Positions 1-36,330 of a DNA stretch of 36,330 bases are shown in pieces (the stretch's first letter is position 1; the number at the start of each line of letters is the position of its first letter). The stretch is from Deltaproteobacteria bacterium RBG_16_44_11 (GTDB taxonomy: Bacteria; Desulfobacterota; Syntrophia; Syntrophales; Smithellaceae). A program made the translations under genes and the position numbers. Where the stretch lies: NCBI GenBank assembly GCA_001797845.1, contig MGQN01000035.1:54589-90918 (forward strand), given 5' to 3'. A model generated the notes under the pieces. The model made no database searches. It was not told the origin of the DNA and worked only from the letters and a program-made list of their open reading frames with translations.

Positions 1-2
1 AT

Positions 3-329
3 ATCTCCAGCGTTGTTGGGCATACGGGTAATTCAGGACAGATTCCCTACACCATGGAGAAGGCGGCCCTGGATGCCTTTACGAAGTCGCTGTCGAAGGA
101 GTTATCGGGAAGAAATATCCTGGTCAATTCCGTTGCTCCGGGCTTTATCGACACGACCATGACAAAGGAACTTCCCGATCATGTCAAGGAGAGGATCCTG
201 TCAAGCATTCCATTGGCCAGGTTGGGCAAGGCCGAGGAAATAGCTGATGTAGTGGCGTTCTTAGCAACAAGGGCCAGTTATATTACGGGAACAGTCATTC
301 ATGTTAATGGGGGGATTTATGGAGGTTGA
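3..329 (+). CDS. 3-oxoacyl-ACP reductase-like SDR, C-terminal part only
   Basis: The gene enters from the left edge, so only about the last 108 residues are visible. They read as the C-terminal half of a classical short-chain dehydrogenase of the FabG type. The catalytic Tyr (codon 48-50) and Lys (codon 60-62) form the YxxxK motif, with the catalytic Ser-bearing strand (I-S-S) just before. The NSVAPGFIDTTMT segment and the VNGG ending are typical of FabG. Family role: NADPH-dependent reduction of 3-oxoacyl-ACP. It overlaps the next gene by 11 bases and heads a co-directional type II FAS-like cluster, so its substrate is probably bound to the ACP encoded at 2093. Whether it is the housekeeping FabG or a cluster-specific ketoreductase cannot be told from this half. 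Confidence 0.88.
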   Translation: MSSVVGHTGNSGQIPYTMEKAALDAFTKSLSKELSGRNILVNSVAPGFIDTTMTKELPDHVKERILSSIPLARLGKAEEIADVVAFLATRASYITGTVIHVNGGIYGG

Positions 330-789
330 TGCCTACGTCATCAAGGAAGTTTTAGCGCTTGTGCCGCAACGGGAGCCTTTTCGCTTCATTGATGAAATTA
401 TCAGTCTTGACGAGGAAACAATAATAGGTGCTTATCGCTTTCGTGAAGATGAATTTTTTTATCGCGGTCATTTTCCGGGCAGGCCTATTACGCCGGGCGT
501 GATTCTAATTGAAACGATGGCGCAAATTGGAGCTACTGCTTTTGGAATTTACCTCCTTGCGTGTCAGAAAAAAATGCGGCCTGGGACAATGGATATACCG
601 TTTAGCGTGTTTTCATCGGCCGATGGCGTTGAGTTCAAGGGAATTGTAGTACCGGGTGAAAGGGTAATCGTGAAGGGTAAAAAAATATATTTTCGTAAGG
701 GAGTTTTAAAAGTGGATACGATTATGGAAAGAGAAAACGGCGAAATAGTTTGCCTCGGAACGCTGGCGGGAGTGATGGCGAATAAATGA
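319..789 (+). CDS. FabZ/FabA-type 3-hydroxyacyl-ACP dehydratase
   Basis: A 156-residue hot-dog-fold dehydratase, the usual length for FabZ. The signature GHFPGRPITPGV lies at residues 50-61, with the catalytic His51 and, in IETMAQ, the acidic residue Glu65. An in-frame ATG lies upstream at 301, but the ATG at 319 is preferred because a G-rich ribosome-binding stretch (309-314) sits five bases before it. The start lies inside the end of the ketoreductase gene, and the stop overlaps the ketosynthase start (ATGA), which implies translational coupling. Family role: dehydration of 3-hydroxyacyl-ACP to trans-2-enoyl-ACP in the cytoplasm. Within this cluster it would form the dehydration step of an iterative elongation cycle. 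Confidence 0.9.
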   Translation: MEVDAYVIKEVLALVPQREPFRFIDEIISLDEETIIGAYRFREDEFFYRGHFPGRPITPGVILIETMAQIGATAFGIYLLACQKKMRPGTMDIPFSVFSSADGVEFKGIVVPGERVIVKGKKIYFRKGVLKVDTIMERENGEIVCLGTLAGVMANK

Positions 790-2066
790 GGAAACGTGTT
801 GTCATCACGGGAATGGGTGTAGCCGCGCCCAACGCGCATGGATTGGATGATTTTGAACAGGCGCTTAGAGAAGGTCGTTCCGGTATTCGCTTTATTCCTC
901 GATTGAAAGAATTGAATTTTGGCTGTCAGATCGCGGGCGTGCCGGAAAATTTTGACGCCATTCGTAAAAGTTATTTTGATCGCGAAAAACTTTTATCGTT
1001 CAATGATAATATCGGCTTCGCTTCCGTCTCGGCGGTAGATGCCTGGAAAGATGCCGGCTTTAATCTTCCCGACAGCGATGACGATACGGTAGATTGGGAT
1101 ACAGGTGTTATTGCCGGTTCCGGAATCGGCGGAATGGATACAATTGCCAACAGCGTCGTTCCTATTATTAATGAAGGTAAAGTAAGACGTTTGGGCAGTC
1201 GAATTGTTGAACAGGTAATGGGCAGCGGCACCAGCGCCCGTATTTCCGGTCTGCTTGGCGCCGGCAATCAGGTGACTTCTAATTCTTCGGCTTGTAGCAC
1301 CGGGAATGAGGCGGTAATCGATGCTCTCTGGAGAATAAGGATGGGATTAGCCAAACGCATGGCAGCCGGCGGATCCGAAGGAGCAACGCCTTTCATCTGG
1401 GGAGGTTTTGATGCCATGCGGGTGCTTTGCCGTAAGTATAATGATAATCCGGCGGCAGGATCACGACCGATGAGCGCGAGCGCCTGCGGCTTTGTTCCGG
1501 GCTCAGGCGGCGCGATGCTGGTTCTGGAAGAGTTGGAAACGGCCATGGCCAGAGGCGCCAAAATTTACGCAGAAATAATTGGTGGCTATGTTAATTGCGG
1601 GGGGCAGAGAATGGGCGGGACAATGACTGCTCCCAATCCGGAAGGCGTGAGGCGTTGCGTCCGCGGCGCAGTTGCCGATGCCGGAATTAACGCGGCTGAA
1701 GTTGATGCGATTAACGGCCATTTGACAGCGACCTATGCCGATCCTTATGAAGTGAAAAGCTGGGCGGCGGCGCTCGGGCGAACTCCCGATAATTTTCCTT
1801 ATATTCAGTCCACAAAATCCCTGATTGGTCATTGTCTGGGCGCCGCGGGCGCCATAGAATGCGTAGCCAGCGTCCTGCAGATTTATAAGGGCTTTTTGCA
1901 CCCTTCTATTAATTGTGAGGATATACATCCGGAGATTGCCGAGTATGCCGGAAAAATTCCGCGAAAATGTTTGGTGATTCCAAAATTGAAGATTGTCGCC
2001 AAAGCCGGGTTTGGGTTTGGCGATGTTAATAGCTGCATCATTTTTAAAAAGTGGGAAGAAAAATAA
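786..2066 (+). CDS. FabF-like beta-ketoacyl-ACP synthase
   Basis: A 426-residue thiolase-fold condensing enzyme. The nucleophile Cys170 lies in SNSSACSTG. The two catalytic histidines are His312 (INGHLTAT) and His349 (STKSLIGHCLGAAG), and the conserved Lys344 precedes the second. All four key residues are present, so it should be active in decarboxylative condensation. One oddity: the first His motif normally reads N-x-H-G-T-x-T, but here the Gly is Leu (H-L-T-A-T), which suggests a specialised subfamily rather than housekeeping FabF. It starts within the dehydratase stop and is followed 26 bases later by the ACP gene. There is no enoyl reductase in the visible cluster, so a polyunsaturated or polyene-like product is possible. 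That is inference, because the left part of the cluster lies outside the window. Confidence 0.9.
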   Translation: MRKRVVITGMGVAAPNAHGLDDFEQALREGRSGIRFIPRLKELNFGCQIAGVPENFDAIRKSYFDREKLLSFNDNIGFASVSAVDAWKDAGFNLPDSDDDTVDWDTGVIAGSGIGGMDTIANSVVPIINEGKVRRLGSRIVEQVMGSGTSARISGLLGAGNQVTSNSSACSTGNEAVIDALWRIRMGLAKRMAAGGSEGATPFIWGGFDAMRVLCRKYNDNPAAGSRPMSASACGFVPGSGGAMLVLEELETAMARGAKIYAEIIGGYVNCGGQRMGGTMTAPNPEGVRRCVRGAVADAGINAAEVDAINGHLTATYADPYEVKSWAAALGRTPDNFPYIQSTKSLIGHCLGAAGAIECVASVLQIYKGFLHPSINCEDIHPEIAEYAGKIPRKCLVIPKLKIVAKAGFGFGDVNSCIIFKKWEEK

Positions 2067-2092
2067 TTTATATTATAAAGGAGAATGATTTT

Positions 2093-2341
2093 ATGGAAGA
2101 GAAGAAAATATTTGAAGAGATGGTCAACATTTTAAAGCCTTATACCAAGGACCAGACGCTTTTGGAAAAAGCGACGATGGACACGCACATTTTAAATGAT
2201 TTGAAGGTGAATTCCGCCCGGTTGGTGGATGTCATTATTAAATGTGAAGATGTTTATGGCATCAGCGTGGATGATGATGAAGCGGATAAAATTCGCACCA
2301 TCGGCGATGCCGTCAGAATTATTAAACAAAAACTGGGGTAA
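2093..2341 (+). CDS. Acyl carrier protein
   Basis: An 82-residue acidic helical protein with the carrier-protein layout. Ser41 (V-N-S-A-R-L-V) is the expected 4'-phosphopantetheine attachment site, with Asn in place of the usual Asp before it. The helix after it contains VDVIIKCEDVYGI, like the VELVMALEEEF helix of typical ACPs. An in-frame start exists upstream at 2051 inside the ketosynthase gene, but the ATG at 2093 has a good AAGGAG ribosome-binding site (2078-2083) and gives normal ACP length. It lies between the ketosynthase and the acyltransferase. The phosphopantetheinyl transferase three genes on is the likely enzyme that activates it. Confidence 0.87.
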   Translation: MEEKKIFEEMVNILKPYTKDQTLLEKATMDTHILNDLKVNSARLVDVIIKCEDVYGISVDDDEADKIRTIGDAVRIIKQKLG

Positions 2342-2345
2342 AAAA

Positions 2346-3059
2346 ATGAATAAAAAGTCCAAAGTTTTTCTTTATTTACAGAATTTTTTAGGACGAATTG
2401 CGATAATATTCATCGCACCTCTTTATTTTATTATCGTTAAAATTTTATTTTATCGAATACAGAATTTGAAAGAAATTCGCCGCCAGTGTGAGAGTGAATT
2501 TGCCCGGCACAAGGGATCTTGGATTGTTTGTGCTAATCATTTAACGATGATTGACTCTTTTATTTTGGGTTATGCCAGTTTTAGTTTAATCGGGCATATC
2601 ACCGGTTTTAAGAAATTGCCTTGGAATCTACCCGAAAGAAGAAAATTTCAAAGCAATATACTCCTTGCGGTACTGTGCTATTTGGCCAAATGCATTCCCA
2701 TTGATCGCGGCGGTTCCCGCGAGAAAATAAAGAAGACTTTGGATAAATGTATTTACCTGCTGCGTACCGGTCAAAGTATTATGATTTTTCCTGAAGGCGG
2801 GCGCTCCCGGACCGGAAGAATTAATAAAGAAAGTTTTTCTTACGGTGTGGGGCGTTTCGTTAAAGAGGTGGAAGATTGCAAGGTGATGTGCATTTATATG
2901 CGTGGAAATAAACAGGAGAATTATAGTGCTATTCCCGCTTGGGGAGAAAAATTTTCAGTGCAAATAGAAGTGTTTTCGCCGGAACGGATAGAGGGAAGCG
3001 GACTGCAAGCACAACGAGAATATGCCACGCAAATAATTGAACGGCTTGCGCGAATGTAG
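2346..3059 (+). CDS. Lysophospholipid acyltransferase (PlsC/LPLAT family)
   Basis: A 237-residue membrane-associated acyltransferase. A hydrophobic N-terminal segment (about residues 15-36) precedes the HX4D catalytic motif (His65, Asp70 in NHLTMID). The second block, FPEGGRSRTG (148-157), is the substrate-phosphate binding motif of the PlsC family. The ATG at 2346 starts four bases after the ACP stop and gives family-typical length; an upstream in-frame start at 2229 would overlap the ACP gene. Family role: transfer of an acyl chain from ACP or CoA to a glycerol-phosphate or similar acceptor at the inner membrane. In a gene cluster with its own ACP and KS, such enzymes often release or transfer the finished acyl chain. 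That role is inferred here. Confidence 0.85.
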   Translation: MNKKSKVFLYLQNFLGRIAIIFIAPLYFIIVKILFYRIQNLKEIRRQCESEFARHKGSWIVCANHLTMIDSFILGYASFSLIGHITGFKKLPWNLPERRKFQSNILLAVLCYLAKCIPIDRGGSREKIKKTLDKCIYLLRTGQSIMIFPEGGRSRTGRINKESFSYGVGRFVKEVEDCKVMCIYMRGNKQENYSAIPAWGEKFSVQIEVFSPERIEGSGLQAQREYATQIIERLARM

Positions 3060-3069
3060 GAGAGATATT

Positions 3070-3696
3070 TTGCCGCACATAGGGAACGATATCGTGGATT
3101 TGAGAGAGCCGTTGAACGTGAGGAAAAGCCGCGATTTGCGCTTTCTAAAGAAAATCCTCACCGCTGCTGAAATTGAATTTGTGCAGGGCGCAAAAAATTC
3201 CGATCAGGCTCTTTGGTCTTTTTGGGCCTGCAAAGAAGCTTCGTATAAAGTTATTAAAAAAAAATATCCTGATGCTCGTTTTTTGCCGCGCCGCTGGCAG
3301 GTATTGTTGCGCCAGACGGCATCATCGCATATTGACGGCGAGGTGGTGATACCTGCCAAAGATAAAGTTTACGTGCGCGTTTTTTTTCATGCCGAGTATG
3401 TTCATTGTATCGGGGCGGATGATCAAAAAGCCTTAAAAAATGTGATCTGCAAGGTGAAAGCTCTGGAGGTAAAAGAAAACACAAAAGAAAAAGACGCGTC
3501 TTTATTTTTAAGGCAAAGTTTTGCGCAGGGCCTGATTGCTCAGCTGCATTTAAGCCATTCCGATATAAAAATAAAAAGAGAAAAAGAACAAGGCGGGCTT
3601 GGGCCGCCGCGCCTCTATATAGGCGGCAAAAAATCCGTTATCGATATCAGCTTGAGTCATGACGGCCGGTTTGTAGCTTACGTATTCCTGACATGA
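3070..3696 (+). CDS. 4'-phosphopantetheinyl transferase superfamily protein
   Basis: The protein begins with the AcpS-type metal-binding motif GNDIVDL (residues 5-11) and carries the second signature WACKEASYK (52-60, Glu56 and Lys60), so both halves of the magnesium/CoA site are present. Total length is 208 residues, longer than AcpS (about 120). The extra C-terminal region (from about residue 110) ends with a second block, ISLSHDGRFVAYVF, so it resembles Sfp-like or fused members more than plain AcpS. The start chosen is TTG at 3070, because AGGAGAG (3059-3065) sits five bases upstream and it gives the canonical N-terminus. The ATG at 3037 would overlap the acyltransferase by 23 bases. Role: converts apo-ACP to holo-ACP, presumably for the ACP of this cluster. 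Confidence 0.85.
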   Translation: MPHIGNDIVDLREPLNVRKSRDLRFLKKILTAAEIEFVQGAKNSDQALWSFWACKEASYKVIKKKYPDARFLPRRWQVLLRQTASSHIDGEVVIPAKDKVYVRVFFHAEYVHCIGADDQKALKNVICKVKALEVKENTKEKDASLFLRQSFAQGLIAQLHLSHSDIKIKREKEQGGLGPPRLYIGGKKSVIDISLSHDGRFVAYVFLT

Positions 3697-3789
3697 TTAT
3701 AGCCATATCCGGATAATATATTGTCAGTTTAGCGCTGTTGTGTTAGTTACCTTTTTCAGTTTAAATTCAGCGCGAAAAAGGATTCCGAT

Positions 3790-5169
3790 ATGAGGATAGC
3801 AGTCCTGAACGGCTCGCCCAAGGGCCAAATCAGCGTGACCGTGCAATACGTAAAATTTCTGCAGCAGGAATTTCCGCAAGCTCAATTCCAAATGCTGGAC
3901 ATCGCCCTGAAAATAAAGAAACTTGAAAAAGATGAACAAGAATTTCAGAAAGTCATCAAAGAGGTATCGTCCGCCGATGCCGTGCTCTGGGCTTTTCCGC
4001 TGTATTTTTTTCTTGTTTGTTCCCAGTACAAAAGATTTATTGAATTGATTTTTGAAAGAAAAGAGACCTCGGCTTTCCGCGGAAAACCGGCCGCGAGTCT
4101 TTCTACGTCAATCAACTTTTTCGACCATACCGCCCACAATTATATTAATGCTATCAGTGACGATTTGGAGATGAAGTATTTCGGCTCTTATTCGGCGGAA
4201 ATGAGTGATATGCATAAATTCCGGGAGAGGCAAAGGCTGACTACTTTTGGTGAATTATTTATTAAGGCGATTAAAGATGGCACGCCTTCAATAAAAAATA
4301 ATAAGCCGTTAATAAAGCATGAATTTGTTTACGAACCGACCAAGCTTAGACCTGCAGAAACGGAAGGTAAAAAAGTATTAATAGTAGTTGACGATATTGA
4401 TAAAAGCTCCAACCTCCGTCTTATGATAGAAAATTTGCAGAAGGGGTTTTCTCCCGTGGCCGAATTGGTTCAACTAAAAGACATCGATATTCAAGGCGGC
4501 TGCCTGGGATGTATGCAATGCGGTTTAGATAATGTTTGCGTTTATGAAGGTAAAGATGGATTTATTGATTTTTTCAACCGGAAAATAAAAACAGCAGATA
4601 TTTTATTTATTGCCGGTTCCATTTTCGACCGCTATCTTTCGTCCTTATGGAAATGTTGCTTTGACCGCAGTTTTTTCAACGGCCACATACCGGCCATAAG
4701 GGGCAAACAAATCGGATTTGTATTTTCCGGGCCATTTCATCAAATTTATAATCTGCGTGAAATATTTGAAGCTTATGTTGGAATGCAACACTCCAACCTT
4801 GTCGGGTTTATCAGTGACGATATGGGCAGTTCGGAAGAAATCAATAACGCTTTGCAAATCGTAGCTTCCAACGCAGTTATGTATAGTAAGCTTGGATATA
4901 TTAAGCCGCAAACATTTTATCAGGTTGCGGGTACAAAATTATTTAGGGACGCTGTTTGGAGCAGGCTCCGTCCGGTTTTCCAGGCGGATCACAAATATTA
5001 TAAAAAACATGGATTTTATAATTTTCCCCAAAAAAATTACAAGTGGCGGCTGATTAACAACAGCTTGATTGTGCTTATCAAAATTCCGCGCGTGCGCCGT
5101 GAATTCATAAAGAGAATGAAGGTAGAAATGATCAGACCTTTCGGCAAATTTCTGAAAAAAACAAAATAA
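3790..5169 (+). CDS. Two-domain flavodoxin-like protein with Isf-type cysteine cluster
   Basis: 459 residues made of two flavodoxin/NADPH-dependent FMN reductase-like halves. The first opens with RIAVLNGSPKG, the phosphate-binding loop of this family, and continues through WAFPLYFF. The second opens near residue 192 (KKVLIVVDD) and carries Cys238, Cys241, Cys244 and Cys250, spaced CX2CX2CX5C. That matches the compact motif which binds a 4Fe-4S cluster in archaeal and bacterial iron-sulfur flavoproteins. The second half lacks the usual G-S-P-R start, so it may bind FMN poorly. A basic C-terminal tail (about 380-459) has no recognised domain. The nearest genes are the FAS-like cluster 93 bases upstream and an acyl dehydrogenase downstream. 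A redox role in acyl metabolism is possible but not shown. Confidence 0.7.
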   Translation: MRIAVLNGSPKGQISVTVQYVKFLQQEFPQAQFQMLDIALKIKKLEKDEQEFQKVIKEVSSADAVLWAFPLYFFLVCSQYKRFIELIFERKETSAFRGKPAASLSTSINFFDHTAHNYINAISDDLEMKYFGSYSAEMSDMHKFRERQRLTTFGELFIKAIKDGTPSIKNNKPLIKHEFVYEPTKLRPAETEGKKVLIVVDDIDKSSNLRLMIENLQKGFSPVAELVQLKDIDIQGGCLGCMQCGLDNVCVYEGKDGFIDFFNRKIKTADILFIAGSIFDRYLSSLWKCCFDRSFFNGHIPAIRGKQIGFVFSGPFHQIYNLREIFEAYVGMQHSNLVGFISDDMGSSEEINNALQIVASNAVMYSKLGYIKPQTFYQVAGTKLFRDAVWSRLRPVFQADHKYYKKHGFYNFPQKNYKWRLINNSLIVLIKIPRVRREFIKRMKVEMIRPFGKFLKKTK

Positions 5170-5256
5170 ATTGCACCCGAAGGATCTTTTTGAAGAAAAG
5201 ATGATCGCAAAAAATAAAACAGTAAAATTTTATTTCGATAAAAAAAGGGAGGAGAT

Positions 5257-6024
5257 ATGAATATCAAAGATGTGGTCGCGTTGGTAACTGGTGGAGCGTC
5301 AGGATTGGGAGAAGCCACGGTCGTTGAATTGGTTAAAAATGGCGCAAAGGTTGCCATAGTCGATATTGATTCCGCCAGAGGTGAGAAGCTCGTGGCAGGT
5401 TTAGGAAAAAGCGCGATATTTGTAAAAGCCGATGTAACCAGTGAAGCTGAAATTCAGCAGGCCATGAAAAAAACAATAGACGCCTTCGGGAAAATAAATG
5501 TTGCCGTAAGTTGTGCGGGCGTCCCCAATCCGGGAAAGGTTCTGAGCAAAAAAGGTCCCATGCCTTTGGACGCGTTCAATAAAGTAGTGCAAATCAATCT
5601 GGTCGGAACGCTCAACATCATTAGATTGGCCGCCGAACAGATGAACAACAACACGCCCAATGAAGAAGGCGAAAAGGGCGTGATAATCAATACAGCTTCT
5701 GTTGCCGCGTTTGACGGGCAGATCGGACAAGCAGCTTACAGCGGATCTAAAGCCGGCATAGTGGGAATGACCCTGCCCATTGCCCGTGAATGCGCCGATT
5801 ACGGAATAAGGGTGGCCACAATTGCTCCGGGGCTTTTCAATACGCCGATGATGGCCAGTCTGCCGCCGGCGGTTAAAGAAGATATGGCCAAAACCGTTCC
5901 TTTTCCCAGGCGTCTGGGCAAGCCTGTTGAGTACGCCATGCTGGCCATTCATATCATCGAAAACACGATGCTCAACGGATGCTGCATCAGGCTGGACGGC
6001 GCACTGCGTATGCCGCCTAAATAA
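5257..6024 (+). CDS. HSD10-like 3-hydroxyacyl-CoA dehydrogenase (SDR)
   Basis: 255-residue classical SDR, with the NAD-binding TGGASGLG at 11-18, Asp36 at the end of beta-2 (NAD preference), NVAVSCAG near 81-88, and the catalytic Ser148, Tyr161 and Lys165. The segment around TASVAAFDGQIGQAAYSGSK closely follows the type II 3-hydroxyacyl-CoA dehydrogenase (17-beta-HSD10) subfamily, which oxidises short-chain or branched 3-hydroxyacyl-CoA with NAD. The start at 5257 is supported by a strong GGGAGGAG ribosome-binding site (5246-5253). It stands alone after an 87-base gap, and a hairpin repeat begins three bases after its stop. The exact substrate cannot be decided from sequence. Confidence 0.85.
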   Translation: MNIKDVVALVTGGASGLGEATVVELVKNGAKVAIVDIDSARGEKLVAGLGKSAIFVKADVTSEAEIQQAMKKTIDAFGKINVAVSCAGVPNPGKVLSKKGPMPLDAFNKVVQINLVGTLNIIRLAAEQMNNNTPNEEGEKGVIINTASVAAFDGQIGQAAYSGSKAGIVGMTLPIARECADYGIRVATIAPGLFNTPMMASLPPAVKEDMAKTVPFPRRLGKPVEYAMLAIHIIENTMLNGCCIRLDGALRMPPK

Positions 6025-6027
6025 GTC

Positions 6028-6148
6028 ACCACTTCGAAATCAAAGCGCTATCTTTGTTGGCGTCGTTGTCGGTTTCCTCAACGTATGTAAAATACGCCTC
6101 ATCGCCTCCGCCTAGCCGCCTCGATATCATCTTTGATTTAGAAGTGGT
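6028..6148. repeat. MITE-like hairpin repeat, copy 1
   Basis: Bounded by inverted terminal repeats ACCACTTCGAAATCAAAG (6028-6045) and CTTTGATTTAGAAGTGGT (6131-6148), which pair at 17 of 18 positions. Copy 2 lies in opposite orientation at 13809-13956. The shared blocks are AAATCAAAGCGCTATC, TCCTCAACGTATG, ATACGCC and GATATCATCTT. It starts three bases after the stop of the dehydrogenase gene. No coding capacity is evident. It could be a non-autonomous transposable element or a folded 3'-UTR element; no target-site duplication was recognised. Confidence 0.8.
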
Positions 6149-6153
6149 CTTAT

Positions 6154-6223
6154 AGCGATTGTAAGCCGCGTTCCGCTTGTGACCTTCAGGTTATCAGGGT
6201 AGCCCTCACGCGGCGTAATCGCT
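6154..6223. repeat. Stem-loop with 16-18 base arms
   Basis: Arms AGCGATTGTAAGCCGCGT (6154-6171) and ACGCGGCGTAATCGCT (6208-6223) pair apart from a small bulge. The loop contains TGTGACCTTCAGGTTAT (6178-6194), whose exact reverse complement recurs at 11826-11842. It lies between hairpin repeat copy 1 and the attC site. No U-tract follows, so it is not a standard terminator. Function unknown. Confidence 0.55.
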
Positions 6224-6259
6224 GTTCAGTGGTGAGCATCTTTCAGCATTGATAGTTAC

Positions 6260-6315
6260 GGATAACGCAGAATTCAGCCGGAGCGTAAGTGATTGGCTGA
6301 AATGATTTGTTAGGC
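6260..6315 (-). other. Integron attC recombination site
   Basis: Read on the minus strand, this 56-base site has the four-box attC layout. R'' is GCCTAAC (6315-6309, exact fit to RYYYAAC). A five-base unpaired spacer AAATC follows, then L'' ATTTCAGCC, a short terminal loop, L' GGCTGAAT, a spacer, and R' GTTATCC (6266-6260). L'' and L' pair completely except for one extra T in L'', the kind of extrahelical base the integrase uses to choose the strand. R' departs from GTTRRRY. In an integrated cassette, the last six R' bases belong to the downstream sequence. If the cassette circularised, R' would become GTTGGGC (using 7676-7671), a perfect consensus. It begins 13 bases after the stop of the minus-strand gene. 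Confidence 0.72.
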
Positions 6316-6328
6316 GATTCATTATCCA

Positions 6329-6922
6329 TTATTCGACTGGATTTGTTATTTGAACATCACCGAGATTAGCCAAACATACCATAAATTTTTTCTGCAAATC
6401 AAAATCGGCCTCAAGCAGTCGTTTGTATTCCTTTATTGAGTATAGAAATAGTTTTTTCAATTTCCATATATTGACTAAAAAATTCTGTGAGTCCACCACC
6501 TCCTGTATGCATTCATGACAATCAGACGTATCGTCTACAACAAAAGAATAAAACTTTTTATCCTTTTTTCTCTTTATGCCAAGCCGATAACCATGTGCTA
6601 TGGCATGACGAAATTGGACTAATGCTACTGATTTATGGTTTTGGAGTTGCGCAACTTTGTTTAAAAAGTTTTCTATTAACGCGCTACACGTCTCATGTTC
6701 CCCTGACCACAGCTTTGTTAAAAGTTCAAACCCTACCATAATACCTAGGCACGTAAGTAATGGGGATTTCACTTTCACTGGTGGGCCATCTTCTTGACCA
6801 TATTGATTTTGCAGGTCTCTTCGCAAAAGATACATAAGGGATACTTGATTTTCATAGAATCTATCTGAAGGATGGCTAAAGACCCTTGCTATTTCAGTTT
6901 GAACATCATTAGAAAATAACAT
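6329..6922 (-). CDS. Hypothetical protein with HEPN-type R-H-x3-H motif
   Basis: 197 residues from the ATG at 6922, chosen because GGTAGGT sits just upstream and overlaps the end of the preceding gene (TAG at 6933-6931); the start is eight bases after that stop. The protein is mainly helical. It contains QFRHAIAHGYR with Arg105, His106 and His110, a match to the R-[NDH]-x3-H motif of HEPN-fold RNases, followed by a basic stretch (RLGIKRKKDKK). Family knowledge: HEPN proteins act as RNA-cutting toxins or anti-phage effectors, often with a neighbouring partner. The assignment rests on one short motif plus helical character. A non-catalytic helical protein is the alternative. The gene ends 13 bases before the attC site. 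Confidence 0.55.
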   Translation of the reverse strand: MLFSNDVQTEIARVFSHPSDRFYENQVSLMYLLRRDLQNQYGQEDGPPVKVKSPLLTCLGIMVGFELLTKLWSGEHETCSALIENFLNKVAQLQNHKSVALVQFRHAIAHGYRLGIKRKKDKKFYSFVVDDTSDCHECIQEVVDSQNFLVNIWKLKKLFLYSIKEYKRLLEADFDLQKKFMVCLANLGDVQITNPVE

Positions 6923-6930
6923 AATTTTAC

Positions 6931-7605
6931 CTACCTTCGCCGATGCTGGCAAAGTGTCTTTGGATCATAGTCCCGCTCAAATTCCACGTAGAAGTCGTCA
7001 CCACTGAAAGACATGCGATAGTAGCTGTAAGCACGCCCATCTGGGCTATCCCACAGCCAAGATGGCATAGGATACATCCTGCCACAACACAAACACGCGT
7101 TAGCAAGAGTGTTGATACCAAATGTTGGTACATCTGGGTGGATGTATCGGGTGTACCGGCCACACCACTTGCACCGCATATGGTATTTGAAACTAGGCAT
7201 TGTCCATCTGAGCCATTTTGGTAGTGCCCAATAGCGGGTCAGCTTAGTTTCGTACTGCGCTTCCTCATTTGTGAGTGGAATAGATAGGACATGCTCGCAC
7301 ACTCTGATGTAATAAAAAATGTAAGGCTCTAATGCCGGCATTCTTTTTAGTGACCATTTTAGGTACTGTTGTGCCTTGGCATATTCACCTTGTTTATAGT
7401 ACATGCGTGAAAATCCACCAATCCAAGCTACGAGTTCCTTATTCTCTTGAAAACCTGGCAAGTTCAATATTACTTCGACGTGACGTAAGGATAGTGTATT
7501 AAAGTCAGTACCACTTGCCCGAGGCTGTTTTTTCCCTTCCAAATCAATGTAGTATTCGCTGACTGAACGCTGTATAGCATTCTGTGGTTGCTCTATTTGG
7601 GCCAC
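6931..7605 (-). CDS. Hypothetical zinc-ribbon protein, partner of the HEPN-motif gene
   Basis: 224 residues, starting at GTG 7605 with an AAGGAAG ribosome-binding site upstream. I do not recognise the family. Residues about 56-92 (WIGGFSRMYYKQGEYAKAQQ...) look like a TPR-style helical hairpin. Two matching knuckles, CKWCGR (Cys145, Cys148) and CLCCGR (Cys171, Cys174), form a four-cysteine zinc ribbon, followed by an aromatic-rich tail (Trp183, Trp185, Tyr193-Tyr196). The C-terminal end is basic (HRRR). It is the first gene of a two-gene minus-strand operon, eight bases before the HEPN-motif gene. It could be the antitoxin, adaptor or nucleic-acid-binding sensor of that gene, but nothing in the sequence proves this. 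Confidence 0.55.
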   Translation of the reverse strand: MAQIEQPQNAIQRSVSEYYIDLEGKKQPRASGTDFNTLSLRHVEVILNLPGFQENKELVAWIGGFSRMYYKQGEYAKAQQYLKWSLKRMPALEPYIFYYIRVCEHVLSIPLTNEEAQYETKLTRYWALPKWLRWTMPSFKYHMRCKWCGRYTRYIHPDVPTFGINTLANACLCCGRMYPMPSWLWDSPDGRAYSYYRMSFSGDDFYVEFERDYDPKTLCQHRRR

Positions 7606-7947
7606 AAATTTCTTCCTTTCTTTTTGGGATTATATTTGAAGTATTTCAAATGTTTTCCCTTATACATAAAGCCCAACAATTAATATACGAACTTCGCTTT
7701 TTCCGATTATTTGAGTATCATTTTAGCACGAATCATTTTTTTCCAAAAGTGAAAAACATGGAAAATTTGTCCAAGATTATTGCTTGAAATCAAGCAGTAT
7801 CTGCACTGGCGACATTACAGTTGTGTTCCGAAATTGAGCGCGGTTCTATCCATACTGAAACCAAGTTTTGTATGAACCAATTAATGGTCAAGGACAAAGC
7901 AATGATTAAAATTGATCTTTCGGGCGGAATATTGTACAAAATCCGTC
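7606..7947. other. Gene-free interval upstream of the HD gene
   Basis: This 342-base stretch is AT-rich. It holds the 5' end of the cassette (to 7676) and then about 270 bases with no credible gene. The perfect 16-base palindrome TGCTTGAAATCAAGCA (7781-7796) is the only clear structure in the second part. It could be an operator for the HD/nrdD genes or a relic of the cassette's insertion context. Confidence 0.5.
7629..7657 (-). promoter_or_regulatory. Candidate promoter with operator palindrome for the cassette genes
   Basis: On the minus strand a perfect TATAAT (-10, 7634-7629) lies about 24 bases upstream of the GTG start. The perfect inverted repeat ATTTGAAGTATTTCAAAT (7634-7651, 7-base arms) fills the spacer just upstream of it. 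The -35 region is weak (AAAACA at about 7656-7651). The layout suits a repressor-controlled, possibly autoregulated promoter inside the cassette. Confidence 0.45.
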
Positions 7948-9369
7948 ATGCAAAAGATCAAAGCTGAGAATCATAATATTTATAAAGGAATGGCGCTTAT
8001 TGCCGATCCCATTCACCAGTACGCTCTTTTTACCGTACCTGAAGATAAGACTCCTTCCGAAATCACGGAGAAGGATCTGATTGATTCTCCCTGGACGCAA
8101 AGGTTAAGAAGGATTTATCAATTGCAAAGCGCGCGCTGGGTCTATCCGGCGGCGGAGCATACGCGGTTTCAGCATTCTTTGGGGGCAATGCACGTGGCCG
8201 GAGAATTCGCCAAAAGCATTTATCCCAGTTTATCCGGCGTCTGTAAAGATACACCCTCCCAAAATTATGTGGAAGAGCTGATGCGTCTCGCCGGTCTTTT
8301 GCATGATGTGGGGCATGGGCCTTATGGACATTTTTTTGATGATAATTTTTTGAATAATTTTAATTTAACACATGAAATAGTAGGACAGAATATTATTGTC
8401 CAAAAGCTCGGTGCTGATATTTCCTGCATCAAGCGTAGTCCTTCCGGCGCGTTTGGGCGCGGCGAGGTGTTGGATGCCCGCCGGATAGCTTATTTGATCA
8501 GGATGCCCGAAGCCAAAGAAATCGACAGACAACCACGCTGGCTGCAGATGTTGCGGCAATTGTTTTCCGGCATTTATACTGTGGATAATCTTGATTATGT
8601 TCAGCGCGATGCTTACATGACGGGTTTTTCCCTGGATATGGTGGATATTCCCCGCCTGCGCTACTATACTTTTTTTACTAAACACGGCCTTACTTTGCAT
8701 TCATCGGGCATTTCCGCGCTGGGGCGCTTTCTCAACGCCAGGCTTAATTTATATACTAATGTTTATTTTCATCGCACCACGCGCGCTTTGGATTTGCACT
8801 TGCAGGAGATTTTCCGCGATACCATCAATTTGATTTTTCCAGGAAATCCCATCAACAAATTGGATAATTATCTGCGATGCGATGAGTGGTTTTTGTTCAA
8901 TGAAGTGCAAAGCTGGTTGGAAACAAAAGATCAGACTAAAAGAAAATTAGCGATGGAATGGAAAAAACTTCATGACCGCGAAGTAAAATGGAAGATGTCC
9001 TTTTCCGCGGAGATATCCATTGATCAAATGCATCGCGGCATCGGTTTTTCGCGGGCGTTGGATTATGAAGCCAGAATTAAGGAATGTCTGCCCAGGAAAC
9101 TTAAAGGCCTTTCCTTTAAGGTCGATTTAGCCACGCAGGACCCGCGTCCGCTCAATCCTATGGCGGAACGCGGGAAGAGGATCAATATTTATAATCCTGT
9201 TACGGAAATGACATCACCGGAGCCGCTTTTGGAAATTTATCGCTTTATCCCTGCGCGAGTCATGCACTTCAGAGTGTTTTCATTAAGCCACAACTATGAC
9301 GAAGAATTATCCGCCGCCGCGGAAAATGTTCTGAATACTATCGAATCAGTAATTCCGACGAATGTTTGA
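7948..9369 (+). CDS. HD-domain phosphohydrolase (dNTPase/SAMHD1-like)
   Basis: 473 residues from the ATG at 7948. A TTG at 7912 is in frame upstream and an ATG at 7990 downstream; none has a convincing ribosome-binding site. The metal site of the HD superfamily is complete: His76 (RFQHSLG), His119-Asp120 (LLHDVGHGPYGH) and the later Asp in VDNLDYVQRDAY (Asp213 or Asp216). This order and the LDYVQRDAY block are typical of the dGTPase/SAMHD1-related branch. The C-terminal half (about 280-473) is less conserved. The last eight bases overlap the start of the NrdD homologue, so the two are probably co-translated. This links a deoxynucleotide-hydrolysing family with a deoxynucleotide-making one. 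The substrate is inferred. Confidence 0.82.
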   Translation: MQKIKAENHNIYKGMALIADPIHQYALFTVPEDKTPSEITEKDLIDSPWTQRLRRIYQLQSARWVYPAAEHTRFQHSLGAMHVAGEFAKSIYPSLSGVCKDTPSQNYVEELMRLAGLLHDVGHGPYGHFFDDNFLNNFNLTHEIVGQNIIVQKLGADISCIKRSPSGAFGRGEVLDARRIAYLIRMPEAKEIDRQPRWLQMLRQLFSGIYTVDNLDYVQRDAYMTGFSLDMVDIPRLRYYTFFTKHGLTLHSSGISALGRFLNARLNLYTNVYFHRTTRALDLHLQEIFRDTINLIFPGNPINKLDNYLRCDEWFLFNEVQSWLETKDQTKRKLAMEWKKLHDREVKWKMSFSAEISIDQMHRGIGFSRALDYEARIKECLPRKLKGLSFKVDLATQDPRPLNPMAERGKRINIYNPVTEMTSPEPLLEIYRFIPARVMHFRVFSLSHNYDEELSAAAENVLNTIESVIPTNV

Positions 9370-11449
9370 TATGCAAGAAATTTCCGAAACTACAGATATT
9401 ACTCTTTTTGTCCGTACCTCCGGGGAGGAAATAGCTCCCTGGAACCGCCAGCGCATTGTCGATGCTCTGGTGCGGGAAGCGGATATCGATGATCACCTAG
9501 CTGTGCAAATATCCAAAGAAGTGGAAAAGCAAATTATTTCTTCGGGGATTGGTTTGCTCACGACATCCCTCATTCGTGAGTTGGTTAATGCCCGACTCAT
9601 CGAGAGAGGGCTGGAGAAAGAACGAAGGCTGCACGGCCGTTTGGGCTTTCCTCTTTATGACGTGCGGCAGTTAATTTTACACCAGAACAAGGAAAGCGCC
9701 AACACTCCTCATTCTCCCGAAGGCACGAATTTAATCTTTGCCGAAGGAATAAAAAAAGACTTTTCTCTTTACGATGTTTTTTCCACCGATATCGGGGATG
9801 CGCATGCCGCGGGTGATATTCACATCCACGGATTGGGTTACATCGATCGCCCTTACAGTTGCTGTCAATCGTTGGAATATCTCAAGAGTAACGGCTTGAA
9901 ATTTCCTTATGCCATCAATTCCGCCAAACCCGCCAAATACGCAGAGGTGTTATTGCTGCACATGGTGCGCTTCAGCGCGATTTTACAAGGACATTTTACC
10001 GGAACAATTGGCTGGGACGCGCTAAACATTTCCTTCGCGCCGTATTTGGTTGATATGACCGATAAAGAAGTGCAGCAATTTGCGCAAATGCTGATTTATG
10101 AATTCTCGCAGCTTTCGGCTACGCGCGGCGGGCAGGCTTTATACACCGATATGCACATCTATTATGAAATACCGCCGCATTGGGCGAATCTTCCTGCGAT
10201 AGGTCCCGGAGGAAAACCAACAGGGAAGACTTATGGACAATACGTTAGCGATGCTCAGCGCCTGGCTTTGGCTATCCTGAAAGTTTTTAAAAAAGGCGAT
10301 GCGACAGGAAAGCCTTTTATTCTTCCCCGTCCGCTTTTGCATATAACCGATGCTTTTTGGAAAGCAAAAGATGCGGAAGATTTCTTAGAGCATGCCTGTG
10401 AGGTAGCCAGTCTCAAAGGAAACAGTTGCTTTATTTTCGATAGAAATGAAAACGATTTATCTTTTGCCTGCTGCCGGGCAGGGTATAGAAGCGATGCCGA
10501 CTACAGAGTAGAATTGAAGAAACCATGGCTGATACGCAGTGCCGCCATTCAAAGCGTAACCTTAAATTTACCGAGGCTCGGATACAGAGCTGACGGTAAT
10601 GAAGAAAGATTATTTGCCCTGCTTACTGAATTTACGGCAAAAGCGGTAAAGGCGCACATCCAGAAAAAAGATTTTCTGGAAAAGCTTCTTTCTTACGCCG
10701 ATAAGGGACCTCTGGCCGTACTGGCTATGAACCATGACGGCTTCCCTTTTTTAAGAATGAACCGGGCTTACTACATTATCGGTCTGGCGGGTTTAAATGA
10801 GCTTGTGCAAATACATATAGGCAGCCAATTACACGAATCGCCGGAGGCTCTGGCCTTTGGCCTGAAAGTTGTGGACTACTTACAGCGTGAGGCTGGATTC
10901 TTAAGTGAAAAACTGGGAATAAAATTTGTGCTGGAGCAGTCGCCCGCGGAAACCACCTCTTATCGCTTCGCGAGGCTGGATTTAAAATATTTTTCTCCGG
11001 CCGCCGGACGTTTTGTAAAGGGTGATATTGCCGAGGGCGCGATTTATTACACCAACTCTACGCGATTGAATGTTTCCGCGAATGTGCCGCCCTTGCAGCG
11101 AGTAATCTCGGAAGGGCTTTTTCATAAATATCTGGAGGGAGAGGTTATTTCACATCTGCAATTGGGCGGCGAAAAGCCGGACGAAAAAGAATTGTGCGAA
11201 TTTATCCGGAAAGTGTTTGATAATTCCGCTAACCGGCAGATTGATTTTTCCCCCGAATTTACTTCCTGCTCCTCCTGCGGCAAGACAGCTTCCGGCTTGA
11301 ATTCAACATGCGTTTATTGCGGATCAAATGAAGTAGAGGGCATCGCGCGGCTGACAAAATATTTCAGTAAAATTTCTGGTTGGAACAAAGGTAAACTTGC
11401 TGAGCTTAAAAATAGAAAGGTGAACAAGAACTTTAAGATAAGCGATTGA
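9362..11449 (+). CDS. nrdD: Anaerobic ribonucleoside-triphosphate reductase homologue lacking the radical glycine
   Basis: 695 residues. An N-terminal ATP-cone (about 14-100) gives allosteric control. The catalytic barrel follows, with the CCR motif (Cys370, Cys371) where class III enzymes hold the thiyl-radical cysteine. The C-terminal zinc site is complete (Cys636, Cys639, Cys650, Cys653). Just after it, class III enzymes carry R-x-x-G-Y, the Gly being the radical carrier. Here the aligned segment is ARLTKYFSKISGWNKGK, with Lys666 (AAA, 11357-11359) at the Gly position, although the flanking R, Y and W-N-x-G-K are kept. A Gly-to-Lys change needs two base changes, so a single read error is unlikely. 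No nrdG activase is nearby. It may be inactive, regulatory, or depend on another radical source. The start overlaps the HD gene by eight bases. Confidence 0.88.
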   Translation: MFDMQEISETTDITLFVRTSGEEIAPWNRQRIVDALVREADIDDHLAVQISKEVEKQIISSGIGLLTTSLIRELVNARLIERGLEKERRLHGRLGFPLYDVRQLILHQNKESANTPHSPEGTNLIFAEGIKKDFSLYDVFSTDIGDAHAAGDIHIHGLGYIDRPYSCCQSLEYLKSNGLKFPYAINSAKPAKYAEVLLLHMVRFSAILQGHFTGTIGWDALNISFAPYLVDMTDKEVQQFAQMLIYEFSQLSATRGGQALYTDMHIYYEIPPHWANLPAIGPGGKPTGKTYGQYVSDAQRLALAILKVFKKGDATGKPFILPRPLLHITDAFWKAKDAEDFLEHACEVASLKGNSCFIFDRNENDLSFACCRAGYRSDADYRVELKKPWLIRSAAIQSVTLNLPRLGYRADGNEERLFALLTEFTAKAVKAHIQKKDFLEKLLSYADKGPLAVLAMNHDGFPFLRMNRAYYIIGLAGLNELVQIHIGSQLHESPEALAFGLKVVDYLQREAGFLSEKLGIKFVLEQSPAETTSYRFARLDLKYFSPAAGRFVKGDIAEGAIYYTNSTRLNVSANVPPLQRVISEGLFHKYLEGEVISHLQLGGEKPDEKELCEFIRKVFDNSANRQIDFSPEFTSCSSCGKTASGLNSTCVYCGSNEVEGIARLTKYFSKISGWNKGKLAELKNRKVNKNFKISD

Positions 11450-11459
11450 TAGTTTGCGC

Positions 11460-11488
11460 TTGACAGGCAGGGGCAATTGGGCTAAAAA
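11460..11488 (+). promoter_or_regulatory. Sigma-70-type promoter of rpsT
   Basis: A perfect -35 TTGACA (11460-11465), a 17-base spacer and the -10-like TAAAAA (11483-11488) lie about 40 bases before the rpsT start and 11 bases after the nrdD stop. The strong -35 fits a highly expressed ribosomal protein gene. Confidence 0.65.
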
Positions 11489-11529
11489 GCCTCACCACTT
11501 AATAAAAAACGAAGTTAAGGAGGCTTCTT

Positions 11530-11790
11530 TTGGCAACACACAAATCAGCAGAAAAACGAGATCGTCAAAACAAAAAGCACCGCGAGCGCAATATTGCCGT
11601 CAAGTCCGCGCTCAAGACTAAGGTTAAAGCAGTAATTACCGCTGTGGAAGGCAAAAAGAAAAAAGATTCCGAAAACACGCTGAAAGATGTTATTCCCGCA
11701 CTGAATAAAGCGGCGGCCAAAGGCGTCATTCATAAGAAAAACGCTTCCCGCAAAATTTCCCGCCTGACCAAAAAAGTCAACGCACTTTAA
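11530..11790 (+). CDS. rpsT: 30S ribosomal protein S20
   Basis: 86 residues, highly basic, with the S20 pattern: MATHKSAEKRDRQNKKHRER at the N-terminus, GVIHKKNASRKISRLTKKV at the C-terminus, and normal S20 length. S20 binds 16S rRNA in the body of the small subunit during early assembly. The start codon is TTG at 11530, preceded by AGGAGG (11518-11523). A non-ATG start is known for rpsT in other bacteria, where it takes part in translational control, so it may be regulatory here too. It is a single-gene unit: its own promoter lies upstream and a structured intergenic element follows. Confidence 0.95.
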   Translation: MATHKSAEKRDRQNKKHRERNIAVKSALKTKVKAVITAVEGKKKKDSENTLKDVIPALNKAAAKGVIHKKNASRKISRLTKKVNAL

Positions 11791-11854
11791 TGAGACCCAA
11801 GCTCAGAAACGAAGTGCATAACCTAATAACCTGAAGGTCACACGAGGTCACGTC

Positions 11855-11928
11855 ACCGCTGAAGCTTGCTGGTCGAATTATCCCGTAGCCATGGCTATCG
11901 GGGGAAAGGCACATCATTCGACAGCGGT
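11855..11928. repeat. Nested inverted repeat between convergent genes
   Basis: Outer arms ACCGCTG (11855-11861) and CAGCGGT (11922-11928) pair exactly. Inside are GCTGGTCGAATTAT (11868-11881) and ATCATTCGACAGC (11913-11925). At the centre lies the 12-base perfect palindrome TAGCCATGGCTA (11886-11897), flanked by CCCG and TCGGG. It sits between the ends of rpsT and the convergent hydrolase gene. A bidirectional termination or transcript-end role is possible, but there is no U-tract. It may equally be a dispersed repeat. Confidence 0.6.
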
Positions 11929-11950
11929 CAGAAAAGAAAATAAGGCCGCT

Positions 11951-12811
11951 TTATTTATTCCCTAAAAAATCCATAAAAATCTTTGCGTATAAATCCGGAT
12001 TTTCCAGAATTAGTGAATGGCCTGCATCCTTAATTATTTTTAAGCTGCAGTGGGGCATAAGTCTGAGGATTTCGTCAATATCGTGCCGCGGGATAACCAG
12101 ATCATCTTGGCCCCATAAAATTAGAATTGGTTGTTTGATGCGGTGAGTTTCTTTGTGTAATGTGCCGTTGGCGCGCTCTTTTTGCAAATGATACAATGCG
12201 CCCGTACCGGCGCCGTCACTCAATAATTTTGCTTTGTCCACAATCAAATTAAAAAGGTCTTTTTGCTCAGCGGTGGTTTGAGGCCGAAATTCGGCTTTTA
12301 CGCCAGGCGCGAGAGATTTTTTGATAAATAATGACGAAACGGCAAAAGATAAAAATTTGAAGGCGAAATTTCTATTGTCTTTTATGGCCGGGAAAGAAAG
12401 CTGAGCATTTTCCGGCAGCAGCAATCCCGTGGGGCTTACCGGATCAAGGGCCAATACCTTGTCAAACATATCCGGCTCAGCAAGAAGCATATAAATGCTG
12501 ATAATACCGCCGGTGGAATGAGTGGCCAGCGAGCATTTTTTAATGCCCAGCGCCTTGACGCCGGCAATCATGTCTTTGGCGTGCTGGTTTAGTGAATAAT
12601 TTTCAAAATTATTCGTCGCGGCAGGCTTGTCGGATTCCCCGCAGCCGCGCCAATCAAAGGCATACACATGAATATCTTCGGGAAGCCGCGGCCAGATTAA
12701 ATCCATCCACTGGACACAAGCCAAATATCCATGAATGAATACAACAAGATTATTTCCGGTGCCGTGTTCGACATAATGAAGTTTTACATCTCCTGCTTGA
12801 ACGAAAGGCAT
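11951..12811 (-). CDS. Alpha/beta-hydrolase fold protein
   Basis: 286 residues from the ATG at 12811; a TTG two codons upstream is also possible. The fold is clear. The oxyanion-hole motif FIHGY is near residues 25-29, WRGCGES at 54-60, the nucleophile elbow ATHSTGG has Ser99, the acid is in WGQDD (Asp236 or Asp237), and the base is His265 in DAGHS. The elbow has Thr instead of the first Gly of GxSxG, a variation tolerated in this superfamily. There is no signal peptide, so it acts in the cytoplasm. Members hydrolyse esters, epoxides, haloalkanes or C-C bonds, and the substrate cannot be chosen here. It is transcribed alone towards rpsT and divergently from the DUF1460 gene. Confidence 0.82.
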   Translation of the reverse strand: MPFVQAGDVKLHYVEHGTGNNLVVFIHGYLACVQWMDLIWPRLPEDIHVYAFDWRGCGESDKPAATNNFENYSLNQHAKDMIAGVKALGIKKCSLATHSTGGIISIYMLLAEPDMFDKVLALDPVSPTGLLLPENAQLSFPAIKDNRNFAFKFLSFAVSSLFIKKSLAPGVKAEFRPQTTAEQKDLFNLIVDKAKLLSDGAGTGALYHLQKERANGTLHKETHRIKQPILILWGQDDLVIPRHDIDEILRLMPHCSLKIIKDAGHSLILENPDLYAKIFMDFLGNK

Positions 12812-12843
12812 AAGCAATATCCCCGTTTTGAATTGATAGGCTC

Positions 12844-12870
12844 ACTATGACATTTTTAAAGTATTGTCAA
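12844..12870 (-). promoter_or_regulatory. Possible promoter of the alpha/beta-hydrolase gene
   Basis: On the minus strand a perfect TTGACA (12870-12865) is followed after 15 bases by CATAGT (12849-12844). The -10 is only a moderate match and the spacer is short, so this is tentative. Confidence 0.35.
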
Positions 12871-12959
12871 TATCGGCATAATTTTTAGGTTTGCTTTGTG
12901 GCGAATAATAATTTACAAATACATTTAAGAAAATTCGCATTGGCGGTTTATGGAAAAAG

Positions 12960-13709
12960 ATGAAGCTAAATACCTATAAACAGCAGATGAAAAGAAGAAA
13001 TTTACCATTAGGCGATTTGATCATTGAAATCGGCCGTTGCTTTCTTTATGCTCCTTATAAAATCGGCACTCTGGAGGCCGAGGGTAAAGAGAAATTAATT
13101 GTTAACTTCCGTCAATTTGATTGTTTTACTTTTGGGGAGACCGTCCTGGCACTGGCACAAAGCTTTGTCGCAGGAAGAATTTCAACGCGGGAATTTCGGC
13201 GCAAATTAAAATTTATCCGTTACCGGCAGGGCGTTATTGCCGGTTATTCCTCACGGCTTCATTATTTTACCGATTGGCTGAGCGATAATGCGCGGAAAAA
13301 AATATTGCGGGATATCACTAAGCGATTTGACTCTGTGAGACAGCGCAAGAAAATAAATTATATGACTACTCACCGCGCGTCTTATCCGGCATTAAAAAAC
13401 GAAAATGAATTTAAAAAAATGCTGATTGTCGAAAAAACCCTTTCCCGCAAAACTTTTTGTGTGATTGGAAAAGATAAAGTCAACCAGCAAAAAGAAAAAA
13501 TTAAAACAGGCGACATTATTGCCTTTGCCACTGATCAGGAAGGGTTGGATGTCTCTCATGTGGGTTTTGCCATTTGGCAGGGAAAAAATTTGCATCTTCT
13601 ACATGCCTCCAGTAAGGAAGGCGGCGTAGTTATCTCAAAAAAGACTCTTGTTGCTTATCTGAAACAGAATAAAAAATTTACCAGCATTATTGTCGCGCGT
13701 CCTCTGTAA
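12960..13709 (+). CDS. DUF1460 family (NlpC/P60-like amidase), no signal peptide
   Basis: 249 residues. The catalytic Cys55 lies in FDCFTFGETVLAL and the His200 in GLDVSHVGFAIW. Both motifs match the DUF1460 family, papain-like enzymes related to NlpC/P60 that cut peptidoglycan stem peptides or the MurNAc-peptide amide. The protein starts MKLNTYKQQMKRRN with no hydrophobic segment. An in-frame stop at 12909-12911 and the lack of any start in between rule out a longer N-terminus. Family members are usually exported, so a cytoplasmic product is unusual. It would fit processing of imported muropeptides, given the AmpG/MurU/AmgK genes further right. That functional link is inferred. Confidence 0.72.
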   Translation: MKLNTYKQQMKRRNLPLGDLIIEIGRCFLYAPYKIGTLEAEGKEKLIVNFRQFDCFTFGETVLALAQSFVAGRISTREFRRKLKFIRYRQGVIAGYSSRLHYFTDWLSDNARKKILRDITKRFDSVRQRKKINYMTTHRASYPALKNENEFKKMLIVEKTLSRKTFCVIGKDKVNQQKEKIKTGDIIAFATDQEGLDVSHVGFAIWQGKNLHLLHASSKEGGVVISKKTLVAYLKQNKKFTSIIVARPL

Positions 13710-13751
13710 AGGGCAATAATTTATTTTCAAAAGTATACCGCGGCTTCAATT

Positions 13752-13791
13752 TCATTGAGAGCAGGAGATTGCTTCGCTATGCTCGCAATGA
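13752..13791. repeat. Short dispersed-type hairpin
   Basis: TCATTGAGAGC (13752-13762) pairs with GCTCGCAATGA (13781-13791) at 10 of 11 positions, enclosing AGGAGATTGCTTCGCTAT. It looks like a shortened member of the common GCTCGCAATGA-type intergenic repeats. It lies just before MITE-like copy 2 in the gap between convergent genes. Confidence 0.55.
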
Positions 13792-13808
13792 CCGAGTAAA
13801 TTGTTGCT

Positions 13809-13956
13809 ATACCGATTTCAAATCTAAGATGATATCAAGGCAGCGAGGAAGAGGCGACCCCGCATCCACGGGGCAGGCATCCGGCGTATAACTCCATACG
13901 TTGAGGAGCCGATGAAGAAGCTAACGCCGATAGCGCTTTGATTTGGAATTGGTATC
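13809..13956. repeat. MITE-like hairpin repeat, copy 2
   Basis: Inverted ends ATACCGATTTCAAATCTAAG (13809-13828) and CTTTGATTTGGAATTGGTAT (13937-13956) match at 17 of 20 positions. The interior is homologous to copy 1 (6028-6148) in reverse orientation. Copy 2 carries extra sequence including CCCCGCATCCACGGGG (13858-13873), a small hairpin absent from copy 1. Its right end overlaps the M15 gene stop codon by two bases. Confidence 0.8.
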
Positions 13957-14509
13957 AGGGCTTTTCAAAATGATGATAGTCTTTAGGCTGTTCGAAATTG
14001 CCGCCCCAGTGCCAGCCGCGTTTTAAGAATTCTTCAACGATAGGATGCCCGGCGCTGAAGGTTCCCGCTTTTTGCGGTTTGTAAACTGCACCTTCGGGAG
14101 CGATAACGCCATGAGGATAGATGACGGGATTTTGCACCGGATTGATATCCAGGGCGCGTCCGAAAGAGTGCAGTGATAATTTTGTGGTGCCTGCGATTAC
14201 GCGATAATTAAAACTGGAGGTGTTATTGTCGGCCATGGATTCACCATCTTGCCAGCCGTAGGCCACTATGGGAATAGCTTTGCCGAGAGGAAATTTTAAT
14301 TTTTCAATCAAAGTGAAAATTTCAGAGACATCATCTTCCAGAGAGCAATCAACGATAATTTGTCCCTGATGCCGGAGACCGTCAAAAGAGAAATAACAGA
14401 CATCCATCATTGATAAACGATCAACAATTTCCAGAGGCGCGTTTGTTCCCGCGATGGCATCGGAGAAACTAAAATCGCTATCCACAATTATATTGCCTTC
14501 GCCACTCAT
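13955..14509 (-). CDS. M15-family (D-Ala-D-Ala carboxypeptidase/endopeptidase-like) metallopeptidase
   Basis: 184 residues. Zinc ligands of the M15 family are visible: His114 and Asp121 in SLHSFGRALDIN, and the final His180 in YHHFE, preceded by the usual aromatic WHWGG block. Family members cut D-Ala-D-Ala, D,D-cross-links or L-Ala-D-Glu bonds of peptidoglycan. There is no signal peptide, and an in-frame stop just before the ATG excludes a longer form, so the product is predicted to be cytoplasmic. That would suit recycling of muropeptides or a phage-type endolysin; no other phage gene is present. It starts 13 bases after the stop of the glycosyltransferase gene, in the same operon, and its stop overlaps MITE-like copy 2. 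Confidence 0.75.
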   Translation of the reverse strand: MSGEGNIIVDSDFSFSDAIAGTNAPLEIVDRLSMMDVCYFSFDGLRHQGQIIVDCSLEDDVSEIFTLIEKLKFPLGKAIPIVAYGWQDGESMADNNTSSFNYRVIAGTTKLSLHSFGRALDINPVQNPVIYPHGVIAPEGAVYKPQKAGTFSAGHPIVEEFLKRGWHWGGNFEQPKDYHHFEKP

Positions 14510-14522
14510 AATTAATTTCTCG

Positions 14523-16916
14523 TTACAATTCCCGGATTATTTTACTTGTTATATCTTCCGCCAGCGATACCTCCCGATAGATATCGATGATTTGTGATGC
14601 TTGCAAGCGATTAAAATCTACCAGCATTGGAGTGATGATAACTCCGGCCATATCTATCGCGCCTAATGAAACAAAAATTCTTTTTTCGCCTTCAAGAAAG
14701 AAGGCATCAGGACGATGTTTCTGCCGCAGAAATATTATCAGCCGCCAGGTGTCGTTTTCATAAATACAAAGAATATTGAGCATTGGTTCGCCCTTTGTTT
14801 GAAGCATTCTTTGTGCAATATTAATAAAGCGCGTAAACTGTTCTTGCAATGATTTTTCATTTTTTCCGTCCATCATAACTACGGAACGGTCGAGTTTTTC
14901 TTCGGTGTAAACTTTTACGCCGGATATTTCTTTAATCGGAGATATAGTCTCGGAAGTTTCTATAAAAGGCAGTGCGTTTTTGGGAATTGCTTGTAAATGC
15001 AAATGATCGGGAGCCGATGCTCCGCAAGCGGGGCCGTTATAAAATACTGTAAAGTGAGGAGATAAGTCCCGAGCCATGTTCGTGAGCAAAATTAATGATG
15101 CGGCAATTGCTTGCGGTTGGTGGTGCAGATTGACAATAGTAAAGTGCTTATCGAAAATAGGCGCCGGGTTGCAAAGGATGAGATAATCCCTCCGGTATAA
15201 TATTCCCCGCTGCTGTATGGGAAGATTATCGATACACAAAAAGCAAAGTCTGTTTTTGATTGATTCCCGGTCAACGGCGGCGCCTGAGCTTACGGCGCGC
15301 TGAGGATTGAATTGCAGATCAACTTTATAGCTGCCGCAGGAAACTGAGCGCGTGCGGATATTGGCCAATTCTTGATAGGAGTGAGCAAGTCCGGGCCAGC
15401 TTTTCTTTTGTTCATCTAAAAGATTCAAACAGAGCGCGGTTAGAGGCTTTTGTTTTTTTTCAGGATATTGGGCAAAGATTCTTTTCTCCATATCTTTTTT
15501 ATTTTTGTTTAATATCTGCCGCGCTTTTATTTCTATCGTGCGGAGTTCGTCTTTATAAAAATCATTGCGGTTTTGTCTTTCAATGGAGATTACCGAATCA
15601 GTGTTTTCTCGCCAGCGGCGGCAAAGATAAATGCTCTTATAAATTCGCCCGATTTGGTATTCGCGGGATATGCGCAGAGCAACGGCATAATCTTCTCCAT
15701 AGCTGACATTGGGGAAACCTATCTCGCGGATTATGGAGGTATCGAAAGCGCGGGGAGCGCCTAATCCGTTGACACGCAGAAGGTTATTATGGCCGTTGGC
15801 TTTTGTCCACTCTTTATGGTCGATGAGCCCTGGTGGAATTTTCTTCAGGCGTCGATTGACAATTGAATAAGCGCCGACTGCCATCGCGTAATTATTCTTG
15901 CGTAAAACATCTATTATTTTTTGCAGTGTTTGCGGCGAGCTGTAAAGATCATCGGAATCAAGCTGAATCGCGTAGCGGCCGCAGTACGGCGAAAAAACTG
16001 CTTCATTCCAGCAACCGCCGATAACGAGATCGTCGCGTTTGGGAATAATGTGTTTTATTATTTTGTTCTTTCCGGCTAATTTTCTAATAATATCGGAAGT
16101 GCCATCCGAGGAATGATTATCCACAATGATAATATTAAAATCGAAATTCGTTTTTTGCGTAAGCGCGCTTTGGATGGCGTTTTTAATCGTCTCTTTGCGG
16201 TTGAGCACCGGGATGATTACGCTTGCTTCCACGGGAAAGAAATCATTAGTCGAGGGAGCTTTTTTGGTGCGCGCCTTTATATATGCCCCGGCCAATTTCA
16301 GATAATTTGTGGCAACTTTTTCCAGTTTCTTTTGCACAACGAGATTTTTTGCCGCGGCATAAGCAAAATGATTTTCTGCCGCCTTGTCTTTGTCCTCAGA
16401 TAAATCCCCTTTTTTGTTGGAAGCGATATAGAGAGACTCGGGAACATGAAAGACAGGGTAATCAATGGAAACTTTCAGGCGCAAATCGTATAGCGCGACA
16501 TTCGTATCGGAAGGCGGCGGACCGTATTTTCGCATGGTGGCGTGTATAGCACTTAAAGAAAAAAAGAAAAAATGCCCGAAATTAAAATCGTCGCGGATAC
16601 TGCCCGGTTGATAATCTATGAGCGGATGAGGGATGGAATTATTTCCCTTTTTCCAAATAAAATCTGAATAGGTAATGCCGGCGCATTTTGTTTCGGCGAG
16701 CTTAAACAATCGGCGCAAAGACAGTTCGTCGCACTTAACTGCTTTTTCATTCACTATTGCTAGTAAATACTTGCTGGATAATTTTTTCAGGAATGAAGAT
16801 AGACTCCTTATTTCCCTGAAATTCTCCTTATCGGTTGGCCAAAAGCTTGTCGCCTCTTTGTCGTTATTGACGGCTAAAAGATAGAACCGGCCAAATTTTA
16901 CGGTTGGATGCATCAT
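14523..16916 (-). CDS. GT2 glycosyltransferase fused to a DUF4922/HIT-like phosphorylase domain
   Basis: 797 residues in three parts. Residues 1-228 are an N-terminal region with no clear family. Residues about 229-450 are a family 2 glycosyltransferase: ASVIIPVLNRKETIKNAIQS, IIVDNHSSDGT, the metal-binding DSDD at 320-323 and GEDYAV near 407-412. Residues about 520-797 resemble DUF4922, a relative of GDP-sugar phosphorylases and the galactose-1-phosphate uridylyltransferase/HIT superfamily. That part has a CFLC pair (558-561) and the nucleophile motif HLHLQ (638-642) in CGASAPDHLHLQA. The fusion would join a nucleotide-sugar-handling activity to a sugar transferase. It begins 22 bases after lptE and shares the run with envelope genes, which suggests cell-surface glycan work. 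ATG 16913 is an alternative start. Confidence 0.78.
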   Translation of the reverse strand: MMHPTVKFGRFYLLAVNNDKEATSFWPTDKENFREIRSLSSFLKKLSSKYLLAIVNEKAVKCDELSLRRLFKLAETKCAGITYSDFIWKKGNNSIPHPLIDYQPGSIRDDFNFGHFFFFSLSAIHATMRKYGPPPSDTNVALYDLRLKVSIDYPVFHVPESLYIASNKKGDLSEDKDKAAENHFAYAAAKNLVVQKKLEKVATNYLKLAGAYIKARTKKAPSTNDFFPVEASVIIPVLNRKETIKNAIQSALTQKTNFDFNIIIVDNHSSDGTSDIIRKLAGKNKIIKHIIPKRDDLVIGGCWNEAVFSPYCGRYAIQLDSDDLYSSPQTLQKIIDVLRKNNYAMAVGAYSIVNRRLKKIPPGLIDHKEWTKANGHNNLLRVNGLGAPRAFDTSIIREIGFPNVSYGEDYAVALRISREYQIGRIYKSIYLCRRWRENTDSVISIERQNRNDFYKDELRTIEIKARQILNKNKKDMEKRIFAQYPEKKQKPLTALCLNLLDEQKKSWPGLAHSYQELANIRTRSVSCGSYKVDLQFNPQRAVSSGAAVDRESIKNRLCFLCIDNLPIQQRGILYRRDYLILCNPAPIFDKHFTIVNLHHQPQAIAASLILLTNMARDLSPHFTVFYNGPACGASAPDHLHLQAIPKNALPFIETSETISPIKEISGVKVYTEEKLDRSVVMMDGKNEKSLQEQFTRFINIAQRMLQTKGEPMLNILCIYENDTWRLIIFLRQKHRPDAFFLEGEKRIFVSLGAIDMAGVIITPMLVDFNRLQASQIIDIYREVSLAEDITSKIIREL

Positions 16917-16938
16917 GGCTAATCAGGCAACACTTGGG

Positions 16939-17475
16939 CTAAAATCCCGCCATCATGAGGTTAAAAGCTTTCTCCGCCGTGTCGTTGGCTAATTTAGTAA
17001 GAGCGTTTTTTCGAATTATGGGGAACAAATTAATATTATCTTCCAGGGTGTATTCAACGGTGCCATTTATATTCTTCGAACTCCAGATAATTTTGCCGCT
17101 TTCCCGTTCACGGAAAGTCAATTCTAAAGTAACTGTCGCTCGTTCTTCCGCGGCCAGAGTGTTGGCTCGATAAGAAAGAGCGATAGTATTATAATTAAGA
17201 ATAGTTCCCTTAATTATCGCATCAGCCGCTTCCGTGCTTCCCACAACTTTCAAGCGGCTGTATTGAATAAGTTGGTTGATGAATGCTGTCCGGACATAAT
17301 TTTCAATTTCGGCCTGTGCCGTTTTATTTCCGAAAGATTCGACATAAACTTTTTGAATGCGTTTGTCGATGTAATTTCCTTGCGGTGCGAAAGAATAGCC
17401 GCAGCACAAAAATGGAAGGGTGGCAAAGCAAACGAAAATGGTTCTTATGATATTTTTCCAGTTTAATTTTTTCAT
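16939..17475 (-). CDS. lptE: LPS-assembly lipoprotein LptE
   Basis: 178 residues, normal for LptE. A basic N-terminus and hydrophobic segment (residues about 10-23) end in PFLCCGYSF, where LptE proteins have the lipidated Cys followed by G-Y. The lipobox is poor (F-L-C-C), so either Cys24 or Cys25 could be modified. The remainder (VYVESFGNKT, then a beta-rich body with VTLELTFRERESGKIIW) fits the family. LptE plugs the LptD barrel in the outer membrane and helps deliver lipopolysaccharide. It starts 29 bases after leuS, a gene pair often kept together in Gram-negative bacteria. Confidence 0.85.
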   Translation of the reverse strand: MKKLNWKNIIRTIFVCFATLPFLCCGYSFAPQGNYIDKRIQKVYVESFGNKTAQAEIENYVRTAFINQLIQYSRLKVVGSTEAADAIIKGTILNYNTIALSYRANTLAAEERATVTLELTFRERESGKIIWSSKNINGTVEYTLEDNINLFPIIRKNALTKLANDTAEKAFNLMMAGF

Positions 17476-17504
17476 GAAAGCACCTTTTCTGATAAATTAA
17501 AATC

Positions 17505-20084
17505 TCATGAAGCAATGACGATGTTGACTAATTTGTTGGGTACGTAAATGACTTTCGCAACTTTTGCGTCTTTAATCAATGATTTTATTTTTTCGTCCGC
17601 CAGCGCGACGGCCTTGATTTTTTCCGCGTCTTCATCGACGGGCACGATCATCCGGCTGCGCAGTTTTCCGTTAATCTGAACGACAACCGTTATTTCTTCT
17701 TCGCTCGCGATTGCCTTATCATATTCCGGCCAGGAAACATCAGAAACCTCGGTTTTATTGCCCAGCATTTTCCAGAGTTCTTCCGTGATGTGCGGTACAA
17801 TCGGTGTAAGCAAAATTATGGCTGTTTCCAGCGCTTCGCGGACAACCGCCAGAGCTATTTTGTCGGTGCTTGCGGGACGCTCCAGTTGATAGATGGCGTT
17901 AACCAATTCCATGACCGCGCTGATCGCCGTATTGAAATGGAAACGGTCTTCGATGTCAATAGTTACTTTGCGGATAGTTTGGTGAGTTTTGCGCCGCAGG
18001 TTTTTCAACTCGCCTTCCAATTGATGGCTGATCGAGAGCGTTTTTATCTTTTTGATGTCTTCCCAATATTCCAAAAATATTCGCCACAGCCGGTTCAAAA
18101 AACGAAAAGAGCCTTCCACGCCCTGATCGCTCCATTCCAAATCTTTTTCCGGCGGAGCGGTAAAAAGACAGAAAATGCGCGCTGTGTCGGCGCCGTAAGT
18201 CTGGACCAGATAGTCCGGGTCAATAACATTTTTCAGTGATTTGGACATCTTTTCCGTTTTGCCGATGATTACTTCTTTTTGGCAGAGATGGCATTTTCCT
18301 TCCGCCGCTTGTTCGGGGAAAAGGTAGCCATGTTCTGTGCATTTCATTGTTTCTTTGCAAACCATGCCTTGCGTGAGGAGGTTGGTAAACGGTTCGTCCA
18401 CGCCGATAACACCAAAGTCACGCAGCATTTTGGTGTAAAAACGGGCGTAAAGTAAATGCATAATGGCGTGTTCCACGCCGCCGATATACTGGTCAACAGG
18501 CATCCAATAATCAAGTTTTTTACGGTCCAATCCCGGCTTTATATCAGTGTCTGGACTGCAGTAGCGGTCGAAATACCAGGAAGATTCTACAAAGGTATCC
18601 ATAGTGTCAGTTTCTCGTTGGGCATCATTGCCGCAATTGGGGCAAGTTGTTTCCACAAATTTTTTTAAAGCCGTAAGCGGTGAACCGCCTTCCGCGCTTA
18701 GCACTACATCGCGTGGCAACACAATGGGTAAATCCGTTTCTTTAACAGGGACAATGCCGCATTTTTTACAATTAATCATGGGAATGGGCGCCCCCCAGTA
18801 ACGTTGGCGGGAAATACCCCAGTCGCGCAGGCGGTATTGAATCGTGCGTTTGCCCCGGTCAAGCGATTCCAAGTAATCGGCGATGTTCTCCAGCGCTTTA
18901 AGATTTTCCATGCCGTCGAATTTTCCGGAGTTTACTAAAATTCCCTCCTCCGTGTAGGCCTCGGTCATTTTTTCGGCATCAAGTGTTTTACCTTTGGGCT
19001 GAATAACAACGATCAGCGGCAGATTGAATTTTTTGGCAAATTCGAAATCGCGTTGATCATGCGTGGGAACGGCCATGACACAGCCGGTGCCGTAATCGGC
19101 CAAAACAAAGTTGGTAGCGTAAATCGGCATATGCTTGCCGGTGAGAGGATTTTCGCAATAAGCCTCGAGAAAAATTCCTTCCTTTTCATAATATTCAGAA
19201 GTACGCATGAGCTTATCCTGCTTTTTGACTTTTTCCACAAACTGCCGTACATCGTTTTCGATGGCTTTACCTTTAGCCAGTTCCATAACCAGAGGAAGTT
19301 CCGCGGCGATAAGCATGAAGGTGGCGCCGAAAAGCGTATCCTGGCGCGTGGTGAATATCTTGATAGCTTTATTGGAGCCGATAAGCGGGAAATCCACTTC
19401 ACAGCCGTAGCTTTTTCCGATCCAGTTTTTCTGCATGGTGAGAACTTTTTCCGGCCAGCCGGGCAGTTTGTCGCAATATTCCAGCAATTCATCGATGTAA
19501 GCGGTTATTTTGAAAAACCATTGATCCAATGTTTTTTCGGTCACTTCCGTGGAACAGCGCCAGCACAAACCGCCTTCCACCTGTTCGTTGGCCAGAACGG
19601 TTTCGCATTTACCGCAGTAATTAACCGTGGAGCGCTTTTTGTAAGCCAAACCTTTCTCATACATCCAAAGGAAAAATAATTGTTCCCAGCGGTAATACTG
19701 CGGCTCGCAAGTGGAGACTTCCCTGTCCCAGTCATAACTGAAGCCCATGCGCTTGAGCTGTTTTTTCATGTGGGCGATATTATCGTTTGTCCATTTTAGA
19801 GGATGAATTTTATGTTCGATAGCCGCGTTTTCGGCAGGCAGCCCGAAAGCGTCCCAGCCCATCGGGTGTAAAACATTATAACCTTTCATGCGCTTATAGC
19901 GGGCGACAACGTCACCGATGGTGTAATTGCGGACATGTCCGATATGGATTTTGCCGGAAGGGTAGGGAAACATTTCCAGCAGGTAATATTTTTTCTTTTG
20001 CGGATCTTCAGTAACCTTGAAAGTTTTTTCTTTATCCCACTTCTTTTGCCATTTTTCTTCAATCTTATGCGGATCGTACTTCAT
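17505..20084 (-). CDS. leuS: Leucyl-tRNA synthetase
   Basis: 859 residues, full bacterial length. The class I signatures are intact: HIGH at 47-50 ([16 protein letters not shown]) and KMSKS at 612-616. Other LeuS blocks include [15 protein letters not shown], the zinc-type cysteines [16 protein letters not shown], the CP1 editing domain with a conserved TGCVMAVP-type region, and [10 protein letters not shown]. The ATG at 20084 has GGAGAAG just upstream. Reaction: ATP-dependent charging of tRNA-Leu, with hydrolytic editing of misacylated products. It is followed by lptE with a 29-base gap. The 69-base gap from amgK means shared transcription is likely. Confidence 0.97.
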
Positions 20085-20153
20085 GCCGATAACTTCTCCA
20101 AGCCAAAATAGAATGTCATTCCTTTAGCATATAGCATTTGTGCTTGCAATGCC

Positions 20154-21152
20154 TTAATGATTTTTAATAGCCGTTTCACATTGCAGCGCTAAATCATTCA
20201 GTCCTGCGAGCTTGGGAGCGTGATCGACCGCCAGCAATAAATTGGCAAGGCCGTTATCGATATGTTTAAGAAAATCCGGTTTGTTCTTTTTTAAACCCAG
20301 AAAGCCGTACGCGCCGAGGGCCTGCATGAGCCGTTGAGCGGAGGCCTCCCAAAAATGTGTGGTAAATTCATCAAGGCCATAAGGCGGTTTCCTTATTTGG
20401 TAATAAAACGAAATCAGCTCGTTTCTTTCTTTTTCGACAAAAGTAACATAAGGATCGCAAATCAGTGAACCCAGATCATAAAAGAAGTTTCCGCGACGCA
20501 TTCCCTGAAAATCAATCAGTACCGGCTGATCATTTTTAATCATAATATTTTGGGATTGAAAATCCCGATGAATAAGGCATGGCTCTGCGTTGAGCATTCT
20601 GCCGGCAAGCGCCGATAATTCATCAGCCAATTCTTTTTGGAAGATAGCCGGAAGTTTTATGTGGCAGACGACTTCCACAAAGTTTTCCCTAAAATAATTG
20701 TGTTCCCATAAATAAAGCTGGCGGTCGTATCCTTTGGCCAGTTTTAAACCGGAAGGCAGGTTGTTTGCAGGGAAAGAATGAAGACAGCGGATTTGGGTTA
20801 GCGTCTCGAAATAATAATCGCGTCGTTTTTCCCACGGCAGTGAAGCTTGTGAACATAAATCAATATCGCCCAGGTCTTCCATCAAAATAAAGTGTTGCCG
20901 CAAGTCTTGGGCAATTATCTGCGGCACAGAAATATTGATACTGGACAGAAACTTGTTGATGCCCGCCCAGTATAAGTTTTCTTTAATCTCCACGCCGTAG
21001 CGCATAAAAACAAAACTGGATTGATCCTCCGCAACGACGCGGAAAAAATCCCGGTCAGAGCCGCCTTTTTTTATTGGTGTTATCTTCGGATGGTCACTTA
21101 AGCTTAGGCGGTCGGTTAAAAATTTTCGTATTTCTTTGTTCATAAAATGCAT
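20154..21152 (-). CDS. amgK: AmgK-like N-acetylmuramate anomeric kinase (APH fold)
   Basis: 332 residues of the aminoglycoside-phosphotransferase fold. The phosphate loop GGSDRDFFRV is at 30-39. The Brenner catalytic motif HRDFQSQN spans 195-202 (Asp197, Asn202), and the metal-binding Asp214 is in LIDFQG. This RDFQSQN plus IDFQGMRRG combination is typical of AmgK, which phosphorylates MurNAc or GlcNAc at C1. The next gene upstream in the operon is a MurU-type nucleotidyltransferase, its known pathway partner. The start is either ATG 21152 or ATG 21143, neither with a clear ribosome-binding site. A perfect 18-base palindrome (21153-21170) lies directly upstream. Confidence 0.83.
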   Translation of the reverse strand: MHFMNKEIRKFLTDRLSLSDHPKITPIKKGGSDRDFFRVVAEDQSSFVFMRYGVEIKENLYWAGINKFLSSINISVPQIIAQDLRQHFILMEDLGDIDLCSQASLPWEKRRDYYFETLTQIRCLHSFPANNLPSGLKLAKGYDRQLYLWEHNYFRENFVEVVCHIKLPAIFQKELADELSALAGRMLNAEPCLIHRDFQSQNIMIKNDQPVLIDFQGMRRGNFFYDLGSLICDPYVTFVEKERNELISFYYQIRKPPYGLDEFTTHFWEASAQRLMQALGAYGFLGLKKNKPDFLKHIDNGLANLLLAVDHAPKLAGLNDLALQCETAIKNH

Positions 21153-21170
21153 AATTGAAAACTTTCAATT
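21153..21170. repeat. Perfect palindrome before amgK
   Basis: AATTGAAA, a two-base centre and TTTCAATT form a perfect inverted repeat that ends at the amgK start. It could be an operator, or the edge of the adjoining dispersed repeat. Confidence 0.45.
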
Positions 21171-21171
21171 A

Positions 21172-21290
21172 TGTCATTTCGAGGAGTCCGCCACGGCGGA
21201 CAACGAGAAATCTTCAATATCCCTCACTGCGTTTCGGAACAAGGATTTCTCCCGGAGTATCACCCCGCGTATGCGGGGGTCGAAATGACA
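21172..21290. repeat. Dispersed hairpin repeat between murU and amgK
   Basis: Perfect 11-base ends TGTCATTTCGA (21172-21182) and TCGAAATGACA (21280-21290) enclose a second inverted pair, GAGAAATC (21205-21212) and GATTTCTC (21244-21251). There are also two small perfect hairpins, GTCCGCCACGGCGGAC (21186-21201) and CCCCGCGTATGCGGGG (21263-21278). This nested layout is typical of MITE-like intergenic repeats. It splits an otherwise compact operon and could attenuate or stabilise the transcript. Confidence 0.75.
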
Positions 21291-21291
21291 C

Positions 21292-22008
21292 TTAACTAAT
21301 GCCTGCCAAATTTAATTTATTATACTCATCAACCGTTCCCACATCGTGCCAATAACCTTCATCAATAATAATTCCGCCGATAGAGTGTGGATTTTGTCTG
21401 ATGGCTTTTATCAGGGGAATAACTATTGATTCTACATTGCCGGCCTGCAGGCGTTGTAAAAATTGCTTTTCCACAATGTAAAGACCCGCGAAAAGACAGC
21501 TCTTGATGCCTGGATTATTCAGCGTATGCCGTAAATCACAGATATAGCCGTCTTGATCAATATTGACATTAAGCAGCGGTCCTCGACTGCGCAGTGCGAG
21601 CGTCACTTCTGTTTTTAAGGCAAAATGTCTTTCCAGCAACGGCAAAATAGGCAGGTTGGTGATAATGTCGCCATTATAAACGATAATGCGTTCGTCGGCT
21701 TCAATTAAATCTTCGATATTCTTGATACCGCCCGCGGTATCCAAAAGTATTGGTTCATGCCGGAATGTGATCGGAATGCCTTGCCAGCTACCTTCAGGGA
21801 ATGCTTTCGTATATTTATCGGGGCAATGATGAGTATTGACAATGAATCTTTTAATACCGATTGTCCGCAGATGCTCCATCGCATAAGTAATAATCGGGCG
21901 TCCGCCAATTTCTAAAAGCAGCTTGGGCGTATTATCGGTGAGCGGCCTCAACCGCGTTCCCAATCCCGCCCCTAGAATGAATGCTGTTTTAATTATTTTT
22001 GTTTGCAT
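21292..22008 (-). CDS. murU: MurU-like N-acetylmuramate-1-phosphate uridylyltransferase
   Basis: 238 residues from the ATG at 22008. The upstream ATG at 22053 is rejected because it would start inside a hairpin-forming repeat and add residues before the conserved N-terminus. The nucleotidyltransferase signature GAGLGTRLRPLTDNTPK is near the start, followed by LLEIGGRPII, and VYNGDI carries the metal-binding Asp. Length and the short C-terminus match MurU rather than RfbA or GlmU. Role: UTP plus MurNAc-1-phosphate gives UDP-MurNAc, bypassing GlcNAc-derived synthesis. It sits directly between an AmpG-like permease and AmgK, which supports the peptidoglycan-recycling assignment over a generic sugar nucleotidyltransferase. 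Confidence 0.83.
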   Translation of the reverse strand: MQTKIIKTAFILGAGLGTRLRPLTDNTPKLLLEIGGRPIITYAMEHLRTIGIKRFIVNTHHCPDKYTKAFPEGSWQGIPITFRHEPILLDTAGGIKNIEDLIEADERIIVYNGDIITNLPILPLLERHFALKTEVTLALRSRGPLLNVNIDQDGYICDLRHTLNNPGIKSCLFAGLYIVEKQFLQRLQAGNVESIVIPLIKAIRQNPHSIGGIIIDEGYWHDVGTVDEYNKLNLAGIS

Positions 22009-22028
22009 TTTTTTTACGCTATTGTCAT

Positions 22029-22059
22029 CCCAGCAGAAGTTTACTCGGTGCATGCTGGG
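22029..22059. repeat. Hairpin between ampG and murU
   Basis: CCCAGCA (22029-22035) and TGCTGGG (22053-22059) pair perfectly around a 17-base loop in the 56-base gap between the ampG stop and the murU start. It may be a repeat remnant or affect processing of the operon message. Confidence 0.4.
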
Positions 22060-22064
22060 CCAAA

Positions 22065-23378
22065 CTAGCGCCTTGGTTCTTTCTTGTAATTTTTCCCGTA
22101 CTCCGGATCAATCTTCACCAGCGCCGCTACAACAAATCCGGGGATTGTCGTGATCAAAATCCAGATGAAGAAATTTTTATAGCCGAGCATTTCCTGAATC
22201 CAGCCGCTGGCCATTGCCGGCATCATCATGCCCAATGCCATAATGCCGGTGCCGATGGCGTAAAACACGGTTTTGTATTCCCCCTGCGCCACCATGATCA
22301 TGTACATTGTATAAGCGGTAAAGCCAAAACCATAACCGAATTGCTCCAGCGCGACGGCCGAACAAATGAGCCATAAACTCTGAGGCATCGCGTGCGAAAG
22401 ATACACAAAAATCAAATCCGGCAGGTGCATAATCAGAACCATCGGCCACAGCCAGAACTTCAATCCTTTTTTGTAAATAACGTAGCCGCCGAAAAGTCCG
22501 CCCAGCATCAGCGCTACCACGCCCACTGTGCCGTAAATGAAACCGACCTCAGTGGTGGTAAGCCCTAAGCCGCCGCTGATACGCGCATCAAGCAGGAAGG
22601 GAGCAACCATTTTGACGAGTTGAGCTTCGGCAAAGCGGTAAAACAAAAAAAAGCAGATAATAATTAGAATGTCTTTGCGCCGGAAAAACAATGTCAGTAT
22701 ACGAAAATATTCCGCCAGAAAACTTTTCCCTTTATTGAAGGGGGCGCTTTTATCGGCTATGGGGTAGGGCAGAACAAAAAAGTGATAAAGGCAAAGAGCC
22801 ATAAAAAAAGCCGCAGCGATGATAAAAGTTATCGACCAGGCGGAGGCGACCGGATAACCATGTTCCTGTAAAAGCCCCGCTCCGATGACCAGGCCGCCTT
22901 TGGAGGCGATGGTGGCAATACGGTAAAAAATTGTGCGCACGCCAATGAAAGCCGCCTGCTGTGGTGTGTCTAAACCCAGCATATAAAAGCCGTCGGCGGC
23001 AATATCATGTGTGGCGGAGGAAAAAGCCATTATCCAGAACATCGCCAGCGTGTAGCGGACAAAATCATGCGTGGGCAGGGTGAGGGCGACACAAGCCAGA
23101 GACCCGCCGATCGCCAACTGCATTACCAGGATCCAGAAACGCTTGGTGCGGAAAAGATCGACAAAAGGGCTCCACAGAGGTTTGATTACCCACGGCAGGT
23201 AAAGCCAACTGGTGTAAAGGGCGATTTGTGTATTGGAAAGTCCGAGATTTTTGTAAAGAACAACGCTGACGGTCATGGCGATCATATACGGGATACCTTC
23301 GGCCAGATAGATAGACGGAACCCACAACCAGGGTTTCCGATTTGCATTATTCGTTATTTCTTCTTTTATTTTGGACAT
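22065..23378 (-). CDS. ampG: AmpG-like muropeptide permease (MFS)
   Basis: 437 residues with about twelve hydrophobic segments, an inner-membrane major facilitator protein. The N-terminal block YLAEGIPYMIAMTVSVV followed by KNLGLSNTQIALYTSW and PWVIKPLWSPFVD matches the AmpG/SLC33-type group. AmpG imports anhydromuropeptides released by wall turnover. The gene order ampG-murU-amgK gives this general family call real support, because the next two products act on MurNAc in the cytoplasm. There is no strong ribosome-binding site before ATG 23378. The 123-base gap from the SpoIID-like gene contains a small hairpin repeat. Confidence 0.78.
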   Translation of the reverse strand: MSKIKEEITNNANRKPWLWVPSIYLAEGIPYMIAMTVSVVLYKNLGLSNTQIALYTSWLYLPWVIKPLWSPFVDLFRTKRFWILVMQLAIGGSLACVALTLPTHDFVRYTLAMFWIMAFSSATHDIAADGFYMLGLDTPQQAAFIGVRTIFYRIATIASKGGLVIGAGLLQEHGYPVASAWSITFIIAAAFFMALCLYHFFVLPYPIADKSAPFNKGKSFLAEYFRILTLFFRRKDILIIICFFLFYRFAEAQLVKMVAPFLLDARISGGLGLTTTEVGFIYGTVGVVALMLGGLFGGYVIYKKGLKFWLWPMVLIMHLPDLIFVYLSHAMPQSLWLICSAVALEQFGYGFGFTAYTMYMIMVAQGEYKTVFYAIGTGIMALGMMMPAMASGWIQEMLGYKNFFIWILITTIPGFVVAALVKIDPEYGKNYKKEPRR

Positions 23379-23456
23379 GGTTTAAAATTATTTCTTTTTT
23401 TCAAATCTTCGTTAATTAAATATCGCTTTGTGCTCTCAATCGAAATTAATCACTGG

Positions 23457-23476
23457 ATACCGGCCTGCGCCGGTAT
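23457..23476. repeat. Small GC-rich hairpin repeat
   Basis: ATACCGGC, the loop CTGC and GCCGGTAT form a perfect 8-base-arm hairpin in the context CTGGATACCGGC...GGTATGACA, which resembles a common family of dispersed intergenic hairpins. It lies between the SpoIID-like gene and ampG. Confidence 0.55.
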
Positions 23477-23501
23477 GACAAAATCAGTAAACAAGAAATC
23501 A

Positions 23502-24827
23502 TTAATACAATTTTTTTATCTGAGCGCCGGTGAAGTAGTGCGCCAATATATCCTTAGCTTTAAATCCTTTCGTGGCCATTACTGCCGCGCCGATTTGGCA
23601 TAAGCCTATGCCGTGACCCCAGCCACCGCCGTCAAGGATGAAACGGGAGATTGTGCCGTTTGCTTCCCGTTCGGTGGATACGACAAACGCGCTGCTTAAA
23701 AGATGACTGGGCGAAAGCCAGCGGCGGATTTCCAATTCTTTGCCGACAATCACAGTTTTTTTGGAACCTTCAATTCTTAATTTATAAATCCTGCCCGATG
23801 GGCCACGGGCGACCACAACAAGGTTTTCCAGTCTGCCCACATCTATGCCCGATTTTTTGCGGATAATTTCTTCCAAATCCCGCCGCTTATATATGACTTG
23901 CCAGCGGTAAAAATCAAGTGTTTCCCGGTCAAATGAAGGCAGTATCCGCTGTAAAATTTTTTTATCGGAAGTATTGCAATAAGCCGGCGGTTTTGATCTT
24001 AACCAGGCGTCGGCATCTTTTTCCGTTAAAATCGGCGGCTTTGTTTCGGCATCATCGGTTATACTGCAAAGATACTCAACAAATACATCCTCCCATGCGG
24101 TTGAAAAAATGTCTGTCTGCCCTCCACAGCACTTATAGTAGCGTGCGTCGCATATTTCTTGGTCGCTTACCAGAAACAATCCCCGTGTGTCTTCAATTGC
24201 TGCCGCTACGTTGGCGGATAGAATCCTTGTTATTCCCTGATAGCGCTGACAATGGTCATCTGCGCAGACATCAAAGAATTGGTGGTCGTTGACATCCTGC
24301 CAGGTGATGAATTCATTTTCCCTTACTGTTTTTTTCTCTGTTAAAACGCTTGATGATTTTTTCTTTTCCAGCATGGCCACAAGCCAGCTGCGGGCGACAA
24401 CGGCCTGCGCCTTGAGGAATTCCAGAGGCGCTTCAGCGGACATTTCCGAAGAAATGACCGAGGCCAGATAATCTTCCAGAGATATGATGTTGATGAGATT
24501 AAACGAATTGTTTCTGCAGGCTAAAAAGGCAATATCGCCGCGAAAAGTTTGTTCTTGGTTTTGTTGCCAGTGAAAGTCAATGCCGATTTTTATATCCGGC
24601 ACGGTAAAAGTTGCTCCCTCTTGAGCAAAAAGAAAAATTTCTTTTTGTTTCTCTATTTGAGTACCGGACGCATTATTTAGATAAACATATCCCGCAGAAC
24701 AATGAGCGATAAATTTGCCGCTTATCATCCCGCAGGCAGAGAAGATAAATTCTCCGTTTAGATTTATACGGGCTTCTTGACGATTTTGCAGAAGAGCTAC
24801 TTTTATTTTTGGTTCATCAGCAATCAT
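23502..24827 (-). CDS. SpoIID/LytB-domain protein without signal peptide
   Basis: 441 residues. The SpoIID domain is clear: ISLEDYLASVISSEMSAEAP followed by FLKAQAVVARSW (about 116-150), then RYYKCCGGQT, and at the C-terminus GGGWGHGIGLCQ and GAAVMATKGFKAKDIL. In spore-formers SpoIID is a lytic transglycosylase that cuts denuded glycan strands; other members stimulate amidases. The N-terminus (MIADEPKIKVALLQ) has no signal peptide or membrane segment, and the upstream frame has a stop with no alternative start. A cytoplasmic location is therefore predicted, which is odd for this family. It is the first gene of the minus-strand run leading into ampG-murU-amgK. Confidence 0.83.
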   Translation of the reverse strand: MIADEPKIKVALLQNRQEARINLNGEFIFSACGMISGKFIAHCSAGYVYLNNASGTQIEKQKEIFLFAQEGATFTVPDIKIGIDFHWQQNQEQTFRGDIAFLACRNNSFNLINIISLEDYLASVISSEMSAEAPLEFLKAQAVVARSWLVAMLEKKKSSSVLTEKKTVRENEFITWQDVNDHQFFDVCADDHCQRYQGITRILSANVAAAIEDTRGLFLVSDQEICDARYYKCCGGQTDIFSTAWEDVFVEYLCSITDDAETKPPILTEKDADAWLRSKPPAYCNTSDKKILQRILPSFDRETLDFYRWQVIYKRRDLEEIIRKKSGIDVGRLENLVVVARGPSGRIYKLRIEGSKKTVIVGKELEIRRWLSPSHLLSSAFVVSTEREANGTISRFILDGGGWGHGIGLCQIGAAVMATKGFKAKDILAHYFTGAQIKKLY

Positions 24828-24937
24828 AAGTGTTTGAGCCGTTTTTAAGAATGAATCCGATTTTTATGAGTAAAAGTCAGAGAAGTCAAGAAAGTTATCA
24901 GCAAGAAAAATATTCGCGCAAAAAATCAACTTAATGC

Positions 24938-24966
24938 TTGAATATTATTAATTTATCGTGTATGAG
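24938..24966 (+). promoter_or_regulatory. Possible promoter of the MinD-like gene
   Basis: TTGAAT (24938-24943), a 17-base spacer and TATGAG (24961-24966) lie about 30 bases before the start codon in a divergent intergenic region. Each hexamer matches the sigma-70 consensus at four of six positions. Confidence 0.4.
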
Positions 24967-24996
24967 TCTAAAAAATAATTAAAAGTCGGATGGCTT

Positions 24997-25917
24997 ATGG
25001 TGCATATCTGGCCAATTGGAGGGGGCAAAGGCGGGTCGGGGAAAAGTTTCTTGACCAGCTCTCTGGGACGCCTTTTAGCGGGATTGGGTAAAAAAACCCT
25101 GCTGGTCGATCTCGATTTAGGTTCAGCGAATCTGCACACGCTGGTTGATGTGCCTTATCCGGAAAAGAGTTTTTCCGATTTCATTCGAAAAAAAATACCA
25201 CTTTTAGAAGACGTTGTTTCAGAAACTCCCGTACCGAACCTTTATATAATCAGCGGCGCTCACGATAACTTGGATATTGCCAACCTTCCCTATGAACAAA
25301 AAGTAAAAATCCTTAAAGCCATAGCCAGGTTGGACTATGACTGGATTTTGCTGGATTTAGGCGCCGGCACTTCTTTTAATACTCTTGATTTTTTTCTGAT
25401 TTCGCAAAACAGCATGTTTATTACAACGCCGGAACCTACATCTATTGAAAACGTTTACCGATTGGTTCGCGCTATTTATTTTCGCCGGATTCGTCACTAT
25501 TTCAACGCGACTGATTTTAAGGCGTTAGAAGAAGAAGTTCTGCGGCAGTTCGGAGAAGGTTCTTTTAATAATCCTGATTGCATTATGGAAGTGATTAAAG
25601 AGGCGCATCCCGAAAAGAACTTACTGTTGGAAAACGACTTCAACTCTTTTAAATTTAAGCTTGTTTTGAATCAATTACGCAAACACGATAATATCGCTTT
25701 AGGTTCCCAGATATGCAAGATTATTGAAAAGCATCTTGGCCTTCAAGTAGATTTTGCCGGTAATATAGCGTTCGATGATCGCGTTCATGACGCCATTTGT
25801 CAGCGGGTGTCGTTTTTGGATCGTTATCCTTACACGCGCACCGCTTATGATTTGAGAGAGCTAAGTAAGCGCATCGCTCAGTTCACCGGGCAACAATTGT
25901 TGATTCGCTATACTTAG
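24997..25917 (+). CDS. MinD/ParA-type P-loop ATPase
   Basis: 306 residues. The deviant Walker A KGGSGKS (11-17, with the signature Lys11 and Lys16) is followed by LLVDLDLGSANLHTL and the Walker B-like WILLDLGAGTS. This places it in the MinD/FlhG branch, whose dimers bind membranes or polar landmarks and move cargo. No C-terminal amphipathic helix like that of MinD is obvious. No flagellar or min genes lie nearby. The next gene, 49 bases on, encodes a J-like/HTH protein, so the two are probably a functional pair. The type II secretion operon begins about 1.8 kb downstream. A positioning role is inferred; the cargo is unknown. Confidence 0.82.
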   Translation: MVHIWPIGGGKGGSGKSFLTSSLGRLLAGLGKKTLLVDLDLGSANLHTLVDVPYPEKSFSDFIRKKIPLLEDVVSETPVPNLYIISGAHDNLDIANLPYEQKVKILKAIARLDYDWILLDLGAGTSFNTLDFFLISQNSMFITTPEPTSIENVYRLVRAIYFRRIRHYFNATDFKALEEEVLRQFGEGSFNNPDCIMEVIKEAHPEKNLLLENDFNSFKFKLVLNQLRKHDNIALGSQICKIIEKHLGLQVDFAGNIAFDDRVHDAICQRVSFLDRYPYTRTAYDLRELSKRIAQFTGQQLLIRYT

Positions 25918-25966
25918 AAATCAGCAATTTTTTGAAAAATTCAAAAAATGACTTTTGAGGTCATCG

Positions 25967-26644
25967 ATGAAGAAAGATTTTGCCAAGCTAAATTATTATG
26001 AAATGCTGGATATCAAACCGGACGCGGCTTTTTTTGAAATCCGTCACGCGTATAATGCCGCTTTGCAAATTTATGAGGCGGATTCTCTGGTCAGCTATTC
26101 TTTTTTTTCGCGGGAAGAAAGAAAAGAAATACTTAATCTCTTGGAAAAAGCTTATTCGACTCTCATTAATGGGAAAGGAAGAAAAAACTACGACAACCAA
26201 CTAATGCAGACAGGCGTTTTAGCTTCTCCAGGCAATAAAGCGGCGGCAAGAAAGCCGGCCTGCATTTATGACGTTAAGCGACAATCAGGCACGACAGTTT
26301 TGCCCAAAAATAATAAAGCCGCTTTAAGGGCAAATGTTGCTCAAAATAAGCGCATTAATGAAATTTTATCAAAGGATGAAATTAGCGGCGCTGATCTAAA
26401 GGCCATTAGAAATGAACTGGGTGTGGCCATTGAAAAGATTGCCTCCGAAACAAGAATCCGCATGGATTATCTAATAGGCATGGAGGAAAATAAGATTGAC
26501 CGCCTGCCGGCAGTAGCTTTTCTTAAAGGATTCGTTAAATCTTATTTGAAGTGCCTCTGCGTTGAGCCGGTAGAGGGGATTTGCGCGCGCTATATAGAAG
26601 GCCTGGCGCGTATGGGGAAAAATAATGAGACGGGAGTATTTTAA
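25967..26644 (+). CDS. Degenerate J-like domain plus RodZ-type HTH protein
   Basis: 225 residues from the ATG at 25967, six bases after a GAGG ribosome-binding site; an in-frame TTG at 25955 is less likely. Residues about 9-76 follow the J-domain outline (NYYEMLDIKPDA, helix with IRHAYNAAL, then LEKAYSTLINGKGRKNYD). The HPD tripeptide needed to stimulate DnaK is missing; the loop reads IYEADS. A linker of about 60 residues follows, then a RodZ/HTH_25-like helix-turn-helix domain (about 143-215: LKAIRNELGVAIEKIASETR, MEENKIDRLPAVAFLKGFVK). No transmembrane segment is present, unlike RodZ. Probably a partner or regulator for the MinD-like ATPase encoded just upstream. Confidence 0.72.
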   Translation: MKKDFAKLNYYEMLDIKPDAAFFEIRHAYNAALQIYEADSLVSYSFFSREERKEILNLLEKAYSTLINGKGRKNYDNQLMQTGVLASPGNKAAARKPACIYDVKRQSGTTVLPKNNKAALRANVAQNKRINEILSKDEISGADLKAIRNELGVAIEKIASETRIRMDYLIGMEENKIDRLPAVAFLKGFVKSYLKCLCVEPVEGICARYIEGLARMGKNNETGVF

Positions 26645-26749
26645 ATTTTGAGTTCCCGATGGATTGAAAATAGATGCCTTTAAATGACTGCACAGGGAAA
26701 GTAAACGAAGCAATCCGCGTTTATTAAATCGGAAGAAAGGAGGGAAATT

Positions 26750-27490
26750 ATGATAAAAATAATTTTTGCTTATACAAGCTTATTTTTATTCTGCACCACT
26801 ATGGCAATTGCGGCGGAACAACAGTTTGAATCCGATAAGATTAAAACATCGGGTGGAGACCTTATCATAACGTTTATTGGTCATGGAACATTAATGATGT
26901 CTTGGGGCGGCAAAATTATCCATGTTGATCCGGTGTTGGGGGAGGCCGATTATTCCAAGCTGCCCAAAGCCGATTTGATCATCATAACCCATGAACATTC
27001 TGATCATTTCGATCTTAGGGCTATAGACCTTGTGAAAATGGCAAAAACAAAAATAGTGGCGAATGAAAATGTTGCCAAACAACTTTCAAAAATAATAATG
27101 ATGAAAAATGGCGACATCCAGATTCTCGAAGGCTTCCGGATCGAAGCCGTTCCTGCATACAATATCGAGCATATGCGCACTCCCGGTGTCCCTTTCCATC
27201 CCAAAGGAGCAGGTAACGGATATATCGTTACCTTCGGTGACAAGCGTGTATATATTGCCGGGGACACGGAAAACACTCCGGAAATGAAAAAGCTCACTGG
27301 AATCGATATTGCGTTTCTACCCATGAATCTGCCCTATACGATGACTCCGGAGATGGTGGCCGACGCGGCCAAATCTTTCCGTCCAAAAATACTTTATCCT
27401 TACCATTACGGAAATACGAACATTCCCACGTTTCTTGATTTACTTAAAGGTGAGACTGCAATCGAAGTACGCATCCGTAAGATGCAGTAA
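26750..27490 (+). CDS. Exported metallo-beta-lactamase-fold hydrolase (UPF0173-like)
   Basis: 246 residues. An N-terminal signal peptide (MIKIIFAYTSLFLFCTTMA, cleavage likely after AIAA) sends it to the periplasm. The metal motif THEHSDHFD (HxHxDH), GHGTLMMSWGGKIIHVDP before it, AGDTENTP, and the late YPYHYGNT carry the metal ligands of the UlaG/UPF0173-like branch. The start is well supported by GAAAGGAGG eight bases upstream. The substrate is unknown; relatives act on lactones, phosphodiesters or sugar-acid lactones. It stands alone, with about 105 bases before it and 212 bases after it. Most UPF0173 proteins are cytoplasmic, so the signal peptide is a notable difference. Confidence 0.8.
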   Translation: MIKIIFAYTSLFLFCTTMAIAAEQQFESDKIKTSGGDLIITFIGHGTLMMSWGGKIIHVDPVLGEADYSKLPKADLIIITHEHSDHFDLRAIDLVKMAKTKIVANENVAKQLSKIIMMKNGDIQILEGFRIEAVPAYNIEHMRTPGVPFHPKGAGNGYIVTFGDKRVYIAGDTENTPEMKKLTGIDIAFLPMNLPYTMTPEMVADAAKSFRPKILYPYHYGNTNIPTFLDLLKGETAIEVRIRKMQ

Positions 27491-27702
27491 TTACAGCTCC
27501 AAAACATAAAACTCTGTTTTCGTTTGCCACGGTAATATTCCCCGGGAAGTTTTTTCAGTTTTTAAATTAACAATAATAATATAATAATTCAGAAAAGGCG
27601 TGTTGTCGTATAAGACGGAATAAGTGCTTGGTGATTTATTGAATCTAACCGGAAATCATGTTAGAGCAAACAAGTTATTTTAGCCTGACGGGGTAAATTT
27701 AG

Positions 27703-28929
27703 ATGAGCGTTTACGAATATGTAGCTTTGGATGAAAAGGGACGGCAGTGCAAAGGCTTTATTGACGCGACAGGCGTCGCCGCAGCAAGACAAAAATTGCG
27801 CGAAGAAGGAGTTTATCCTGTCGAAATCAGCCAGACGCAACAGAAGAAAGATACTGTATTATCAGGTATTTTTGACATTAACCTGTGGCAAAAGGTTTCC
27901 GCCAAGGAGATATCGGTCTTCACCCGACAGCTTTCCACCTTGCTGGGTGCGGGGATCCCGCTAGTGCCTTCGTTTTCTATATTGCTGGCGCAGACGAAAA
28001 ATACCCTGTTAAGAAAAATATTGGCGCAGATTCGCGGCGATCTTAATGAAGGTAAGAGCCTGACGACAAGCATGGAAAATTTCCCTCGCGTCTTTCCGCC
28101 TTTTTATATAAATATGGTCAAGGCCGGAGAGGCATCGGGAACGATTAACCTTGTTTTAGAGCGGCTGGCCGATTTCAGCGAAAACCAGCAGACTTTGATG
28201 AACAAGATACGCTCGGCGCTGGCTTATCCGGTAATCATGCTTTTTATCGGCAGTTTGGTTATTTTTCTTTTGATGACTTTTGTTGTTCCGCAGATTACCG
28301 AAATTTTCTCCGATATGCATCAAAGCCTCCCTTTTATCACGGTTGTTTTGATCGCGGTAAGTAATTTTTTAAAACTTTTCTGGTGGCTGATTTTGATTTT
28401 AATCGCGGCGGTAATTGTTGTTTTTAAATATATGACAAAAGGCACGGACGCGGGGAAGCGCTTTTGGGACAATGTGCGCCTGAAAGCTCCTGTCCTGGGA
28501 GCGATTAATCTCAAAATCGCGATTGCCCGCTTTTCCCGGACACTAGCAACTCTTTTGCAAAGCGGCGTGCCGCTGCTTTCGGCGATGGACATTGTCCGCA
28601 ATGTTGTAAATAATATTTTTATCGGCGAAACAATCAGCAAAGCGGCTAAGGAAGTGGAGGAAGGGCAGGGACTGGCCGGACCGCTTACGCAAAGCGGCAT
28701 TTTTCCACCGATGGTTACGGAAATGATTGCCGTGGGAGAGCAAAGCGGCTCGCTGGAAAAGATGCTCAACCGTGTTGCTACAACTTACGAAACGGAAGCA
28801 CAATCGGATATTATGGTGATGACCTCTTTGCTGGAGCCGTTAATGATTCTGGCTATGGGTCTTATCGTCGGCTTTATTGTCGTATCAATTTTACTGCCGA
28901 TCTTTGAGATGAACCAGATGGTAAAATAA
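27703..28929 (+). CDS. gspF: Type II secretion inner-membrane platform protein GspF
   Basis: 408 residues, typical GspF length. The N-terminus YEYVALDEKGRQCKGFIDA is the usual GspF/PilC opening. Two repeated cytoplasmic domains follow (FTRQLSTLLGAGIPLVPS and FSRTLATLLQSGVPLLSA), and hydrophobic spans lie near residues 166-195, 220-245 and 370-400. GspF links the GspE ATPase to the pseudopilus. It is the first gene of this operon, about 200 bases after the hydrolase. GGGG upstream serves as a ribosome-binding site. gspE normally precedes gspF, but here it is not adjacent. Confidence 0.93.
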   Translation: MSVYEYVALDEKGRQCKGFIDATGVAAARQKLREEGVYPVEISQTQQKKDTVLSGIFDINLWQKVSAKEISVFTRQLSTLLGAGIPLVPSFSILLAQTKNTLLRKILAQIRGDLNEGKSLTTSMENFPRVFPPFYINMVKAGEASGTINLVLERLADFSENQQTLMNKIRSALAYPVIMLFIGSLVIFLLMTFVVPQITEIFSDMHQSLPFITVVLIAVSNFLKLFWWLILILIAAVIVVFKYMTKGTDAGKRFWDNVRLKAPVLGAINLKIAIARFSRTLATLLQSGVPLLSAMDIVRNVVNNIFIGETISKAAKEVEEGQGLAGPLTQSGIFPPMVTEMIAVGEQSGSLEKMLNRVATTYETEAQSDIMVMTSLLEPLMILAMGLIVGFIVVSILLPIFEMNQMVK

Positions 28930-28966
28930 AATTTGCGTTTACTGCATTTTAAAAGGGAGAAATGTT

Positions 28967-29419
28967 ATGAAAATAAATAAGCAAAAGATAAAAGCACAGG
29001 CCGGATTTACCTTAATCGAACTAATGGTGGTGATAGTCATCATAGGGGTGCTGGCGGGTTTGATTATTCCCCGGGTTATGGGGCGTCCAGACGAAGCGCG
29101 GCAGGCCAAGGCTAAAATTCAGATGGAAAGTCTAGAATCGGCATTGAAACTTTACAAACTCGACAGCGGCAATTATCCCACAACGGAGCAAGGCCTGAAA
29201 GCCCTGGTTGAGCTTCCCACTGTCGGCAATCTGCCGAAAAACTGGCGGCAAGGCGGCTATCTTGAAAAAGGCAAAGTACCAAAAGACCCCTGGGGGAATG
29301 AATTTATTTATATGAGCCCCGGCTCTCACGGCGATTTTGATTTAATTTGTTTGGGTAAAGACGGTGACGCTGGAGGAGAAGGTTTCGACAAAGATATCAA
29401 TAACTGGGAAATCGAATAG
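28967..29419 (+). CDS. gspG: Major pseudopilin GspG
   Basis: 150 residues. The prepilin peptidase site is G13|F14 in AGFTLIELMVV, with Glu18 as the invariant +5 residue, followed by the hydrophobic alpha-1 helix. The C-terminal part YPTTEQGLKALVE, PKDPWGNEFIYMSPG and the aspartate-rich LGKDGDAGGEG loop are the hallmarks of GspG, including its calcium site. It polymerises into the pseudopilus that pushes substrate through GspD. A good AAAGGGAG ribosome-binding site precedes the ATG. Confidence 0.95.
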   Translation: MKINKQKIKAQAGFTLIELMVVIVIIGVLAGLIIPRVMGRPDEARQAKAKIQMESLESALKLYKLDSGNYPTTEQGLKALVELPTVGNLPKNWRQGGYLEKGKVPKDPWGNEFIYMSPGSHGDFDLICLGKDGDAGGEGFDKDINNWEIE

Positions 29420-29429
29420 TAAGAACTCA

Positions 29430-30005
29430 ATGATATATTCCCGTATATTGAATTTAACAATTCTGAAAAGAAGTATTTTTACCAAGCCGCGGGGTTTTAC
29501 GTTGCTTGAGCTGTTGGTGGTTATTGCCCTTATCGGCGTGGTTTTAGTTCTGGCTGTTCCCACCACCAGAGATGTTTTAACCGGTGACAATCTAAAAAAA
29601 GCTTCACGCCAATTGATCGGCCTGGAAAGAAAGTTACGTGTGGAGGCTGTCCGGGATCAGACAGATTATATTCTTTGTTTCGATTTACCCACATCAAGTT
29701 ATTGGGTGATTACTTCCGATATGACGCCGGAAAAAGAACATGAAGTTAAAAAAAACGCAAAAAAATTTCCGGCGGACGTTGTTCTTATGGATATTGTGGG
29801 GGAAAGCAATAAAAAGATTTCTACAGGGGAAGTTAAAATAAAATTCGCAAAAAATAATTTATGCCCCCCGATGATCATTCACCTTGGCCACGGGGAAGAC
29901 AGGATGACTTTGGTCGTTAATCCCTTCTTAGGTATAACCGGTGTTTATGATGAATATGTAGATATTTCAGTAGATGAAGGTTTGGGAAGAAAGTCAACAA
30001 AGTAG
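29430..30005 (+). CDS. gspH: Minor pseudopilin GspH
   Basis: 191 residues from the ATG at 29430, ten bases after gspG. An upstream in-frame ATG at 29364 would overlap gspG and give an unusually long leader. Prepilin cleavage would be G22|F23 in KPRGFTLLELLVV, with Glu27 at +5. The remainder is a GspH-type beta domain with weak sequence conservation. The leader of 22 residues is long for a pseudopilin. The H assignment comes from position between G and I, plus the domain length. Confidence 0.8.
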   Translation: MIYSRILNLTILKRSIFTKPRGFTLLELLVVIALIGVVLVLAVPTTRDVLTGDNLKKASRQLIGLERKLRVEAVRDQTDYILCFDLPTSSYWVITSDMTPEKEHEVKKNAKKFPADVVLMDIVGESNKKISTGEVKIKFAKNNLCPPMIIHLGHGEDRMTLVVNPFLGITGVYDEYVDISVDEGLGRKSTK

Positions 30006-30019
30006 AATGGTTTTTTCAT

Positions 30020-30388
30020 ATGCAAAATAAAAATGCCGGCTTTACGCTGATGGAAGTGTTGATTGCGATGGCTATTTTAGCGATCGCGCTGGTAGGCGTT
30101 TTTCAGTTGCAGTCGCAAAGCATTTCCATGGCCACGGATTCCCGATTTATGACCACCGCGGCGCTTTTGGCGCAAAGTAAAATGGTCGAGATTGAATCCG
30201 GAATCGTTTCATCCAGCCGCGCCCAGGACGGAGACTTTGGGGATGATTATCCTCAATATAGCTGGCGGCTGGAAGTTACCGATACCCAGTTGCCGCAATT
30301 TAAAAAAATAGAAGTTACCGTCAGAAATAAAGCCTTCCTGCGGGGCGGCACCTATAAACTTGTTCTTTATAAGGCAACAGGAATCTAA
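30020..30388 (+). CDS. gspI: Minor pseudopilin GspI
   Basis: 122 residues. The short leader MQNKNAG is cleaved before FTLMEVLIAMAILAIAL (Glu12 at +5). The small C-terminal domain, with LLAQSKMVEIESG and SWRLEVTDT, matches GspI. With GspJ and GspK it forms the tip complex of the pseudopilus. It sits 14 bases after gspH and three before gspJ. No clear ribosome-binding site is seen, so coupling to gspH translation is likely. Confidence 0.88.
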   Translation: MQNKNAGFTLMEVLIAMAILAIALVGVFQLQSQSISMATDSRFMTTAALLAQSKMVEIESGIVSSSRAQDGDFGDDYPQYSWRLEVTDTQLPQFKKIEVTVRNKAFLRGGTYKLVLYKATGI

Positions 30389-30391
30389 GTT

Positions 30392-31060
30392 ATGTATCAT
30401 CAATTAGGTAAAAGAAATTTTTTCTCTTACGGATTTACGCTGCTCGAAATTCTCATTGCCATATTTATTCTGGGAGTGGTCTTAACCACTGTTTATGCTT
30501 CTTATAGCTCTACGTTGAGAGTTGCCCATGACGTTGAATATGAAAGCGGTATTTATAAAATGGCGCGGATATCCCTGAATAGAATGATTAAAGACTTGTC
30601 TTCCCTGCAACTATCCGGCGATTCTTTTATCCTGCGTGCTGAAAAAAAATTGGTCCGTAAACACGAGTTTGTTTCCCTGATTTTTTGGTCGGCGGCTCAT
30701 CTGGCTTTTGGTGAAAGTGATATTTCTGGAAATACAGCGAACATTTCTTATTTTGTAAAGGAAGATGAAGACGGAGATAGCTTTTCTTTATGGCGAGCGG
30801 ATGTGCCCGGAACTAAACCATCACCGGAAAAGAACACGGATGGCGGATTTGTGCTTTGTCAGAACATCGAGTCTTTGAACTTAAAATTTTATGACGCGAG
30901 CGGCAGAGAGACCGATAATTGGGATTCCTCGTCCCTTTCCTCCGAGCAAAAGGGAAAGGCACCGGCGGCGATAAAAATAGAGCTGAGTTTGGTGAATGTA
31001 AACGACGCGGAAAAACCTTTTAAATTTATGACCAAGGTGTTTTTACCGGCAAAAAAATGA
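30392..31060 (+). CDS. gspJ: Minor pseudopilin GspJ
   Basis: 222 residues. Leader ending SYG, cleavage G14|F15 before FTLLEILIAIFILG (Glu19 at +5). The larger globular domain with RISLNRMIKDLSSLQ, LIFWSAAHLAFG and a C-terminal IKIELSLVNV segment is typical of GspJ. Its stop overlaps the gspK start by four bases (ATGA). It belongs to the I-J-K tip complex. Confidence 0.88.
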   Translation: MYHQLGKRNFFSYGFTLLEILIAIFILGVVLTTVYASYSSTLRVAHDVEYESGIYKMARISLNRMIKDLSSLQLSGDSFILRAEKKLVRKHEFVSLIFWSAAHLAFGESDISGNTANISYFVKEDEDGDSFSLWRADVPGTKPSPEKNTDGGFVLCQNIESLNLKFYDASGRETDNWDSSSLSSEQKGKAPAAIKIELSLVNVNDAEKPFKFMTKVFLPAKK

Positions 31061-32040
31061 AAATGCTGAAAAAAATATTTTCGGATAACAAAGGCATCGC
31101 GCTAATCACGGTAATACTGATTGTCAGTATTCTGGTTGCTGTTGCCATAGAGTTGAACCGTTCGTCGCGCGCCGATATTTATGACGCGGCCAACATCAGT
31201 GACGGCATCAAATTGACGTATATCGCTAAGTCCGGCTTTTACGGAGCAGCTTCTCTGTTGATTAATTCCAAAAACGAATACGAGACTTTGCGCGATGACT
31301 GGGCAAACACGGAAATATTATCTGTTCAATCAAGACAACTTTTTGATGACGGCTATTTTGTGGTGAAAGTGGAAGACGAGGCAGGAAAAATTCCGCTCAA
31401 CAAACTGGTCGGCGGAAACGCATATAATCCGGAAATTAAACAAATGCTGATTCGCCTGTTGAGCCAGCCGGAATTTGAGCTCGATAAAAGAAAAGCAGAA
31501 GAGATTGTGGATGCTATCAAAGATTGGATTGATGTAGATAATGAAGTGACGGGAGCGGGAGCGGAAAGTCTTTATTACGCCACGCAGAGCCCGCCTTATG
31601 AAGCAAAAAACGCGCCTCTGGATTGCATTGAAGAATTGCTTATGGTAAAGGGTGTAACCAAAGAGATCTATGCCGGAGGTAAGGGAAAACCATCTCTGGC
31701 TCAACTAGTTACCGTGGATAGCGAAGGAATAATAAATATCAATACGGCGCCCAACATGGTTTTACGCACCCTTTCCGACGCGATTACCCCTGAACTGGCG
31801 GACAAAATGGACGAATACCGCAGAGCTAAAGGCAATGACCTGTCTTCTGCAAATTGGTACGAGAATGTTTTCGGCATGTCACCAGGACTGATTCCGATAA
31901 GCTTGATTACGGTAAAAAGCAATTATTTTAAAATTTATTCAGCTGGAAAAATGAATAACATGGGACAGAATATTGTATCTGTGGTAAAAAAATTGCCGGA
32001 GAAGAAATCCGTTCAAATAGTTAAATGGAGACTCGATTGA
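31057..32040 (+). CDS. gspK: Atypical minor pseudopilin GspK
   Basis: 327 residues. N-terminal NKGIALITVILIVSILVAVAI, with cleavage at G13|I14 and no Glu at +5 (Thr18), which is the known peculiarity of GspK. The large domain has the usual DEAGKIPLNKLVG, AIKDWIDVDNE and CIEELLMVKGVT blocks and the helix-hairpin-helix-like INTAPNMVLRTLSD. It caps the pseudopilus. The stop overlaps the gspL start as TGATG. Confidence 0.93.
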   Translation: MKMLKKIFSDNKGIALITVILIVSILVAVAIELNRSSRADIYDAANISDGIKLTYIAKSGFYGAASLLINSKNEYETLRDDWANTEILSVQSRQLFDDGYFVVKVEDEAGKIPLNKLVGGNAYNPEIKQMLIRLLSQPEFELDKRKAEEIVDAIKDWIDVDNEVTGAGAESLYYATQSPPYEAKNAPLDCIEELLMVKGVTKEIYAGGKGKPSLAQLVTVDSEGIININTAPNMVLRTLSDAITPELADKMDEYRRAKGNDLSSANWYENVFGMSPGLIPISLITVKSNYFKIYSAGKMNNMGQNIVSVVKKLPEKKSVQIVKWRLD

Positions 32041-33560
32041 TGAAGGAATTTTTCTTGGGGTTGGATATAGGCCAGAAAACTATTAAAGCTGTTATACTCG
32101 CGGGTAAAACCCTGAGTGGTTGTCGCATTGTTGCCATGGAAGAGATAGATATTAATGAATACGGCGGCACGGGACCGGCGTTAAAAAAACTGGCTGAAAA
32201 TATGAATTTTCATAATGTTCCTTGCTGCATATGCCTGCCGCTTGATGACGTAATGTTCAGACAAGTAGCCTTGCCCTTTCGCGATGATAATAAAATTCGA
32301 AAAACATTGCCTTTTGAGTTGGAACCGCTTATTCCTTTATCAAGAGAAGAGATAGTCACGGATTATTTAAAGGTTCCCGCGGGCGGTCTTCTTGTCGCCG
32401 CCATTGCCAAAAAATCAATTCAGGATTTAATAACCGCTGTCGAGAGCAACATAGCAGAAGTTTCGATTATCGATCTTTCTGCGGCGGCATTGGCTTTCCC
32501 GGTATTAAAAAAAACAGCTCTGGATGCATGCGGCGTTGTTTTGGACTTGGGGGCAAGCTGCACAACGGCGTCATTTTATGAAGATGGGGCAATTGTTCAA
32601 CTGCGCTCTTTTTCCTTTGGCGGTGATTCGATTACGGCAGCACTGGCCGAAGAACTGTCCGTTGATCATAAAGAGGCGGAACTATTAAAAATTAACGGTA
32701 GTTATGAGGTTACGGGGAAAAATATTTCCGCCGTGTGCCGTCAGTTTTGCCGGGAGTTAAAAAATACCGTTGAGTTTATGAAATTGAATGGAGCGCTTAA
32801 AAGCGATTTATCCCATATTACGGTAACCGGCGGAGGCTCATTAAATACCCACCTGCAAAAAGAGATGGAGGATTATTTTGGCCTGCCTGTGGAAATTCTA
32901 GATATTGCGCAATCAGAGCAAATAGAAATTGAGGAAAATCTACGCGAAAAATATTCTCCATCGATTATGAACACGGCGCTGGCCGGGGCACTGGAAATAT
33001 TTGACGGCCGTAAATCATTTAATTTCCGTCAGGGAGAATTTGCCGCTAAAAATGGTCACATTAATATTAAGGAGCAATTAAGATGGGCGGCCATAATAGC
33101 CGGAATAATATTTTTTCTGGCCGTAACCAATCAACTTCTTGATTATGGTTTGCAGGTTCGGCATCTCAGCATAATAAAAAAACAAATTTCCGCGGTTTTT
33201 AAGAAAAATTACCCTGAGGCTCCGGTCATGGTTGACCCTCTGCAGCAATTGAAGGCCAAGCTTGCCGAGAATAAAAAGGCTTTTGGTTTTTATGAGGGGG
33301 GGCTTAATTTTCCAGTGGTCGATTTATTGAAAGATATTTCCAGCTTAATTCCGCCTTCTCTCGAAGTTATAATTACCGATTTTAGTTGCGAAAACGGGAT
33401 TGCTTTAATGAAAGGTCAGGCCATAAGTGTTGATGATGTGTCCGCGGCCAGAAATGAGCTGATCAAATCCAGGCACATCAAAGATGTAACCATGGGTTCG
33501 ACGAGCCTGACAAAAGAAGGCGCCAAAGTCGATTTTAATTTGAGGATTGAGCTTAAATGA
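32040..33560 (+). CDS. gspL: Type II secretion assembly protein GspL
   Basis: 506 residues from the ATG at 32040, which overlaps the gspK stop and has GGAGA about nine bases upstream. ATG 32025 is an alternative. The cytoplasmic actin/PilM-like domain (LGLDIGQKTIKAVIL at the start, later VVLDLGASCTTASFY and VTGGGSLN) fills about residues 1-330. One membrane segment (about 349-368) and a periplasmic ferredoxin-like domain follow. GspL anchors GspE to the inner membrane and partners GspM. Confidence 0.9.
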   Translation: MKEFFLGLDIGQKTIKAVILAGKTLSGCRIVAMEEIDINEYGGTGPALKKLAENMNFHNVPCCICLPLDDVMFRQVALPFRDDNKIRKTLPFELEPLIPLSREEIVTDYLKVPAGGLLVAAIAKKSIQDLITAVESNIAEVSIIDLSAAALAFPVLKKTALDACGVVLDLGASCTTASFYEDGAIVQLRSFSFGGDSITAALAEELSVDHKEAELLKINGSYEVTGKNISAVCRQFCRELKNTVEFMKLNGALKSDLSHITVTGGGSLNTHLQKEMEDYFGLPVEILDIAQSEQIEIEENLREKYSPSIMNTALAGALEIFDGRKSFNFRQGEFAAKNGHINIKEQLRWAAIIAGIIFFLAVTNQLLDYGLQVRHLSIIKKQISAVFKKNYPEAPVMVDPLQQLKAKLAENKKAFGFYEGGLNFPVVDLLKDISSLIPPSLEVIITDFSCENGIALMKGQAISVDDVSAARNELIKSRHIKDVTMGSTSLTKEGAKVDFNLRIELK

Positions 33561-34117
33561 TTAAATCATTCTGGGATAAACTTGATAAAAAACAGCGTTA
33601 TATGGTAGCAGGCACGGCGGCGCTTGTTTTGATTGTCTTGATTTTTGAATTGGTTATTTCTCCTTTCTGGGAGGCTAAAGCCAAAGTCCGACAAAATATC
33701 CGCATAAATCAACGGAAGCTGGAAGAGATAAAACAGCTTGATGCTGAATTTACAAGATATGAAGAGAAAATAGCAAGAATCAAAACTGTCATGGCCAAAA
33801 GAACAACAGGTTTCAGTTTGTTTTCTTATTTGGAAAAAAAAGCAACACAGGCCGGTGTTCGAGGAAACATTGCATACATGAACTCTTCCCGCGGTGTGCA
33901 ATCTACCGCGTTTGAAGAATCGTTGGTTGACATGAAACTTGACAAAATAACTATCAAGCAGCTTACCGATTTTTTGTATTTTGCCGAATCATCCGCCGAT
34001 TTAGTAAGAATAAAAAGAATTACGGTGAATAAAATAAAAGAAAGTCCGGAGTATTTAAGGGCGCAAATACAAATAGCCGCTGTTACGGCGCTGGGCCCGC
34101 GTCAGGGAGGCAGCTAG
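33557..34117 (+). CDS. gspM: Type II secretion protein GspM
   Basis: 186 residues. A short cytoplasmic N-terminus is followed by a membrane span (about 16-36), a periplasmic coiled coil (about 40-80, RINQRKLEEIKQLDAEFTRY) and a small ferredoxin-like domain. The order and length match GspM, the partner of GspL. The start overlaps the gspL stop by four bases (ATGA). Sequence conservation of this family is low, so the call leans on position and topology. Confidence 0.85.
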   Translation: MIKSFWDKLDKKQRYMVAGTAALVLIVLIFELVISPFWEAKAKVRQNIRINQRKLEEIKQLDAEFTRYEEKIARIKTVMAKRTTGFSLFSYLEKKATQAGVRGNIAYMNSSRGVQSTAFEESLVDMKLDKITIKQLTDFLYFAESSADLVRIKRITVNKIKESPEYLRAQIQIAAVTALGPRQGGS

Positions 34118-34121
34118 TGAT

Positions 34122-34943
34122 ATGAACTTTCTTAAGAAAAAGGCTTTGTGGTTTACTGTTTACGGAATATTCATAACCATTTTATTTGTCTATCTCCTTT
34201 TCCCCGGCGAGTTGGTGAAGAGCAGGCTGGAAAATTCGATTAATTCGGAACAATTCGCGATTAATTCCTCATCGCTGCATGCTTCTTTTCCTCTCGGTTT
34301 CAAGCTAAAAAATGTGACGATAAGTTCAGCATCCCCGGTAAACGTTTTTTTTCAGGGCGAAGCGCTTGATGTGCAATTCAATCTATCGAGCCTTTTTCGC
34401 CGGCGCACATATATCGGTTTGAGCGGCAACGCCTACGGCGGCAGCTTTAACGGAACTGCCGGTATATTATCTCTGTCCCAAGCCTATCCACCCGCTGAGG
34501 CTAAATTAAATTTTAAAAATATAGATTTAGAAAAATACACTTTAATTAAAGATAAACTGGGAAGAACAATTACAGGTAAAGCACGGGGCATTTTAACTTA
34601 CAATACCGACGAAGCCGGGAAAATAACGGCGGGGGATTTAAAATTATTATTATCCAAAGGCGCTTATCTCTTGGCTGAACCGTTTTTGGGGATAGCCAGA
34701 ATTGATTTTGAAAACGGTGATATCCAGGCCGAGTTTGTAAACGGAAGTATCAAACTGCAAAAACTGGAAATATCGGGCGCACAAATAAATTGTTTATTAA
34801 AGGGTGAAATAACGCCACAGACAGATTTCATAAACAGCCGGTTAAGTTTGGACGGCACGATGGAAATACGCGGTAAGGATAACGTAAAAATGAAAATTAC
34901 GATTGGCGGCACATTAGCCAACCCGGTAATGCGGTATATTTGA
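34122..34943 (+). CDS. gspN: Type II secretion protein GspN
   Basis: 273 residues with one N-terminal membrane segment (about 8-27) and a beta-rich periplasmic domain rich in AsmA-like repeats (KLKNVTISSASPV, AEAKLNFKNIDLEKY, SLDGTMEIRGKDNVKMKI). This matches GspN, an accessory component absent from many type II systems but frequent in deltaproteobacteria. It follows gspM by four bases and overlaps the region of the gspC start. Confidence 0.8.
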   Translation: MNFLKKKALWFTVYGIFITILFVYLLFPGELVKSRLENSINSEQFAINSSSLHASFPLGFKLKNVTISSASPVNVFFQGEALDVQFNLSSLFRRRTYIGLSGNAYGGSFNGTAGILSLSQAYPPAEAKLNFKNIDLEKYTLIKDKLGRTITGKARGILTYNTDEAGKITAGDLKLLLSKGAYLLAEPFLGIARIDFENGDIQAEFVNGSIKLQKLEISGAQINCLLKGEITPQTDFINSRLSLDGTMEIRGKDNVKMKITIGGTLANPVMRYI

Positions 34944-34954
34944 TGGGGAAGTTT

Positions 34955-35869
34955 ATGCGGGTCAACATAGAGCAAATATTTAAAAGTTGGTTCGATCTTG
35001 CCCGGGATTTCGTGGCCAATCCTTCAATTAATCTGGGCAAGGTGCGTACATTTCTTATTTTGCTGGCGATAACAATTTTGTCTTATGAAACAGTTGATTT
35101 ATTTTACAAGGTCATCAGTTTTTCATTAATGAATACATCCGCTGCCGTGAAAAATGCCGGGGCTGTTAATGTTACAGCTTCCGCCGTGCGCAGTGACCTC
35201 CAGAGTTATGGAATCATCACCGAGCGAAATTTGTTCCTTACGACTTTAAGAGCGACAAGTGCTAAGGAAGGGGGCTTTATCGCCTCCGGTGAAGAAGTGG
35301 CGGAGTTTGATTTGAAAGGGACGATCGCCGGCGGAGATTCTTTTGGCTTTGTGATTATTGAAGAACGAGGCAGTAAAAAACAGCGTTTATACCGCCTGGG
35401 GGACATGATCGGCTCGGCCAAAGTGATCAAAATATCGCGCAATACTGCAACCATCAAGAGCGGAGGCCGCGACATAACTCTCAAAATAAAAGCGACGCCG
35501 GAAGGCCCTTTGTTAAATCCTTCCCGGATCTCCCGGGATACCGTTACTTCACCCGGCGTGGCTATGAGCAGAAAAGAAATAAGTGAAAATCTGCACGATT
35601 TGCAAGGTATTATGACCCATGCCCAGGTACGGCCTTATTTTGAGGCCGGTGCACAGCAAGGTTTTATTGTTTCCCAGATTAAGCCGGACAGCCTTTACCA
35701 AAAACTGGGTCTGCAAAATGGTGATATTATCATTGACGTAAACAACAAACGTATGCAAAGTGCCGATGACGTCATGCAATTGGTTAATTTGATGCAGTCG
35801 GGCGAAAGCATTGTCGTGAATCTGAAGAGACAAGGCAAGGTAGAAACTATCAATTATTCTTTTCATTGA
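34955..35869 (+). CDS. gspC: Type II secretion protein GspC (HR and PDZ domains)
   Basis: 304 residues from the ATG at 34955, which has GGGGAAG upstream. ATG 34943, overlapping the gspN stop, is an alternative start. A membrane span (about 31-50) is followed by the homology region that contacts GspD (about 80-182, with YGIITERNLFL and FDLKGTIAGG) and a C-terminal PDZ domain (about 225-300, with GFIVSQIKPDSLYQKLGLQNG). GspC joins inner-membrane platform and outer-membrane secretin and may select substrates. Its place at the end of the F-to-N block, rather than the start, is unusual. Confidence 0.9.
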   Translation: MRVNIEQIFKSWFDLARDFVANPSINLGKVRTFLILLAITILSYETVDLFYKVISFSLMNTSAAVKNAGAVNVTASAVRSDLQSYGIITERNLFLTTLRATSAKEGGFIASGEEVAEFDLKGTIAGGDSFGFVIIEERGSKKQRLYRLGDMIGSAKVIKISRNTATIKSGGRDITLKIKATPEGPLLNPSRISRDTVTSPGVAMSRKEISENLHDLQGIMTHAQVRPYFEAGAQQGFIVSQIKPDSLYQKLGLQNGDIIIDVNNKRMQSADDVMQLVNLMQSGESIVVNLKRQGKVETINYSFH

Positions 35870-35893
35870 GAGGAAAGAAAAAGCGTATTTATT

Positions 35894-36330
35894 ATGTATG
35901 CCGCTTATTTTGGTTTAAAAGAAAATCCTTTTAATTTATCGCCGGAGCCCCGTTATTTGTTTTTGAGCGAGCACCATCGCGACGCTTTAAATTGCCTGAT
36001 TTACGGTATTCAGGAGAAAAAGGGTTTTGTTTTGCTTTCCGGCGGCATCGGCCTGGGGAAAACCACAATTTGCCGCAGTCTGCTCGAATCTCTTGACGAT
36101 TCGGTGGAGACGGCGCTGATTTTCAACACGGCCATTTCCGATATGGATTTATTGGAAACAGTGCTTACAGAATTTGGCATCAAAAGCAGAAAGGATTCAA
36201 GGACAAAAAAAACTTACATTGATGCTTTGAATAAATTTCTGCTGAAAAATTTCGGCAAACGGAAAACAGCGGTGCTTTTAATTGACGAAGCGCAAAATTT
36301 ATCACACGGCGTTTTGGAACAATTGAGGAT
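35894..36330 (+). CDS. GspA/ExeA-like AAA ATPase, N-terminal part
   Basis: 145 complete codons before the window ends. MYAAYFGLKENPFNLSPEPRY is the ExeA/GspA opening. Walker A is GGIGLGKTT (50-58) and Walker B is VLLIDEAQNL. In Aeromonas, ExeA with ExeB helps the secretin insert through peptidoglycan. The gene starts 24 bases after gspC with GAGGAAAG as the likely ribosome-binding site, and is part of the same operon. gspD and gspE may follow beyond the window. Confidence 0.85.
   Translation, partial: MYAAYFGLKENPFNLSPEPRYLFLSEHHRDALNCLIYGIQEKKGFVLLSGGIGLGKTTICRSLLESLDDSVETALIFNTAISDMDLLETVLTEFGIKSRKDSRTKKTYIDALNKFLLKNFGKRKTAVLLIDEAQNLSHGVLEQLR

Follow-up and report, generated by a model that had tools for sequence, protein, structure and literature searches.

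Genes and features of the locus

The window, meaning the whole 36,330-nucleotide stretch that was analysed, carries on its forward strand a gene for an NrdD-like protein and, directly upstream and overlapping it by 8 bp, a gene for an HD-domain protein. The features considered here, in window coordinates, are as follows:

7912..9369, + strand: gene for an HD-domain (SAMHD1/EF1143-like) phosphohydrolase; PF01966 and PDB matches; exact start uncertain
9362..11449, + strand: gene for a putative NrdD-derived pseudoenzyme; open reading frame of 695 aa; PF13597, TIGR02487 and AlphaFold2 model
9392..9661, + strand: ATP-cone region, residues 11-100; PF03477
9695..9697, + strand: codon 112, Ser where the NxN substrate flap has its first Asn; orthologue alignment
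9857..9859, + strand: codon 166, Ser replacing the reductive cysteine (T. maritima Cys125); phmmer alignment, RPYS against MPYC125
10469..10477, + strand: C370-C371-R372, CCR motif of the finger loop; present in the window, replaced or deleted in most glycine-less relatives
11267..11320, + strand: Zn site C636, C639, C650 and C653; invariant in 104/104 orthologues
11357..11359, + strand: codon 666, AAA, coding for Lys where working class III enzymes have the radical glycine; orthologue and PDB-chain alignments

In profile searches, the 695-aa product matched PF13597 at 389 bits and TIGR02487 at 334 bits, the latter above the curated cut-off of 326, so that automatic annotation would name the gene a working anaerobic reductase. 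The N-terminal ATP-cone matched PF03477 with an E-value of 6.9e-5 and 23.7 bits, slightly below the cut-off of 25.8, and all four Zn cysteines were retained. The sequence around codon 666 reads I-A-R-L-T-K-Y-F-S-K-I-S-G-W-N-K-G-K, and comparison with PDB chains using phmmer placed K666, in a gap-free stretch, opposite Gly621 of T. maritima NrdD, and likewise without gaps opposite the Gly of the ITGY motif of P. copri NrdD, which bears out the first-pass annotation of an NrdD homologue with Lys for the radical Gly. The numbering was checked by counting along the phmmer alignment; in the T4 enzyme the reductive cysteine is Cys79. The NxN flap motif has been described (PMC11226230).

Distribution and phylogeny of the glycine loss

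The order is called Syntrophales here on the basis of record titles. The orthologue alignment comprised 104 sequences: 28 lying outside the order (27 belonging to other families of its phylum and one to Synergistaceae), with 16 glycine-bearing and 60 glycine-less ones from inside it. Residue 666 was Gly in 44 sequences, including 28/28 from outside the order, and non-Gly in 60 (K 27, Q 23, R 7, L 1, N 1, P 1); within the order, 15 families were glycine-less, and families f2, f6, f13 and f15 retained Gly. In an 86-row tree (LG), the glycine-less sequences formed one clade, corresponding to one change in the order, and a smaller tree (mixture model) recovered the same clade with an SH-aLRT of 99, both being quick trees built without bootstraps. 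The first-pass annotation had asked whether Lys was shared by a clade, and what the clade shares is the absence of Gly, in 60/60 orthologues, with K, Q, R, L, N or P in its place. A second independent loss was seen in the mixture-model tree in family f66, outside the class, whose sequence L175 has N666, S166 and no loop cysteine.

A sequencing error at codon 666 was excluded, since the residue is non-Gly in 60 orthologues from independent assemblies and 15 families. Equally, the thought that a different Gly might occupy the radical position was dropped: the nearby Gly673 is variable, being Ser in many orthologues. Internal stops were reported for homologues from one genus; in L028 and L037, the two that were read through, the stop sits at the C-terminal end and the match overruns it, so these two genes are not disrupted. 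One glycine-bearing sequence (L178 1843-3704, genome G406) matched in two parts, residues 9-364 and 465-691; the roughly 100 residues between them had no match, which may reflect a frameshift, a gap or divergence.

Other catalytic residues and regional conservation

The reductive cysteine was present in 28/28 outgroup sequences and 13/16 glycine-bearing members of the order (41/44 glycine-bearing sequences overall), and in 0/60 glycine-less sequences. The finger loop reads SECCRL in the outgroup, keeps CCR in the window, and is CCK, CGN, CNR, CG or deleted in relatives; in T. maritima NrdD, mutants showed that both SCCR cysteines are essential for activity (PMC4493059). Where the NxN flap has its first Asn, the glycine-bearing sequences have N (44/44), and the glycine-less ones have N in 37, D in 12 and S in 9 cases. 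Families f6 and f13 have lost cysteines and retained Gly, which indicates that catalysis was eroded by more than one path. The earlier view that the gene is not decaying elsewhere holds as far as fold, Zn cysteines and ATP-cone are concerned, and fails for the catalytic residues, with Ser at 166 and 112 and a CCR motif that relatives have not kept.

Conservation by region was computed as mean pairwise identity, outside the order versus within the glycine-less clade. Identity fell in the flap (0.91 to 0.80), the barrel (0.81/0.65 to 0.64/0.52), the finger loop (0.84 to 0.25), the Zn part of the C-terminal domain (0.62 to 0.50) and the radical loop (0.86 to 0.69). The ATP-cone, which governs class III activity (PMC11226230), was the sole compared region with higher conservation in the glycine-less clade than in canonical orthologues, rising from 0.63 to 0.72.

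Predicted structure

An AlphaFold2 model of the window protein, made with 47 orthologues, had a mean pLDDT of 84.9 and a pTM of 0.83, with the flap (residues 111-121) and the N-terminus poorly predicted. Its 36 best PDB matches by Foldseek were all class III NrdD, the top one being 8p2s, the ATP/dTTP/GTP form of the P. copri enzyme (E 3e-28), and the model and matches together indicate that the 10-stranded NrdD barrel fold is retained. In P. copri NrdD, substrate, flap and C-terminal domain are connected through a Glu and the Tyr that follows the radical Gly (PMC11226230). The corresponding Tyr667 and the PAE glutamate E530 are both retained in the window protein, which fits a protein predicted still to fold and move like NrdD.

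Other reductases and radical proteins

Contig C35, which carries the window, belongs to an assembly of 2.43 Mb that is 92% complete. A search of this genome found one other NrdD (C1:31145-32878), with a canonical RVVGYL and CCR and an adjoining NrdG-like radical-SAM gene, and no class I/II RNR large subunit; the window paralogue and the canonical NrdD are 26% identical. No nrdG was found at the window locus, and one lies beside the canonical NrdD. The presence of a canonical NrdD/NrdG pair elsewhere, and a glycine loss common to a clade, support the first-pass suggestion of a repurposed or regulatory paralogue. A search of the genome with PF01228 gave a single match, a full-length PFL-type glycyl-radical enzyme, and no stand-alone glycyl-radical domain.

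A YfiD-like stand-alone radical domain acting in trans was considered and rejected, as the four short C-terminal matches keep Lys, mostly have no obvious start, and look like remnants. Stray pieces that encode the final ~40 aa of the NrdD-like protein, the Lys included, occur at L043 3121-3237, L044 2963-3070 and L045 3336-3446, in genomes (G009, G011 and G023) that also carry a full copy; these 3'-end fragments are perhaps scars of insertion at the 3' end of the gene. In G021 (L046 3132-3278), the HD gene is intact, but an internal deletion has left the NrdD-like gene that follows it with ~28 residues of the N-terminus and 47 of the C-terminus.

Across 155 genomes of the class, NrdD and PF02867 lists were matched up by eye. 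Among the matches listed, a second NrdD accompanies the paralogue in nearly all carriers, in most cases scoring 590-695 bits. The glycine-less genomes without a second NrdD (G028, G050, G061, G063, G067, G080, G126, G131, G136, G150 and G154) all have a PF02867 class I/II match, and only G004, an 85%-complete MAG, has neither a canonical NrdD nor a class I/II RNR among the matches listed.

Linkage to the HD gene

The PDB matches of the HD protein are of EF1143 type and SAMHD1, and its predicted active-site residues (R85, H88, H131, D132, H154 and D228) are invariant (74/74); the product is a probable dNTPase. The HD gene lies at most 300 bp upstream of the NrdD-like gene in 53/60 glycine-less loci and 10/16 glycine-bearing loci of the order, and in 0/28 outgroup loci, with a median gap of 2 bp in the glycine-less loci; beyond the order, HD orthologues lie unlinked on other contigs. 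A downstream nrdG was found in 24/25 testable outgroup loci versus 0/64 loci of the order.

Among the 155 genomes, 116 have both the paralogue and the HD gene, 14 the paralogue only, 10 the HD gene only, and 15 neither (Fisher p 3e-7, ignoring kinship and assembly gaps). Family f19 keeps a glycine-less copy (Arg) with the HD gene absent altogether, and this, together with the HD gene standing alone in about ten genomes, means that the pair is not obligatory. Families f2 and f15, both members of the order, keep Gly, Cys166 and the HD gene, which makes the operon older than the full loss of catalysis. In several members of the order (L095 6317-9551, L094 6467-9777 and L116 7423-9342), the NrdD-like gene is followed by a putative SIS-type phosphoheptose-isomerase-like and/or GrpE-like gene, and DnaK, the SIS-type, GrpE-like and DnaK names being judged from sequence starts.

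Interpretation

The sequence evidence is strong that the gene product is a class III RNR pseudoenzyme, conserved in its clade and descended from a working reductase, and the window protein very probably carries out no class III catalysis. Purifying selection has maintained its fold, Zn site and ATP-cone, and the order has long retained the gene beside that of the probable dNTPase. The ATP-cone makes a nucleotide-sensing role fairly probable. The best explanation overall, in which we have moderate confidence, is a pseudoenzyme that acts as a nucleotide sensor with the HD dNTPase. The pseudoenzyme would be unable to reduce ribonucleotides and would bind (d)NTPs at its ATP-cone and specificity sites, signalling the dATP/ATP or dNTP state by altering its shape or oligomeric form. 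The SAMHD1-like HD dNTPase encoded directly upstream would be the likeliest receiver of such a signal, and the pair would tune dNTP breakdown, with the separate NrdD/NrdG supplying dNTPs. That the HD protein is the direct partner is our best-supported guess, put forward tentatively from the operon structure. More speculative again is the broader statement that, in one anaerobic order, an RNR may have become a catalysis-free nucleotide sensor controlling a SAMHD1-like dNTPase, the allosteric head of a synthesis enzyme coming to govern dNTP destruction. If so, dNTP sensing may be wired directly to dNTP breakdown in bacteria.

It is less likely that the pseudoenzyme regulates the canonical NrdD/NrdG or a class II NrdJ (through NrdG sequestration or mixed oligomers), or serves as a nucleotide-binding scaffold unlinked to the HD protein. 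In favour of such readings, another RNR is nearly always present alongside, and f19 retains the pseudoenzyme with the HD gene missing. Working enzymes are recognised by NrdG at the C-terminal radical loop, and this loop remains conserved here (0.69 identity). However, the pseudoenzyme is kept in genomes that have no other RNR than class I/II (G028, G050, G061 and G063), the gene linkage is to HD and not to nrdDG, and an identity of only 26% makes mixed dimers with the canonical NrdD unlikely.

A repurposed enzyme, whose barrel would run a nucleotide reaction of a non-glycyl-radical kind, possibly with the Lys, Arg or Gln at the tip of the C-terminal loop, is improbable. The barrel does keep NLPR 402-405 and E530 invariant or nearly so, and has gained new clade-conserved residues (R203, H265, R323 and T531), but position 666 varies among K, Q, R, L, N and P, and the finger loop ranges from short to missing, neither of which would be expected of an active site. 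We give very little weight to a slowly decaying pseudogene: the protein evolves 2-4 times faster than canonical NrdD, and the gene is lost or fragmentary in some genomes, yet open frames are full-length in 15 families, the ATP-cone and Zn site are strongly retained, and dN/dS (Nei-Gojobori, pairs with usable dS) is far below 1, the paralogue giving 0.06-0.18 and the canonical NrdD, taken from the same genomes, 0.03-0.05. Least credible of all is a surviving ribonucleotide reductase with its radical on a substitute residue or, as the first-pass annotation had also entertained, brought by another protein, for although stable Ala, Ser and Thr radicals are known in PFL-type enzymes (PMC11528403) and CCR is kept in the window, K, Q and P fall outside these known alternatives, Cys166 is lost in all glycine-less sequences (60/60), many of these have an altered or deleted thiyl-cysteine loop, no nrdG lies nearby, and the genome yielded no stand-alone radical domain.

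Relation to known systems

Class III RNRs are regarded as radical enzymes by definition. A clade that has dropped the catalytic residues and kept the ATP-cone would show allosteric sensing evolutionarily separated from catalysis, and would offer a natural test of the roles of the ATP-cone and C-terminal domain with the chemistry removed. Its members are probably misannotated as working reductases. Searches of open-licence papers turned up no direct precedent for an NrdD lacking the glycine, for a pseudoenzyme among class III RNRs or for an operon joining a dNTPase gene to nrdD.

With class III NrdD (the NrdDh-like subclass, of T. maritima NrdD type), the window protein shares the fold, the ATP-cone, the Zn site and a TIGR02487 score above cut-off, and the glycine-bearing orthologues also share the PY-C and CCR-type motifs; the window clade differs in having no radical Gly, reductive Cys or adjacent nrdG, and a decaying finger loop. 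Aminoacyl radical enzymes are likewise homologues of glycyl-radical enzymes without the Gly, but they are PFL-type (IPR004184), have A, S or T only, work with an activase partner and bear a radical (PMC11528403), whereas the window clade is NrdD with K, Q, R, L, N or P, and has lost the catalytic Cys too. SAMHD1/EF1143-like dNTPases and the Clover pair CloA-CloB (PMC12265719) offer the likeness of a dNTPase-type HD protein beside a nucleotide-handling partner gene; CloB is a nucleotidyltransferase, whereas the partner here is an NrdD pseudoenzyme, with no sign of phage defence. An RNR large subunit that has lost its activity and been reused is also known from the betaherpesvirus homologues (HHV-6B RNR; PMC11772975), which are viral and have host-immune targets, whereas that of the window is bacterial, chromosomal and class III.
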